A stretch of DNA of 52,630 nt from Coriobacteriia bacterium. Its GTDB lineage: Bacteria > Actinomycetota > Coriobacteriia > Anaerosomatales > SLCP01. The stretch spans positions 1 through 52,630 of the forward strand of contig JACUUN010000006.1 in assembly GCA_014859265.1 (NCBI GenBank), written 5' to 3'. The first letter of the stretch is position 1; every line of letters begins with the position of its first letter. The notes below the pieces were generated by a model. That model had not been told where the DNA came from and made no database searches. It was given only the letters and a program-made list of their open reading frames with translations. Both the position numbers and the translations under genes were made by a program. This document shows positions 1 to 52,630 of this stretch, piece after piece.

Positions 1-19
1 CGTTAAGGCGCAAGGCGAA

Positions 20-49
20 AGTATAGACCACCTCTCCTCGGCTATGCAA
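20..49 (-). promoter_or_regulatory. possible promoter reading out of the window
   Basis: On the minus strand a TTGCAT hexamer (44-49) lies 18 bp before TATACT (20-25), a fair sigma70-type pair downstream of the lepB stop. It would drive a gene beyond the left edge. No coding frame can be judged in the 69 bases left. Confidence 0.35.
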
Positions 50-69
50 ACCCCCATCGGGACCGTGGT

Positions 70-654
70 TCAGCGCAGAGCGAGTGTTGAGATGCGGTCC
101 ATCGGCCAGTAGATGGAGAAGGCCCTGCCGCGGACCATGGATTCGGAAATGGGACCCATGAAGCGGCTGTCACCCGAGTTGGGCCGGTTGTCGCCCATGA
201 GCCAGACTTCGTCCTCGGCGAGCGTGATCGGGAGCGGAATGGTTCCGGGATCGGTGACCTTGCCGTGGACGTACTGCTCGTTGAGGGGTGTTCCGTCCAC
301 CACGACCGACCCGTCCTGGATGTCGACCGTCTGTCCGCCGATCGCGATAACCCGCTTGATGAGCTGCGGATGGCGGCCCGTCGGGTCGTCGAAGACGACA
401 ATCTCGCCTGTGCGAGGATCGCGGAACCTTAACGATATCTTCTCGGCCAACACCCGGTCGCCAGTCATGATGGTGGGTTCCATGGAGCCCGTCGGGATGA
501 CAAATGGCTGGACGACGAAGGTCTTGATCCCCTGTGCGAGCAGGAAAGCCAGTGCAATCATGACAGCCGTCTCGACGAGCCAGCGGCCGAAGTGGGTGGC
601 CGTCTTGTGCTGCTCGGTTTCGGTCGTCGGCACGGTCTCGTTGGGTTCAGTCAC
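70..654 (-). CDS. lepB: signal peptidase I (first copy)
   Basis: Type I signal peptidase, which cleaves secretory signal peptides outside the membrane. One N-terminal membrane segment spans about residues 28-48, followed by the serine motif PTGSMEP (nucleophile Ser57) and the general base Lys100 in LIKRVIAIGG. The C-terminal box GDNRPNSGDSR is also present. The longer frame up to 717 has no good ribosome site. The GTG at 654 has AAGGGAG 8 nt upstream, giving 194 aa, and this start overlaps the trmD stop by 8 nt, so translation is probably coupled. It is the last gene of the rpsP-khpA-rimM-trmD-lepB run. A second, quite different lepB lies at 4135-4680. Confidence 0.95.
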   Translation of the reverse strand: MTEPNETVPTTETEQHKTATHFGRWLVETAVMIALAFLLAQGIKTFVVQPFVIPTGSMEPTIMTGDRVLAEKISLRFRDPRTGEIVVFDDPTGRHPQLIKRVIAIGGQTVDIQDGSVVVDGTPLNEQYVHGKVTDPGTIPLPITLAEDEVWLMGDNRPNSGDSRFMGPISESMVRGRAFSIYWPMDRISTLALR

Positions 655-1390
655 AGTCAAGGCTCCCTTCGAGCACTTCTTCGACGAGTGCTCGCTCTTC
701 GTCGGACAGGTGAGCATCGTTCAGCAGTTCGGGCCTCATCCGGGCGGTTCGAATCACGGACTGGCGGCGGCGGTACTCGGCGATACGGGCGTGGTTCCCG
801 CTCAACAGCACCTCGGGGACGTTCAGGTTCTCGAAGGTCGCGGGACGTGTGTACTGAGGATACTCGAGAAGTCCCTCGGAGAACGACTCATCAGCAGCGG
901 ATTCCTCGTGACCGAGGACACCGGGTATCAGGCGTGCGACGGCGTCGATGACAACCATCGCCGGAAGCTCTCCGCCGGTCAGCACATAGTCGCCGATGGA
1001 AAGTCGAAGATCGGCACAGGTGAAGACCCGCTCATCGAACCCTTCGTAGTGTCCGCACACAAGAAGCAATCGGTCCTCGGAGGACAGACGCCGAGCGGTG
1101 GGTTGCGTAAAGCGCTCGCCACCGGGAGTCAGGAAAACGACAGTGGCTTTGCCAGGGCCATGGGCCTGTACCGCCCGTATCGCGCGGAAGAGCGGTTCGG
1201 GGCGCATGACCATCCCGGGGCCGCCGCCGTAGGGGTAGTCATCGGTGGAGCGATGGCGGTCCTCAGTGTAGTCCCTCAAGTCATGGACGCGAAGTTCGAG
1301 CAACCCTCGCTCGCGTGCCAGCCCAACCATGGAGGCGGACATAGGCCCGTCGAACATCCCGGGAAAGATGGTGATCACATCGACGATCAC
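647..1390 (-). CDS. trmD: tRNA (guanine-N1)-methyltransferase TrmD
   Basis: SPOUT-family enzyme that makes m1G37 next to the anticodon with S-adenosylmethionine and so protects the reading frame. Visible hallmarks are GGGPGM at 55-60, CGHYEGFDE at 112-120 and the knot loop SIGDYVLTGGE at 131-141. The length of 247 aa is usual. The GTG start at 1390 overlaps the rimM stop (GTGA), and the gene order rpsP-khpA-rimM-trmD is the classic ribosome/tRNA maturation operon. Confidence 0.97.
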   Translation of the reverse strand: MIVDVITIFPGMFDGPMSASMVGLARERGLLELRVHDLRDYTEDRHRSTDDYPYGGGPGMVMRPEPLFRAIRAVQAHGPGKATVVFLTPGGERFTQPTARRLSSEDRLLLVCGHYEGFDERVFTCADLRLSIGDYVLTGGELPAMVVIDAVARLIPGVLGHEESAADESFSEGLLEYPQYTRPATFENLNVPEVLLSGNHARIAEYRRRQSVIRTARMRPELLNDAHLSDEERALVEEVLEGSLDCD

Positions 1391-1917
1391 GTGGGAGCGC
1401 CTTCCTCATCGATCAGGCCCGGCAACAGGCGAACGGTCGCGGTGCGCGCATTGTCATCGATTTCGAGGACTACGTCATCGATCACCGGCACCAGTACCTT
1501 GCCGTAGGGTCCATCCGCGAGCACCCAGACATCATTGGCTCCGGTGGCTATGACATCAACGACCGTTCCGATCTCTCCACGCTCGACATCGGTCACACGC
1601 AGGCCGAGATCCCCCTCCGGGGTGTCGCCCCAACCATCGGGCAGGTCTTCAGGGTGGGCGACCAGGGTGCGCCCGCGCAGGGCCTCCGCATCCGCGCGGC
1701 CGGAGAAACCGCTCAGCTTCACCAGAGGCCCCTTGGGACCCGGGCGGACCGACTCCACTGTGTAGCAGGTGGGTCCTGAAGGCGGAGGGACGATCCAGAC
1801 GGAGAGGTTCTCGGGAATGGAGAAGGGGGGACCGGCGGACACAGCCACCGAGACCTCCCCTTTCAATCCATGGACCTTGACGATCCGCCCCACAGGGACG
1901 AAGGGTGCATCCTTCAT
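1387..1917 (-). CDS. rimM: ribosome maturation factor RimM
   Basis: Assembly factor for the 30S head that binds ribosomal protein uS19. The N-terminal RimM beta-barrel begins VGRIVKVHGLKGEV (residues 9-22), and the C-terminal PRC-like barrel contains GANDVWVL and VLVPVIDDVV. It is 176 aa, normal for the family. The ATG at 1917 lies 5 bp after the khpA stop. Its stop overlaps the trmD start, so the two are likely co-translated. Confidence 0.96.
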   Translation of the reverse strand: MKDAPFVPVGRIVKVHGLKGEVSVAVSAGPPFSIPENLSVWIVPPPSGPTCYTVESVRPGPKGPLVKLSGFSGRADAEALRGRTLVAHPEDLPDGWGDTPEGDLGLRVTDVERGEIGTVVDVIATGANDVWVLADGPYGKVLVPVIDDVVLEIDDNARTATVRLLPGLIDEEGAPT

Positions 1918-1922
1918 GACGC

Positions 1923-2171
1923 TTACCCCAGGACCTCCACGTCGACGTGTTCACCGGTAGAGCCGGCGGACGCACGGGCGAGAGTGCGGATAGCCTTGAT
2001 GATTCGGCCCTGTCTCCCAATCACCTTGCCTACATCGTCGGGGTGCAGGGAGATCTCGTAGGAAACCGAGTCACCCGACACCCGCTTCGCGATGTCGACG
2101 GAATCGACATCGTCGACGAGCGAGGTGACAAGGAAGCGAACGAGGGCTTCTGTGTCGCTGGCGCGTGGCAT
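1923..2171 (-). CDS. khpA: KH-domain RNA-binding protein KhpA
   Basis: An 82-aa single type II KH domain. The GRQGRIIKAIRTL stretch carries the GxxG RNA-gripping loop near residue 53. KhpA proteins usually act with KhpB on small RNAs and cell division in Gram-positive bacteria; the partner is not in this window. It sits 9 bp after rpsP and 5 bp before rimM, its standard position. It ends with TAA. Confidence 0.93.
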   Translation of the reverse strand: MPRASDTEALVRFLVTSLVDDVDSVDIAKRVSGDSVSYEISLHPDDVGKVIGRQGRIIKAIRTLARASAGSTGEHVDVEVLG

Positions 2172-2180
2172 GGCCGGTCG

Positions 2181-2609
2181 CTACTCGGTGGCCCCGGCAG
2201 GCTCCTCCGCAGGCGCCTCCTCGGCCTCTTCGACGGGGGCAACCTCGGCCTCGGCGGGAAGCTTCTCAGCGGGCGCTTCTTCCGCAGGCACCGCAGCTTC
2301 GGCAGCGGCCTTAGTCTTAGCCTGAGCCTTCTTCGAGGGCTTGGCCTCCTTCGCCGGCACCGCGGCATCCGGGTTCTTCGCGATCTCGTAAAGCTTGGCC
2401 ACGGTCTCGGTCATCTGGGCGCCCTTGTCGAGCCATGCATCGGCGCGCTCGAGATCGAGCTCGATGAAGCTGGGCTCGACGCGCGGGTTGTAGCGGCCGA
2501 GAATCTCGATGAAACGGCCATCACGCGGGGAACGTGAATCAGCAGCGACGATGCGATAGAAGGGGACCTTCTTCGCGCCGGCGCGGGCAAGACGGATCTT
2601 GACTGTCAA
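2181..2609 (-). CDS. rpsP: ribosomal protein bS16 with long acidic tail
   Basis: Small-subunit protein bS16. The conserved core ([19 protein letters not shown] to about residue 85) is followed by a tail of about 55 residues rich in Ala, Glu, Lys and Pro; such tails occur in actinobacterial S16. The open frame extends to 2696, but the TTG at 2609 has a strong GGAGGTG 5-6 nt upstream and starts exactly at the conserved N-terminus, giving 142 aa. A good promoter lies at 2668-2696. Confidence 0.95.
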
Positions 2610-2667
2610 GAGTTCACCTCCGGTTAGGGTGGCCTGAGGCGGCCACGCGCACGCAAAACGATGGCCC

Positions 2668-2696
2668 ATGATACGCCATACCCCCGAAGGGGTCAA
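2668..2696 (-). promoter_or_regulatory. promoter of the rpsP-khpA-rimM-trmD-lepB operon
   Basis: TTGACC (2691-2696) and TATCAT (2668-2673) are separated by exactly 17 bp on the minus strand, in the ffh-rpsP gap. The spacer contains a small CCCC-TTCG-GGGG snapback, which may be incidental. The predicted start leaves a leader of about 50 nt before the rpsP Shine-Dalgarno. Confidence 0.65.
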
Positions 2697-2734
2697 AAAC
2701 CGGGTGGACCGTATGCGGCGCAGCGTGGTCGAGG

Positions 2735-4087
2735 TCAGAACGGCGGCTGTGCCCCGCCGGGAAAGCGGAACTTCCCGTGCCTCCCCTTCCCCGGCCCCGC
2801 GGCTTGAAACTGCTTCATCAGCTTCTTTGCTGTCTGGAACTGTTTGACGAGCTGATTGACATCGAAGACCGTGACGCCAGCGCCTCGCGCGATACGCTCC
2901 CGGCGCGATCCGTTAAGAAGCTTGGGATTGGCACGCTCCTGGGTGGTCATCGACTGGATGATCGCAGCGACGCGGTCAAGCTGACGCTCATCGATCTCTG
3001 CGCTGTCCAGCCCCTTGAGCTGTCCGGCACCAGGCAGCATCTTGAGCATGCTACCCAGGCCGCCCATCTTCTTAACCTGGCGAAGCTGGGTGAGGAAATC
3101 GTCGAAGGTGAATTCGGCGCGCCTGAGGCGGGCCTCCATCTCCTCGGTGGCCTCACTGTCGGCCGTTTCAGCAGCCTTCTCTATCAGTGAGACGACGTCG
3201 CCCATACCGAGTATCCGCTTCGCCATGCGATCGGGGTGAAACTGTTCGAGCGCGTCGAGCTTCTCCCCCACTCCGGCGAACATGATGGGTTTGCCGGTGA
3301 CCTGCTTGACCGAGAGGGCAGCTCCTCCGCGCGCGTCACCGTCGAGTTTTGTGACGATGACGGCATCGAAGTCGACACGCTCCGAGAAAGCCTGCGCAGA
3401 AGTTACGGCGTCCTGGCCAGTCATCGCGTCGACTACCATGAGGATCTGGTCGGGGCGCACCGCCTCCTTGATCAGGGCGGCCTCGACCATCATCTCCTCG
3501 TCGACGTGCAGTCGTCCGGCGGTGTCTATGATGACGACATCCCGCATCTGCGCGACCGCCTCTTTGACACCCGCTTTCGCAATCTCAACGGGCTCGGTCC
3601 CACCACCCCGGTAGACCGGTATGTCGAGTTCGAGTCCGAGAGCCTGAAGCTGGTCGATCGCCGCAGGACGGTAGACATCGCACGCGACGAGGAGCGGGCG
3701 TTTGCCCTGCTTGCGAAGGTGGTTCGCGAGCTTCGCGCTGGCGGTCGTCTTACCGGAGCCTTGAAGGCCGACGAGCATGACCACACCTGGAATGCGGCCG
3801 CTGAAGACCAGTCGCGCGTTCGTGCCACCGAGAAGCTCCGTAAGCTCTTCCAAGACGATGCGGACGACCATCTGTCCTGGGGTCAGGCTCTTCGCCACAT
3901 CCGCGCCGACAGCACGCTCCCGGACGCGTGCGACGAACTCCTTGACAACCTTGAAGTTTACGTCGGCCTCGAGCAGGGCGACGCGGATCTCCCGCATCGC
4001 TGCGTCAACATCGGCATCGGAAAGCCGGCCCTTGCCGGTGAGGTTGGCGAAGACCGTCTGAAGGCGTTGCGATAGGTTCTCGAACAT
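2735..4087 (-). CDS. ffh: signal recognition particle protein Ffh
   Basis: GTPase of the signal recognition particle, which binds 4.5S/SRP RNA and nascent signal peptides. An N-terminal four-helix domain is followed by the G domain: P-loop GLQGSGKTT at 107-115, DTAGRLH and [11 protein letters not shown] methionine-rich M domain (from about residue 300) has [15 protein letters not shown] and a basic C-terminus. Length is 450 aa. A GAGGAG site precedes the ATG. Its receptor gene ftsY is nearby (4677-5591). Confidence 0.98.
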
Positions 4088-4134
4088 CCACGGGCTCCTC
4101 TCGAGTCCGTAAAGGCTAGTGCGCGGAAACGGGC

Positions 4135-4680
4135 TCAGTCAACCGTGCCGAGACGCGTGACCGGGGTGTAGCGGAAGACCAGGCGCCCGTGGACGGCGGA
4201 CAGCGGCACCGGTCCGTAGAAGCGGCTGTCGAAGGAGTTGGGTCGATTATCCCCGAGCACGTACACGTGGTCGGCAGGGACGGTGATTTCTGCGACGGAC
4301 ACGTCGTCCTCACTCAGGCGGACGGGGATATCATCGTTCTCCGGCACGCCGTTGACGACCGCTCTTCCACGTCTTACCAGGATTGTGTCGCCGGGGAGTG
4401 CTGCGACGCGCTTGACGACTTGTCCTCCATGTCCAAGTCGGAGGGCAGAGGCGTCCATGTACACCACGTCGCCGCGTGAAAGTGTGCCGTAGCCGCGAGT
4501 GACGAGAACCCGGTCACCGTGGTGAAGTCCTGGAAGCATCGAGTCGCCGGATATCTTGATCGGCGAGAACAACACCCAGAACACGAGTACCAGAACGGCG
4601 AGCAGCACTGTGAGTGGGACGAGAAGCCGCCTGGCGAGGCGGTCGCCGCTGCCCGCAGGACCGAAGACCGGCACCGTCAC
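4135..4680 (-). CDS. lepB: signal peptidase I (second copy)
   Basis: A second type I signal peptidase, 181 aa. One membrane helix lies at residues 18-39. SGDSMLP (nucleophile Ser47) and VVKRVAALPGD (Lys90) form the Ser/Lys dyad, and GDNRPNSFDSR is the C-terminal box. The GTG start overlaps the ftsY stop (GTGA). It lies between the two SRP GTPase genes, so targeting and processing functions are grouped. It differs clearly in sequence from the copy at 70-654 and may differ in substrate preference. Confidence 0.94.
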   Translation of the reverse strand: MTVPVFGPAGSGDRLARRLLVPLTVLLAVLVLVFWVLFSPIKISGDSMLPGLHHGDRVLVTRGYGTLSRGDVVYMDASALRLGHGGQVVKRVAALPGDTILVRRGRAVVNGVPENDDIPVRLSEDDVSVAEITVPADHVYVLGDNRPNSFDSRFYGPVPLSAVHGRLVFRYTPVTRLGTVD

Positions 4681-5591
4681 CCTCGCCCGATCAGGGCCCG
4701 AGCGAACTCGCCGGGTACGAACGGCTTGAGGTCGTCGGCACCCTCACCGACACCGATTCTCACGATGGGAACACCCAGCTCGCGAACGATGGCCACGGCG
4801 ATGCCCCCCTTGGCGGTCCCGTCAAGCTTCGTCAGGACGAGCGCATCGAGGTCTAGCGCTGCATGGAACTCGCGCGCCTGCGAAAGTCCGTTCTGGCCCG
4901 TTGTCGCATCCATGACAAGGAGGCTCTTCACCGGAGCGTCGCTTTCGCGTTCCGCGATGCGTTGCACCTTCTGGAGCTCGCGCATGAGGTCGGCCGAGGT
5001 ATGGAGGCGGCCGGCTGTGTCAATCAACGTGAGGTCCGGATGAGTTTCGTTCGCAAGTTGGACGGTGTCAAAGGCGACAGCGGCAGGGTCGGCGCCTCGC
5101 TTCCGGCGTACGACGGGCACACCTGCCCGTTCGGCCCAGATGTCGAGCTGCTCGACCCCTGCCGCTCGGAAGGTGTCGCCTGAGCCGAGCAGGACGCTCC
5201 GACCCGCACGGGCTGCCTCCGTCGCGAGCTTGCCGACCGTCGTGGTCTTTCCTGTTCCGTTCACCCCTACGATGAGGATGACGACCGGACCATCAACAAG
5301 AGGGTCCTGTGTGTCGGACGGGAACTCACGAGAAAGCTCGTCGGCCAGATGGTCGAGCACCGCTCCGGCATCCGGAAGAGCCTGTCGCGCCGCGCTGTCG
5401 CGAAGGCGGTCGACGATCTCGGTCACTGCTGTAGCGCCGACGTCAGCGCCGACCAAGGCGTCCTCGAGGTCTTCCCAGAACTCCTCGTCGAGGTCTGGAC
5501 CCTTCCGAAGGAGGATGTTGAGCTCGCCTTCGAGGCGCTCCCGGCTCTTAGTGAGTCCTTCGGAGACGCGCTTATACCAGGGCGTGGCCAT
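4677..5591 (-). CDS. ftsY: SRP receptor FtsY
   Basis: Membrane-associated SRP receptor GTPase that docks Ffh-ribosome complexes at the translocon. A short charged N-domain is followed by the G domain: GVNGTGKTTT at 109-118, DTAGRLHTS, the DATTGQNG insertion box, and TKLDGTAKGG. At 304 aa it lacks the long acidic A domain of enterobacterial FtsY. Its ATG start overlaps the end of smc by 20 bp, so smc-ftsY-lepB form a tight operon. Confidence 0.97.
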   Translation of the reverse strand: MATPWYKRVSEGLTKSRERLEGELNILLRKGPDLDEEFWEDLEDALVGADVGATAVTEIVDRLRDSAARQALPDAGAVLDHLADELSREFPSDTQDPLVDGPVVILIVGVNGTGKTTTVGKLATEAARAGRSVLLGSGDTFRAAGVEQLDIWAERAGVPVVRRKRGADPAAVAFDTVQLANETHPDLTLIDTAGRLHTSADLMRELQKVQRIAERESDAPVKSLLVMDATTGQNGLSQAREFHAALDLDALVLTKLDGTAKGGIAVAIVRELGVPIVRIGVGEGADDLKPFVPGEFARALIGRG

Positions 5592-8500
5592 CGGCTGCCT
5601 CCTCTACGACGCCACGCTCAAGCTTCTGGCTGACGACTTTGCTGACGCCGTCGGCCTGCATGGAGACACCGTAGAGAACGTCTGCCATCTCCATAGTGCG
5701 GCGCTGATGGGTGACTATGACGAACTGTGTGTGAGCGCGCATCGTGTCGGCAAATGCGATGAACCGTCTCAGGTTGGTGTCGTCTAGTGCCGCCTCAACC
5801 TCGTCAAGGATGTAGAACGGGCATGGTCGCGTCCGGTAGACGGCAAACAGAAGCGCGAGTGCCGTCAGGGACTTCTCCCCGCCGCTCATGAGCGACATCT
5901 TGGAGAGCTTCTTGCCGCGTGGCTGGGCAATCACCTCGACGCCGGTGGCCTCGGGATCGTCTGGCTCTGTCAGCTCGAGCGATGAGTGCCCTCCCGGGAA
6001 GAGGACTGTAAAGACTTCCTGAAAGTGGTTATTGACCTGCTCGAAGGTCTCGAGGAACCGGTCCCGGATCTTCCGGTCGATCGCCGCGACGACCTTCTGG
6101 AGCGCCTGCCTGCTGCCAACCAGATCCTCGATCTGATCGTTCATGAAATCGCGACGTGCCTTGAGTGCCTCGAACTCCTGCATCGCGACCGGATTCACAG
6201 GGCCCATGTTCTCGAGGCTTTTGCGGAGAGAGTGCGCCCGGTCCTCGGCTGAGTGACGGTTGTCGAGCGGATCGTGCTCGAGCGCACGCTCGAGGGGGAC
6301 GCCGTACTCCTCGACGATTCGCGCCACCGCAGTGCTGACCTGTACCTCCAGCTGCCCCTTGTCCACCCGGATATCACTCATGACCGATGACTGAGAGTCG
6401 ATGACCGACTGGAGTTCGCGAACGGCGTCCTGGGCCTCGTGAATCGTCGAGCGCAGTGACTCGGAGTCGGCCTGCTCGAAGTGAGCGCGATCTTTCAGTC
6501 TCGCGGCCCAGTGCTCAGCGCACTCAAGCAAAGCAGCATAAAGATCGTGAACCGGCTCGATTCTCTCGCGTAAAAGCTCGAGAGCGGTCTCAGTCTCGCG
6601 GCTCTGGGTCACGGTGTTTGCAAGCTCTGCGAGTTCGGAGGTTATGGCTGAGATCTGCCGCTTCAGATGAACCTCACGCTCGGAGACGGTCGCGATGTCG
6701 ACCTGACATGCCGAGAGCCGCTCGTTGATCGCAACCTCGTCCCGAAAGCGCGAATCGCGCTGCTCCCGGGCTCTCGCCGCACGTTCCTCGAAGTCCTCGA
6801 GGCCGGCCTCGGCAGCGACGATGTCACTCTTGATTGTGTCGATACCGGGCGCGTCCTTAGCGATGCGAGCCTCGATCTCCTCACGGCGAGACTCGATGAT
6901 CACGGCTTCGGCATCGTGCGAGGTTAGCGCCTGCTCGAGACGACCTATCTCCTCACGGAGCGAGTCGTGCTCACCGGCAAGCTGGGCGATCTTCTGTCCG
7001 AGCTCGAGCGCGTCCTGCTGGGCGGCAAAGACCGCCTCCTCTGCCGAGGAGGCGGTCGCCTCGGCCTCTCCGACGGCGATATCGAGGGCGGCCGCTTCGT
7101 CCTCAAGCTCCGTGATGCGGCGCTTGCGGGTAAGCACGCCAGCGCCATCGGTCGCCACGACCCGGCCAACGGTGACCTTCCCTCCGGGCCACGCAATCGC
7201 GCCTGCCGGGGTCGCGAACCGGGCGCCGGTCGTATCGGCCCGTAGTGCGCGCACCGCCTCGGGCAACGAGTCGACGACGAACACGTCACCGAGAAGCGCC
7301 GCGAGTGCGGGCCGGAGCGACGGGTCGGACTCGACGAGATCAATCAGTGGTGTGCCGGTCGAAGCCAGAGTGCGGGACGGCGTCCGGGGACCCTCCAGCG
7401 GGATGAGTGCAAGCTCGCCCTCGCTCTCCTCGGCGGCACTTTGGGCGATTCGCGCAGCCGCATCGACGTCATCGACAAGCACCGCGAAGAGGTCGGTACC
7501 GAGAAGGTGCTCGAGCAGTCGTTCGTACTCCGTGGGAACGCGTATACGCTCGGCGAGCGGTCCCACAAAACCCGGTAGATCGCGCTGGCGTGAGAGTGCC
7601 CATGCGAGTGCAGGTGAAGCCGACTCGAACGCGCGATCGACCTCACCGAGCGCATGTACCCCGGCGCGGGCGGAGGTGAGCCGCTCACGAACCTCCGCGA
7701 GCTCCTTGCGCCGCGTATCGAGGACTCGAACGCGCTTGTCGACATCGCTGTCGGCAAGCGCGCGCAGCTTGCGGGCGCGCGTGAGGTCGGCATCGAGCTG
7801 CTCGAGGCGCGTGCGACGACTTGAGAGCGTTGACGCGACCGTGGCGCGATGCTCGCGCAGCGTCGTGAGACGCTCGGCGAGCAGGTCCACCTCAAGACGG
7901 TATGCGGACAGCGACTGCTCGAGGATCGAGACCTCCATACGGAGGTCATCGGTGTTCTTGCGGCCGCGTCTGATCTCCGCGGTGATGTGTGCGAGGGCCT
8001 TGTCGGCCGCGATGCGCTCTTTCTTGGTCGTCTCCGTCTCGCGTCTGAGTTCACCAAGCTGTCCGTAGAGCACTTTGAGTCGCGTGTCGGTCTCGGCGCG
8101 CTCCTCGGTAAGACGCTCGAGCTCGATGGAGCGGGACTCAGAGCGGGTCTGCGCGTGGTAGAGCTTCGCGCGCAGCTCGCTCAAGCGCTCGATCAGGTTC
8201 TTGCCCTTCTCCTCGAGCAGAAGCAGGCCCGAGTTGATGCGCTCGAGGACTGATTGCAGCCGCCGGCGTTGCTCGGACAGGTCGCCGACGAAAAGTCCCT
8301 TCTCCTCGAGTAGGGCCTGGAAGGTGGCGAGCTCACGCTCCTTTTCCGCGAGGCGGTAACGCGTGAGCTCAATCTCGGCAGCCTGCTCCTTCTCGCGCTT
8401 GCCGAGCTCGTCCCACGTGTGTTGGAGCGCCCGCAGGTCATCTACGGCAAGCGCCGTCTCGACGGCCACCAGCTCCTCGCGGATCTCCGCGTGCTGAGCG

Positions 8501-9135
8501 GCGCGGGAGGCTTGGCGTTGTAAGGGTCGGAGCTGACGATCGATCTCGGCGCTGATGTCACGGGCCCGCTCGAGATGGGCATCCATACTCGAGAGCTTGC
8601 GCAGGGCCCGCTCGCGACGCTTCTTGTGCTTCAGGACCCCTGCGGCTTCCTCGATCAGTGCGCGACGGTCCTCGGGGCGCGAGTTGAGAACTTCGTCGAG
8701 ACGGCCCTGGCTGATGATGGAGTGGGTGTCTCGTCCGAGCCCGGAGTCGTGAAGCAGCTCGTGGACGTCCATGAGCCTGCAGGGAGACTGGTTGACCAGG
8801 TACTCGCTCTCGCCACTTCTGAACATGCGGCGAGTGATCGTGACCTCGTTGAACTCGATAGGCAGAGTGCCGTCGGAGTTGTCCAGCACGAGGTCGACCT
8901 CGGCAACACCCACGGGCTGGCGGGCCGAGGAACCGGCGAAGATGACATCCTCCATCGCCTGGCCGCGGAGACTCTTCGCGGACTGCTCGCCGAGGACCCA
9001 CAGTACAGCGTCAGCGATGTTGGACTTGCCCGAACCGTTGGGGCCAACTACGACGGTAACTCCTGGCTCCAGGGAAAGGACGGTCCGGTCTGCGAACGAC
9101 TTGAACCCTTTCAGTATGAGGGACCTCAGGTGCAA
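5572..9135 (-). CDS. smc: chromosome segregation ATPase SMC
   Basis: SMC subunit of the ScpAB-SMC condensin. Walker A GPNGSGKS lies at residues 31-38, followed by two long coiled coils, a hinge near residues 500-640 (GFVGPLAERI; GAIAWPGGKV) and the C-terminal head with SGGEKS (about 1084) and Walker B FYILDEVEAAL. The frame is open to 9207, but TTG at 9135 has AGAGGT just upstream and matches the family N-terminus (HLRSLILKGFKSF), giving the usual size of 1187 aa. Gene order rnc-smc-ftsY is conserved in many Gram-positive bacteria. Confidence 0.97.
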   Translation of the reverse strand: MHLRSLILKGFKSFADRTVLSLEPGVTVVVGPNGSGKSNIADAVLWVLGEQSAKSLRGQAMEDVIFAGSSARQPVGVAEVDLVLDNSDGTLPIEFNEVTITRRMFRSGESEYLVNQSPCRLMDVHELLHDSGLGRDTHSIISQGRLDEVLNSRPEDRRALIEEAAGVLKHKKRRERALRKLSSMDAHLERARDISAEIDRQLRPLQRQASRAAQHAEIREELVAVETALAVDDLRALQHTWDELGKREKEQAAEIELTRYRLAEKERELATFQALLEEKGLFVGDLSEQRRRLQSVLERINSGLLLLEEKGKNLIERLSELRAKLYHAQTRSESRSIELERLTEERAETDTRLKVLYGQLGELRRETETTKKERIAADKALAHITAEIRRGRKNTDDLRMEVSILEQSLSAYRLEVDLLAERLTTLREHRATVASTLSSRRTRLEQLDADLTRARKLRALADSDVDKRVRVLDTRRKELAEVRERLTSARAGVHALGEVDRAFESASPALAWALSRQRDLPGFVGPLAERIRVPTEYERLLEHLLGTDLFAVLVDDVDAAARIAQSAAEESEGELALIPLEGPRTPSRTLASTGTPLIDLVESDPSLRPALAALLGDVFVVDSLPEAVRALRADTTGARFATPAGAIAWPGGKVTVGRVVATDGAGVLTRKRRITELEDEAAALDIAVGEAEATASSAEEAVFAAQQDALELGQKIAQLAGEHDSLREEIGRLEQALTSHDAEAVIIESRREEIEARIAKDAPGIDTIKSDIVAAEAGLEDFEERAARAREQRDSRFRDEVAINERLSACQVDIATVSEREVHLKRQISAITSELAELANTVTQSRETETALELLRERIEPVHDLYAALLECAEHWAARLKDRAHFEQADSESLRSTIHEAQDAVRELQSVIDSQSSVMSDIRVDKGQLEVQVSTAVARIVEEYGVPLERALEHDPLDNRHSAEDRAHSLRKSLENMGPVNPVAMQEFEALKARRDFMNDQIEDLVGSRQALQKVVAAIDRKIRDRFLETFEQVNNHFQEVFTVLFPGGHSSLELTEPDDPEATGVEVIAQPRGKKLSKMSLMSGGEKSLTALALLFAVYRTRPCPFYILDEVEAALDDTNLRRFIAFADTMRAHTQFVIVTHQRRTMEMADVLYGVSMQADGVSKVVSQKLERGVVEEAADGHALV

Positions 9136-9197
9136 CGGTGACCTCTCGGCGCCGGGGGTGTAGCCGACGCGACGCGCGCGGCGTGTGAACGCAGGTG

Positions 9198-9203
9198 ATT
9201 CTA
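9198..9203 (-). promoter_or_regulatory. -10 box upstream of smc
   Basis: TAGAAT preceded by TGG (extended -10 style) on the minus strand in the 108-bp rnc-smc gap. No convincing -35 is visible at the proper distance. It suggests that smc-ftsY-lepB can be transcribed separately from rnc. Confidence 0.4.
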
Positions 9204-9243
9204 CCACAGAGAAGGCTGAGTGGAGTGCTGGGTTGCGCGGCGT

Positions 9244-9954
9244 TCAGGCGGAAGAAATCCTGCTCAGGGCCTCACGCGCGGCGCACATCTCGGCCTCCTT
9301 CTTGGTGGTTCCGACCCCCGTGCCGACAACCTCGCCATCGACCATGACCTCGGCGGTGAAACTCATGGCGTGCGGGGGCCCCTCTTCGCTGATGATTCTG
9401 TAGGACATCGTTCCTCCCCTGGCCTGAACGATTTCCTGTAGCAGTGACTTAGGGTGCTCGAGCTCGAGCCCCTCGAGAGACCCTAGTGAGATACGAGGGC
9501 CGAGGGTGGCGAGAACGAAGGTGCGTGCGGGCTCTAGCCCCCCGTCCAGATAGATCGCCCCTACGAGGGCCTCGAACACGTTCTCGAGTGCCGATCGAAG
9601 ACCCCGCTGCCCAGTCCCCCGCTCCGATTCGCCGAGGGCGATCAGTGATGCCAGCTCAAGCTCTTCGGCGGCGGCTACCAGCGAGTCAGCTGACACGAGC
9701 GAGATCTTGAGCTTCGTCATCGCACCTTCGGGCAGTTCCGGAAAGCGCCGATACACCTCGTCGACGATGATCAGGCCGAGGACCGCATCGCCGAGGAACT
9801 CGAGCCGTTCGTAGTCGAGTTCGGAGGATGCCTCTTGCGTCATGCTCGGATGCGTCAGGGCGCTTGAGAGCAATGATCGGTCGGAAAACCGGTATCCTAC
9901 CGTGCGCTCGGCCTTCCGTAGGGTCGGATCGTCGTGAGGGCTGTCCAACGGCAC
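9244..9954 (-). CDS. rnc: ribonuclease III
   Basis: Double-strand-specific endoribonuclease that processes rRNA precursors and regulatory duplexes. The signature ERLEFLGDAVL lies at 49-59, and the second metal-binding cluster is in ALENVFEALVGAIYLDGG. A C-terminal dsRBD spans about 165-234 (HPKSLLQEIVQ to TTKKEAEMCAAREAL). Length is 236 aa. The GTG at 9954 lies 5 bp after the fabF stop, so it ends the fatty-acid gene run and links it to smc. Confidence 0.97.
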   Translation of the reverse strand: MPLDSPHDDPTLRKAERTVGYRFSDRSLLSSALTHPSMTQEASSELDYERLEFLGDAVLGLIIVDEVYRRFPELPEGAMTKLKISLVSADSLVAAAEELELASLIALGESERGTGQRGLRSALENVFEALVGAIYLDGGLEPARTFVLATLGPRISLGSLEGLELEHPKSLLQEIVQARGGTMSYRIISEEGPPHAMSFTAEVMVDGEVVGTGVGTTKKEAEMCAAREALSRISSA

Positions 9955-9959
9955 CGAGG

Positions 9960-11186
9960 TCAGCTCCGGGCGATGATGAGGGTGGCGTTGTGTCCGCCGA
10001 ACCCGAAGGAGTTACTCATGGCGGCCTCGACCCGGGCACGCCGGGCCCTGTTGGCGACGTAGTCAAGGTCGCACTCCGGGTCCGGATCATCGAGATTGAT
10101 GGTCGGCGGAAGCACTTCACGCTCAAGCACGAGCGCACACACGACCGTTTCGACCGCACCTGCGCCGCCAAGGAGGTGCCCGGTCATCGACTTCGTGGAA
10201 GACACAGGCGGAGCATCGGCGCCGAAGACAGTCTTGACTGCAGCCGTCTCGATGACGTCGCCCTGGGGAGTCGAGGTGCCGTGCGCGTTGATGTAGCCGA
10301 TGTCATGGCTTGCGAGCCCTGACTGATCGAGAGCGTGGCGCATCGCTCGAACGGCGCCGTCTCCGGAGGGTTCGGGTGCCGTGATGTGGTACGCGTCACC
10401 TGTGGCGCCATACCCTACGACTTCTCCATAGACGCGTGCACCGCGTGCGAGGGCACGCTCACGCTCCTCAAGGACGACGATGCCGGAGCCCTCGCCCATT
10501 ACGAAGCCGTCCCTGCCAGCATCGAAGGGGCGCGAGGCACGTTCGGGTTCATCGTTCCTCGTCGACAGTGCCCGTGCCGCACCGAAACCGGCTACACCCA
10601 GCGGAGTGATAGCCGCATCGACACCGCCCGCGATGATCACGTCCGCCTGCCCCCGGCGGATGGCCTCTGCGCCCTCGCCGATAGCGTGCGACCCGGTTGC
10701 ACAGGCAGACACGGGGGCGTAGTTGATCCCTCTCGCTCCGAGTCGGATGGAAATAAGCCCGGCTGCAAGGTCGACGATCATCATGGGGACGAGGAACGGG
10801 CTCACTTTACGCGGCCCGCCCTCGGCGAGGCGCTGATTCTGGTCCTCCATGACCTGGAGGCCACCGATGCCAGATCCGACGATAACGCCGACACGGTCAG
10901 CCTCGGCCTTGTCGAACTCGAGGCCGGCATCGGCAACGGCTTCGTCGGTCGCAACGACCGCGAACTGCTGGAAACGGGCCATGCGTCGTGCCTCTTTGGG
11001 ATTGAGGAAGACAGACGGGTCGAAGTCGTCGATGTAGGCGGAAAAGCGGGTAGTGAACTCGCTCGCGTCGAAGTGCGTGATGGGCCTGACGCCGGAGCGG
11101 CCCTGCTCAAGTGATTCAAAGAACGCTTCCTTGCCGACCCCGATGGGCGAGACGACCCCGATGCCCGTGATAACGACGCTGCGCAT
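9960..11186 (-). CDS. fabF: 3-oxoacyl-ACP synthase II (FabF)
   Basis: Elongating condensing enzyme of type II fatty-acid synthesis, adding malonyl-ACP units to acyl-ACP. Thiolase fold with nucleophile Cys162 in VSACATGSHA, and the catalytic histidines in NAHGTSTPQGD and TGHLLGGAG. The ATG at 11186 (408 aa) has GGGGAG 5 nt upstream and starts at the conserved MRSVVITGIG; ten extra upstream residues in the open frame are not needed. It begins 2 bp after the preceding flavoenzyme gene. Confidence 0.97.
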   Translation of the reverse strand: MRSVVITGIGVVSPIGVGKEAFFESLEQGRSGVRPITHFDASEFTTRFSAYIDDFDPSVFLNPKEARRMARFQQFAVVATDEAVADAGLEFDKAEADRVGVIVGSGIGGLQVMEDQNQRLAEGGPRKVSPFLVPMMIVDLAAGLISIRLGARGINYAPVSACATGSHAIGEGAEAIRRGQADVIIAGGVDAAITPLGVAGFGAARALSTRNDEPERASRPFDAGRDGFVMGEGSGIVVLEERERALARGARVYGEVVGYGATGDAYHITAPEPSGDGAVRAMRHALDQSGLASHDIGYINAHGTSTPQGDVIETAAVKTVFGADAPPVSSTKSMTGHLLGGAGAVETVVCALVLEREVLPPTINLDDPDPECDLDYVANRARRARVEAAMSNSFGFGGHNATLIIARS

Positions 11187-11188
11187 GG

Positions 11189-12148
11189 TCACTCCCCTTC
11201 CCCGCTGGCGTTCCACTCGGAGACGAGCCGGTTCATGAGCTCAGCAACGCTCGGGACGTCATGGATGCGGGCGGCCGATGACCCCGCGAACACGAGGCCA
11301 TCCTCGACATCACCGCCCTGCGCCCGCTCGAGGCGCTCGATGATGCAATAGTCCTTCCCGCACTTCTTCAGGCAGGAGATACACCGTTCGATCGGAGGGA
11401 ACTCCCCCTCCGCCATTCGTCGCGAGAATGGGTTGCGGATCGCCCGACCCGGGAGTCCGACGGGACTTTTCACGATCACGATGTCGTCTTCGGTGGCATC
11501 GACGTACATCTGCTTGAAGCCCTCGGGTGCCGAGGACTCGACGGTTGCAGCGAAGCGGGATCCCATCTGTACGCCGGCAGCGCCGGCTTCCAACGTCCGC
11601 CTGATGTCGGCTCCGGTGACCACTCCGCCGGCTCCGACGACGGGGATGTCGACCGCCTCGACGATCTCGGGAAGCAGGTCGAGCATCGGACGGTCGGTGC
11701 CGAGGTGTCCCCCAGCCTCTACACCCTCCACGACTACCGCTGCCGCGCCGAAGCGTTCAGCGAGAGAGGCAACTCGTGCGGACCCTACGATCGGCACCAC
11801 GGGCACGCCCGCCTCGCCCGCCCATCCGAAGACGTCTCGCGAGAATCCCGCTCCCGCGACGATGAGGTCTGCGCCGCCTTCGAGCGCGGCGTGGACTGTC
11901 TCTTTGAACCGGCGGATCGCGACCATGATGTTGACGCCCACGACGCCGGTAGTGACGGCCCGGGCGGCCCGCATCTCTTTGAGCATCTCCTGAGGGCTCA
12001 GTCCGGAGCCGGCGATAATGCCGATGCCACCGGCCTGGGCAACGGCAGCTGCCAGTGGGGCCATCGATATGCGCACCGCCATCCCACCCTGGATGATGGG
12101 TAGAAGCGAGGTCTTGTTACCGATGGTGAGAGTGGGCATGTCGGACAC
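11189..12148 (-). CDS. FabK/nitronate monooxygenase-like FMN enzyme with Cys tail
   Basis: TIM-barrel FMN enzyme of the 2-nitropropane dioxygenase/FabK family: PIIQGGMAVRIS at the N-terminus, VVVEGVEAGGHLGTDRP, and VVGAGGVVTGADIRR for FMN phosphate. Unlike the true FabK at 14210-15166 it carries a CX2CX3CX4C cluster near the C-terminus (CISCLKKCGKDYC), which could bind metal or an Fe-S cluster (inference). The GTG at 12148 has GGGAG at good distance and gives 319 aa; ATG 12139 is the alternative. It may be a second enoyl reductase or a nitronate monooxygenase; sequence alone does not decide. Confidence 0.85.
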   Translation of the reverse strand: MSDMPTLTIGNKTSLLPIIQGGMAVRISMAPLAAAVAQAGGIGIIAGSGLSPQEMLKEMRAARAVTTGVVGVNIMVAIRRFKETVHAALEGGADLIVAGAGFSRDVFGWAGEAGVPVVPIVGSARVASLAERFGAAAVVVEGVEAGGHLGTDRPMLDLLPEIVEAVDIPVVGAGGVVTGADIRRTLEAGAAGVQMGSRFAATVESSAPEGFKQMYVDATEDDIVIVKSPVGLPGRAIRNPFSRRMAEGEFPPIERCISCLKKCGKDYCIIERLERAQGGDVEDGLVFAGSSAARIHDVPSVAELMNRLVSEWNASGEGE

Positions 12149-12250
12149 GGTATGACTCCCGGCTCTGGCACGGTTCAGGACGGATGCACACGAATCCCAG
12201 CCCTGGTGTGACTGACAGACCCGGAGCCGGAGCGATTCGCGCACATTCAA

Positions 12251-12490
12251 TCAGGCGTTGGCGTCGATATAGGTAACGGCGTCGGCGACGGTCTTGATCG
12301 ACTCGACGTCCTCATCGGGAATCGAGACGTTGAACTCGGTCTCAAGCGCCATGACGAGCTCGACGAGGTCGAGCGAGTCAGCGCCGAGGTCATCAATGAA
12401 GGCTGCTTCCTCGGTGACATCGTCACGCTCTGCATTGAGCTGATCGACGATGACCTCGGTTACCTTCTCGAGAATCTCTTCACGCTCCAT
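12251..12490 (-). CDS. acpP: acyl carrier protein
   Basis: Small acidic four-helix carrier, 79 aa, carrying growing acyl chains on a phosphopantetheine arm. The attachment site is Ser39 in [13 protein letters not shown]. The frame is open further upstream but that part is Pro/Gly-rich and unlike ACP; ATG 12490 has AGGGAGGTG upstream, though at a rather long distance (about 11 nt). It lies between fabG and the FabK-like gene, inside the fab cluster. Confidence 0.96.
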
Positions 12491-12543
12491 AGGTACAACA
12501 ACACCTCCCTCCGGGGGCCCTGGTGGTACCACCCGCGGACACT

Positions 12544-13293
12544 TTAGACGAACGTCATGCCCCCGTCGACAGCGAGGACCTGACCGGTGATGTACTTGGC
12601 ATCGTCCGACGACAGAAACGCGACTGCGGCGGCAACGTCTCCCGGGGTTCCGAAGGTCTTCATCGCGATCTGACCAAGGGCTGCCTCGCGCACGGGCTCG
12701 GAGAGTGCCGCAGTCATGTCCGTCTCGATGAAGCCGGGAGCGACAGCGTTGACACGTACCGATCGTGGTGCGAGCTCGCGCGCAACCGACTTCGTCAGGC
12801 CGATGAGACCCGCTTTTGCCGCAGCGTAGTTGGCCTGGCCCGCGTTACCGACGAGACCGACGACCGATGATATGTTGACGATCGAGCCGCTACGCTGCTT
12901 CATCATGAGCTTGGCAGCGCCTCGCATCATCGCAAACGCACCGGTAAGATTCGTGGCAACCACCGCATCCCAATCCTCGTCGGACATGCGTACCAGCAGG
13001 CCGTCGCGGGTGATTCCGGCGTTGTTCACAAGAATGTCGAGCGAACCGAACGCCGACGCGACAGCATCAACAAGAGTGGTGCACGCGCCAGGGTCGGAGA
13101 CGTCGGCTTGCAGCGCGATCGCGCGACCGCCCTGGGCTTCTATCGAGGCGACCACATCGGCAGCCGCACGGGCGCTTCCTGCGTAGTTCACCGCCACAGC
13201 GGCACCCCTCCGGCCCAGCTCGAGAGCGATTGCGGCGCCGATTCCGCGGGACGCTCCGGTGACGAGCGCGGACCTACCTTCCAGCGGCTTCAT
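12544..13293 (-). CDS. fabG: 3-oxoacyl-ACP reductase FabG
   Basis: NADPH-dependent short-chain dehydrogenase for the first reduction in chain elongation. TGASRGIG cofactor loop at 12-19, NNAG at 90-93, catalytic Ser142/143, Tyr156 and Lys160 (NYAAAK). The C-terminus [15 protein letters not shown] is typical of FabG. Length is 249 aa. The ATG overlaps the fabD stop (ATGA). Confidence 0.97.
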
Positions 13294-14204
13294 CGAAGCA
13301 CCTCCTCCACCAGGTCTTGTACGCCGGTTTCCTCCACGCTGACCGCTTCAAGGCCAGGCACACGCTTGGCGAGACCGCGCAGGACCGATCCGGGCCCGGC
13401 CTCGATGACCGTAACCGGTTCGTAGCGTGCGAAAGTGTGCATCACCTCGGTCCAGCGCACGGGAGAGACGATCTGGGTCGCGAGTGCAGCGCGAATCTCA
13501 CCGGCGTCCGTCGCGGGCTCAGGACGCGTGTTCTGGATGACGGGCACCACGGCATCGTGGAACTCGGCCGTATCGAGCAGGGGGGCGAATCTCACCGCGG
13601 CCGACTGCATGAGCGGAGAGTGGAACGCACCAGCGACATCAAGCGGGACGACGCGGCGCGCGCCGGCCGTCACGAGGGTGTCGGCGGCGTGTGCCACAGC
13701 ATCCCGTAACCCGGAGATCACCACCTGACCCGGAGCATTGTCGTTGGCCACCCACACGCCCGTCGTGCCCGCAAGCGTCTCAGAGACGACATCAGCGTCC
13801 AGCCCAAGGACGGCAGCCATGGTGCCGGGATTCTCTGCGGCAGCGTCGGCCATGAAACGCGCTCGCTCGCAAATGAGCTCGAGCCCCGCCTCGACGGAGT
13901 ACACGCCGGCCACTGCAAGGGCCGCAAGTTCGCCGAGACTGTGTCCGGCAAGCGCCACCGGATGCACGCCGACGTCCAGCAGAACACTCCCCCACGCCCA
14001 GCCAACGAGATAGAGGAGCGGCTGTGCCACCCGCGTATCCGCAAGTTCGGCAGGGGTACCCTCGCGTGCCAGACGCCGAAGGTCGCGTCCCGTCAGAGCC
14101 TCGGCGGCGTCAAGAAGCCGGTCAAGCGCTTCTACCTCCGGCACGGCATCGAGCATGCCGACCCGCTGGGAGCCCTGGCCGGGGAAGACGAGGACGGCGT
14201 TCAT
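13290..14204 (-). CDS. fabD: malonyl-CoA:ACP transacylase FabD
   Basis: Loads malonyl groups onto ACP. FPGQGSQ lies at residues 7-13 and the nucleophile Ser89 in AGHSLGELAAL; the partner histidine is in GAFHSPLM. Two starts are possible: GTG 14213, overlapping the fabK stop, or ATG 14204 (304 aa). ATG was chosen because it gives the family N-terminus; neither has a strong ribosome site, so coupling to fabK translation is likely. Confidence 0.96.
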   Translation of the reverse strand: MNAVLVFPGQGSQRVGMLDAVPEVEALDRLLDAAEALTGRDLRRLAREGTPAELADTRVAQPLLYLVGWAWGSVLLDVGVHPVALAGHSLGELAALAVAGVYSVEAGLELICERARFMADAAAENPGTMAAVLGLDADVVSETLAGTTGVWVANDNAPGQVVISGLRDAVAHAADTLVTAGARRVVPLDVAGAFHSPLMQSAAVRFAPLLDTAEFHDAVVPVIQNTRPEPATDAGEIRAALATQIVSPVRWTEVMHTFARYEPVTVIEAGPGSVLRGLAKRVPGLEAVSVEETGVQDLVEEVLR

Positions 14205-14209
14205 ACTGA

Positions 14210-15166
14210 TCACGCGTCCGCAGGTCCGCGGGTACGGGCGAGACGGCCCATAACCTCGACAGCCTCGGCGATCATCTCGTCGACGATCTCTGCGGCAGGC
14301 TGAACGCGCTCCACCATCGCCGCCGACTGACCGGCCATGAGCGAGCCCATCTCGAGATCCCCTTCACGCATGCAAAGCGCGAGTTTGCCGCTGCCCAGGG
14401 TCTCGATCTCCTCGGGGCGGTTCTGACGATCCAGCTCGGCGATGGTCTTAGCAAGCTTGTTCTTGATCACGCGCACGGGATGGCCGGTGGAGTAACCGGT
14501 GACCACAGTGTCGCGGTCGCGAGCCTTGATAATCCGCTCCTTCACGTCGGGATGTATCGTGCATTCGCTCGCGCACATGAACCGGGTGCCGACCTGCACA
14601 CCCTCAGCGCCGAGCGCGAACGCTGCTGCTATGCCGCGGCCGTCGGCGATGCCGCCGGCGGCTACGACAGGAACGGTCACTGCGTCTACAAGCTGCGGCG
14701 TGAGAACCATCGTAGTGAGCTCGCCGATGTGGCCACCGGCCTCCATGCCCTCCCCGATGATCGCATCCGCGCCGATCGCCTCCAGACGCTTCGCCAGGGC
14801 GACGCTCGGCGTGATCGGCAGCACTTTGATGCCGTGATCCTTAAGGGAGCTCATGTACTTGCCGGGATTGCCCGCGCCCGTCGTCACCGCGTGGACGCCC
14901 TCTTTGAGAACCATCTCAACGAGCTCGTCGATGTGAGGTGTGAGGAGCATGAGGTTCACGCCGAACGGGCGGTCGGTAAGCTCCTTCGCATGCCGAACCT
15001 GCTGCCTCAACAGCTCTGTAGGCATCTGGCCGGCGCCGATGATCCCGAACCCACCCGCGTTGCTCACGGCAGCGGCAAGCTCGGCCGTCGCCGTCCATGC
15101 CATGCCACCCTGAATGATGGGGTGCTCGATTTCGAGCAACTCCGTGAGCCGGGTCCGAAGGGCCAT
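14210..15166 (-). CDS. fabK: enoyl-ACP reductase FabK
   Basis: FMN-dependent enoyl-ACP reductase, the FabI-independent type known from streptococci. The start MALRTRLTELLEIEHPIIQGGM, GEGMEAGGHIGELTTM and AAGGIADGRGIAAAFALGA match the family, and 318 aa is close to the usual 320-325. No FabI-type gene is seen in the cluster, so this is probably the housekeeping enoyl reductase. It lies 1 bp after fabH. Confidence 0.94.
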   Translation of the reverse strand: MALRTRLTELLEIEHPIIQGGMAWTATAELAAAVSNAGGFGIIGAGQMPTELLRQQVRHAKELTDRPFGVNLMLLTPHIDELVEMVLKEGVHAVTTGAGNPGKYMSSLKDHGIKVLPITPSVALAKRLEAIGADAIIGEGMEAGGHIGELTTMVLTPQLVDAVTVPVVAAGGIADGRGIAAAFALGAEGVQVGTRFMCASECTIHPDVKERIIKARDRDTVVTGYSTGHPVRVIKNKLAKTIAELDRQNRPEEIETLGSGKLALCMREGDLEMGSLMAGQSAAMVERVQPAAEIVDEMIAEAVEVMGRLARTRGPADA

Positions 15167-15167
15167 C

Positions 15168-16172
15168 TCATGCCTCCTTGATAGGTCGTGCCATGGTCCA
15201 GCGGATGACAGCAGCGCCCCAGGTTAGTCCCGCGCCGAACCCGACGAGCGCCACAAGGTTCCCGGGGGAGAGTCGTCCGCTAGTATACAGGTCGTCCAGA
15301 GCCAAAGGTATCGACCCCGCCGAGGTGTTGCCAACACGATCGACGTGGCTGAAGACACGGTCGTGAGGTATGCCGAGCCGCTGCTCCACGGTCTGGATGA
15401 TGCGCTGGTTCGCCTGATGCGGTACAAGCCAGTCGAGATCTGCGACGGTCAAGCCACTTGCCTCGAGAGCCTCCATGGTCGCTCTCGGGATGGCCTTCAC
15501 CGCGAAACGAAAGACTTCGTTGCCGTTCATGGTGACGAAGTTCTTTCGCGTATCGAGCGCCTCGTGCGTCATGGGATGTGCGGAACCGCCCGCCTGTACT
15601 TTGAGCAGATCGCCACCGGACCCATCCGCACCAAGCGCCACGCCGAGGACTCCCGCGTTCTCCCCAGCTTCGAGGATGACCGCACCGGCACCGTCGCCGA
15701 AGAGAACGCACGTCGTCCGGTCGGTGAAGTCAATGTGTCGCGTGAGGGCATCGGCACCGACAATAGCGGCACGCTTCGCACGTCCGGACTCGATCGCGGT
15801 GACACCGGCGTGCAGTGCGTAGATGAAGCCAGAGCAGGCAGCGTTTACGTCATAGGCCGGACACGCCAAACCGAGGAGATCCTGCACGATGCAGGCGGTC
15901 GACGGGAAGATCATGTCCGGGCTCGAGGTGCCCACGACCAACAGGTCGATGTCTCCCGGACCGATTCCCGCACTAGCGATCGCCGTGGACAACGCGGCGG
16001 TAGCAAGGTCAGAGGTAGCCTGTCCCTCGGCGACAATGCGTCGCTCCCTGATGCCGGTACGTGAAAGGATCCACTCGTCTGAGGTGTCGACGAGTGTCTC
16101 GAGTTCGGCGTTCGTGAGAACGCGTTGGGGCAGGTAGGATCCTATGCCTGTGATTTGTGCGTGAGTGGTCAT
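15168..16172 (-). CDS. fabH: 3-oxoacyl-ACP synthase III (FabH)
   Basis: Initiating condensing enzyme joining acyl-CoA and malonyl-ACP; its substrate choice sets straight or branched chains. Catalytic triad Cys113 (NAACSGF), His252 (PHQANQRI) and Asn282 (VGNTSAGS). The open frame extends to 16277, but ATG 16172 begins the family N-terminus (334 aa). GAGGAG lies 12 nt before ATG and 9 nt before an in-frame TTG at 16175, so TTG may be the real start. A promoter is visible at 16225-16252. Confidence 0.97.
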   Translation of the reverse strand: MTTHAQITGIGSYLPQRVLTNAELETLVDTSDEWILSRTGIRERRIVAEGQATSDLATAALSTAIASAGIGPGDIDLLVVGTSSPDMIFPSTACIVQDLLGLACPAYDVNAACSGFIYALHAGVTAIESGRAKRAAIVGADALTRHIDFTDRTTCVLFGDGAGAVILEAGENAGVLGVALGADGSGGDLLKVQAGGSAHPMTHEALDTRKNFVTMNGNEVFRFAVKAIPRATMEALEASGLTVADLDWLVPHQANQRIIQTVEQRLGIPHDRVFSHVDRVGNTSAGSIPLALDDLYTSGRLSPGNLVALVGFGAGLTWGAAVIRWTMARPIKEA

Positions 16173-16224
16173 CAAGGGATGGTGCTCCTCATGGCGTAAG
16201 CCACCCCGTTCGGAGTGTCCGAGT

Positions 16225-16252
16225 AGTGTACACATCGACGCGGTGCCCGCAA
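16225..16252 (-). promoter_or_regulatory. promoter of the fabH-fabF run
   Basis: TTGCGG (16247-16252) and TACACT (16225-16230) with a 16-bp spacer, in the 94-bp plsX-fabH gap on the minus strand. It gives a leader of about 45 nt. No FapR-type operator is recognised. Confidence 0.5.
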
Positions 16253-16266
16253 AGCATAGCTCCCCG

Positions 16267-17274
16267 CTAGGAGACATCCCGGTCGACCGCGGAAGCTATA
16301 CGGTCTGTGAGGCCCCCGCGTACAGCCTGGGCCGCGACACGAATGCCAGCGGCGACGGCAGTATGATTCGAGCTACCATGTCCGATGATGCACACGCCCT
16401 TCACGCCGAGCAGGGGTGCCCCTCCGTAGGTGTCGGGATCGAGTCGGTTCTTCAGTCTCTTGAGAGAGGGCGCCAGCACGGCTGCCGCCATCCGCCTGAC
16501 CATCGACGATGTCATCGCTTCCTTGACCTGGCTAAGGAGCGCGCGTGAGGTGCCCTCTAGGAGTTTGAGCGCCACGTTGCCGGTGAAGCCGTCTGTCACG
16601 ATTACATCGGCGGCACCCGCGAAGACGTCGCGACCCTCGATGTTCCCGCAGAAACCGGGCACCCCGGCGTGCATAAGCGCATAAGCTTCGATGGCCAGAG
16701 CGGAGCCTTTCGTCGGCTCCTCGCCGATGTTGAGCAAACCGACAGTCGGTTCGGAGACGTCGAGAACGATCTGCGCGTATGCGATCCCCATGTGAGCGAA
16801 GGCCACGAGATGCTCGGGCTTGCAGTCGGCGTTAGCTCCGACGTCGAGGAGGACCACGGGTGTTGTCATCGTGGGGATGATCGTAGCGATCGCGGGTCGC
16901 GCAACACCGGCGATACGACCCATCATAAGGGTCGCAGCCGCCATGCACGCTCCCGTGGAGCCTGCGGAGAAGAACGCGTCTGCCTCGCCCTCCCTGACGA
17001 GGCGGCACCCAACGACGATCGAGGAGTCACTCTTGGAGCGCACCGCTGAAGCCGGATGGTCGTCCATCTGGATGACCTCGGTGGTGGGGTAGGCGGTCAC
17101 GCGGTCCTGTTTCTTCGCGAACGGAACGATGAACTCCTCCGGACCGGTGAGCACTATCTCGACAGCGAGGTCGGCCGCCAGTGCACGAGTGACGCCATCC
17201 AGAACCTCTCGGGGTGCGTAGTCGCCCCCCACAGCGTCCACGCACACGCGGGCGGGACGTCGTCCCTCGGTCAT
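16267..17274 (-). CDS. plsX: phosphate acyltransferase PlsX
   Basis: Converts acyl-ACP to acyl-phosphate, feeding PlsY for phosphatidic acid synthesis. Family motifs include DAVGGDYAP at 13-21, SAGSTGA, DVGANADC, NIGEEPTKG, and TDGFTGNVALK. Length is 335 aa. It is the first lipid gene of the run and lies 22 bp after the BioD-like/DRTGG gene. PlsX and FabH are next to each other in many Gram-positive bacteria. Confidence 0.97.
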   Translation of the reverse strand: MTEGRRPARVCVDAVGGDYAPREVLDGVTRALAADLAVEIVLTGPEEFIVPFAKKQDRVTAYPTTEVIQMDDHPASAVRSKSDSSIVVGCRLVREGEADAFFSAGSTGACMAAATLMMGRIAGVARPAIATIIPTMTTPVVLLDVGANADCKPEHLVAFAHMGIAYAQIVLDVSEPTVGLLNIGEEPTKGSALAIEAYALMHAGVPGFCGNIEGRDVFAGAADVIVTDGFTGNVALKLLEGTSRALLSQVKEAMTSSMVRRMAAAVLAPSLKRLKNRLDPDTYGGAPLLGVKGVCIIGHGSSNHTAVAAGIRVAAQAVRGGLTDRIASAVDRDVS

Positions 17275-17296
17275 CCAATCCTCCTCGCGAGATGGG

Positions 17297-18373
17297 TCAG
17301 GGCCGGGCGTTCTTGCCTATCAGTGCCCCCAGCATCACGTCGACGTCGACCGAGCCGGTCAGCATCTCGCGTATTCTAGCAGCCTTCGCAGGGTCATGGA
17401 GACGGACTCTGCCGAACATTCTCTCGAGCCGCTCGACCGTCGAAAGCGTGTCGAGCGCGACGAGCACCATCGGCACACCGAGCTCCTCGGCGCGGGAGAG
17501 GGCATGGGCAGAGGGAGGCAGATCGCCGGTAAGCACGAGGGCGCGCGTATCCGTCTCGAGCGCCGCAAGCTGGACGTCCGAACGGTCACCACCGGTCACA
17601 ACGACCTTACGGGGACGTCTCCTGAAGAAGCGCATCGCCTTGTCCTGGCCCATCGCCCCGACCATGAACGACTCGGCCGTCGCCGTGACGTTCTCCTCAG
17701 CGCTCAGGACAGTGCCATCGAGCTCTTCAACAATCTCGGCGATGGTAACCGAGGAAAGCATCGCGTCGTGCGGGACCGCACCGAAGACACTGATGCCATG
17801 TTGCTCGAGAAAGGGGGTGGCTTGGGACTTGACGAAGTCAGCAACGGAAGGCGAAACGTCGTTGAAGAGCACTCCCGCAAGACGTGATCCGAGGCAATCC
17901 GCAGCGCCAAGTACCGCATCCGGTAGCCCGGGGCGTTCCCCTGCCGTCACGAGCAGAACGCGCACGTCGAGCAGCTCGGCAACCTGACAGAGCGAGAGCT
18001 CTACCGAGCGGCCCTGGAAGATGTCCGAGGGACCCTCGATGATGACCAGGTCAACCCCACCGGATACCCGACTGAACGCGTCACGAACCTGCTCACGGGC
18101 GTCGCCCTGCCGGCCGGCCACCACGTTCTCGAGGAAAGTCCTCGACTCCACAACGGGACATACGAGATCGAGAGGCGCGTCTGAGCTGGCCTGGCGTGAG
18201 ATGTAGACGGCATCCAGGTCGGTGTGCATCCCGTCGACTGTGGCCGGCATGGTGCCGTACGGCTTGAAGTACGCGGTGCGCCTCCCCTGGTCGCTAGCGA
18301 TGGCGAGGAGCGCAAGCACGATGCCGCTCTTGCCGATGTATGGCCTTGTCGAGGCCACGATGAAGGCGTCCAT
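17297..18373 (-). CDS. BioD-like/DRTGG-domain protein (Pta N-terminal-like)
   Basis: Resembles the stand-alone N-terminal half of long phosphotransacetylases: a P-loop domain of BioD type (VASTRPYIGKSG, residues 6-17), EGPSDIF, VLFNDVSP, then a DRTGG domain with VTGGDRSDVQLAAL. No phosphotransacetylase catalytic domain follows; the gene ends at 358 aa. The ATG at 18373 shares one base with the TGA of the acyl-CoA synthetase gene, so the pair is translationally coupled. A role as sensor or regulator of acetyl-CoA/acetyl-phosphate metabolism is inferred. Confidence 0.85.
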   Translation of the reverse strand: MDAFIVASTRPYIGKSGIVLALLAIASDQGRRTAYFKPYGTMPATVDGMHTDLDAVYISRQASSDAPLDLVCPVVESRTFLENVVAGRQGDAREQVRDAFSRVSGGVDLVIIEGPSDIFQGRSVELSLCQVAELLDVRVLLVTAGERPGLPDAVLGAADCLGSRLAGVLFNDVSPSVADFVKSQATPFLEQHGISVFGAVPHDAMLSSVTIAEIVEELDGTVLSAEENVTATAESFMVGAMGQDKAMRFFRRRPRKVVVTGGDRSDVQLAALETDTRALVLTGDLPPSAHALSRAEELGVPMVLVALDTLSTVERLERMFGRVRLHDPAKAARIREMLTGSVDVDVMLGALIGKNARP

Positions 18374-20475
18374 CAGGTTCCTCCGATGCCGATGCGTACG
18401 TCTGCTGCCCACACACCGTCGCCGTGGTTACCGACGATGAGCGGATTGATGTCGAGTTCCATGATCTGGGGGAAGTCCAGGACCAACGCAGATACGCGGG
18501 ATATCGCCGTTGCGACCGCCGCGAGGTCCGCGGGTGGCTGGCCACGGGCGCCACGGAGCAAACCGAAGGAGCGTATCTCCGTGATCATCCGTTCCGCTTC
18601 ACGCATATCGACAGGACACAGGCGGAAGATCACGTCACGCAGGACCTCGACGTAGACACCCCCGAGCCCGAACATGAGAAGCGGGCCGAACACCGGGTCG
18701 CGGTCGATGCCGATGATGACTTCACGGCCGGCTGGAGCCATCCGCTGCACGTGAACGCCCTCCACCACGATATCCGGGGCGTATGCCCTGGCCCTGTCGA
18801 GGACCTCGTCATAGGCACGCGAGAGCTCGGCGGGACTGCCGATGCCCACCTTGAGGCCCCCGACGTCTGACTTGTGCAAGATCTGGGGGCTGACTATCTT
18901 CAGGGCGACCGGATACCCGATCTCACCCGCGGCTTCGAGGGCGGACGCCTGATCCGCAGCGAGCGCTCCGGGCGGGACATGGATACCGTACGCAGCGACC
19001 ACGTCGGCTGCGGACTGCTCGGTCACAAAGGTCCGGTTCTCCGATCGCGCTCGGGCTATCGTAGCGTGCGCGGTCTCACGTGCCGCTGAGGTTTCCTCCA
19101 GTTGTGGGGCGGATGCAGAGGACGCGCGTACGTACGCGTGCATGGCTGCGAGTGTGTGTACTGCGCGCTCGGGGGTCGGGTAGTTCGGTATGGACCCGGC
19201 GGCCAGAATGCGCTGCGCCTCATGGACGAGGGGCCCGCCCATGAAACACGCGAGCGTCGTGACCTCAGGCGACCTGGAGGCTCTATCGACCACCGTTCGC
19301 GCGACAGCGGCGGCGTCGGTCATGGCCTGCGGGGTGAGCAGTACGATCACACCACGCACACCTGGATCCGCATAGAGTGCTTCAAGCGCCTCCCGGTACC
19401 GATCGGGCCCGGCGTCACCGAGGACGTCGACAGGGTTGTATAGGGCCGCAGCATCCGGCAGAACCTCTCGCAAACGCGTAAGCGTCTCCGAATCGAAACT
19501 CGCCAAAGCGACCCCCTCGCCGTCGGCCGCATCGGTCGCCATGACCGCGGGTCCTCCTGCGTTGGTGAGGATGGCGACTCCCGGAGCCGAGAGGACCGGC
19601 TGCTGGGAGAAGCCAGCTGCGAAATCGAAGAGGTCCTGAACTGTTCTCGCACGAATGACCCCTGCGTGCCGGAATGCCGCCTCATACGCAACGTCGGAGC
19701 CGGCCAGGCTCCCCGTGTGCGAGGAGACCGCACGGGCTCCGGAGTCCGAGGTGCCCGCTTTGAGTGCGATGACCGGCTTGCTGCGAACAGCCGATCCCGC
19801 AGCATCGAGAAAACGTTGTCCATCACGGACAGACTCAAGATAGAGCGCGATCACGGTGGTTGCCGAGTCCTCCTCAAGGGCCGCCAGCAGGTCGGGCTCG
19901 GAGATGTCGGCTCGATTGCCTACCGAAACAAAGTGGGAGATTCCCAGCCCGTCGTCGGTCGCTCGATCGAGGATGGCGGTGCCCAGCGCGCCAGACTGGG
20001 ACACGAATGCGATCCCTCCGCCGGGCGGCATGGCTCCCGCGAAGGATGCATTCAGCTTCTCGTGAGTCGAAATCAGACCGAGGCAGTTCGGCCCGAGCAA
20101 GCGGATGCCCCCGCGGTGAGCGCGATCGAGGACCTCTCGCTGGAGTGCGGCACCTGCAGGACCGCTCTCCGTGAAGCCGGCGCTGATGATGATTGCGGCC
20201 CCCACACCGGCCTCGGCGCACTCGGACACGACGTCAGGGACGGCCCGTGCGGGCACTGCCACAACAGCAAGGTCGACGGGTGGCGGGACATCAAGAACAG
20301 ACGGGTACGAACGGAGACCGAGGATTTCGGGCGCGCGAGGGTTCACGGGGTATATGCCACCATCAAATCCGCCGTTCAGCAAGTTCACGAGTACGACGTG
20401 TCCGACCTTGCCTGGCTCGCGACCAGCCCCTATCACGGCCACCGCGCGGGGCCGTAGCAGCGACGACAGTGGCAC
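18373..20475 (-). CDS. ADP-forming acetate/acyl-CoA ligase, fused alpha-beta
   Basis: Converts acyl-CoA, ADP and phosphate to acid, CoA and ATP, an energy-saving step in many anaerobes. Domain order: CoA-binding Rossmann domain (AVIGAGREPGKVG near residue 15), succinyl-CoA ligase-like domains with the phospho-histidine in SSHTGSLAGSD (about 252), and a C-terminal ATP-grasp domain (YPVALKIVSPQILHKSDVGG, about 545). At 700 aa it is the fused AcdA-AcdB form. The GTG start lies 51 bp after rpmF. Acyl specificity cannot be read from the sequence. Confidence 0.93.
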   Translation of the reverse strand: MPLSSLLRPRAVAVIGAGREPGKVGHVVLVNLLNGGFDGGIYPVNPRAPEILGLRSYPSVLDVPPPVDLAVVAVPARAVPDVVSECAEAGVGAAIIISAGFTESGPAGAALQREVLDRAHRGGIRLLGPNCLGLISTHEKLNASFAGAMPPGGGIAFVSQSGALGTAILDRATDDGLGISHFVSVGNRADISEPDLLAALEEDSATTVIALYLESVRDGQRFLDAAGSAVRSKPVIALKAGTSDSGARAVSSHTGSLAGSDVAYEAAFRHAGVIRARTVQDLFDFAAGFSQQPVLSAPGVAILTNAGGPAVMATDAADGEGVALASFDSETLTRLREVLPDAAALYNPVDVLGDAGPDRYREALEALYADPGVRGVIVLLTPQAMTDAAAVARTVVDRASRSPEVTTLACFMGGPLVHEAQRILAAGSIPNYPTPERAVHTLAAMHAYVRASSASAPQLEETSAARETAHATIARARSENRTFVTEQSAADVVAAYGIHVPPGALAADQASALEAAGEIGYPVALKIVSPQILHKSDVGGLKVGIGSPAELSRAYDEVLDRARAYAPDIVVEGVHVQRMAPAGREVIIGIDRDPVFGPLLMFGLGGVYVEVLRDVIFRLCPVDMREAERMITEIRSFGLLRGARGQPPADLAAVATAISRVSALVLDFPQIMELDINPLIVGNHGDGVWAADVRIGIGGT

Positions 20476-20526
20476 GAGATGACCCGCTTCCCCCGAGCGG
20501 GCGTCACCCGGAACGATCCGGGCGGG

Positions 20527-20703
20527 CTACTCGGTGTCGATGACTTCCTTACCCTTGTAGTACCCACATGCGGGACAAACGTGATGGGGAAGCTTCGGCT
20601 GATGGCACTGTGGACACACGGAACTGGGCGGCGCGTCGATCGCGTGAGTTGCGCGACGGGCGTCGCGAACGGCGCGGGAGGTCTTCCTCTTAGGTACGGG
20701 CAT
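20527..20703 (-). CDS. rpmF: ribosomal protein bL32 (zinc form)
   Basis: 58 aa with the N-terminus PVPKRKTSR and a zinc ribbon of Cys30, Cys33, Cys43 and Cys46 (CPQC, CPAC), so this is the zinc-containing C+ form rather than a zinc-starvation paralogue. AAGGAG lies 5 nt before the ATG. It follows the DUF177 gene, the standard neighbour of rpmF in most bacteria. Confidence 0.96.
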
Positions 20704-20762
20704 GATGTCTCCTTGTCCCAGGCGCGCATGTGGCGCGATCATGTTGCTGTATTGGGCGGCCC

Positions 20763-20786
20763 ACGGCCGCACGGCCGTTCACTATA
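20763..20786 (-). promoter_or_regulatory. -10 box and perfect palindrome before rpmF
   Basis: TATAGT (20781-20786 on the minus strand) is followed after 2 bp by ACGGCCGTGCGGCCGT (20763-20778), a perfect 7-bp inverted repeat with a 2-nt centre. The palindrome would cover the predicted transcription start. No good -35 is seen. It could be an operator or a hairpin at the RNA 5' end. Confidence 0.35.
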
Positions 20787-20824
20787 GCACACGCTCCAAC
20801 GCAGGTAATACGGTCGGCTTCGCC

Positions 20825-21364
20825 TCAGTCGTCTTCGGGCGGAAGGAGATCTTTGAGCGCTGCGAAAGGGCTGTCCGGGCGCTCCCCGCCTTCGGGTTCA
20901 CAGGTGCATCTGTCCCTGTTGAGGTCGCATCCACAGATGGGGCAGATCCCGCTGCACTCCTCATCGTGAACCGGAGCGAACGGCACCTCGACGCGCAGGG
21001 CGCTTTCGGCGGCCGCAAGCAGGTCGACGGTCTTTCCTTCGAGGGGGTACCACTCCTGGTCTTCATCATGTTCATCGGAAGGGTGGGCCGAGGATATCAC
21101 CGCATCAATCGAACCGGTGATGCCGAGGTTGAACGACTCAAGGCAGCGCGAACACTCGAGGCGTGCAGTCGCCTCGACCGAACCCGTGAGCACGATCACC
21201 TCACCGGCATTTGCGATGGTTACGCGCAGCCTCGGCGGGCTGGAGAACGTGGCGGAGGTGTCACCGACGGCTATCGATTCGAGCGGGACATCAGCGTCAA
21301 CTTCCATGGTCGCACCCGTCTCACCCAGAACCGGCGCGACGTCGACGGTCAGAGTACCTCCCAT
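20825..21364 (-). CDS. DUF177 (YceD family) protein
   Basis: YceD/DUF177 proteins are linked to 23S rRNA accumulation and are nearly always encoded before rpmF, as here. 179 aa, with CSRCLESF in the middle and a C-terminal Cys-rich part (CSGICPICGCDLNRDRCTC) that could bind zinc. It starts 1 bp after the coiled-coil gene's stop, so they are surely co-transcribed. Confidence 0.9.
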   Translation of the reverse strand: MGGTLTVDVAPVLGETGATMEVDADVPLESIAVGDTSATFSSPPRLRVTIANAGEVIVLTGSVEATARLECSRCLESFNLGITGSIDAVISSAHPSDEHDEDQEWYPLEGKTVDLLAAAESALRVEVPFAPVHDEECSGICPICGCDLNRDRCTCEPEGGERPDSPFAALKDLLPPEDD

Positions 21365-21365
21365 G

Positions 21366-21836
21366 CTACTGTCGCTGACCGCCCGGGCCGCCTACCTTGC
21401 CCTGAAGGCGGTCGCGCCCGCGCTGGACCGCGGTAAGGAGTTTCCCAAGGTTGACCTCGAGATTGGCAAGCATCTCATCCGCGTAGTCCTCAGCACCAAG
21501 ACGGATCTCGCGCTCCTTGGTCCGGGCATCGTCCATGATGGAGGCGGCCTGCTGCTCGGCGAGCTTGACGATTTCCTGTTCGCTTGCGATCGACTGGGCA
21601 CGATCGCGCGCCTCTTCAAGGATGCGATTGGCCTCTTTTTCGGCTTCCTCGAGCATCTCCTGGCGCTCCTTGACGATCCAGCGAGCCTGCTTGAGCTCGT
21701 CAGGGAATTGCGCGCGGATCTCGTCGATGATTTCGTAGACCTTCTCCGGATCGACCATCTTCGAGCCGGTCAGCGGAACGGATCGTCCGTTGTCGACGAG
21801 CTCTTCGATCCTGTCGATCAGGGCCATGATATCCAT
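21366..21836 (-). CDS. SepIVA/DivIVA-like coiled-coil protein
   Basis: 156 aa, mostly one long charged coiled coil (about residues 40-140) with repeated Ala/Glu heptads, resembling DivIVA-type and V/F-type ATPase stalk proteins. In mycobacteria the SepIVA gene, a septum and cell-wall factor, lies beside DUF177; the same position here suggests an equivalent role (inference). GGGAGG lies 6 nt before the ATG at 21836; a second in-frame ATG is at 21827. The C-terminal tail GGPGGQRQ is flexible. Confidence 0.8.
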   Translation of the reverse strand: MDIMALIDRIEELVDNGRSVPLTGSKMVDPEKVYEIIDEIRAQFPDELKQARWIVKERQEMLEEAEKEANRILEEARDRAQSIASEQEIVKLAEQQAASIMDDARTKEREIRLGAEDYADEMLANLEVNLGKLLTAVQRGRDRLQGKVGGPGGQRQ

Positions 21837-21847
21837 GAACTGCCTCC

Positions 21848-22339
21848 CTAACGGGACCCCGTCAGGCGTTCGACCAGGGCGCCGTGCACCTCGTCGGGTA
21901 CAAGGCCCCTGGTCGGTCCGCCGTGTCGGGCTATCTCTTTGACTGCCGATGAACTCAAGTACATGAACTCGGGTATGGCCATGATGAACATCGTCTCGAT
22001 ATCGGCCGAGAGACGGTAGTTCAGCTGGGCCATCTGGAACTCGCGTTCGAAATCGGTTACCGCCCTCAGCCCCTTGATGATGACAGAGGCACCGACCTCC
22101 GCCGCGAACTCAACCAAAAGAGTATCAAAAGGACGCACGACTACGTTAGGGAGATGCGAGGTTGCCGATTCGATGAATGCGCATCGCTCCTCGACCGAGA
22201 AGAGCGGACCGCCTCCCTTGTCAGGACTGAGAGCGACCGCGACGACGAGTTCGTCGAAGAGGGTGGCCGCACGCTCGATTATGTCGAGATGACCGGAGGT
22301 GACCGGATCGAACGTGCCTGGACACATGCCGCGTTTCAT
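21848..22339 (-). CDS. coaD: phosphopantetheine adenylyltransferase
   Basis: Penultimate step of coenzyme A synthesis: 4'-phosphopantetheine plus ATP to dephospho-CoA. Nucleotidyltransferase motif PGTFDPVTSGHLDI at residues 7-20 (T/HxGH) and the end motif YLSSSAVKEIA. Length is 163 aa. The ATG overlaps the rsmD stop (ATGA), and rsmD-coaD is a common pair. Confidence 0.97.
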   Translation of the reverse strand: MKRGMCPGTFDPVTSGHLDIIERAATLFDELVVAVALSPDKGGGPLFSVEERCAFIESATSHLPNVVVRPFDTLLVEFAAEVGASVIIKGLRAVTDFEREFQMAQLNYRLSADIETMFIMAIPEFMYLSSSAVKEIARHGGPTRGLVPDEVHGALVERLTGSR

Positions 22340-22917
22340 CCGGTTTCCCCTCCTTCCATCCTGCTCATGCTGACCGTGGTGTCACCGTAGCGGCGCTCTC
22401 CGAGGCTTTCGAAGCCACACGGCCACTTCGGAGGATCCGAGGAACCGTGTTCCCATACAAGCAGCGCTCCCCCACCGAGGGAACCGGTTGACGCAAGGTG
22501 CTCAACAGCTTCGCTGACCTCGGACTTGTTGATTCTATAAGGAGGGTCGAGAAAGAGCAACGCGAATGGCGCTCCGGGAAGCGGGGCACCAGTGGCCAGA
22601 CGGATGGCGTCTCCCTGAAGGACGGTTGCACGAGCGGCGAGTCCGAGGCTATCCAGATTCCTGCGCAGGACCCTCAACGCGCAACGGTCACGCTCGACGA
22701 ATGTGACGCGACTCAGCCCGCGAGAGAGCGCCTCGATTCCGAGCGCGCCGCTTCCCGCGAACAGGTCCAACCCGCTCATGTCCTGCGGAATCTCTCCGAG
22801 GATCGCCTCGATGCGTGAGAAGAGGGCCTCACGCACGCGATCGGAGGTCGGCCGGGTACCGGTCCCCGCGGGTGCCTGAATCCGCCTGCCCCGGTGGGTT
22901 CCCGCGATGACCCTCAT
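22336..22917 (-). CDS. rsmD: 16S rRNA (guanine966-N2)-methyltransferase RsmD
   Basis: Methylates G966 of 16S rRNA. The start MRVIAGTHRGRRI, the SAM motif LDLFAGSGALGIEALSRG and the catalytic LFLDPPY are all present. ATG 22917 (193 aa) overlaps the recG stop (ATGA) and was preferred over the upstream GTG at 22932. Confidence 0.96.
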   Translation of the reverse strand: MRVIAGTHRGRRIQAPAGTGTRPTSDRVREALFSRIEAILGEIPQDMSGLDLFAGSGALGIEALSRGLSRVTFVERDRCALRVLRRNLDSLGLAARATVLQGDAIRLATGAPLPGAPFALLFLDPPYRINKSEVSEAVEHLASTGSLGGGALLVWEHGSSDPPKWPCGFESLGERRYGDTTVSMSRMEGGETG

Positions 22918-25028
22918 CCGCTGCTCACCCACGTCCAGGCATCCGAGAAACGGCGTTTCGCCTCGGTACCAAGGGGGATGTGCTCGGGCATGCTCAGATG
23001 CGGGTCATCGGCGATGAGTTCCCTGGCGTCAGCCCGAGCAAGATCGAGAAGGTCGGCGTCGTTGATTAGAGAGGCTACGGTCAGTTCCGGCAGCCCGTGC
23101 TGCGCCTCCCCCATCATCTGCCCGGCACCGCGCAGGCGCAGATCCTCCTCGGCAAGCACGAAGCCATCGGTCGTCGCGACGACCGCCTTCATCCGCGTGC
23201 GGCTCTCGTCGGTCTTGGGATCGGCGAACAGCAGGACCGAACCGGGGTACTGCCCTCTCCCGACTCGGCCCCGAAGCTGGTGGAGTTGGGCGAGCCCGAA
23301 ACGCTCGGCGTCCTCGATGAGCATGACGGTGACATTCGGAACATCGACTCCGACCTCGATGACGGTGGTGGCCACAAGGACATCAACCGTGCCATCCCTG
23401 AAGCGCCGCATGACGTCGAGCCTCTCGGGGGGGGTCATCTTACCGGTGAGAAGCCCGACCCGTAAGTCACTGAAGACTTCGCGCTGGAGACGACGCGCCT
23501 CCGCATTGGCAGAACGAGCCTGGAGAGCGTCCGACTCATCAACAAGGGCACAGACGACGTATGCCTGGCGTCCCTGTCTGACAGCCGATCTCACCTCTTC
23601 ATAGGCGGCATCGCGGTGTGTCTTCGTGACGAGCCGCGTAGAGACCCGCGGCTCTCCCTCTCCGTGCGGGCGCTGGCGCAGGTATGACGTCTCAAGGTCG
23701 CCGAAGCGGGTAAGTGCGAGGCTCCGGGGAATAGGGGTTGCCGTCATCACCAGCATGTCCGCGGCAGTACCCTTCTGGCGGAGAGCCAGCCTCTGGGCGA
23801 CGCCAAAGCGGTGCTGCTCGTCCACGATGGCCAGGCTCAACCGTTGGTACTTGACATCCTTCTCGATGAGGGCATGGGTCCCGAAAAGGACGATCGTTTC
23901 TCCTGAGGCTACGTCGGCGAGCACGTCAGCGCGGGGCTTCGCCGCCAGAGACCCGGTGAGGAGTGCCCAGGATATACCGGCCTCGTCGAGAAGGGGTCCG
24001 ACGCGTTCGGCGTATTGCACCGCGAGAACCTCAGTCGGGGCCATCATCGCCGCCTGTGTGCCCGTGTCGGCGACGGCTGCGAGCGCATGTGCGGCGACAG
24101 CGGTCTTGCCCGTGCCGACGTCGCCGAGGAGCATGCGGTTCATGGGACGCGACGACTTCATGTCGCCGAGGATCTCACCGACCGCGGCGACCTGGTCGTC
24201 GGTGAGGGCGAACGGCAGCGCTTCGCGAAGGCGTGCTAAGGCGGGTCCGTCGATGACGTGAGCGATGCCCGGACGCTCGACGGTGATGGCGTGCCGACGT
24301 GACGCGAGACCGAGCTGGAGGCAGAGCAACTCATCGTAGGCAAGTCGGCGGCGGGCCTCGGTGGCCTCAGCCATGTCTCTCGGGAAGTGCATGGCCCGTA
24401 GCGCCACTCGCTCGGAGAACAGACCGTGACGCATGCGCAGGTTCACCGGGAGGAAGTCCGGTACGTCAGCCACGTCGTCGACGGCCGAGGCCACCAGACG
24501 ACGGAGCCAGTTCGTTGTGAGCCCTTCGGTCGTGCGGTGTACCGGTAGCACCCTGCCGAGGTACGAGGGGCCCTCGGCACGCCCTAGTTTCTCGACGAAC
24601 GGGTTCTTCATCTGCAGGAAGCCGTACTCCTGCTCGACGCGTCCGGCGAACGCGACGTGCTCGCCCTCCTGGAACCGGTCAGCCATGTACGGCTGGTTGA
24701 ACCATACGCCGAGAAGGATCCCCGTCGAGTCGGTGATCGCGACCTCTACGATACTCAACCGTGGGCGGGGGCGTTTGACCGTGATGCGATGGACGCGCCC
24801 CGTGACGGTGAGCTCGTCTCCAGGAAGCACCTTGATTAGAGGGCGGACGTCACTCAGGTCGAGGTAGCGGAAGGGGAAGTGCCGTACGAGATCACCGACG
24901 GTTTCGATCTCGAGTCGTGTAAGTGCCTCCGCGCGTGAACGATCGACGAAGCGGGCCTCTCCCGCGGGACGCCCCCATCGCGCCAGACGTTCCACACGCG
25001 AGGGTGAAGACACACGGCGCACGGTCAC
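22914..25028 (-). CDS. recG: ATP-dependent DNA helicase RecG
   Basis: Branch-migrating helicase that regresses stalled forks. N-terminal wedge/OB domain (to about residue 260), then superfamily 2 helicase motifs: I GDVGTGKT, II DEQHRFG, III TATPIPRS, V TTVIEVGVDVPN and VI QLHQLRGRVGRG. Length is 704 aa. The exact start is uncertain: GTG 25028 sits directly on a GGGAGTG sequence, and in-frame GTGs follow at 25022 and 25013. It starts 10 bp after the degV-like gene. Confidence 0.97.
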   Translation of the reverse strand: MTVRRVSSPSRVERLARWGRPAGEARFVDRSRAEALTRLEIETVGDLVRHFPFRYLDLSDVRPLIKVLPGDELTVTGRVHRITVKRPRPRLSIVEVAITDSTGILLGVWFNQPYMADRFQEGEHVAFAGRVEQEYGFLQMKNPFVEKLGRAEGPSYLGRVLPVHRTTEGLTTNWLRRLVASAVDDVADVPDFLPVNLRMRHGLFSERVALRAMHFPRDMAEATEARRRLAYDELLCLQLGLASRRHAITVERPGIAHVIDGPALARLREALPFALTDDQVAAVGEILGDMKSSRPMNRMLLGDVGTGKTAVAAHALAAVADTGTQAAMMAPTEVLAVQYAERVGPLLDEAGISWALLTGSLAAKPRADVLADVASGETIVLFGTHALIEKDVKYQRLSLAIVDEQHRFGVAQRLALRQKGTAADMLVMTATPIPRSLALTRFGDLETSYLRQRPHGEGEPRVSTRLVTKTHRDAAYEEVRSAVRQGRQAYVVCALVDESDALQARSANAEARRLQREVFSDLRVGLLTGKMTPPERLDVMRRFRDGTVDVLVATTVIEVGVDVPNVTVMLIEDAERFGLAQLHQLRGRVGRGQYPGSVLLFADPKTDESRTRMKAVVATTDGFVLAEEDLRLRGAGQMMGEAQHGLPELTVASLINDADLLDLARADARELIADDPHLSMPEHIPLGTEAKRRFSDAWTWVSSG

Positions 25029-25038
25029 TCCCTGCCAA

Positions 25039-25890
25039 TCAGGACTTGGGGTAGTAGGCGACGCCCACGGCGCCCGGTCCCGCGTACGTCCCGATCACGG
25101 CCCCCACGGACCCGACAGTGTCAAGCTCGTAGCTCACGCCCGCTGCGTCCAGGGCAGAGATCATCTGCTCGGCCAGCTCCGGTGCCGCTCCGTGGAGCAC
25201 GGAGAGACGCAGCTGCTTGCCAGCCGAGTCGGTGGCGACGTGCGCGGCAAGTTCGGCGAGAGCCTTCTTGAGCCCCTTGACCTTCTTGAAGGGCTCGATG
25301 GTGCCCTCCGGTGTGAAGGTCAGGATCGGCTTGATGTTGAGCACCGAAGCGGCAAGCCCGGCGGCTTTGCCCGCGCGGCCGCCCTTGACGAGGTACTCGA
25401 GAGTGTCGAGAACGAAGAACAGCCGTGACGACTCGGCAGCGCCTCTGGCGGCGGACTCGACCTCAGCGGCGGAGCCTCCCGCGTCACGGGCCTCGATCGC
25501 GGCCTTGATGGCGAGTGATGTGGCCATCGAGACGGTCTTTGTGTCGACGATGCGAACCGGAACCGGAGAGTCGACGGCCGCCATGGTGGCCGACTCGAAA
25601 GTACCCGAGAGTGCCGAGGTGAGGTGGACCGAAACGATCTCCGTGTATCCGGCATCAGCCAGCTCAGCGTATGCAGTGGCGAAATCCGCGGGCGAGGGCT
25701 GGGACGTCTTCGGAAGCGTGGGAGACGCTGCCAGCTTCACATAGAACTCCTCGGGCGACAGATCTATCCAGTCGAGGTATGACACCGAGTCGAACAGGAC
25801 TTTGAGGGGGACCATCCTGACGTCGTGCTGTGCGAGCCATTGAGGACCAAGGTCGCACGTGCTGTCACACACGATACCGATACGGATCAT
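25039..25890 (-). CDS. DegV family fatty-acid-binding protein
   Basis: DegV/FakB proteins bind a fatty acid and present it to the kinase FakA. 283 aa with VCDSTCDL at 7-14, the TSQPSPADF loop, HLTSALSGTF and the C-terminal YYPKS. The adjoining DAK-type gene (25915-27534) is the expected partner, so the pair may phosphorylate exogenous fatty acids for PlsX/PlsY lipid synthesis. Fatty-acid preference cannot be read from sequence. Confidence 0.92.
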   Translation of the reverse strand: MIRIGIVCDSTCDLGPQWLAQHDVRMVPLKVLFDSVSYLDWIDLSPEEFYVKLAASPTLPKTSQPSPADFATAYAELADAGYTEIVSVHLTSALSGTFESATMAAVDSPVPVRIVDTKTVSMATSLAIKAAIEARDAGGSAAEVESAARGAAESSRLFFVLDTLEYLVKGGRAGKAAGLAASVLNIKPILTFTPEGTIEPFKKVKGLKKALAELAAHVATDSAGKQLRLSVLHGAAPELAEQMISALDAAGVSYELDTVGSVGAVIGTYAGPGAVGVAYYPKS

Positions 25891-25914
25891 GACGATCGCT
25901 CCTTCTGCTGCCTG

Positions 25915-27534
25915 CTATTCCACGGACATGATCACGGGGTAGAGCGGTTGCTCCCCCCGATGATGCTCGACCTCGAGCTCCGGGTGAGCCGCTGCAATGC
26001 CGGCAGCGAGTCGCTCGAGATCCGCGTCGCTGATATCAAACCCGCCGAGAAGGGTCAGGGTCTCCCCGTCGCCTGCAATGACGTCGGCCAACTTGAGCGC
26101 GACATCGACGACGTCCTCACCGACCACCTCTATCTCGTGACCCGCTATACCGATGACCTGCCCTTTCGAGATCGCACCCACCTTGCTCTTCGAATTCTTC
26201 ACCGCTGTGGTAACCTCTCCGGTTCTCACCCCGGCAACCGCTTCCGTCATCGCGTGCACAACCGCATCGAGCTCCGAACCGGAGTCAGCGGCAAGAAGGG
26301 CAGCGAATGCCTCCGGGACCGAGGTGGTGGGAACGACAGCGACGCGCACAGGGGCGATAGGGACTACCTGCTGTGCCGCCATCTGTATGTTCTTGTTGTT
26401 GGGCAGGATGATCACCGACTCGGCCGGTACCTTCTCGACAGCGGCAAGAAGCTCGGCGGTCGAGGGGTTCATGGTCTGGCCGCCGCTCACGACGATGTCG
26501 ACGCCGAGGCTTGTGAGTATCTCCCGGATCCCTTCTCCGGCTCCGACTGCCACGAAGCCAATCTGCTTGACCGGGGCGGCGAAGGTCCTAGCAGGTTCGG
26601 CACGGAGACCCTCTGTACGAGCCTCGGTCTGGCGCCGCATGTTGTTGATGTGAACCTCGGCGACCTCACCCAGCACGGTCATGTGGGAAAGGATGCTGCC
26701 CGGATCGTCGGTATGGACGTGGATCTTCAGGAGACCGCCCTCACCGACCACAAGCTCGGACCCACCCTGGGATGACACAAATGCCTCGACCGAGTCCCGG
26801 TCGAAGGAATCTCCCATGAGCAGAAACTCCGTGCAGTACACGTACTCTTCGTCATCCCAGTCTTCTACCGGCTGGATGGCCAGGGCCGGTACCGTCGCTG
26901 GCTCCATGACGGCCAGATCGAACTCGGTGCCCCTCCATGCGGCGAGAAGACCCTCCGCGAGGATGGACAAACCGAATCCACCTGCGTCCACAACACCGTT
27001 CTCCTTGAGGACTGGAAGGAGCTCGGGTGTGCGCCTGACGGACTCCACGGCAGCCGCCAGGATACGGTCGAGTGCCGCGTCGAAGTCCTCATCGGCGGTC
27101 ACTGCGGCCCGCGCAGCTTCCGCGCAGTCCCGCAGGACGGTAAGCATCGTTCCTTCCACAGGCTTGCGAACGGCCTGGAACGCGACGGCGGTCGCGCGTT
27201 CGAGCGCGGACGCTACGAGCTCGGTACCCTGCGTCTCCTCGGAACCGACCACCTCGCACAGACCGCGAAGGATCTGGCTTAGTATCACGCCGGAGTTGCC
27301 TCGCGCGCCCATCAGCGACCCGTGCGTGATCGTTTGGCATATCTCGGAAACGCCGGCGTCCGGTGGAAGCTGCCCGAGCTCGGCCACGACCGCATCCATC
27401 GTCAGGGACATGTTCGTTCCGGTGTCGCCGTCAGGAACCGGGAACACGTTGAGGCGATTTACCTCCTCGGCTCGCTCGCGCAAGGCTGTGGCCGAGGAAG
27501 CGACGAGATTCACGAAGGAAGGCGACGGGCTCAT
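25915..27534 (-). CDS. fakA: DAK1/DegV-linked kinase, FakA-like
   Basis: 539-aa DhaL-domain kinase of FakA/YloV type. The ATP/Mg site shows as NVFPVPDGDTGTNM at residues 29-42 and HGSLMGARGNSGVILSQ; the central part has KIHVHTDDPG and the C-terminal part resembles the FakA FakB-binding domain (ILPNNKNIQMAA). With DegV it would make acyl-phosphate from free fatty acids (known family role; specific function inferred). It follows the Asp23 gene, as in many Gram-positive bacteria. Confidence 0.92.
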   Translation of the reverse strand: MSPSPSFVNLVASSATALRERAEEVNRLNVFPVPDGDTGTNMSLTMDAVVAELGQLPPDAGVSEICQTITHGSLMGARGNSGVILSQILRGLCEVVGSEETQGTELVASALERATAVAFQAVRKPVEGTMLTVLRDCAEAARAAVTADEDFDAALDRILAAAVESVRRTPELLPVLKENGVVDAGGFGLSILAEGLLAAWRGTEFDLAVMEPATVPALAIQPVEDWDDEEYVYCTEFLLMGDSFDRDSVEAFVSSQGGSELVVGEGGLLKIHVHTDDPGSILSHMTVLGEVAEVHINNMRRQTEARTEGLRAEPARTFAAPVKQIGFVAVGAGEGIREILTSLGVDIVVSGGQTMNPSTAELLAAVEKVPAESVIILPNNKNIQMAAQQVVPIAPVRVAVVPTTSVPEAFAALLAADSGSELDAVVHAMTEAVAGVRTGEVTTAVKNSKSKVGAISKGQVIGIAGHEIEVVGEDVVDVALKLADVIAGDGETLTLLGGFDISDADLERLAAGIAAAHPELEVEHHRGEQPLYPVIMSVE

Positions 27535-27553
27535 CTAACCTCTTTCGAATCGG

Positions 27554-27901
27554 TCACTTTCGCACCTTGATGCCTTGGACGTGGACATCGATGTCATCGA
27601 CCACGACTCCGCCAATCGTCCGAAGAACGTAGCGGACGCGGTCAGCGAGGTTCTGTGAGACCTGGCCCAGGTTCGTGCCGTGCTCGATGACCACGTACAA
27701 GTCGACCTTCACGCTGTCGCCGTGACTGTTGATGGCGACACCCTTGCGTAGTTTCTCCCGCGACAGCAGCTGGGCCACCCCGTCGCGCAGGGACGGACTC
27801 GCCATGCCCACGATGCCGTAGCACTCCAGTGCGGCGAAGCCGGCTACTTCAGCCAGGACATCATCGTGGATTTCGATGTCTCCACGGACGGTCTCGGGCA
27901 T
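27554..27901 (-). CDS. Asp23/Gls24 envelope-stress protein
   Basis: 115 aa; the family domain spans nearly the whole protein, with DIEIHDDVLAEVAGFAALECYGIVGM and VDLYVVIEHGTNLGQV. Such proteins attach to the inner membrane face or respond to cell-envelope stress. It ends 19 bp before the DAK kinase and starts immediately at the stop of the DUF1858 gene. Confidence 0.9.
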   Translation of the reverse strand: MPETVRGDIEIHDDVLAEVAGFAALECYGIVGMASPSLRDGVAQLLSREKLRKGVAINSHGDSVKVDLYVVIEHGTNLGQVSQNLADRVRYVLRTIGGVVVDDIDVHVQGIKVRK

Positions 27902-28120
27902 CTAGCGTCCCCCTTTCTCGGACGAATCGGGCAACGCGTCGAGTTCGGCGATGAGCGACTCAACGGAGACGTCATGCATGTGCGCCACGGCTCCCAGTGT
28001 CTCCATGCCGGCGGCGAGACACGACTTGCAAGCCAGGCCGTGACGCTCGAAGACAGCAGCCGCGCCGGGATGACTCGTCAGCACGTCCTGGATGAGCATG
28101 TCTGCAGTGTAGCGGGGCAC
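27902..28120 (-). CDS. DUF1858 domain protein
   Basis: 72 aa. The DUF1858 pattern is clear: DMLIQDVLTSHPGAAAVFERHGLACKSC with two cysteines (C-x2-C at KSCLAAG is not paired; the visible ones are Cys31 and Cys34). These small helical proteins occur alone or fused to redox enzymes; function is unknown. GTG 28120 has GGAGGG at a good distance. It is the first gene of the DUF1858-Asp23-DAK-DegV-recG run; a TATACT -10 box lies at 28162-28167. Confidence 0.85.
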   Translation of the reverse strand: MPRYTADMLIQDVLTSHPGAAAVFERHGLACKSCLAAGMETLGAVAHMHDVSVESLIAELDALPDSSEKGGR

Positions 28121-28161
28121 GCTCGCCCTCCGTCTCCAGCATCAGACGACAGGTTAGCGCA

Positions 28162-28167
28162 AGTATA
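28162..28167 (-). promoter_or_regulatory. -10 box for the DUF1858-recG run
   Basis: TATACT on the minus strand, about 42 bp before the GTG start. A -35 match at 17-18 bp is poor. Confidence 0.35.
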
Positions 28168-28217
28168 TCCGATTCTGACACCCGCCCCTGCCAGGCACGA
28201 AGCCGGGTCACCGCTGC

Positions 28218-28246
28218 TTGTAGGCATCAAGTGCGTGTGATACCAT
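28218..28246 (+). promoter_or_regulatory. promoter of rpmB
   Basis: TTGTAG (28218-28223) and TACCAT (28241-28246) with a 17-bp spacer on the plus strand. The predicted start near 28253 leaves a leader of about 80 nt that contains a tandem repeat and a hairpin. Confidence 0.5.
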
Positions 28247-28255
28247 CACTTGCGC

Positions 28256-28305
28256 TTTTCGACCGCTCACTTTCGACCGCTCACGCATCGGGCAATGCCT
28301 GATGC
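28256..28305 (+). promoter_or_regulatory. structured rpmB leader (tandem repeat plus hairpin)
   Basis: A 14-bp unit TTTCGACCGCTCAC occurs twice in tandem (28257-28270 and 28271-28284). It is followed directly by a hairpin at 28285-28305: 9-bp stem (GCATCGGGC/GCCTGATGC, one G-U pair) with loop AAT. It ends about 15 nt before the GGAGTG ribosome site, so it could act in autoregulation. Confidence 0.45.
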
Positions 28306-28334
28306 GAAGTACGCTACCAGAACGGAGTGACCAG

Positions 28335-28523
28335 ATGTCCAAGGTCTGCAGTGTCTGTGGCAAGCATCCCGCCGCCGGTCGCAATGTAAGCCACTCGCAC
28401 CGGGTGACGAATCGCATGTTCCACCCGAACATCCAGAAGGTGAACGCCGTCGTAGACGGTACGGTGAAACGGATCAACGTCTGCACGAAGTGCATGAAGG
28501 CCGGCAAGATCACGCGCGGATAG
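28335..28523 (+). CDS. rpmB: ribosomal protein bL28 (zinc form)
   Basis: 62 aa with [16 protein letters not shown] typical of bL28 and two CxxC pairs (Cys5/Cys8 and Cys50/Cys53) for zinc. ATG 28335 has GGAGTG upstream; the longer open frame starts in the leader hairpin and is not the real start. The gene is isolated on the plus strand between two minus-strand operons. Confidence 0.95.
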
Positions 28524-28554
28524 TCCTGCGGTTCCCGACGTCGGTCCAGACCGC

Positions 28555-30381
28555 TCAGCTGGTATGACCGGGGATCTTGTCCGATTGTGAGGCGTTGATG
28601 GCAAGGAAGGCATCGACGATCTCTGGATCGAACTGGGTCCCCGACTCTCTTTGCAGCTCCTCCAGAGCCTCGGGGTCCGACAGCGCGCCCCGGTACGAAC
28701 GCTCTGACGTCATCGCCACGAAGGCGTCCGCCACCGCCAGAATCCGCGAGCCAAGCGGTATGGCCCCCCCAGCAAGTCCTCCGACGTAACCCGACCCGTC
28801 GTACCGCTCGTGGTGGTGGTACACAATCGGAGCCACCTTCCGCAGAGCGGGCGCCTGCTCCAGTATCTCTGCCGCGATCACCGGGTGCATCGTGATGAGG
28901 CCGCGCTCGACAGTCGAGAGTGGACGATTCGAGGCCAACGCGGGCTCCCCCCCCGCTGACGGCATGCCGATGTCGTGCAATATCGCCGCAACTTCCAGAG
29001 CGCGCGTCTCATCAGCGGAAAGATCCATCTTCTTTGCAAGGAGCGCCGTGTAGAGCATGACACGCTCTGTGTCGCCCTGGGCGTACGGGTCCTTCGTCTC
29101 AATTGCCAGGGCGAGCGCTTTGAGAGTGTCGAAGTACAGGTTACTGGCGGAGGCCACCGCGCGCGCGTTCCTCACTGCTACCGCCGTTTGATGGGCGAGC
29201 ACTCCGAGTGTCTCGAGGTCGGAGGTAGTAAACCGCGACGGATGATTGGGGCTGCCCACGTTGAGCACGCCGAGGACGCCATCATAATCCGCAACGGGCA
29301 CCGAGGCGGCAGAGCGTATGCCCCGGGAGCGCGAGGGTGTGTCCCGGCCAGGAAGGTCCTCGACCACGAGCGGCTGTCCGGAGATGGCGACCCAACCCGC
29401 GATTCCGTTACCGGGACGTACCGCTGTGGAGTCGACAACCTCGGCAGGCAGACCGACTGCCGTGGCGATGCGCAGATTCGCGCCGGATTCGTCGTACAGC
29501 ATGATGCTGCCGGTTGTGGCTCCGGTCAGCTGGAGAGCGCTCTCAAGGGCGGTACGGACGACGGCGTCGGGATCGAACAGTCGCGCCAGCTCGCGCGCCG
29601 TTTGCAGCAGGGTGTGTGCGGCGTCCGACTCCTCCGTGGCCACTTCGAGTGCGAGGGCGGCTGCGAGTGGGAGCCGGAACGCGGCCGCGATACGGTTCAC
29701 GACGTCAAGATCGGGGCGTGCGCCCACGAAGTCGAGCGCGGCTGCACCGCCGATGGGGCCGAGCGAGATGGGCACGACATAGTGCCAGACGGTGCTCTCC
29801 TCGGAATCCTCCGGCCCGATAGTCAGGGATTCCAGGACCGCAGTGCCCTTGGCGATGGCCGCCGTCACAGACTGGCGAGCCACCAGCAGCGTCTCATCGT
29901 CCCTGCCCGCGACCGTCACAGGCACTGCAGCCGCTTCTCCTGCCCCGTCCGCTCTCCAGATGACGGCACGAACGGCCGCACCGGCGGTAGTCGCAGATGC
30001 AAGAAGCGCGCCGGCGACGCTCGCTACGTTGATGTCCTCTGGCATTACAACATCCGGAAAGCGAGGCGCGTGAGCCGCGGGAGAGTCGTCAGCGGGAATC
30101 GCACGCGCTTCGGAGGCCGGTGCATCTGCGGAGTCCGAAGCGATGCCAGGAAACGGCTCCGGTTGTGCCCGGGGCACTTCGGCCCGGGGCGGCGGTACGG
30201 GGGGCGTCACGGCGGCCTTCGGAGCAGGCTCCCGGCGAGACCGGTCGAGCATCAGCACCGCACCAGCGGCCAGCAGGAACGCGAGGGCGGCAAAGCCCAG
30301 AGCCAACGACACGTAAGCAACAGCCGCGTAAGCCACGATCATTGCAGCCGCGCCGAGTGCAAGTGCGATCCCGATCAACAC
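28555..30381 (-). CDS. membrane GAF-HD-GYP protein
   Basis: 608 aa. Two N-terminal membrane helices (about 1-45), a Pro/Ala-rich linker, a diverged GAF-like region (about 115-250), a clear GAF domain (about 255-405: GSIMLYDESG, VRPGNGIAGWV) and a C-terminal HD-GYP domain. The metal residues are present: HD at 469-470 (ILHDIGMP) and HHHERYDGSGY near 523-533. The GYP triplet itself reads GYV. Likely a sensor with phosphodiesterase activity on c-di-GMP or a related nucleotide, or a non-catalytic receiver. GTG 30381 has GGAG 6 nt upstream. Confidence 0.88.
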   Translation of the reverse strand: MLIGIALALGAAAMIVAYAAVAYVSLALGFAALAFLLAAGAVLMLDRSRREPAPKAAVTPPVPPPRAEVPRAQPEPFPGIASDSADAPASEARAIPADDSPAAHAPRFPDVVMPEDINVASVAGALLASATTAGAAVRAVIWRADGAGEAAAVPVTVAGRDDETLLVARQSVTAAIAKGTAVLESLTIGPEDSEESTVWHYVVPISLGPIGGAAALDFVGARPDLDVVNRIAAAFRLPLAAALALEVATEESDAAHTLLQTARELARLFDPDAVVRTALESALQLTGATTGSIMLYDESGANLRIATAVGLPAEVVDSTAVRPGNGIAGWVAISGQPLVVEDLPGRDTPSRSRGIRSAASVPVADYDGVLGVLNVGSPNHPSRFTTSDLETLGVLAHQTAVAVRNARAVASASNLYFDTLKALALAIETKDPYAQGDTERVMLYTALLAKKMDLSADETRALEVAAILHDIGMPSAGGEPALASNRPLSTVERGLITMHPVIAAEILEQAPALRKVAPIVYHHHERYDGSGYVGGLAGGAIPLGSRILAVADAFVAMTSERSYRGALSDPEALEELQRESGTQFDPEIVDAFLAINASQSDKIPGHTS

Positions 30382-30413
30382 GATACGCTCCGCCCTTTCC
30401 TGGGAGTTCGCTT

Positions 30414-30419
30414 ATTATA
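30414..30419 (-). promoter_or_regulatory. -10 box of the GAF-HD-GYP gene
   Basis: A perfect TATAAT on the minus strand, 33 bp before the GTG start. No TTGACA-like hexamer at 16-18 bp. It implies that this gene is transcribed apart from thiT-thiN. Confidence 0.5.
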
Positions 30420-30436
30420 CCGTGTCGAGCCTGGAG

Positions 30437-31120
30437 TTATCCGGATCCGGTGGAGAAGCGAGCGTGATCAGTCCCGGAGACGGAATGGGACAGTACGAGA
30501 AGCCTGCCCCGGTCGACACGCACGATGGCGGGTGTCTCGAGGACCACATTGCTCAGACCACGGCTGGCGAGCGCACCGAGCGTCGCACTCTCGAGCGGAT
30601 AGCGCGCTCCGCTGCACGAGACGAGGGCCTTGTCGTCCAGAGCGAGGAGGGAGAAGATCGCGCCAGGCCCTGACAGGGTCATCGAGCATCGCCCCTCGGC
30701 GTCGAGGATCCAGCCCGCCATGTCCGGATCGACCAGATCGATGGTGAGCTCTGTGTGCCTGAACACGCTGCCGATCGCGGAGAGCGTGTGATCGAGGCGT
30801 GCCGACCATGCGGCAGTGACGGTCGCGTGGCCCACATCGAGGTCACGTACCGCCTCAAGGGCAAGATCGAGATCTGTGACGTCCTTCTCGGCAGGTGATC
30901 GTCTCAGCTGGGCGCCCGAGGCCTTCACCTGCTCAAGTACGTCGGAACCGATCGAATCGAAATCGCCCACGAGCAAGTCGGGGACGCGTCCGTGCGAGAG
31001 GCACACTCCCCCACCGGCGTCAGCGGCTATGACCAGTCCGCGGTGGGCGGTTATGAGTTGTCGGTAGAACACATCTGCGTCCGCTTGTGGTGCCGCACAG
31101 ACGACGAGCGCGACGTTCAT
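30437..31120 (-). CDS. thiN: thiamine pyrophosphokinase
   Basis: Transfers pyrophosphate from ATP to thiamine to form TPP. Family marks are ADAGGGVCLSHGRVPDLLVGDFDSI and KDVTDLDLAL in the N-terminal catalytic half, and ARLDHTLSAIG. The frame is open to 31195, but ATG 31120 (227 aa) overlaps the thiT stop (ATGA) and starts at the conserved region. With thiT and the TPP riboswitch it forms a thiamine uptake-and-activation operon. Confidence 0.92.
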   Translation of the reverse strand: MNVALVVCAAPQADADVFYRQLITAHRGLVIAADAGGGVCLSHGRVPDLLVGDFDSIGSDVLEQVKASGAQLRRSPAEKDVTDLDLALEAVRDLDVGHATVTAAWSARLDHTLSAIGSVFRHTELTIDLVDPDMAGWILDAEGRCSMTLSGPGAIFSLLALDDKALVSCSGARYPLESATLGALASRGLSNVVLETPAIVRVDRGRLLVLSHSVSGTDHARFSTGSG

Positions 31121-31695
31121 GCCGACGCGTCTTTGTCGGGTACCGGAAGAATACCTGCCAGTGCGGGAACGACCACGGCCGCAGCTGCGAAACATGCAAC
31201 CGCCGAGACCGGCACATACAGGTTGTAGAGCGCCGAGTAGAGCCAGATCGGCTGCCCGGCTGGTGCGAACTCTCCGAAGAAGACCATCCCGGAAACGAAG
31301 TGAGCGACGTAGCGTCCAGTGGCTCCGAGCGTGATGCCTGCGGCCATCAGAAACGCGATCCGACGTGACGCCCGGTCCCGCAGGGCCGGTATCAATGCTG
31401 CAGACACCACGCCAGCCAGGCCGACCAGCAGATACGCCACGGGGTAGTCGAGTATCGGTTGCACCCAGTGTACGGGTGGGTAAGGATCCACCATGAGATC
31501 GACCAGGCCATAGAGGCCGCCCGCGACAAGACCAGGCAGCAGGCCCCGACGGAAGGCTAGAACGAAGAGGGGCAGCATCCCCAGTGAGACACTACCACCT
31601 TGCGGCATCCTCCAGACGGTGAACATGCTCAACACGGCTGCAAGAGCAATCGTCAGAGCGATCTCGAGGAGAAGTCTGGTGCGTCGTTCCTTCAT
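31117..31695 (-). CDS. thiT: ECF thiamine transporter substrate-binding subunit ThiT
   Basis: 192 aa, about six membrane helices. ThiT marks: GGSVSLGMLPLFVLAFRRG, DPYPPVHWVQPILDYPVAY and GRYVAHFVSG. The S component captures thiamine and works with the shared energising module EcfAA'T, not encoded in this window. ATG 31695 has GGAGG 7 nt upstream and removes ten upstream residues. A TPP riboswitch precedes it. Confidence 0.94.
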   Translation of the reverse strand: MKERRTRLLLEIALTIALAAVLSMFTVWRMPQGGSVSLGMLPLFVLAFRRGLLPGLVAGGLYGLVDLMVDPYPPVHWVQPILDYPVAYLLVGLAGVVSAALIPALRDRASRRIAFLMAAGITLGATGRYVAHFVSGMVFFGEFAPAGQPIWLYSALYNLYVPVSAVACFAAAAVVVPALAGILPVPDKDASA

Positions 31696-31767
31696 GACGT
31701 GCCTCCGTTCGGCATCGGCGGTCACCGTACGGGAGCAACGTTACGACATAGCCACGTGCGCGCCATG

Positions 31768-31860
31768 ACCGTCATGCGCGCCCCGCATTACCGGGGCCGT
31801 CCTCTCGGTCGCGGTCACAAGACCGCCTCTCAGCCGCTCTCCAGCAGCTCCCGATACGGT
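31768..31860 (-). ncRNA. TPP riboswitch (THI element)
   Basis: About 93 nt on the minus strand, 73 nt before thiT. Closing helix P1 is ACCGT (31856-31860) with ACGGT (31768-31772). P2 is TCGG/CCGA, and P3 GCTGCT/AGCGGC is followed by the diagnostic TGAGA (GCTGAGA at 31828-31834). An extra hairpin GCGGTC-TTGT-GACCGC follows, then P5 GCCCCG/CGGGGC around GTAATG and a GCGC. The usual P4 pairing is not obvious. A strong alternative hairpin, GCGCGCATGAC with GTCATGGCGCGC, overlaps the 3' P1 strand and could be the expression switch. Downstream thiT-thiN fits. Confidence 0.85.
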
Positions 31861-31917
31861 TCGATTGTCATACGACTCTGGCACACATGGCACTCGACCG
31901 CAATGCGGCGGCTTGCA

Positions 31918-33081
31918 TCATGGCCGGGCGAACTGCTCTCCGAGTGCCCGGTATACGGCCCTCGCGATGGTGTCGCTCCAGGTCGGATCACGGAATGCCG
32001 CGACATCTTCCCGGGAATCAAGTGCGCCTAACCGGACACGGAGAGTCGGGGCCGAAGCCGCCGCGGCCACCGGGTCGGATACGAGCAGAGCACGGCTCAC
32101 CCTGCGCTCCTGTTCCGCGAGTATCCCGACGAGGACCACGGCGAGCTCATCAGACGCCTGGACCTGCGGCGGCAGCAGCGTGCCTTCTCCGGGGACGAGG
32201 ACGCCGAGGCCAACCGGTGACTCCAGTACAACGTCCAGCCCGATTGCAGCGGTCACGAGCGGTGTGGTCTCGGCGGCTCTCTGGGCGCGGGTTGCAAGGG
32301 ACACGTCAGCCTCCGTGACCGACCGGGTGATGACCACCCGTGCGCCTGACGCTTCAAGCAGCGAACGCAGACGTCGAGCAACTTCCATAGCAGGGTCCAC
32401 GTCAGAAGCCTGCGGCGGCTCAGGATCGATGACGAAGACCGTGCCCTGAAGAGCGAAGGGCAGGAGCGCTGTCGAGGCGCTGCCATCCGAGGCGATGCGG
32501 ACACGGACGACGTCAGACGTCCTGACGATTGCGCCCGCAGCGGGAATCGTCTCGAGCACGGTGTCGCTCGGCTGGTCCGAGTCGACGGCCTCGATCTTCA
32601 CAACCAGTCCGCGCTGCTCGAGTTGGGCGCGCGCAACCTTGATTCCCTGACCCACGACATCGGGCATCACGAACTCTTCTGTTCCTGCCGAGACGACCAG
32701 GGCGACCGTACCCCCTCGGGACAACCTCGCACCTTCCGAGGGGTTCTGTGCGAGCACTGTCCCTTCGGGCTGGACGTCGAATCGGCGCTCGACCGTTGAG
32801 ACGCCCAGGCCCGCCTGGGCGAGACGAGCACGGGCGACACCTTCGGGCAGTCCTGTGATGTCTGGAACGAGGATTCCGATACCCGAGACGTACCAGGTGC
32901 CCACGGCGAGCGCGAGCGCGAGCACTGCAGTCAAGCCGAGTATCCCCGCCAACAGCGAACGCGGGACAAGAGGCCGCCTGCGCGGCCGTTCGCGGTCGAC
33001 CAGCAGACCGGATGGGGCCTCCGCCGACTCGGCGGGAGCGTCATTTTCGATCTTGGACGGTTCTTGTTCGGTCTTTTCCAT
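31918..33081 (-). CDS. PASTA protein with degenerate amidase domain
   Basis: 387 aa. A charged cytoplasmic N-terminus, one membrane helix (42-64), two PASTA repeats (about 70-133 and 136-198; muropeptide-binding modules), then a domain at 213-384 with the pattern of Amidase_3 (MurNAc-L-Ala amidase): VFVIDP, VARRLRSLLEASGARVVITR, SLATRAQRA, and a C-terminal LGALDSREDVAAFRDP. All zinc and catalytic positions look lost: DPGHGG reads DPEPPQ, SIHxN reads AIGLD, and the ELGF glutamate is Arg. Probably a peptidoglycan-sensing pseudoenzyme. A TACACT -10 box lies 7 nt before ATG 33081, so the mRNA may be leaderless. Confidence 0.8.
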   Translation of the reverse strand: MEKTEQEPSKIENDAPAESAEAPSGLLVDRERPRRRPLVPRSLLAGILGLTAVLALALAVGTWYVSGIGILVPDITGLPEGVARARLAQAGLGVSTVERRFDVQPEGTVLAQNPSEGARLSRGGTVALVVSAGTEEFVMPDVVGQGIKVARAQLEQRGLVVKIEAVDSDQPSDTVLETIPAAGAIVRTSDVVRVRIASDGSASTALLPFALQGTVFVIDPEPPQASDVDPAMEVARRLRSLLEASGARVVITRSVTEADVSLATRAQRAAETTPLVTAAIGLDVVLESPVGLGVLVPGEGTLLPPQVQASDELAVVLVGILAEQERRVSRALLVSDPVAAAASAPTLRVRLGALDSREDVAAFRDPTWSDTIARAVYRALGEQFARP

Positions 33082-33181
33082 AATCATCAGTGTAGTATGT
33101 GACGTCGTCTTGCGGGACGGCATGCCACTCGCTATCGTGCTAGCCTGTTCGTCCGAGTGCTCGGAGAGGAGCGTTGCACGT

Positions 33182-33454
33182 ATGCCGAGGTACGACTACC
33201 GTTGCACATCTTGTGCCTGTGTGTTCGAGGTGTCTCGCCCTGCGGGCGAGCCCTCTGGCGAGTCCTGCCCCGATTGCGGGTCCGACGCACGGAGAGTATT
33301 CACTCCCGTCGGCGTGGTGTTCAAGGGGAGCGGGTTCCATAACACCGACTATCGCCGTACATCTCCGGACTCCTCATCTTCCGACACGGCCTCGACCGCT
33401 ACACCTGCACCCTCATGTGGCTCGGATTGCTCGTCCTGCCCGGCCGGGGAGTAG
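33182..33454 (+). CDS. FmdB-type zinc ribbon protein
   Basis: 90 aa. The start MPRYDYRCTSCACVFE and the second pair CPDCG form the FmdB regulatory zinc ribbon; GVVFKGSGFHNTDY is the usual continuation. A Ser/Thr/Ala linker leads to a short Cys-rich tail (CGSDCSSC). A much longer open frame to 32855 runs antisense to the PASTA gene and is not believed. AGGAG lies about 10 nt before the ATG. Function unknown; possibly a transcription-linked zinc protein. Confidence 0.9.
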   Translation: MPRYDYRCTSCACVFEVSRPAGEPSGESCPDCGSDARRVFTPVGVVFKGSGFHNTDYRRTSPDSSSSDTASTATPAPSCGSDCSSCPAGE

Positions 33455-33469
33455 TGTCCGCCTCCGGCG

Positions 33470-34435
33470 TCAGTCCTTGCGCACCCAGAACGGCTCGGCA
33501 CCCGTCTTGTAAACCGTCTCGATGAAACGCACGGTCCCGGTGGATGCATCCATCGCGACCGAGTGGGTCCGAGAGCCCTTCCCGAAATACTTCACTCCAC
33601 GCAACATCTCGCCGTCGGTGACGCCGGTGGCGATGAACGCCGCCTCGTCCGTCGCCACCAGGCAATCCATGTCGAGTACGCCGTCGATGTCACACTTCGC
33701 CATACGCTCGGCCCGAGCGCGCTCCTCGTCGTTGCGGAACTTGAAGCGTCCCATGAACTGTCCACCGATACATCGCATCGCGGCAGCGGCGAGAACGCCT
33801 TCGGGTGCGGCCCCGATACCCAGGTACAGGTGGATGCCGGTACCCTCGATCGCCGTCGCGACCGCACCGAACACGTCGCCGTCGGATATCAGCCGAATCC
33901 GGGCCCCTGCTTCACGAACCTCAGCGATGAGGTCCGCGTGTCTGTCCCTGTCGAGAATACACACGACGATGTCCCCTACCGGGCGGTCGAGGGCTTTCGC
34001 GACCCCTCTCACGTTCTCCGCCGGCGGCGCATCCACGTGGATCGCCCCAGCCGCCACCGGGCCGGTCGCCACCTTCATCATGTAGGTATCCGGGGCGTTA
34101 AGCAGCGTGCCCTTGGGACCGAATGCCAACACGGCGAGGGAGTTGGACTGGCCGTACGCGGTGAGGTTCGTACCCTCGAGTGGATCGACGGCGATGTCGA
34201 TCTCCTCTCCACCGGCACCGACCTTCTCACCGATGTAGAGCATCGGGGCCTCGTCCCGCTCGCCTTCACCGATGACGATTTCACCCGAGATGTCGAGGCT
34301 ATTCAGCGCGAGTCGCATCGCCTCGACCGCCGCTTCGTCGGCAGCGTGTTTGTCACCCCTCCCCATCCAGCGGCCGGCAGCCAACGCCGCAGCCTCAGTG
34401 ACCTCGAGCATCTCAACGATCCTCGTCACGCGCAT
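33470..34435 (-). CDS. glpX: fructose-1,6-bisphosphatase class II GlpX
   Basis: Gluconeogenic phosphatase, Li-sensitive sugar phosphatase fold. Motifs: GRGDKHAADEAAV, the metal site GEGERDEAPML, DPLEGTNLTA and DGDVFGAVA. The frame opens at 34549, but ATG 34435 has a perfect GAGGAGG 5-6 nt upstream and starts at the family N-terminus (321 aa). It lies downstream of rsmB in the same direction. Confidence 0.95.
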   Translation of the reverse strand: MRVTRIVEMLEVTEAAALAAGRWMGRGDKHAADEAAVEAMRLALNSLDISGEIVIGEGERDEAPMLYIGEKVGAGGEEIDIAVDPLEGTNLTAYGQSNSLAVLAFGPKGTLLNAPDTYMMKVATGPVAAGAIHVDAPPAENVRGVAKALDRPVGDIVVCILDRDRHADLIAEVREAGARIRLISDGDVFGAVATAIEGTGIHLYLGIGAAPEGVLAAAAMRCIGGQFMGRFKFRNDEERARAERMAKCDIDGVLDMDCLVATDEAAFIATGVTDGEMLRGVKYFGKGSRTHSVAMDASTGTVRFIETVYKTGAEPFWVRKD

Positions 34436-34472
34436 GTATCCTCCTCGGTCAGACCAACACCGGTACAGGAAA

Positions 34473-35834
34473 CTATCCGCTGGCAAGAACGGCAGCGAAG
34501 TGTCCGTCGGGTCCGCCGGGTTCCGGAATCGAGCGGAACCACCCCTCACGTGTCACGAAGTGCTCCCAGCCCGTAGGCACCGGAGACGTCAGCGGCACGA
34601 TGCTAAACTCCTTCCCCGTCGGTCGGGCAAGGAATCCCTCGATGACCGCGCGGTTCTCGCGGTCGGTAACAGTGCACGTCGAGTACACCACGAAACCGCC
34701 GGGCCGGACAAGGCGCGCAGCCGTCTCGAGCATGCCTTCTCCGAGGGCAGCGAGCTCACCGATCGATGACGGTTCAAGCCTCCACCGTTTCTCGGGATGC
34801 CGGCGTAACGTGCCGAGTCCCGAGCAGGGAGCGTCGACGAGTACGACATCGGCCGAGGCGGGGCCTCCGAGCGCTTCCACGGATACGGGATTGGTCGTGT
34901 CCGCCACGATGCCCTGCACTTCGGGGACTCCCAGTGCAGCCAATCGTTCCTCGAGAAGTGCGACTTTGAACGCGTGCACGTCAGCGGAGAGTACCTCGGC
35001 CGGACCACCGTTTCGTACGGAGGCGGCCTGCATCAGCAACGTCTTGGTCCCGCGACCGGCTGCGAGTTCTACTCCTCGTCTGCCCGGTCCCGGAGCCGCG
35101 AGGGCGGCGACGTACTGGGCTGCCGCATCCGCGACAACGCACGCCCCGTCACGCAACGCCGTGCTCTTCACGGCGGCGGGCGGTGAGCCTGCTACAATGC
35201 AGCCCTCTGGCTCACATGCTGCGGGCTCGACGCCCTCATGCTCGAGTAGAGACATGAGGGCGTCGAACGTGCTGACGAAGGGGTTGTGTGCGAGGAAGAG
35301 CGGTGCCGGCTCGTTATCCGCCTGCAGCATCGTTCGGGCTAGCTCAAGTCCGAGATCGTCCACGAGAATACGGACGAGCCACGAGGGGTGCGACGTCATG
35401 CGCGCAAGCGCATCGGTGTCGGTGTCCGGATCTCCAAAGGGAAAGGCTTGTGCGTCCTCGGCGATCCGTCGCAGCACAGCGTTGGCCAGCCCTGTTGCAC
35501 GGCGCTCGATGGAGCGTACAGCTTCCACGCCCTGGTGCACGGCCACACGGTCCGGGGTGCGCATGAACAGAAGCTCGTAAGCGGCTACCCTGAGCGCATC
35601 ACGGACGAGTGGATGGACACGCGAGGGCCGGTCGAGATAGCGGTCGAGGACATCGTCGAGAGTTCCTTCGGAAGCGAGAGCACCATACGCGAGCCGGGTC
35701 GCGAATGCGCCATCGCGGTCTGACAGCCCCGAATCGTCTAACGCCCGGGCGAGGAGTTCATGTCCCCATCCGCTGCGAGTGCGGGCCTCACGCACGACCC
35801 TAAGAGCTGCTGCGCGAGACGGGGTCAGGCTCAC
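34473..35834 (-). CDS. rsmB: 16S rRNA (cytosine967-C5)-methyltransferase RsmB
   Basis: N-terminal NusB-like RNA-binding domain (to about residue 135: VRDALRVAAYELLFM) and a C-terminal Rossmann methyltransferase with GVELAAGRGTKT, VLVDAPCSGLGTLRRHPE (catalytic Cys) and YSTCTV. GTG 35834 overlaps the fmt stop (GTGA) with a G-rich site 8 nt before it and gives 453 aa. GTG 35840 is an alternative. The fmt-rsmB pair is conserved widely. Confidence 0.95.
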   Translation of the reverse strand: MSLTPSRAAALRVVREARTRSGWGHELLARALDDSGLSDRDGAFATRLAYGALASEGTLDDVLDRYLDRPSRVHPLVRDALRVAAYELLFMRTPDRVAVHQGVEAVRSIERRATGLANAVLRRIAEDAQAFPFGDPDTDTDALARMTSHPSWLVRILVDDLGLELARTMLQADNEPAPLFLAHNPFVSTFDALMSLLEHEGVEPAACEPEGCIVAGSPPAAVKSTALRDGACVVADAAAQYVAALAAPGPGRRGVELAAGRGTKTLLMQAASVRNGGPAEVLSADVHAFKVALLEERLAALGVPEVQGIVADTTNPVSVEALGGPASADVVLVDAPCSGLGTLRRHPEKRWRLEPSSIGELAALGEGMLETAARLVRPGGFVVYSTCTVTDRENRAVIEGFLARPTGKEFSIVPLTSPVPTGWEHFVTREGWFRSIPEPGGPDGHFAAVLASG

Positions 35835-36754
35835 GGACACGGCCCCCAGGTGACCTCATCGGCGAAACGCGCGCCCCGGGCGAAGCAGGCACCATCCATG
35901 CATCCCTTGCCCTCCGGGCGAATCTCGTCGACGGAAACGCCTCCATCGGTAAACCCGAGGACGAGCGAATCACGGCTGACATTCGCCACACCAGCAGGTG
36001 GCCCGGGAAGAACCGGGGAGCCGCGCAGCAAGGTGACGGTGCGGCCTTCGATGCACGCCCGGCTGGCAGCGCTCGGAGACGAAGCACGGATGCGGCGGAG
36101 AGCTTCGGTCACCGTGAGATCCGGCTGGAGCGCCAGGTCATCCTTCGTGACCTTGTCCGCATAGGTGGCGGTCGCATCGTCCTGCGGCGTCCAGACAACG
36201 GTTCCGGCCTCCACTTCTCCGAGAACCTCGATAAGCGCGGCAGCGCCGACATCGGCAAGAAGAGCGGTGGCATCCTCCACCGACATGCCCCGGATAGGAA
36301 CCTCCTGTTGGCTTGCATACGGTCCGGTATCGAGACCTTCCTCCATCAGCATGATCGACACCCCGGTGAGGTCGTCGCCGGCGAGGATCGCCCGGTGGAC
36401 CGGCGCGGCACCCCGGTAGCGCGGGAGCAGGGATGCGTGGACGTTTATGCATCCGTAACGGGGAACGGCGAGGATCTCGGGCGGCAGTATCAGCCCATAT
36501 GCGGCGACGCACACCACGTCGGGCCTGAGAGCAGCAAGAAGGTCATGCTCTTCCGGATCGCGCAACGTCGCCGGCTGGTGAACGGAGAGTCCCATATCGA
36601 GCGCTGCGCTCTTGACGGGCGGCGGCACCGGGGTGCGTCCGCGGCCTGAAGGGCGATCGGGCCGCGTGTAGACCTTCACGACCTCGTGCGCTGCGGCGAG
36701 GGCACGCAACGAGGGCAGAGCGAAGGCGGGAGTACCCATCAACACGGCCCTCAT
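35831..36754 (-). CDS. fmt: methionyl-tRNA formyltransferase
   Basis: Formylates initiator Met-tRNA. MRAVLMGTPAFALPSL at the N-terminus, the catalytic NVHASLLPRYRGAAPVHRAIL with Asn and His, and TGVSIMLMEEGLDTG. The C-terminal OB-like domain follows. ATG 36754 has GGGAGGGG at 6 nt and gives 307 aa; seven upstream residues of the open frame are excluded. It sits 22 bp after def, so formylation and deformylation are co-expressed. Confidence 0.96.
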   Translation of the reverse strand: MRAVLMGTPAFALPSLRALAAAHEVVKVYTRPDRPSGRGRTPVPPPVKSAALDMGLSVHQPATLRDPEEHDLLAALRPDVVCVAAYGLILPPEILAVPRYGCINVHASLLPRYRGAAPVHRAILAGDDLTGVSIMLMEEGLDTGPYASQQEVPIRGMSVEDATALLADVGAAALIEVLGEVEAGTVVWTPQDDATATYADKVTKDDLALQPDLTVTEALRRIRASSPSAASRACIEGRTVTLLRGSPVLPGPPAGVANVSRDSLVLGFTDGGVSVDEIRPEGKGCMDGACFARGARFADEVTWGPCP

Positions 36755-36776
36755 CAGCGACCCCTCCCGGTGCAAT

Positions 36777-37268
36777 CTAGCCGAATGTGTGCACGACCTC
36801 GTTGTACCGCCGTATGGCCGCGCGGCGTTCCTCGGGAGTCGCGCGATCGATGATCAGGACGCCATCGAGATGATCTAGTTCGTGTTGAAGAACCCGCGCA
36901 AGCAGTCCCTCGGCCTGAATGATGACCGGACTCCCGTCGATGTCGCAGGCTTCACACGTGAGAGATGGTGCACGCTCCACGGACACCTCGATTCCGGGCA
37001 ACGACAGGCATCCCTCCTCGAAGAACTCGGTTTCGCCGGAGGACTCGACGATGCGTGGGTTACAGAGAGCAACGAGCCCCTCATCGATGTCGTACACGAT
37101 GACGCGCTTCAAGACGCCGACCTGTGTGGCCGCGAGGCCAACGCCAGGTGCGTCGTACATCGCACGAGCCATGGTGGTCACGAGCGACTTCAGTTCCCGG
37201 TCTCCAAAGTGCTCGACGTCCTGGGCTCGCTGCTTCAACGCGGGGTTGGGATGAGCGAGTATCTCCAT
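36777..37268 (-). CDS. def: peptide deformylase
   Basis: Removes the formyl group from nascent proteins using Fe2+ or Zn2+. Three motifs are intact: GVGLAATQVG at 42-51, EGCLS with metal ligand Cys87, and QHELDHLDG with His129, Glu130 and His133. ATG 37268 (163 aa) starts at the family N-terminus; its ribosome site is weak (GGAAGG, about 13 nt away). Confidence 0.95.
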   Translation of the reverse strand: MEILAHPNPALKQRAQDVEHFGDRELKSLVTTMARAMYDAPGVGLAATQVGVLKRVIVYDIDEGLVALCNPRIVESSGETEFFEEGCLSLPGIEVSVERAPSLTCEACDIDGSPVIIQAEGLLARVLQHELDHLDGVLIIDRATPEERRAAIRRYNEVVHTFG

Positions 37269-37367
37269 ACGTGTGGTCGCGCCTTCCAGTGTTGTCCTGG
37301 GCGTGCTGCCAGTGGCAAGCAATATTCCTGCCGCCATTCTACCCGACGGCAGGGTGATTCATCGCTC

Positions 37368-39590
37368 TCACGCGAGGTCGAGAGGGTCGATGTCGACTGC
37401 AACTGTCACACCACGCGACCTCTTGATATTCTCGAGCCCCCTTCGGACGAGATCGGGTACGGGCGTGTCTGGGGGGGCCTTCACGATGACATGCCACCGG
37501 TAGCGATCCTTCACGCGAGAGAGCGGTGCCGGCACCGGACCGAGCACCTCCCACCCCTGCGGCGTGACAGCGTGCAGCGCATCCGCGACCTCTGTGCACC
37601 TAGCCTTCGCGTCGACCAGTGAGTGCGAAGTGACGATGATGTTGGCCATTCGACCGTACGGCGGGAACATCAGTGCCGCCCGGTCTGCGTCCTCCGAGCT
37701 GTAGAAGAGCGCCGGATCGTGCTGCGCGACCGCCGTGATGGCGGGATGCTCGGGCCAGTAGGTCTGGATGATCACTCGCCCGAGGCGCTCACCTCTCCCC
37801 GCACGCCCGGCGACCTGCTCGAGAAGCTGGAATGTCCTCTCACCGGATCTCACGTCAGGCAGGTGGAGTGTCGTGTCCGCGCTCACGACTCCTACCAGAG
37901 TCACCTCCGGGTAGTCGAGGCCCTTGGCGACCATCTGTGTACCCACGAGCACGGCCGAGTCGAGCAACTCGAACTCCGCCAGACGATGCTCATGCCCTCC
38001 CTTGGCCGACGTCGTGTCCGCATCCATCCTGACTACTGGCAGTCCGGGTACGAGCGAGGTGACCTCGGCCGCGACCCGCTGCGTACCTGCCCCGAACCGG
38101 CGCAGGTACGGGCTGCCGCACTTCGGACAGGCGGGCGGTGCGGTCGAGCGGGCGCCACAGTGGTGGCATGCGAGAAGCGATCCCGACTCGTGGAAGGTCA
38201 GCGAGGTCGAACACCGCTCGCACCCGGGGACATGACCGCACTCGCGGCACAGGAGGAACGATGCGAATCCTCTGCGGTTGAGCAGTAGCACCGCCTTCTC
38301 CTTCTTCTCGGCGACCGCCCGGAGCTCCTCGGCCAGACGACGGGAGAATATGGACCGGTTCCCGTTGAGGAACTCCTGTCCCATGTCAGCGATCTCGACA
38401 ACGGGCAACATGCCACCACCAACGCGCTCATCCATGACCACCCGAGCCGTATCGCCCGCCCGGCACGAATGAAGTGTCTCCATGGAAGGAGTTGCGCTGC
38501 CGAGCACGAGCTTCGCACCCCTCGCCCTGACAAGTCGCCTGGCGACATCCCTGGCGAGATAGCGAGGCGCCGAGGACTGCTTGTACGAGCTTTCGTGCTC
38601 CTCGTCGATGACCACCAGGCCGAGGTTATGGACGGGTGCGAAGAGGGCGGACCGCGCCCCGATAGCGACCAGAGCCTCCCCATTCGCGACGCGATCCCAC
38701 TGATCGAGCCGTTCTCCAGCGGAAAGGCGGCTATGCAGCACGGCGATACGCTCGCTGAAGCGCGAGCGGAACCGTCCTACCGTCTGCGGGGTGAGCGAGA
38801 TCTCCGGCACCAGTACGATCGCCGACCGCCCGGCCGCGATTTCTTCCTCGATGGCGCGAAGGTAGACTTCGGTCTTGCCCGAACCGGTCACTCCGTGAAG
38901 CAGGATGCACTCCCCCGCCCCTGCAGCTGTTATCGCATCGAGCGCGGCGGTCTGACCGATGGAGAGCACCTCGTGCCGGAGAGCGGGACGCTCACGCACG
39001 GCGGGGTCGCGGAACCTCCGACGAATCGAGACGCGCACGGCACCGGCATCCTTAAGCCTCTTCACCACCGGGGAGACAGCTCCGAGGGCGGCAGTGAGTT
39101 CGCCCACGGTCACCGGGCCGGCAGCCAGGGCGTCGAGAAGGGCCCGTTGGCGATGAGCGGTAGGTCCGGGAACGAACGAGTGACCGGGAACCAGCTCCAC
39201 CACCCGCTCCTCGGCGGCGCTGACGGCTGGCTGCTTCAGGCTCCATCCGGAGTCTTCCCTGACGATCTCGGGGACGCTGCCGGGCGGCAACAGGAGCCTG
39301 ATCGCATCGGAGAGCGGTGCAACGTACTCATTGGCAATCCACCCCGCGAGTGTGGCGGCGGTCTCGTCGAAGCGCGGAGCCGTGAGCACCGCGAGCAGGG
39401 GCTTGCGGTCCTTCACGTCACTGGTCATCGACAGAGCCACGACGTGTCCTACCGCGCGCCGATGGCCGAACTCGACGAGGACCGCACAGCCTATCGCGGT
39501 GTCGCGCTCGAGGGCCTCCGGCACGTCGTAGTCGAATGCCGAGGAGAGCTCCTTGGCGGGTATGTCGAGGACCACGCTGGCGACGGTCAC
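37368..39590 (-). CDS. priA: primosomal replication helicase PriA
   Basis: Restarts replication at abandoned forks. N-terminal 3'-DNA-binding domain, helicase motifs GVTGSGKTEVY and DEEHESSYKQ, the zinc-binding insertion with paired cysteines (CRECGHVPGCERC, CHHCG, CPKCG), and QVAGRAGRGERLGRVIIQT. The open frame starts at 39680; GTG 39590 with AAGGA 7-8 nt upstream matches the family start VTVASVVLDIP and gives 740 aa. It follows metK in the same direction. Confidence 0.96.
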   Translation of the reverse strand: MTVASVVLDIPAKELSSAFDYDVPEALERDTAIGCAVLVEFGHRRAVGHVVALSMTSDVKDRKPLLAVLTAPRFDETAATLAGWIANEYVAPLSDAIRLLLPPGSVPEIVREDSGWSLKQPAVSAAEERVVELVPGHSFVPGPTAHRQRALLDALAAGPVTVGELTAALGAVSPVVKRLKDAGAVRVSIRRRFRDPAVRERPALRHEVLSIGQTAALDAITAAGAGECILLHGVTGSGKTEVYLRAIEEEIAAGRSAIVLVPEISLTPQTVGRFRSRFSERIAVLHSRLSAGERLDQWDRVANGEALVAIGARSALFAPVHNLGLVVIDEEHESSYKQSSAPRYLARDVARRLVRARGAKLVLGSATPSMETLHSCRAGDTARVVMDERVGGGMLPVVEIADMGQEFLNGNRSIFSRRLAEELRAVAEKKEKAVLLLNRRGFASFLLCRECGHVPGCERCSTSLTFHESGSLLACHHCGARSTAPPACPKCGSPYLRRFGAGTQRVAAEVTSLVPGLPVVRMDADTTSAKGGHEHRLAEFELLDSAVLVGTQMVAKGLDYPEVTLVGVVSADTTLHLPDVRSGERTFQLLEQVAGRAGRGERLGRVIIQTYWPEHPAITAVAQHDPALFYSSEDADRAALMFPPYGRMANIIVTSHSLVDAKARCTEVADALHAVTPQGWEVLGPVPAPLSRVKDRYRWHVIVKAPPDTPVPDLVRRGLENIKRSRGVTVAVDIDPLDLA

Positions 39591-39687
39591 GCCGATTCCT
39601 TCACATCGATGCCGGGATGCTGAGGACAGCATACAGAAGGCCGCCGACAACCTAGGCCGGCGACCTTCCTCAGGATTCACAGAGACG

Positions 39688-40947
<1,260 letters not shown>

Positions 40948-40983
40948 ACGCTCTCCTTACATCCGCGCCGACACCAGCGCAAC

Positions 40984-41016
40984 AAAAAGACCCTCGCCTG
41001 TCCGGACAAGGGCCTT
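40984..41016 (-). terminator. riboswitch-controlled terminator of metK
   Basis: Stem AAGGCCCT (41009-41016) with AGGGTCTT (40987-40994), an inner TGTC/GACA helix with a GGCG bulge, then a run of five T's (40984-40988). The 5' arm can instead pair with ATGAGGGC in the 3' strand of riboswitch P1 (8 bp, two G-U pairs) to form an antiterminator. Confidence 0.85.
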
Positions 41017-41054
41017 CGCTCGCACCGGAACGCCGTGGCGCGGCACGGTATGCC

Positions 41055-41183
41055 CTCATCTTCCAGGCTCTTACACCTGCCGAGATGTGGCACCGTGCGC
41101 TCGTTTCAGCGTCGGTTGCCGGGGCTTCACAGGGCTCGGTCCCTCCACCCACTGCGGCCGTCGCGCAGCCGCCTCTTGATGAG
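41055..41183 (-). ncRNA. SAM-I (S-box) riboswitch
   Basis: 129 nt on the minus strand upstream of metK. P1 is CTCATC (41178-41183) with GATGAG (41055-41060). The core shows TCAAGAG, GGTGGAGGGACCGAGCCC, GTGAAGCCCCGGCAACC and GGTGCCA in the consensus order. Between TCAAGAG and GGTGGAGGGA there are 23 nt (41150-41172), where about one is usual; they can fold as a small hairpin (GCGGC/GCCGC). When SAM is bound, P1 frees the terminator at 40984-41016. Confidence 0.95.
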
Positions 41184-41190
41184 CAGGGAC

Positions 41191-41236
41191 ACGATACCAC
41201 GCGCTGCCTGGATTGCATAGACATCCAGGCAGCGCG
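41191..41236 (-). promoter_or_regulatory. metK promoter region with a perfect 14-bp inverted repeat
   Basis: An extended -10 (TG-G-TATCGT; TATCGT at 41191-41196) lies just before the riboswitch. A perfect inverted repeat with 14-bp arms (41200-41213 and 41223-41236; arm CGCGCTGCCTGGAT) and a 9-bp centre covers the spacer and -35 region. The -35 position falls in the centre (TATGCA, poor). It is either an operator or a transcribed or extruded hairpin. The rest of the 395-bp metK-gltX gap holds only the riboswitch, the terminator and a small CCGGT/ACCGG repeat before gltX. Confidence 0.6.
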
Positions 41237-41343
41237 CATCGACCTTCCTCGCATCCCCGCAGACCGGCCGCGGTATCCCCTCTCCGGTCAAACCGGGTAC
41301 CATGAGGCACGTTCGCCCGTCTCACGACCGAGAGGTGCATCCC

Positions 41344-42813
41344 GTGTCCGAACGCGTCCGCGTACGTTTCGCCCCGAGCCCGACCGGTCATCTCCACATC
41401 GGCGGAGCCCGCACAGCAATATACAACTGGGCGTTCGCCCGCAGGCACGGCGGCACGTTCGTGTTGCGCATCGACGACACCGATCCGGAGCGTTCCACGC
41501 AGGAGAACACCGCAGCGATAATGTCTGCTCTCCGCTGGCTCGGCATCCAGTGGGACGAGGGTCCGGAGGTGGGCGGCGACTATGGGCCGTACTTCCAGAC
41601 GCGCCGGCACGCGTCGTACAGCGCCGCACTCGAGCACCTCAAGGCTGCAGGGGCCGTCTACCCATGTTTCTGCTCCGCCGAGGACCTCCAGTCCGCCCGT
41701 GATGCAGCGCGCGCCGCAGACGGCTCCGCGGGATACGCCCGCACATGCCGCACACTCCCCGCCGAGGATACCGCCGCGCGTGTCGCCGCCGGGGAGCCGC
41801 ACACGTGGCGGCTCAAGGTGCGCGCCGACCGCGGCGACGTTGTCTTCGACGACGCCGTGCGCGGCGAGAGCACGTTCTCTTCTGACGTGCTCGATGACTT
41901 CATCGTAGTTCGCTCAGATGGGACCCCCACGTACAACTTCGCCACCGTCGTGGACGACGCCGAGATGGAGATCACCCACATCATCCGGGGCGACGACCAC
42001 CTCTCCAACACTCCGCGTCAGATACTCGTGTACGAAGCACTCGGGGCTCCCATCCCGGTCTTCGCTCACCTCTCGATGATCTGGGGTCCTGACGGCAAGC
42101 GGCTTTCGAAACGCCACGGGGCCGCCAACGTCGAGGACTACCGCGACCTGGGCATCCTCCCCGAAGCGCTCGTGAACTACCTCGCGCTGCTCGGCTGGTC
42201 GCTCGATGACAAGACGACCATCATCGACGCGGAGACGCTCACGGCAAGCTTCTCCCTCGAGCGGGTCTCGAAGAACCCCGCCGTCTTCGATGCCGAGAAG
42301 CTCGAGTGGATGAACGGCGTCTACCTGCGGAAGATGACGGCCGACCAGTTCGTCGACCGGATGGTCCCTTTGCTCACCGGCGCGGGATTCATGACCGGGG
42401 AGGACGCGGCGCAGCGACGGCTATGGCTGCTCGAGCTTGCACCCCTCCTCTCCGACCGCGTCAAGCGCCTCGACGAGATCGTGCCGATGGTGGCTTTCCT
42501 CTTCACCGACACGGTGACCATCGAGGAAGACGCACGCGCCAAGATCCTCGAGAAGGAGGGCGCGCTGGCGGCACTCGACGCCACGGCCGAAGCGCTCGGT
42601 GCGCTCGGCGACTTCTCCCCCCCTGCCATCGAGGAGGCGCTCCGCTCTGTCCCTGAGACCACCGGAATCAAGACCAGACTCGTGTTCCAAGCCGTCCGGG
42701 TCGCCGTGACCGGCTCGACCGTGAGCCTTCCGCTGTTCGAATCGCTCTCGCTCCTCGGCAAGGAGCGCTCACTCGATCGGATTCGGGCTGCTTCAAGCTC
42801 GCTTGCTGACTGA
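41344..42813 (+). CDS. gltX: glutamyl-tRNA synthetase
   Basis: Class I synthetase charging tRNA-Glu. HIGH motif PSPTGHLHIG at 11-20, KRLSKR (KMSKS type) at 252-257, and a zinc-like CxC...YxxxC set (Cys108, Cys110, Tyr131, Cys135). The C-terminal anticodon-binding helical domain is complete. GTG 41344 has GAGAGG 8 nt upstream and gives 489 aa; the open frame from 41302 is longer but less conserved. A glnS gene nearby suggests that this enzyme may not need to mischarge tRNA-Gln (inference). Confidence 0.97.
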   Translation: MSERVRVRFAPSPTGHLHIGGARTAIYNWAFARRHGGTFVLRIDDTDPERSTQENTAAIMSALRWLGIQWDEGPEVGGDYGPYFQTRRHASYSAALEHLKAAGAVYPCFCSAEDLQSARDAARAADGSAGYARTCRTLPAEDTAARVAAGEPHTWRLKVRADRGDVVFDDAVRGESTFSSDVLDDFIVVRSDGTPTYNFATVVDDAEMEITHIIRGDDHLSNTPRQILVYEALGAPIPVFAHLSMIWGPDGKRLSKRHGAANVEDYRDLGILPEALVNYLALLGWSLDDKTTIIDAETLTASFSLERVSKNPAVFDAEKLEWMNGVYLRKMTADQFVDRMVPLLTGAGFMTGEDAAQRRLWLLELAPLLSDRVKRLDEIVPMVAFLFTDTVTIEEDARAKILEKEGALAALDATAEALGALGDFSPPAIEEALRSVPETTGIKTRLVFQAVRVAVTGSTVSLPLFESLSLLGKERSLDRIRAASSSLAD

Positions 42814-42844
42814 ACCGGGACGTGTCGCGACAGTGTCGTGCGGG

Positions 42845-42874
42845 TTGACAGCCTCGGCGAACCCGCCGTAGTAT
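42845..42874 (+). promoter_or_regulatory. promoter of the tRNA-Gln/tRNA-Glu unit
   Basis: A perfect TTGACA (42845-42850) and TAGTAT (42869-42874) with an 18-bp spacer, ending 33 bp before the first tRNA. This gives the tRNAs independent transcription from gltX. Confidence 0.6.
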
Positions 42875-42907
42875 TTCTACCCGCGCCCTGGCATCGTAGG
42901 TGCGTAA

Positions 42908-42983
42908 TGGGGTGTGGTGTAACTGGCAACACGTCGGATTCTGGTTCCGAAGAGTCTAGGTTCGAGCCCTAGCACCCCAGCCA
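42908..42983 (+). tRNA. tRNA-Gln (anticodon CTG)
   Basis: Cloverleaf: acceptor TGGGGTG/CACCCCA with the weak U1-A72 pair that marks tRNA-Gln, discriminator G, encoded CCA. Anticodon stem TCGGA/TCCGA around TTCTGGT (CTG) and T-arm CTAGG-TTCGAGC-CCTAG. It reads CAG codons. Confidence 0.95.
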
Positions 42984-42987
42984 GAAC

Positions 42988-43063
42988 GGCCCGTTGGTCT
43001 AGCGGTGAGGACGCCGCCCTCTCAAGGCGGAAATCACGGGTTCGAATCCCGTACGGGCTACCA
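42988..43063 (+). tRNA. tRNA-Glu (anticodon CTC)
   Basis: Cloverleaf: acceptor GGCCCGT/ACGGGCT (first pair G-U), discriminator A, encoded CCA. Anticodon arm CCGCC-CTCTCAA-GGCGG (CTC), T-arm CGGG-TTCGAAT-CCCG. It reads GAG codons. Only 4 nt separate it from tRNA-Gln. Confidence 0.94.
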
Positions 43064-43072
43064 GGAGACAAC

Positions 43073-43103
43073 GGAAGCCCCCTGCGAGCTGCGGGGGGCT
43101 TCC
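43073..43103 (+). terminator. hairpin terminator after the tRNAs
   Basis: Perfect 10-bp stem GGAAGCCCCC/GGGGGCTTCC with an 11-nt loop, 9 nt after tRNA-Glu. There is no T-run after it, so termination may be partial, or the stem may only protect the 3' end. Confidence 0.6.
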
Positions 43104-43132
43104 TGCTGCTCTGTGTGCTATCCTCTGCTCTC

Positions 43133-44833
43133 ATGGACACCAATCCCGCACCCTCGTCCGAGCGCAGCGACTTCCTTCGCGAGATAGTCGCCGCCGATCT
43201 GCGCAGTGGCCTCCATCAGTCGGTGGTCACCCGCTTCCCCCCCGAGCCCAACGGCTACCTCCACATCGGACATGCGAAGTCGATCTGTCTTAACTTCGGC
43301 ATCGCCGAGGAGTTCGCCGGCCGTTGCCACCTGCGATTCGATGACACCAATCCAATCAAGGAAGAGCAGGAGTACATCGACTCCATCGAGGCCGACGTCC
43401 ACTGGTTGGGCTTCGACTGGGGCGAACACCTCTACTTCGCTTCGGACTATTTCGAACAGCTCTACGAGTGGGCTATCCACCTCATCAAGACCGGGAGAGC
43501 CTACGTCGACGACTTATCGGCAGACGAGACCCGCGAGCATCGCGGCACACTCACCGAGCCTGGCCGGGAGAGCCCGTGGCGAAGCCGCCCGGCCGAGGAG
43601 AACCTCGACCTGCTCGCCCGCATGCGCGCGGGCGAGTTCGGAGACGGCGCGCGCGTGCTGCGCGCGCGAATCGACATGGCCTCGCCCAACATCAACCTGC
43701 GCGACCCCGTCCTGTACCGCATCGTCCACGCGGAGCATCCGCGGACGGGAGACGCGTGGTGCATCTACCCGACGTACGACTTCGCCCACGGGCAGTCCGA
43801 CGCCATCGAGGGCATCACACACTCTATCTGTACCCTGGAGTTCCAGGACCACCGGCCGCTCTACGACTGGTTCATCGAGAACCTGCCGGTACCCTCGCGC
43901 CCGCGCCAGTACGAGTTTGCGCGTCTCAACCTCACTCACACCGTGCTGTCCAAGCGAGTGCTCCTCCGTCTCGTGAACGAGCGTCACGTGCGCGGATGGG
44001 ACGACCCACGGATGCCGACCCTCTCGGGCCTGCGTCGCCGGGGCTTTCCTGCCGAGGGGATCCGCGACTTCGCCGCGATGATCGGTGTGGCCAGGGCAGA
44101 CAGCGTGGTCGAGGTCGAGATGCTTCATCACGCGGTGCGTGACGTGCTCAACCGCACCGCACTCCGCCGCTTCGCGGTCCTCAACCCCCTCAAGGTCGTC
44201 ATCGAGAACTATCCCCAGGATGCGGTCGAGGAGATCGAGGCCACCAACAACCCGGAGGACCCTTCCGCAGGGAGCCGCCACGTTCCGTTCACGCGAGAGC
44301 TGTGGATCGAGCGCGAGGACTTCATGGAGGACCCGCCGAAGAAGTTCTTCCGCCTCGCTCCGGGCCGCGAGGTGCGCCTGCGGTCGGCGTACTTCGTGAC
44401 CTGCAACGAGGTCGTGAAGGATGTCGACGGCAACGTCACCGAGTTGCGGTGCACATACGACCCGTCCACGCGCGGTGGGAGCGCCCCCGACGGCCGTCGG
44501 CCCAAAGCGACCCTCCATTGGGTATCAACCGCCCACGCCGTGCCCGCTGAAGTACGGCTCTACGACCATCTGTTCCGGAACCCGTATCCCGGGGCTGATG
44601 GACGTGACCTGTTCGAGGACCTGAACCCCGACTCGGAGACCGTGCTTCGGAACTGCTTCGTCGAACCATCGCTTGCCGGCCTCCCTGTCGGCCAGACCGT
44701 GCAGTTCGAACGGCTCGGCTACTTCTGTCCCGATGTCGATTCAGCGCCCAGTGCGCCCGTGTTCAACCGGACGCTCACACTCAGGGACGCCTGGGCGAAG
44801 CTGCAAGCGCAGGGACGACACGGCACCACCTGA
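43133..44833 (+). CDS. glnS: glutaminyl-tRNA synthetase
   Basis: Class I synthetase charging tRNA-Gln directly. [17 protein letters not shown] (HIGH at 44-47), [10 protein letters not shown] at 69-78 and VLSKR at 271-275 are GlnRS-specific, followed by the two beta-barrels of the anticodon domain. Length is 566 aa. ATG 43133 has no Shine-Dalgarno, but TATCCT (43119-43124) lies 8 nt upstream, so the message may be leaderless. GlnRS is uncommon in actinobacteria, which usually use the GatCAB route; horizontal origin is likely (inference). Confidence 0.96.
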
Positions 44834-44877
44834 ACCGGAACGTCGCCGTCTTCTACCGCACCTGGCCCGCCACCTGC

Positions 44878-44883
44878 TAGAAT
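44878..44883 (+). promoter_or_regulatory. -10 box of rnpB
   Basis: TAGAAT ends 8 bp before the 5' end of the RNase P RNA. A matching -35 is weak. Confidence 0.5.
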
Positions 44884-44890
44884 GAGTATC

Positions 44891-45234
44891 GGAGTGGGCT
44901 GGATGGTCGCGCGGACCGTTTCGGTTCGTGAGGAAAGTCCGGACTCCACAGGGCAGGGTGCCTGCTAACGGCAGGGCGGGGCGACCCGACGGAAAGTGCC
45001 ACAGAAAAGAAGACTCCTCCGCCCCAAGCGGAGGAAAAGCTGAAACGGTGCGGTAAGAGCGCACCAGCGTTACGGCAACGTAGCGGCTTGGCAAACCCCA
45101 CCTGGAGCAAGGGTAAATAGAAGCGATCAAGGTCGGCCCGACCGACGCTTGGGTTAGCCCGCGAGAGGCCATGGGCGACCGTGGTCCCAGATAAATGACC
45201 GTTCTCGACAGAATCCGGCTTACAGGCCCACTCC
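44891..45234 (+). ncRNA. rnpB: RNase P RNA, type A
   Basis: 344 nt. P1 pairs GGAGTGGGC (44891-44899) with GCCCACTCC (45226-45234). Conserved blocks are GAGGAAAGTCCGGACTCC near the 5' end, ACAGAAA, GGCAAACCCC and AGATAAATGACCG near the 3' end. It is the catalytic RNA that matures tRNA 5' ends; its protein partner RnpA is not in the window. Open frames through it are not genes. Confidence 0.97.
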
Positions 45235-45247
45235 GCCTGCATCAAAC

Positions 45248-45274
45248 CGGGGACGGCCGCTCCAGCCGTCCCCG
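45248..45274 (+). terminator. hairpin after rnpB
   Basis: Perfect 10-bp stem CGGGGACGGC/GCCGTCCCCG with a 7-nt loop, 13 nt after rnpB and before a convergent gene. No T-run follows. Confidence 0.6.
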
Positions 45275-45299
45275 TCAGTGCTCATGCATTCGCCAGAAC

Positions 45300-46199
45300 T
45301 TATACCGATCTCCACTGAAACGAGCCGCAACTGGAGGGGTCGCTCTCCCCTTTCTTGGGGCACGTGTTGAGATAGATGCAGTCGTCGCAGGTCAGCGTAG
45401 TTATGTCCGATGCTCCCGCCTCGTAGGCCTTCGGTGGTTCTACGGAAGCTGATTCTTCAGCGGCATCTTCAGATTCCGATACCGCTACCTCGGCGACGAC
45501 GGCATCCGCTACCTTCGCGGCCGGGAGGATCTCCTCGAGATCCGCAAGGAGGCCGGACACTTCTTCGGGGAGCTGATCGTCCTCATCGAGCGGGGCCTCA
45601 GGGATAGCGACTACCGGCTCCGGGGGTTCGGGAGTCGTGTCCCACGGCCAGCTTTGCACGACAGACTCTGGCGGGGGCGCAGGCCCGGAGACGGGTATGC
45701 TCTCGAGGTCCTCGGCCTCGACCGGCTCTTCAGGTTCTAACTCCGGCTCGGGAGCAGCCATCACCGGTTCGGTCTCGGCAACAACGTCCGGTTCCGCGAC
45801 TTCTTCTTCCAGTGCTGCTTCTGTCTCCGGCTTCTGCTCCTCAGCAGGCCCCACGTCCGCGAGAATCGCTTCTGCGATGGGCTCTTCGACCTCAACTACC
45901 ACAGCGGCCTCGCTGCTGGTCGCGACACCCTCACCCGGAGCAGAGTCTTCTTCCGGCTCGTCGGGGGCCGAGGGAGCCTCCTCCACCGGAAGACCTTCAA
46001 CAGCGAGCGATGGAGAGGGAGCCACGATTAGAACGGGTGTAGCGGCGTCGAGATCGATTACGAAGATCTCATCCGCATCCGGTGCTCCCGCCGCTGACAT
46101 GCGCGAAACCTCGGCAAGGGCCTCCTGACGCGTGCCGAAGACGGTCGAAGCTATCAGCGCGACGGCGTCTCCGTCACGGCGAAGCAGAAAGAAACCCAT
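45300..46199 (-). CDS. acidic low-complexity protein with C-terminal Cys motif
   Basis: Not recognised. 299 aa in three parts. A conserved-looking N-terminus (1-70) reads GFFLLRRDGDAVALIASTVF and EIFVIDLDAATPVLIVAP. A middle of about 200 residues is very rich in Glu, Pro, Ala and Val, likely disordered and strongly acidic. The C-terminus has CX2CX5CX10C (CDDCIYLNTCP to SSCGSF), which could bind zinc or an Fe-S cluster. No signal peptide or membrane segment. AGGTG lies upstream of ATG 46199, and a good promoter lies at 46250-46278. Confidence 0.75.
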   Translation of the reverse strand: MGFFLLRRDGDAVALIASTVFGTRQEALAEVSRMSAAGAPDADEIFVIDLDAATPVLIVAPSPSLAVEGLPVEEAPSAPDEPEEDSAPGEGVATSSEAAVVVEVEEPIAEAILADVGPAEEQKPETEAALEEEVAEPDVVAETEPVMAAPEPELEPEEPVEAEDLESIPVSGPAPPPESVVQSWPWDTTPEPPEPVVAIPEAPLDEDDQLPEEVSGLLADLEEILPAAKVADAVVAEVAVSESEDAAEESASVEPPKAYEAGASDITTLTCDDCIYLNTCPKKGESDPSSCGSFQWRSV

Positions 46200-46249
46200 C
46201 GCGTGCACCTCGCATGGTTGTCGTATGAGGAGGGCTTCCTTGCCACCCT

Positions 46250-46278
46250 ATGCTAGGCTCCACGGCCGCATGCGGCAA
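46250..46278 (-). promoter_or_regulatory. promoter of the acidic Cys-motif gene
   Basis: TTGCCG (46273-46278) and TAGCAT (46250-46255) separated by exactly 17 bp on the minus strand, in the 137-bp gap after nfo. Confidence 0.55.
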
Positions 46279-46336
46279 CCGAACACCCGCTCTGAGAGAA
46301 GTTCGACACTACGAGCTGGAGACTCGGTGACACAGG

Positions 46337-47200
46337 TCACAGAACGTCGCCCCTCAGCACTTTCAATCTGCGGATGTTCTCCGCATCTTTCACCGGCACC
46401 TCGCCGGGCATCTCGATGACGACGGACACCCCACGAAGCTCCGGTCGATGCAGCATGGCCTCGAATGCTACACTGCCCATCGTTCCGTCGCCGATCCAGG
46501 CATGGCGGTCACGGTGAAACCCTCGCTCGAACATGCAGTCGTTCGCGTGTATGAGGCGTATCGCCTGGGGTCCGCATGCGCGTTCGACTTCGCTCAGAAG
46601 GATTCCCCACGCGACGTCGTGTCCGAGGTCGATGCCGGCGGCATGGGCGTGACACGTGTCCAGGCATATGCCGAGGAGTGGGCGCAGTGCGGCACAGCGC
46701 TCGAGGATGGCGCCGATCGCCGCTATCGTGCGACCGTACGTCCTACCACCACCGGCCGTGTTCTCCAGCAGGAGCCTCGTATCGGACGTCTCGCCACCAC
46801 CGGCCTGCTCGAATGCGCGTTGGACGCCCTCGGCAATCCTGTCGGCAGATGCTTCCGACTCGCCCGACGGGTGGGTACCGAGGTGCGTTGCCACACCGTT
46901 CACCCCGAGAAGTCTGCCCCTCGTGATCTCATCGGCGAGAGCGGCGATCGAACGCTTCCATAGCGCATCTTCTGCAGACGCAAGGTTGATGAGGTAGGCG
47001 GTGTGGGTGAAGGCCGACCTGATTCCTGCTGTCTCCCGCTCCTCTGCGAACCGGCGGCCCGCGTCCGAATCGGTCGGAGGACCCTCCCATCTGCGGGGGC
47101 TCTTCGCGAAGACCTGCATCGACTCGCAGCCGACCGATTTCGCATACGACACCGCCGACGGGAATCCCTTGGCAACAGACACGTGTGCACCGATGAACAC
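46337..47200 (-). CDS. nfo: endonuclease IV (AP endonuclease)
   Basis: Cleaves abasic sites in base-excision repair with a three-zinc centre. The TIM-barrel motifs carry the ligands: GAHVSVAKG at the start, THLGTHPSG, LLENTAGGG, ICLDTCHAHAAG, HANDC, DRHAWIGDG and VIEMPGE. The frame stays open to 47608, antisense to dinB, but GTG 47200 with GAGGAG just upstream begins at the family N-terminus and gives 287 aa. It is divergent from dinB, so two repair genes share an 81-bp promoter gap. Confidence 0.95.
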   Translation of the reverse strand: MFIGAHVSVAKGFPSAVSYAKSVGCESMQVFAKSPRRWEGPPTDSDAGRRFAEERETAGIRSAFTHTAYLINLASAEDALWKRSIAALADEITRGRLLGVNGVATHLGTHPSGESEASADRIAEGVQRAFEQAGGGETSDTRLLLENTAGGGRTYGRTIAAIGAILERCAALRPLLGICLDTCHAHAAGIDLGHDVAWGILLSEVERACGPQAIRLIHANDCMFERGFHRDRHAWIGDGTMGSVAFEAMLHRPELRGVSVVIEMPGEVPVKDAENIRRLKVLRGDVL

Positions 47201-47266
47201 CGCACTCCTCTCGACGGAATACCCGTCAGATTCTAGCCGACGTCGCCTCAACCCGGAGCACACGGG

Positions 47267-47272
47267 TACACT
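47267..47272 (+). promoter_or_regulatory. -10 box of dinB
   Basis: TACACT, 9 nt before the dinB ATG (47282). It implies a very short or absent leader. No LexA-type palindrome is seen. Confidence 0.4.
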
Positions 47273-47281
47273 TGAGGGGTC

Positions 47282-48535
47282 ATGGGCGATCATCATCCGA
47301 CATCCGGTACCACCTGGCATGGCAGGGCCGTGCTCCACGTCGATATGGATGCGTTTTTTGCAGCAGTCGAGCAGCTCGATCACCCCGAGTGGCGCGGCAA
47401 GCCGGTGATCGTCGGCGGAGATCCCGCGCGACGCGGAGTCGTCTCGGCGGCCTCTTACGAGGCGCGTCGCTTCGGGATCCGGTCGGCGATGCCCTCCGCT
47501 CGCGCTGCCGCGCTCTGCCCCGATGCGATCTGGGCACGACCCCGGGGCGGACGCTACCGTGAGGTTTCGCTGGCGGTCCGGGAGATTTTCGGCTCGGTCA
47601 CACCGCACGTCCAGCCCACATCAGTCGATGAGGCATACCTCGATGTGACTCCCGGCGCCTATTCGGGCGAGGAACCCGTCGCAGTCGCACGCAGGATCCA
47701 GGACGAAGTAGACCGGCTCGGCGTATCGTGCTCGATCGGGGTTGCGACGAACAAGACGGTCGCGAAAATCGCATCTGACCGTGATAAGCCGCACGGCCTG
47801 ACAGTGGTGCCGCCCGGAAGTGAAGGCGCGTTCCTCGCCCCGCTTCCGATAGGGCTGATGCCTGGCATCGGTTCGGTCGCAGCCGCGCGCCTCGAACGAC
47901 TCGGCGTCTCTACAATGGGAAGCCTTGCCGCACTTGACGACGCGACCGCGAGAGATGTCATGGGATCGTGGGGCCCTGACCTCGTTGCACGGGCCCGGGG
48001 ATTCGACTCCCGCCTGGTGCGCCAGAACCCGCCCGTGAAGTCGGTCTCAAACGAGCGCACCTTCGCCGAGGACGCACATACAGCCTCCGACGTCCGCTCG
48101 ACCATTATGGCGCTGGCGGGCAAGGTGGCAGGCCGTCTGCGTTCCAAAGGGCTGTCCGGTAGGACTGTCACGCTCAAAGTGCGCTACGGTGATTTCTCGA
48201 CCCGTACCGTAAGGCGTACGCTGCCGGCCGCCACCGATGCTCGCGATCGGATCGTCGAGACCGCACTGGACCTGCTCGACGATGTCTGGTCCCCCGGCGT
48301 AGGCATCCGACTGCTCGGAGTCGGGATCAGCGGATTCGAAGACCGAGCGGTACAGATGGCCCTGCTCGACGAGACCCCGCCCTCTGAGCCGACGCTTGAC
48401 CGTCTTGCCGAGAGTATCGACGAAGTACACAGGCGGTTCGGCTCCGGGGCCCTCATGCACGGCAGCAGTCCCGCTCGTGATACCGGCACCCCTGCCCAGT
48501 CGCCCGGTGGTCTAGAGGAGGGTGAACAGACGTGA
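47282..48535 (+). CDS. dinB: DNA polymerase IV (DinB)
   Basis: Y-family translesion polymerase, 417 aa. The catalytic carboxylates are present: Asp21 in DMDAFFA, and Asp116/Glu117 in SVDEAYLD, so it is an active Pol IV rather than an ImuB-like dead paralogue. SIGVATNKTVAKIASD and the helix-hairpin-helix LMPGIGSVAAARL follow, then the little-finger domain. No clear C-terminal clamp-binding motif was identified. It overlaps the lipoprotein gene (GTGA). Confidence 0.95.
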   Translation: MGDHHPTSGTTWHGRAVLHVDMDAFFAAVEQLDHPEWRGKPVIVGGDPARRGVVSAASYEARRFGIRSAMPSARAAALCPDAIWARPRGGRYREVSLAVREIFGSVTPHVQPTSVDEAYLDVTPGAYSGEEPVAVARRIQDEVDRLGVSCSIGVATNKTVAKIASDRDKPHGLTVVPPGSEGAFLAPLPIGLMPGIGSVAAARLERLGVSTMGSLAALDDATARDVMGSWGPDLVARARGFDSRLVRQNPPVKSVSNERTFAEDAHTASDVRSTIMALAGKVAGRLRSKGLSGRTVTLKVRYGDFSTRTVRRTLPAATDARDRIVETALDLLDDVWSPGVGIRLLGVGISGFEDRAVQMALLDETPPSEPTLDRLAESIDEVHRRFGSGALMHGSSPARDTGTPAQSPGGLEEGEQT

Positions 48536-48969
48536 GGCGTCGGAAGTCGCATTTCGGGCTGGCACTCATGCTCTCTCTTGCTGCAATCACCCTGCTCTCC
48601 GGTTGCGCCGATAACGTGCAAGAGCTTCCCCGCAACCCGGCCCCGCCGGTGATCGTCGACCCTCCCGGCATCTACGATGCTCCCGGAGGACAGGTGCGCG
48701 CGGTCGGCATCTTGGACCGCGTCGCGCTCGAAGGCGGGTTCTGGGCGCTGGTGGGTGTCGCGGACACGGAATCGGCCGAGAGCCTGGTCGTCGTCGTGAT
48801 ATCGAACGCCGAGGATATGGGCGTCGATCTCGCCGGATACCGGGGACGCTACGTGGAGGTTGTGGGAACGTTGGTCGGGGGCGCGTCGATACGGATGGCG
48901 GGACCCGAGGTTGAGGCGCGCTCGATCACTGTCATCGTCGAGGGTGACCCGGCAGACCCGGTGCAGTGA
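48532..48969 (+). CDS. small lipoprotein
   Basis: 145 aa, function unknown. A type II signal peptide with basic start and lipobox LLSGC (Cys25) predicts attachment to the outer face of the membrane. The mature part has a beta-rich region with YRGRYVEVVGTLVGGASIRMAG that resembles an OB-fold strand pattern. The GTG start overlaps the dinB stop, so the two are co-translated. Its stop is 28 bp before the truncated dnaE repeat. Confidence 0.8.
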   Translation: MRRRKSHFGLALMLSLAAITLLSGCADNVQELPRNPAPPVIVDPPGIYDAPGGQVRAVGILDRVALEGGFWALVGVADTESAESLVVVVISNAEDMGVDLAGYRGRYVEVVGTLVGGASIRMAGPEVEARSITVIVEGDPADPVQ

Positions 48970-48997
48970 CGGATCAGGCCGCGGGTCCCTCCGCCCG

Positions 48998-49083
48998 CCC
49001 CTACTCCTCCTCCGGCGCCCCCGCGCCGCCGAGTGAGGGCCCCATCGGGCCGCTCGGCACGCCGCGCCGCGTGCGCCTGCGGC
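48998..49083 (+). repeat. direct repeat, copy 1: remnant of a dnaE 3' end
   Basis: 49001-49070 is identical to 51671-51740 except for one base (49019 C versus 51689 G). Three more bases match to the left, and homology runs on to 49083, except that 8 bp (49071-49078) are the exact reverse complement of those at 51741-51748. It contains the dnaE stop codon (TAG on the minus strand) but no upstream gene. It looks like the original polymerase 3' end left after island insertion. Confidence 0.9.
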
Positions 49084-49096
49084 GCATGTCCCACCG

Positions 49097-49306
49097 CTAC
49101 GCCACCGAGATCGTCCGCACATCAATGAACTCAGACTCAAGCTGGGGCTCGCCATCCTCGAGCAGCATCTCGATGACTTCGCGGAGGTTCTCTTGAAGCT
49201 CGTCGTCATCAGCGCCCTGTGAGTGTGCCCCCGGCCAGCCGGGGACACGTCCGACGAGGATGCCCGTCTCCGCATCACGCTCGACAACGACCTGGAACGA
49301 TCGCAT
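49097..49306 (-). CDS. orphan HicB-type antitoxin
   Basis: 69 aa. The HicB/UPF0150 fold pattern is clear: SFQVVVERDAETGILVGRVPGWPGAHSQGAD followed by a helix ELQENLREVIEMLLEDG. The usual small HicA toxin gene is not found on either side. The open frame goes to 49351, but ATG 49306 has AGGAGGTG 6 nt upstream. It lies 13 bp from the distal repeat, so a missing hicA may have been cut off at the island edge. Confidence 0.85.
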   Translation of the reverse strand: MRSFQVVVERDAETGILVGRVPGWPGAHSQGADDDELQENLREVIEMLLEDGEPQLESEFIDVRTISVA

Positions 49307-49351
49307 GGTGCGCACCTCCTCATCCACTGCCCACCGCACTGAGAGCTGCAA

Positions 49352-49804
49352 TCAGCTACGCGGCGCTGCCGTGGTTTCCCCGCGGGCCTTGAGGTATTCC
49401 TGCATGTTCACACACGGGAGGACGAATCGCCCCATCGGCGCGGCAGCCGACAGCTCATCGATCTTCACTCGCGCGATTCCAAAGAGGATCGACAGACCAT
49501 TGCTGAGGAGATGCGTCTCCCACGACTCGGGGTATGTCTCCTTCACGTCGCCGACCTCGAAGAACCCCGCAACCGTACAGGCGAACCGGAAACCCCGAGT
49601 CTCGTAGTCTGCCTCGTCCGAGTTCACCGAGACGGTCAGCTCCAACAGGTAGTCGTCACTGCTGTCAGGCTTGCGGCGCACGTCGAAGGCAAGCGAGAGG
49701 GATCCCTCATCCGTGATGAGCTCCCGAGCGGGGTCGACCTGCATCTGAAGGTGCGTGACGACGTAGCTGCGCAGCCGAAGATCGGAATAGATGCCGGCGC
49801 TCAT
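49352..49804 (-). CDS. SecB-like chaperone of a TAC module
   Basis: 150 aa, resembling SecB-type chaperones dedicated to toxin-antitoxin-chaperone systems such as M. tuberculosis Rv1957. It is beta-rich, with the FEVGDV strand at 82-87, and a C-terminal region LSILFGIARVKIDELSAAAP then RFVLPCVNMQEYLK (127-139) matching the SecB pattern of an 'ARxxI..L' helix and 'LPxxN...Y'. Its ATG overlaps the HigA-like antitoxin stop (ATGA). It would fold and protect the antitoxin. The family match is by pattern, not by search. Confidence 0.75.
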   Translation of the reverse strand: MSAGIYSDLRLRSYVVTHLQMQVDPARELITDEGSLSLAFDVRRKPDSSDDYLLELTVSVNSDEADYETRGFRFACTVAGFFEVGDVKETYPESWETHLLSNGLSILFGIARVKIDELSAAAPMGRFVLPCVNMQEYLKARGETTAAPRS

Positions 49805-50265
49805 GAGGCCGCCCTCGTGAAGCTCTGAACCGTGTATGTGGAAGGATCCCGCACTTCCAGATCGAGTTCGATCAATCGTTTGCCCACCTCGGACGGCACG
49901 GGAGTGTCCCCCTCGGAGACACCGGTCTTCTCGTATGCTTCGAAGGTCTCCGGTTCACGCGAGACGTAGAACCTCGGGAGTCTGAAGCCCTCAGGCACGA
50001 GGCCCACCACCAGGTCCATGTCCAGGGCGTCCGCCATGCGCAGCAACGTTCGCAGTTGGAAGTTGCTGTCCCCGGCAAGCAGCTTGGTGACCATCGGACG
50101 AGACACGCCCATCCGGCGCGCCAGCTCTGCCCGAGGGATGCCCATCTGGCGAAGGCGTTCGTGGACACGATCGCTGATTGCTAGAACGAGCATCTGCAGG
50201 CGATACTCGATACCCCTGCGGTCCTCGTCGGCAACTCCTGTGAGGAAATCGAGTCGGTCATCCAT
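49801..50265 (-). CDS. higA: HigA-like antitoxin with C-terminal extension
   Basis: 154 aa, close to the size of TAC antitoxins. XRE-type helix-turn-helix at about 36-85 (AELARRMGVSRPMVTKLLAG). A 60-residue tail after residue 92 (RLPRFYVSREPETFEAYE) sits where TAC antitoxins carry their chaperone-addiction segment. The start overlaps the toxin gene by 8 bp and the stop overlaps the chaperone gene. It probably binds the dyad at 50689-50706 and represses the operon (inference). Confidence 0.88.
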   Translation of the reverse strand: MDDRLDFLTGVADEDRRGIEYRLQMLVLAISDRVHERLRQMGIPRAELARRMGVSRPMVTKLLAGDSNFQLRTLLRMADALDMDLVVGLVPEGFRLPRFYVSREPETFEAYEKTGVSEGDTPVPSEVGKRLIELDLEVRDPSTYTVQSFTRAAS

Positions 50266-50650
50266 GGTCGCACCCCCTGTCCTTCAGTGCCTTCAGCCGC
50301 TTCCTTGCAGTCGCGATGTCTCTCGACTGAGTGCCCTTCCCGCCACCGTACACGATCACCCATCCCGAACCCAGCTGGGTGGCATAGAGGCGCAGTGTGC
50401 CCGGTTTGCTCACCTTGAACTCGACCAACCCGCCGCCTAGAGGGTTGAACTGGCTCCGGTTGGCTGGCGGTCCGCTCTGATCCGTGTGATCGAGAATGGC
50501 GAGCATTCTCTCGTACGTGACTCTGTCCCTCTCCCTCGTGTCGGCGAGGACGGCGGCCGGCTGACAGTTCCCGCGGTCGTTCAAGAGCCACCAGATCCGT
50601 GAGTGGCCGAACGCTGACTTCGCGCGCATCCTCGGGGGACTCGGACTCAT
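50258..50650 (-). CDS. higB: HigB/RelE-like toxin
   Basis: 130 aa of the HigB/RelE ribosome-dependent mRNase superfamily pattern: a helical N-terminal half, then SGPPANRSQFNPLGGGLVEFKV (59-80), TLRLYA at 85-90, WVIVYGGGKGTQ and a basic C-terminal helix ARKRLKALKDRG. ATG 50650 has GAGGGGG 7 nt upstream. It is the first gene of the toxin-antitoxin-chaperone operon. Confidence 0.85.
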   Translation of the reverse strand: MSPSPPRMRAKSAFGHSRIWWLLNDRGNCQPAAVLADTRERDRVTYERMLAILDHTDQSGPPANRSQFNPLGGGLVEFKVSKPGTLRLYATQLGSGWVIVYGGGKGTQSRDIATARKRLKALKDRGCDHG

Positions 50651-50688
50651 GTCCACGCCCCCTCGCCGCACGCAATCTTGTCCCCGAC

Positions 50689-50706
50689 GTTCACTCTCAA
50701 GTTAAC
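50689..50706 (-). promoter_or_regulatory. dyad operator before the TAC operon
   Basis: GTTnACT-N4-AGTnAAC, an 18-bp dyad 39 bp upstream of the toxin ATG. It overlaps a TTGAGA that could be a -35. It is a good candidate for binding by the HigA-like antitoxin. Confidence 0.5.
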
Positions 50707-50763
50707 ACGCCCGTCAAGCCCCTCGATGCAGTCACGGGCATCGTAGCGTCCGGGTCTGACATC

Positions 50764-51123
50764 TCAGCCCCTGGGCGGGGGCGCTACTCCGCACCGACCG
50801 CGACTTCGGCGTCCTCCGGCTCCGGATGCCGGCCCGGGGCCCTGGCCGCACGGGGCGACCACGGGGACGACTTCGCAGCCAAGTGCCGAGGCGACTTCGA
50901 CCATCGTGCGCAGCGTCGGGCTGGATGTGTGCTGGAGAAGCTGGGACACGCGGGCGCGAGAAACCCCGAGCCTGCGAGCCAGTTCCGCCTGCGACACGCC
51001 CTCGTCTGCCATCCGCCGAGAAACCGCATTGGTGAACGTGCTGATAGCGAGCTCGTGCCTATACTCGGCCCGGCTCTGAGCATCTGGCAGAAGCTGCTCC
51101 AGCTCGTTGAGCAGGTCACTCAT
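50764..51123 (-). CDS. XRE antitoxin of the second TA pair
   Basis: 119 aa. Residues 15-90 are similar to the first antitoxin (AEYR..LAIS; AELARRLGVSRARVSQLL; LRTMVEVASAL), so the two are paralogues. The last 28 residues are Gly/Arg/Pro-rich low complexity and do not look like a folded tail, so there may be no chaperone-addiction segment. Its start overlaps the toxin gene by 8 bp, the same overlap as in the first pair. Confidence 0.85.
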   Translation of the reverse strand: MSDLLNELEQLLPDAQSRAEYRHELAISTFTNAVSRRMADEGVSQAELARRLGVSRARVSQLLQHTSSPTLRTMVEVASALGCEVVPVVAPCGQGPGPASGAGGRRSRGRCGVAPPPRG

Positions 51124-51430
51124 AGGGCTCGCCTCCCTCCACGAAACGGTCGATGAGCATTTTTACGCTGTTCATGATCTGATTGAACTGCTGGCCGCTT
51201 TCGGTCTTGTCTTCAATGCGGGCGATGACGAAGCCTCGCTCGGGCTTGTGGGCATCCAGCCACCGAAACAGCTCCTGGTTAGGTGGCGGCCCGTTGCGAT
51301 CGACATCCCTGATGCGCGCGAGCATCGTCGGCGCCGTCTCGCGGTTCTTCTTGAGGTACTTGAGGGGCTGGCACTGGCCCGTGTCGGATTCCAGCATCCA
51401 CGTCCGCTCCCCGGCCTTGTGTGCCCTCAC
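51116..51430 (-). CDS. HigB-like toxin of the second TA pair, diverged
   Basis: 104 aa from GTG 51430, or 93 aa from ATG 51397, which has the better ribosome site (GGGGAG). The N-terminal half matches the first toxin: W-x2-L/E-x2-TGQCQP..YL and DRNGPPPNQELF. The second half (GFVIARIEDKTESGQQFN) lacks the 'GL.EFK...LR.LY' pattern of HigB and looks diverged. Toxin activity is therefore uncertain. Transcription probably starts within the AT-rich dyad upstream. Confidence 0.75.
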   Translation of the reverse strand: MRAHKAGERTWMLESDTGQCQPLKYLKKNRETAPTMLARIRDVDRNGPPPNQELFRWLDAHKPERGFVIARIEDKTESGQQFNQIMNSVKMLIDRFVEGGEPYE

Positions 51431-51670
51431 GAGACCGGCCCGATCAGCTCATGCCCTCCGTATCGACTATGTAAACAAATAACTTGACATTTGTCTACCA
51501 CGGTTCTCGAATCCTCCCGGCTGACTCCCGAGCCGCGCGACTGACTGTGGCGCAGGCTACCGCCGCGGCCTTAACAGGAGCTTGCTGCGATCACACCGAA
51601 CTGCGGGCTGCACGATTCCGTCAGCCCGAGGTCTCGCCGAGAACCTCCAGGAGTCGAACGGTCGCACCCC
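51431..51670. other. AT-rich gap between dnaE 3' end and the second TA pair
   Basis: 240 bp. The only clear element is the dyad at 51471-51498. Near it a two-codon ATG-AGC-TGA mini-frame follows GGAGGG (51449-51451). A minus-strand stretch reading ATVRLLEVLGETSG before a stop near 51621 looks coding-like but has no gene in front. No RNA gene or terminator was recognised. Confidence 0.5.
51471..51498 (-). promoter_or_regulatory. 28-bp dyad operator of the second TA pair
   Basis: Arms GTAGACAAAT and ATTTGTTTAC (minus strand) match at 9 of 10 positions, with an 8-bp centre. It stands out as AT-rich in GC-rich DNA, about 40 bp before the toxin start. It is likely bound by the XRE antitoxin for autorepression. 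A TTGACA is also present on the plus strand (51484-51489) but has no gene to serve. Confidence 0.6.
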
Positions 51671-51753
51671 CTACTCCTCCTCCGGCGCGCCCGCGCCGCC
51701 GAGTGAGGGCCCCATCGGGCCGCTCGGCACGCCGCGCCGCAGGCGCACGCGGC
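51668..51753 (+). repeat. direct repeat, copy 2: intact dnaE 3' end
   Basis: The functional copy. It encodes the last residues of the polymerase (GVPSGPMGPSLGGAGAPEEE region) and its TAG stop at 51671-51673. See copy 1 at 48998-49083 for the match and the 8-bp micro-inversion inside a gccgc/gcggc stem. Confidence 0.9.
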
Positions 51754-52630
51754 TCCCGGATGCCGTGCGCACCGTGTAGGGCGCGACCGTCTCGGCGACT
51801 ATGGCAAGGCCGCGCTCGGGGTTGTTCTGCAGCGTGCCTTCTACGAGGTAGCAGCGGTGTTTGACGATGGTCTCCCCTGCCCGCTCGAGTGCGTCCTCGA
51901 AGACGACGATGTCGAGCAGGCCGGTCGCATCCTCGAGCGTGAGGAAACACGTGCGCCGGCCGGAGCGGGTGCGCGGCGTCTGGACACGCTCGCGAACGCC
52001 GCAGACGCGCACGCGGGCGCGGTCGGGCAGCGCGGACAGGTCGCGCGCGAAGGTCACTCCGCGCGAGCGCAGGTCGGCCTCGGCGAGTTCGAGCGGATGG
52101 CAGGTGAGCGAAAGTCCGCAGAGCTCGAGCTCGGCCGAGAGGCGGCGCGCCGGCGTCCAGCCGCTTTCGTGCGACGGGTCCTCGATGGGGCGAACCGGGT
52201 CCGGGGCGAGCGCGAGCACGTCGTCGCCGGTCCCGCCCTCGCGGGCGAGCACCGCCTTGAGTTCGGGGAGGAGTGCGAGCATCTCGTCGCGCGTGGGCGG
52301 ACGGCCCGCCTCGCTTAAGCCCAGCCCGTCGAGCGCGCCGATGCGCACGAGGCTCTCGGCGGCCGGGGCCTCGGCGCGCGTGCGGCGCAGGAAGTCGGCG
52401 AGGTCGCGGAAGGGCCGCACGGCCCGCTCGCGCTCGATGGCAGCCAGCAGCCGCCGCGTCATCTCGTGGACGTCGCGCAGTCCCACGCGGATCGCGCGCC
52501 CGTCGCGCTCGACCGCGTAGCGCTCGGCCGAGTCGTTGACGTGCGGCGCCAGCAACTCGATGCCGTGGCGGCGCGCGTCGTTGGCCACGAGGCGCGGCGT
52601 GTAGAAGCCCATGGGCTCGTTGTTGAGGAT
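51671..52630 (-). CDS. DnaE-type DNA polymerase III alpha subunit, C-terminal part
   Basis: The gene runs off the right edge; 319 codons are visible. It begins inside the C-family polymerase at NNEPMGFYTPRLVANDARRHG, continues with IRVGLRDVHEM and RPFRDLADFLRRT (helix-hairpin-helix region) and ends with an OB domain (RVRVCGVRERVQTPRTRSGRRTCFLTLEDATG). The 'NNEPMGFY' and 'ARRHG' forms favour the error-prone DnaE2 type over DnaE1 (moderate confidence). The C-terminal tail GPMGPSLGGAGAPEEE lies in the repeated segment. Confidence 0.85.
   Translation of the reverse strand: MLNNEPMGFYTPRLVANDARRHGIELLAPHVNDSAERYAVERDGRAIRVGLRDVHEMTRRLLAAIERERAVRPFRDLADFLRRTRAEAPAAESLVRIGALDGLGLSEAGRPPTRDEMLALLPELKAVLAREGGTGDDVLALAPDPVRPIEDPSHESGWTPARRLSAELELCGLSLTCHPLELAEADLRSRGVTFARDLSALPDRARVRVCGVRERVQTPRTRSGRRTCFLTLEDATGLLDIVVFEDALERAGETIVKHRCYLVEGTLQNNPERGLAIVAETVAPYTVRTASGSRVRLRRGVPSGPMGPSLGGAGAPEEE

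Follow-up and report, generated by a model that had tools for sequence, protein, structure and literature searches.

The window analysed here, a stretch of 52,630 nucleotides on one contig of a Coriobacteriia bacterium of the order Anaerosomatales, carries a gene for a membrane protein with two PASTA repeats and a degenerate amidase domain, called the pseudo-amidase below. Its features are listed in Table 1. The original prediction had the position of the gene right and left the strand unstated; it is the minus strand. Of the frames that open with ATG, the longest begins at 33123. A start at the ATG at 33081 is likelier, because the orthologues of the same genus (loci L002 and L003) begin there.

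The order of the genes around it is metK-priA-def-fmt-rsmB-glpX, a divergent gene of an FmdB-type zinc ribbon, the pseudo-amidase, thiT-thiN, a GAF-HD gene, Asp23 and fakA. Judged on the named loci that are long enough, there are few exceptions to this neighbourhood; L054, for example, is without thiT-thiN and L041 has no GAF-HD gene there. The overlapping genes thiT (a thiamine transporter, Thia_YuaJ) and thiN (thiamin pyrophosphokinase) lie at 30437-31725 on the minus strand and represent ordinary thiamine salvage. They are downstream of a divergent candidate TPP riboswitch (31757-31864, minus strand), which is a full-length match below threshold (29.3 bits against a gathering threshold of 54.3, E = 0.0005); no Rfam match at the gathering threshold was found in eight related loci. 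The place of this candidate between the pseudo-amidase and thiT points to separate transcription of the thiamine genes, and co-transcription of the pseudo-amidase with them is thus unlikely.

Table 1. Position and basis of the features of the pseudo-amidase gene in the window
Feature	Position	Strand	Basis
PASTA pseudo-amidase CDS, 387 aa and stop	31918..33081	minus	translation; same ATG in orthologues L002 and L003
Predicted cytoplasmic tail, residues 1-40, basic motif RERPRRRPLVPR at its end	32962..33081	minus	sequence
Single transmembrane helix, residues 41-66	32884..32961	minus	AlphaFold helix 12-37 of the fragment from residue 30; hydrophobic
PASTA repeat 1	32689..32868	minus	Pfam PF03793, 52.6 bits
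PASTA repeat 2	32491..32670	minus	Pfam PF03793, 46.5 bits
Pseudo-amidase domain, residues 206-387, Amidase_3 fold	31921..32466	minus	Pfam PF01520, AlphaFold, VIA-align
DPEP, vestige of DPGH (Asp-Pro kept, Gly-His gone)	32416..32427	minus	alignment
GLDV replacing (S/R)IH(A)(N/D), second zinc His gone	32230..32241	minus	alignment
VRLGA replacing VELGF, catalytic Glu to Arg	32023..32037	minus	alignment

Domain architecture and fold

The two PASTA repeats score above the curated Pfam cut-off (88.5 bits in total, E = 2.8e-25). The Amidase_3 match at residues 231-380 reaches 34 bits against a cut-off of 27 (E = 4e-8); it covers profile positions 26-172 and leaves the first 25 positions unmatched. 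Both matches are well above chance. No Pfam match to a protein kinase domain was found in the protein, and the NCBIfam model PknB_PASTA_kin covers only residues 24-199, which are the transmembrane and PASTA part; its 82 bits there stay far under the cut-off of 450. The membrane anchor, the two repeats and the absence of a kinase domain, all proposed originally, are thereby borne out. How is the protein placed in the membrane? The basic motif RERPRRRPLVPR, which is kept among the relatives while the remainder of the tail is variable, precedes the transmembrane helix, so by the positive-inside rule the short tail is predicted to lie inside the cell and the PASTA repeats and the pseudo-amidase domain outside.

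The fold of the C-terminal domain was predicted by AlphaFold from an alignment of 35 sequences. The model has a pLDDT of 88.3 over residues 30-387, and the model of the C-terminal domain a pLDDT of 92.5 and a pTM of 0.90. Its best match in the PDB by VIA-align is the amidase Rv3717 (Z 20.9, rmsd 2.4, 173 residues aligned), followed by Ami1, CwlD, AmiA/B/C, LytH and CwlV, all with Z of at least 18.7, while unrelated folds reach a Z of about 12. Foldseek is concordant with VIA-align on the amidase fold. The original prediction had asked for such a structural comparison with Amidase_3 and named a different fold for residues 213-384 as the outcome that would speak against it; the fold is that of Amidase_3.

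Loss of the catalytic site

Is there anything left of the active site in this domain? The sequences aligned at this site were 35 members of the order (the one in the window included), 10 from other families of the class, and 20 active PASTA-type amidases. None of the 45 relatives has either of the zinc histidines or the catalytic glutamate, whereas all 20 active homologues aligned alongside have all three. The first metal histidine is proline in 30 of the 35 order members, serine, alanine, leucine or glycine in the remaining five, and some other residue in the 10 distant members. At the position of the second, aspartate is found in 21 of the 35 and histidine never; at that of the catalytic glutamate, arginine is the commonest residue in the order and glutamate does not occur. 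The metal-site glutamate before the first helix, placed in its column by the alignment, is not conserved either (T, A, G, E, D, V, S, Q or N), with glutamate in 5 of the 45. The pseudo-amidase thus lacks the two zinc histidines, the catalytic glutamate and the metal-site glutamate that define a zinc N-acetylmuramoyl-L-alanine amidase. The loss of DPGHGG (here DPEP), SIHxN (here GLDV) and VELGF (here VRLGA) had been read correctly from the single sequence, and the suggestion to look for conservation of the dead sites in relatives is answered by these counts.

The change goes further than the residues themselves. Between the DP motif of the first strand and the first helix, 43 of the 45 relatives have a loop of 18-20 residues and the remaining two have loops of 25 and 31, whereas the loop has 49 residues in every one of the 20 active PASTA-type amidases compared. 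This indicates that the loop of the first zinc ligand was shortened by about 30 residues, which is beyond mere mutation. Could the domain have remained an enzyme by moving its active site or by changing its chemistry? In favour of this, it has several invariant residues that are acidic or basic (D219, D229, R237, D336, R348, D359, D365 and D370). However, no invariant histidine or cysteine was found elsewhere among the conserved columns of the family, the loop at the metal site has become shorter, and in the other families of the class not even the DP motif is the same. Catalysis from residues at other positions, which the original prediction had named as a possible objection, was rejected for want of such a histidine or cysteine, and we consider a surviving enzyme of any kind very improbable. 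Judged from its sequence, the Amidase_3 domain has lost all catalytic residues and catalysis is excluded.

Active PASTA-amidases, descent and selection

The combination of PASTA repeats with an amidase domain and without a kinase had been called uncommon, which is not borne out here. The same genome encodes two more PASTA-Amidase_3 proteins, on contigs C229 and C250, which are active in the sense that the catalytic residues are present in their sequences, and a protein with two PASTA repeats and an Amidase_3 domain with catalytic residues occurs in another class of Actinomycetota (L071/L104). Among these bacteria, then, joining PASTA to an amidase is nothing unusual, and the novelty lies in the dead version alone. 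The active proteins share with the pseudo-amidase an N-terminal membrane or lipoprotein-like segment, then PASTA, then a C-terminal Amidase_3 domain. They differ in keeping DPGHQ, RIHxD/N, VExGF and the long metal loop, and in their genomic places; those on C229 and C250 have one PASTA repeat each. Orthology by place with the active PASTA-amidases of other classes was considered and rejected, as the neighbourhoods differ and a downstream M23 gene is common only to L071/L081 (G363:C44). At that locus, in another Actinomycetota class, a lipoprotein-like, active-looking protein with two PASTA repeats and Amidase_3 is followed directly by an M23 coiled-coil peptidase. On contig C226 of the window's genome (G000:C226:26609-26731), an open frame of 63 aa resembles only the C-terminal part of an active Amidase_3 domain (VEYGFMSN) and is apparently a remnant.

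How widely is the dead version kept? Cultivated Anaerosomatales are described as Gram-positive rods that are neither motile nor spore-forming (PMC9686372). Each of the 61 order genomes sampled matches the query, some of them through other PASTA proteins only; counted from the match table, 55 of the 61 carry the pseudo-amidase, one of these matched only to residue 273. Of the six without a full match, one is cut by a contig end; among the other five, the weak matches in G040 and G054 are active PASTA-amidases. Outside the order, families f91, f92 and f93 of the class carry the pseudo-amidase in the same genomic place, and in families f17-f19 PASTA-repeat matches were found but no pseudo-amidase. 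In an unrooted tree the pseudo-domains form one clade with a support of 100/99, which indicates, as far as such a tree shows, that the loss of activity is old and happened once. A profile of the pseudo-domain scores 33-49 bits against PASTA-amidases of the DPGHQ type and at most 27 bits against canonical DPGHGG amidases of the class. Parentage from the DPGHQ type is not settled by the tree, because the pseudo clade stands on its own long branch.

A loss of all catalytic residues is what a decaying pseudogene of a former PASTA-amidase would also show. But no internal stop interrupts the frame in any of the 55 matching genomes of the order, the dead domain has a dN/dS of 0.06-0.19 and the PASTA part one of 0.07-0.11 (four pairs, with dS near saturation in three), and the clade is single and ancient. 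Together with the synteny, these data refute a pseudogene and a chance open reading frame alike. Purifying selection maintains the dead domain throughout this deep-branching coriobacterial group. In one genome (G026:C40), a second open reading frame of 232 aa (L026, 2765-3460) lies just downstream of the pseudo-amidase and repeats about the last 120 residues of the pseudo-domain identically; either a local duplication or an artefact of the assembly may account for it.

Possible roles and comparison with known systems

Then why is a dead amidase retained? One clue may come from the adjoining gene. Outside the window's family, 26 named loci can be read on their downstream side; in 24 of them the gene that directly follows the pseudo-amidase encodes an M23 peptidase with a PcsB-type coiled coil, and in sequence the metal and catalytic residues of this peptidase are intact. 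In the window's family the locus has no M23 gene (the nearest homologue, on another contig, C243, is 49% identical), and hence no fixed partnership with M23 needs to be assumed. In f91 and f93 (loci L087, L094 and L095), thiT directly follows the pseudo-amidase with no M23 gene between. The lack of the neighbour in the window's family would suit a passive wall anchor or structural receptor, a protein which tethers the membrane to peptidoglycan or binds muropeptides and controls no hydrolase, as there is no obligatory partner gene. PASTA and amidase domains are both wall-binding folds, and inward signalling is not obvious with a tail that is short and, except for its basic motif, variable. A mere anchor, however, leaves the recurrent M23 neighbour unexplained, and the strongly conserved polar residues D219, D229, D336, R348, D359, D365 and D370 suggest a specific surface. 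We regard passive anchoring as possible, but on the unlikely side.

Since catalysis is excluded by the sequence and two wall-binding folds are predicted outside the membrane, we prefer to see in it a protein that regulates a hydrolase or acts as its scaffold. The pseudo-amidase would be a non-cutting, peptidoglycan-bound protein that positions or switches a wall hydrolase, like CwlM and EnvC in principle; by our analysis this is somewhat better than an even guess. Such a single-pass membrane protein would display its two PASTA repeats and the dead Amidase_3 domain outside the cell. The repeats may keep the protein at nascent or septal peptidoglycan. The dead domain may offer a surface that binds stem peptide, glycan or protein, and through it a real wall hydrolase would be positioned or switched. 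Two kinds of candidate come into question as partner: the PcsB-like M23 peptidase, whose gene adjoins that of the pseudo-amidase in most relatives, and the pair of active PASTA-amidases that this genome encodes. The neighbourhood of most relatives makes an M23 endopeptidase at least as good a candidate as an amidase. The ligand of the dead domain could also be something other than peptidoglycan or a hydrolase. A more specific version, which we hold tentatively and think a little less probable than the passive anchor, is a class-specific wall sensor: pseudo-amidase and PASTA repeats would recognise nascent or uncrosslinked peptidoglycan and allosterically license the PcsB-like M23 peptidase.

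Dead wall hydrolases turned regulators are known in few cases only, CwlM and EnvC. The pseudo-amidase is predicted to be extracellular, is linked to PASTA repeats, and is retained across one order and also in further families of a class that has been little studied. The active PASTA-amidases alongside it are natural controls, and the intact endopeptidase adjoining it in most relatives outside the window's family makes possible a concrete test of whether it regulates the peptidase.

No description of a PASTA pseudo-amidase was found in the open-access literature. The PASTA kinases (PknB/PrkC/Stk1) resemble it in the transmembrane and PASTA part, where their model gives its sub-cut-off match. 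Unlike them it has no kinase domain, and the PASTA kinase of this genome is a separate protein, encoded on contig C69 beside FHA-, PP2C- and RodA-PBP-like genes (named by sequence inspection; the PASTA repeats of the kinase were identified with Pfam).

CwlM is the mycobacterial degenerate amidase homologue, which regulates or stimulates MurA and is phosphorylated by PknB (PMC4946905). It is likewise an Amidase_3 relative without the zinc-coordinating residues, and its essential role is regulatory. Might the pseudo-amidase also be a substrate of a PASTA kinase and regulate an enzyme of peptidoglycan synthesis? Besides the precedent of CwlM, the presence of a PASTA kinase in this genome, next to PP2C-like and RodA-PBP-like genes, is in accordance with that. 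But CwlM is cytoplasmic and has no transmembrane segment; the pseudo-amidase has a helix at residues 41-66 after its basic motif, PASTA repeats, and an amidase domain predicted outside the cell behind that helix, and no conserved Ser/Thr site was seen in its variable tail. We think CwlM-like control of precursor synthesis improbable.

Partners controlling Amidase_3 enzymes are also known, GerS for CwlD and ActH for LytH (PMC8496864). EnvC, a hydrolase without catalytic residues, activates amidases (PMC4946905). With EnvC/NlpD, the LytM-type amidase activators, the pseudo-amidase shares a proposed regulatory role and, with EnvC, a dead wall-hydrolase fold. The difference is that here the dead domain is an amidase instead of M23, with either an intact M23 peptidase or an amidase as candidate partner. 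If the wall-sensor reading is true, it turns EnvC-AmiB around, as there the dead domain is of the M23 type and the enzyme that it licenses is an amidase.

Follow-up and report, generated by a model that had tools for sequence, protein, structure and literature searches.

The FAM locus

The window analyzed here is a stretch of 52,630 nucleotides (positions 1 to 52,630 of contig JACUUN010000006.1, assembly GCA_014859265.1) from a Coriobacteriia bacterium of the order Anaerosomatales. On its reverse strand, the open reading frame 45300..46199 encodes, by translation of the window, a protein of 299 amino acids (aa) plus a stop codon, here referred to as FAM, and the gene is single-copy in this draft genome (2.34 Mb, 255 contigs). 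Its start codon, the ATG at 46199, is backed by relatives, and an AGGTG stretch lies 5' of it. The features of the locus are as follows:

44891..45238, forward strand: rnpB, class A RNase P RNA, convergent neighbor of FAM (Rfam RF00010, 302.8 bits)
45248..45274, no strand assigned: 10-pair hairpin in the intergenic stretch on which rnpB and FAM converge (from a fold of that stretch)
45303..45422, reverse strand: FAM C-terminal module, residues 260 to 299, with four cysteines (kept in 62/62 proteins)
45423..46013, reverse strand: FAM acidic linker, residues 63 to 259, rich in E, A, P and V (from composition; 38 to 40% identity within the genus)
45642..45650, reverse strand: WPW motif of the linker, residues 184 to 186 (53/62 proteins exceed the shuffle maximum)
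46014..46199, reverse strand: FAM N-terminal domain, residues 1 to 62, predicted beta-beta-alpha-beta (from the 57-row alignment A1 and AF2)
46250..46280, reverse strand: promoter-like GGTTGCC-N17-CTAGCAT (from an alignment with relatives)
46337..47200, reverse strand: nfo (endonuclease IV-like), upstream of FAM and on the same strand; start approximate

The first-pass annotation had placed an acidic protein with a CX2CX5CX10C end between rnpB and nfo, and our analysis agrees on both the protein and its position; the name nfo is one that we assume from the sequence. The four cysteines, residues 271, 274, 280 and 291, are the only ones in FAM and have exactly this spacing; the C-terminal end reads CDDCIYLNTCPKKGESDPSSCGSFQWRSV. 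The tethered two-end layout with a linker of about 200 residues was likewise borne out, the linker comprising 197 aa with 57 D/E versus 3 K/R. AF2 modeled residues 1 to 68 as beta-beta-alpha-beta with a mean pLDDT of 89.6. The tail was modeled poorly (pLDDT 58), as can occur in a small module that needs metal for folding. The protein is probably cytosolic. Its full-length relatives range widely in length, from 152 to 539 aa (n = 57), with constant ends; two of them (L080 and L083, in G289 and G290) are minimal forms of just 165 and 152 aa, retaining both ends around a short linker.

A promoter of its own had also been claimed for this gene. A generic sigma-70 scan returned no promoter for FAM, missing a site that the relatives support: 29 of 57 FAM relatives carry the pattern TTGCC-N18-TA[GC][CG]AT in their 200 upstream bases (0.005 expected from base shuffles), and well-matching sites stand about 45 to 75 bases before the start codon. 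GGTTGCC-N17-CTAGCAT is invariant across nine sequences hand-chosen for alignment. We considered and rejected an alternative-sigma regulon: one-mismatch matches in six genomes numbered 22, six of them FAM's own, versus 11 in the reversed control, and we therefore read the site as gene-specific and of sigma-70 type. Three members of the window's family (G000 C24, G298 C26 and G302 C11) also have, elsewhere in their genomes, a promoter-like match to GTTGAC-N17-CTAGCAT with related spacers. On the other side of the gene, the 64-base rnpB-FAM intergenic stretch folds with -26.1 kcal/mol in all; its hairpin, which the terminator scan did not list, is perhaps a two-way terminator.

Gene order around FAM

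Neighbors were counted by tblastn with named references at 62 loci, some of which lie on short contigs. We found rnpB downstream and convergent in 52/62 loci, directly after FAM in only 10/62, so the window has the less common arrangement. Upstream, nfo lies on the same strand in 54/62 loci (a count that omits two loci with oddly placed nfo) and dinB farther away on the other strand in 55/62; glnS is near FAM in 33/62 and a DnaE-like gene in 35/62, the names DinB and DnaE-type polymerase being our own assignments from the sequences. In 28/62 loci, FAM has a divergent gene for a DnaQ-like exonuclease no more than 160 bases upstream (one dnaQ-like match is 2.9 kb off), and in 26 of these 28 that gene separates FAM from nfo, which lies beyond it. 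We presume that the exonuclease (e.g., at L101) is fused to a GIY-YIG-like nuclease part. No DnaQ-like gene was found upstream of FAM in the window.

Elsewhere in the window, a SAM (S-box) riboswitch (41053-41185, reverse strand; 47 bits versus a gathering score of 44.4) sits upstream of a reverse-strand gene at 39688-40947 that we take to be metK-like. Between 41302 and 44833, two synthetase genes flank two tRNAs in the order gltX-like, tRNA-Gln, tRNA-Glu and glnS-like, both gene names again being presumptive.

Convincing FAM relatives come from one order among the Actinomycetota genomes sampled

Relatives of FAM are present in 64 of 69 Anaerosomatales genomes by the union of searches. The whole-protein query and a 37-residue tail query each matched 62/69, and the count of 64 includes G253 and G288, in which the N-domain is cut by a contig end. 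Five genomes of the order gave no FAM match (G247, G259, G263, G270 and G271). Outside the order, no convincing relative was found in overlapping samples of the phylum (246 and 396 genomes) and of the class (197 genomes), nor did the phages, plasmids and viral contigs searched contain one. A short-reach, single-sequence contig scan returned two loci, in a Coriobacteriia metagenome-assembled genome (MAG) and an Anaerosomatales MAG. The profile search of the 396 phylum genomes gave a match at E <= 0.1 in 26 of them; four order members scored E 6e-23 or better, and the other 22, at E 8e-4 or weaker, were unconvincing. The class search gave nine weak matches outside the order (E 0.01 to 0.04).

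Five weak matches were inspected, and all were rejected. In L099 and L133 the 2-5-10 cysteine spacing is absent. In L097, L098 and L131 it is present, but only in a frame of 98 to 102 codons that opposes an open frame of 230 to 236 codons on the other strand; because of this longer frame, we take them to be shadow frames. The opposing frame presumably encodes a MurC-like protein at L097 and L098, and a repeat protein at L131.

Family searches were equally sparse. As proposed in the first-pass annotation, the two end domains were searched separately, against Pfam and PDB, and nothing significant was returned. The same holds for whole FAM and its ends in the Pfam comparison of 62 members (matches to E <= 5, HMMER filters on), for the window's protein and its 29-residue tail against NCBIfam, and for the two end alignments as queries against PDB sequences. 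Pfam zinc families matched at chance level (at most 3/62 members, best E 0.012), one N-domain matched TCAD3 at E 0.086, and the Pfam searches recognized no DNA-binding family in FAM. Among the publications listed as matches, none proved by title or abstract beginning to concern FAM. FAM appears from these searches to be a previously unnamed protein, specific to the order among the Actinomycetota genomes sampled.

The two ends are more constrained than the linker

The cysteine spacing is exactly 2-5-10 in all 62 extracted proteins. Invariant in 62/62 are the four cysteines, a T before the third of them, and a P, an F and a Q (T, P, F and Q being positions 30, 39, 45 and 46 of alignment A2), and the residue following the third cysteine is Pro in at least 90% of the proteins. 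Variable cysteines among homologues had been named as the finding that would count against a Cys module; because all four are invariant, that objection falls away. The tail could plausibly be a new binder of zinc or of Fe-S, two options between which its sequence does not discriminate.

We then compared constraint among the three parts by dN/dS, the values being rough at dS 0.9 to 2.6. Against two congeners, the last 40 codons gave 0.017 and 0.008, the N-domain 0.17 and 0.26, and the linker 0.43 and 0.32. Against G298, from another genus, the values were 0.17 (tail), 0.11 (N-domain) and 0.35 (linker). The tail's extra constraint is thus visible within the genus and absent in the G298 pair.

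A ChlI-ChlD-type ATPase gene often accompanies FAM, and two linker motifs tend to vary with it

In 48/62 loci, the gene next after FAM, on the same strand and within 183 bases, encodes a ChlI-ChlD-type AAA+/VWA ATPase (chlID). The one copy tested matched TIGR02442, putative cobaltochelatase, with 752 bits, below the cut-off of 779. Among 43 full-length copies from the 48 loci, Walker A and B patterns occur in 43/43 and the MIDAS pattern in 39/43, a partly circular result in that the copies were picked by short strings overlapping Walker A and MIDAS. CobN was found in 3/69 genomes of the order, the window's genome not among them, and the chlID motor is therefore mostly an orphan. One genome (G283) has two further chlID-like matches on its CobN contig, apart from the FAM-linked copy. 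In 14 of 62 genomes, including the window's, no chlID match was detected anywhere at E <= 1e-10 (controls positive 4/4); three of these 14 are under 90% complete, and one locus has only 301 bases of downstream room. This chelatase-type MoxR/VWA gene, which the first-pass annotation had missed, is a frequent neighbor of FAM that the window's own genome lacks. Because FAM outlives chlID, the motor cannot be its essential partner. The chlID gene may simply share an operon with FAM.

Judging by its sequence, the linker is more than a passive spacer. Conserved motifs, also overlooked in the first-pass annotation, whose layout, promoter, position and cysteines otherwise stood, became apparent when 57 full-length proteins were aligned (5 of the 62 were dropped because their N-terminus was unusable), before chlID was identified. 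Nine motifs were tabulated by chlID status, and three were then chosen for HMM and tree tests. Motifs were called by HMM scores against 620 shuffled linkers, with the same five proteins of 62 lacking a usable N-terminus. The helix motif LADALKRAAxSLESEGIVAPESV is present in 44/48 proteins with chlID versus 3/14 without, PVIMGDY in 39/48 versus 3/14, and WPW in 44/48 versus 9/14. Exceptions run both ways: G297, G303 and G304 have both the helix motif and PVIMGDY without chlID, and the helix motif is absent from four proteins with chlID, PVIMGDY from nine. At the locus of G303 (L109), the gene downstream of FAM encodes an unrelated protein that is predicted to be secreted; G304 has a similar gap at this place.

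On a rapidly built tree of three genes (58/62 rows, four lacking markers; 28/55 inner branches well supported), chlID status changes at least 5 times. The helix motif tracks chlID in 3 to 4 of the 5 independent contrasts, PVIMGDY in 2 to 3, and WPW in 2, each opposing it in 0 to 1; with only 5 such contrasts, a sign test cannot reach 0.05. A dependent two-trait model gave p values of 0.0024 (helix motif), 0.0067 (PVIMGDY) and 0.25 (WPW). When motif evolution was simulated independently of chlID, an association at least as strong as that observed arose in 0, 6 and 139 of 2000 runs, respectively. After nine-fold correction, the helix motif stays below 0.05 in both model and simulation, and PVIMGDY in the simulation only. 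The window's genus, with four genomes, keeps WPW and has neither chlID nor the helix motif nor PVIMGDY in any of them. The joint absence suggests that the helix and PVIMGDY motifs served the motor.

A candidate role for FAM

We infer from these patterns that FAM may be an order-specific adaptor. Its Cys4 module would hold one metal site, for which [4Fe-4S] is slightly favored over Zn, and its N-terminal beta-beta-alpha-beta domain would bind another partner, the long acidic linker tethering the two. Across most of the order, the orphan ChlI-ChlD-type ATPase encoded just downstream would dock at the helix and PVIMGDY motifs, with FAM as its adaptor or its substrate in CobN-free metallocofactor work. 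The window's genus would have lost the motor together with both motifs, and a motor-independent role of the two ends would stay; that both ends are selected where the motor is missing indicates such a job. We favor the metal-site adaptor because of this selection, the co-absence of motor and motifs, and the NorQ/NorD and CX2CX5C precedents described below. Taken whole, from metal site to docking and motor loss in the window's lineage, the proposal is a possible but tentative one. A more specific version, in which FAM replaces the large subunit CobN/ChlH for the orphan ChlI-ChlD as a tethered client-adaptor with a metal site, its two short linker motifs recruiting the motor to a non-tetrapyrrole metalation target, and repeated motor losses strip the motifs, in most lineages, from a protein whose ends stay selected, is doubtful enough that we would not expect it to hold.

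Other roles would account for part of the same evidence. FAM might be a structural scaffold, an acidic disordered organizer after the model of PopZ, whose Cys4 tail closes around zinc and attaches to a core protein; chlID would then be an operon neighbor and the motif correlation would reflect general linker turnover. The strongly acidic linker, the 152 to 539 aa range with constant ends, and persistence of FAM in 14 genomes without detectable chlID all suit this reading. However, general turnover fits poorly with a linker in which WPW is not significantly tied to chlID (p 0.25; 139/2000) and two other motifs are, and the Pfam zinc families match only at chance level; we consider a scaffold possible and only slightly less likely than the adaptor. 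A redox or iron sensor, in which an oxygen-sensitive Fe-S tail governs binding by the N-domain in a WhiB- or RseC-like manner, would use the CX2CX5C spacing that FAM shares with RseC and NUBP1, and one of 62 members matches WhiB weakly (E 0.016). In WhiB, however, the fourth cysteine precedes the triad, whereas in FAM it follows 10 residues after it, and the lack of a recognized DNA-binding family also speaks against a sensor, which we hold to be unlikely.

The neighborhood itself invites the idea of a DNA-repair accessory acting with Nfo, DinB and the DnaE-type polymerase (54/62, 55/62 and 35/62 loci), to which the divergent DnaQ-like gene (28/62) could be added. Against it, rnpB (52/62) and glnS (33/62) are conserved neighbors as well, so plain conserved gene order may be all that is reflected; moreover, FAM has its own promoter-like site, and the dnaQ-like gene separates it from nfo in 26 loci. 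A repair role is improbable. To return to the metal-site adaptor, the analysis equips a protein that is common in a poorly studied order with an anatomy open to testing and with a possible partner. Docking, if true, would explain the role of ChlI-ChlD-type ATPases in anaerobes that have no CobN, and docking motifs of a disordered linker would be seen to decay after motor loss in several parallel lineages.

Comparison with known systems

The FAM N-domain aligns with the PaaB fold (3egr, 4iit) over 56 residues (Z 4.2, rmsd 3.1 to 3.2), a weak match with Foldseek E 1.6 to 3.9 and 14 to 18% identity; the likeness may be only a common arrangement. Its best structural Z, 4.5, is to 8g9s, a type I-C CRISPR-Cas3 entry. 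For the tail, modules of DUF1540 type have a C-x2/3-C-x-Y ... C ... C-x-x-F layout that may resemble that of FAM; the Pfam matches of the 62 members (E <= 5, HMMER filters on) did not include DUF1540. CX2CX5C Fe-S sites are also found in WhiB, EndoIII and AddB/Cas4; Pfam Whib did not match the window's protein at E <= 5. FAM differs from CX2CX5C Fe-S sites in that its fourth cysteine comes 10 residues after the triad, followed by x-x-F-Q.

A CX2CX5C triad holds Fe-S in RseC and forms part of the NUBP1 [4Fe-4S] site (PMC11729352, PMC10108433); the triad that these proteins share with FAM lies within CX5CX2CX5C and CX13CX2CX5C, respectively. SPASM, among the matches listed, has such a triad too. 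VMAP-type MoxR-vWA ternary systems (PMC7159879) resemble the FAM locus in having a third protein beside the MoxR/vWA pair; FAM is unlike them in having one conserved place, in not being mobile and in giving no significant Pfam match. The MoxR/VWA pair NorQ/NorD inserts iron and depends on carboxylates at the surface of its client (PMC9976466). With the MoxR and ChlI-ChlD machines (NorQ-NorD, CoxD, Mg- and Co-chelatase) FAM is linked through its neighbor gene, which is of the same class by the one copy tested. FAM itself is neither the motor nor CobN/ChlH; it is a short tethered protein that outlasts the motor.
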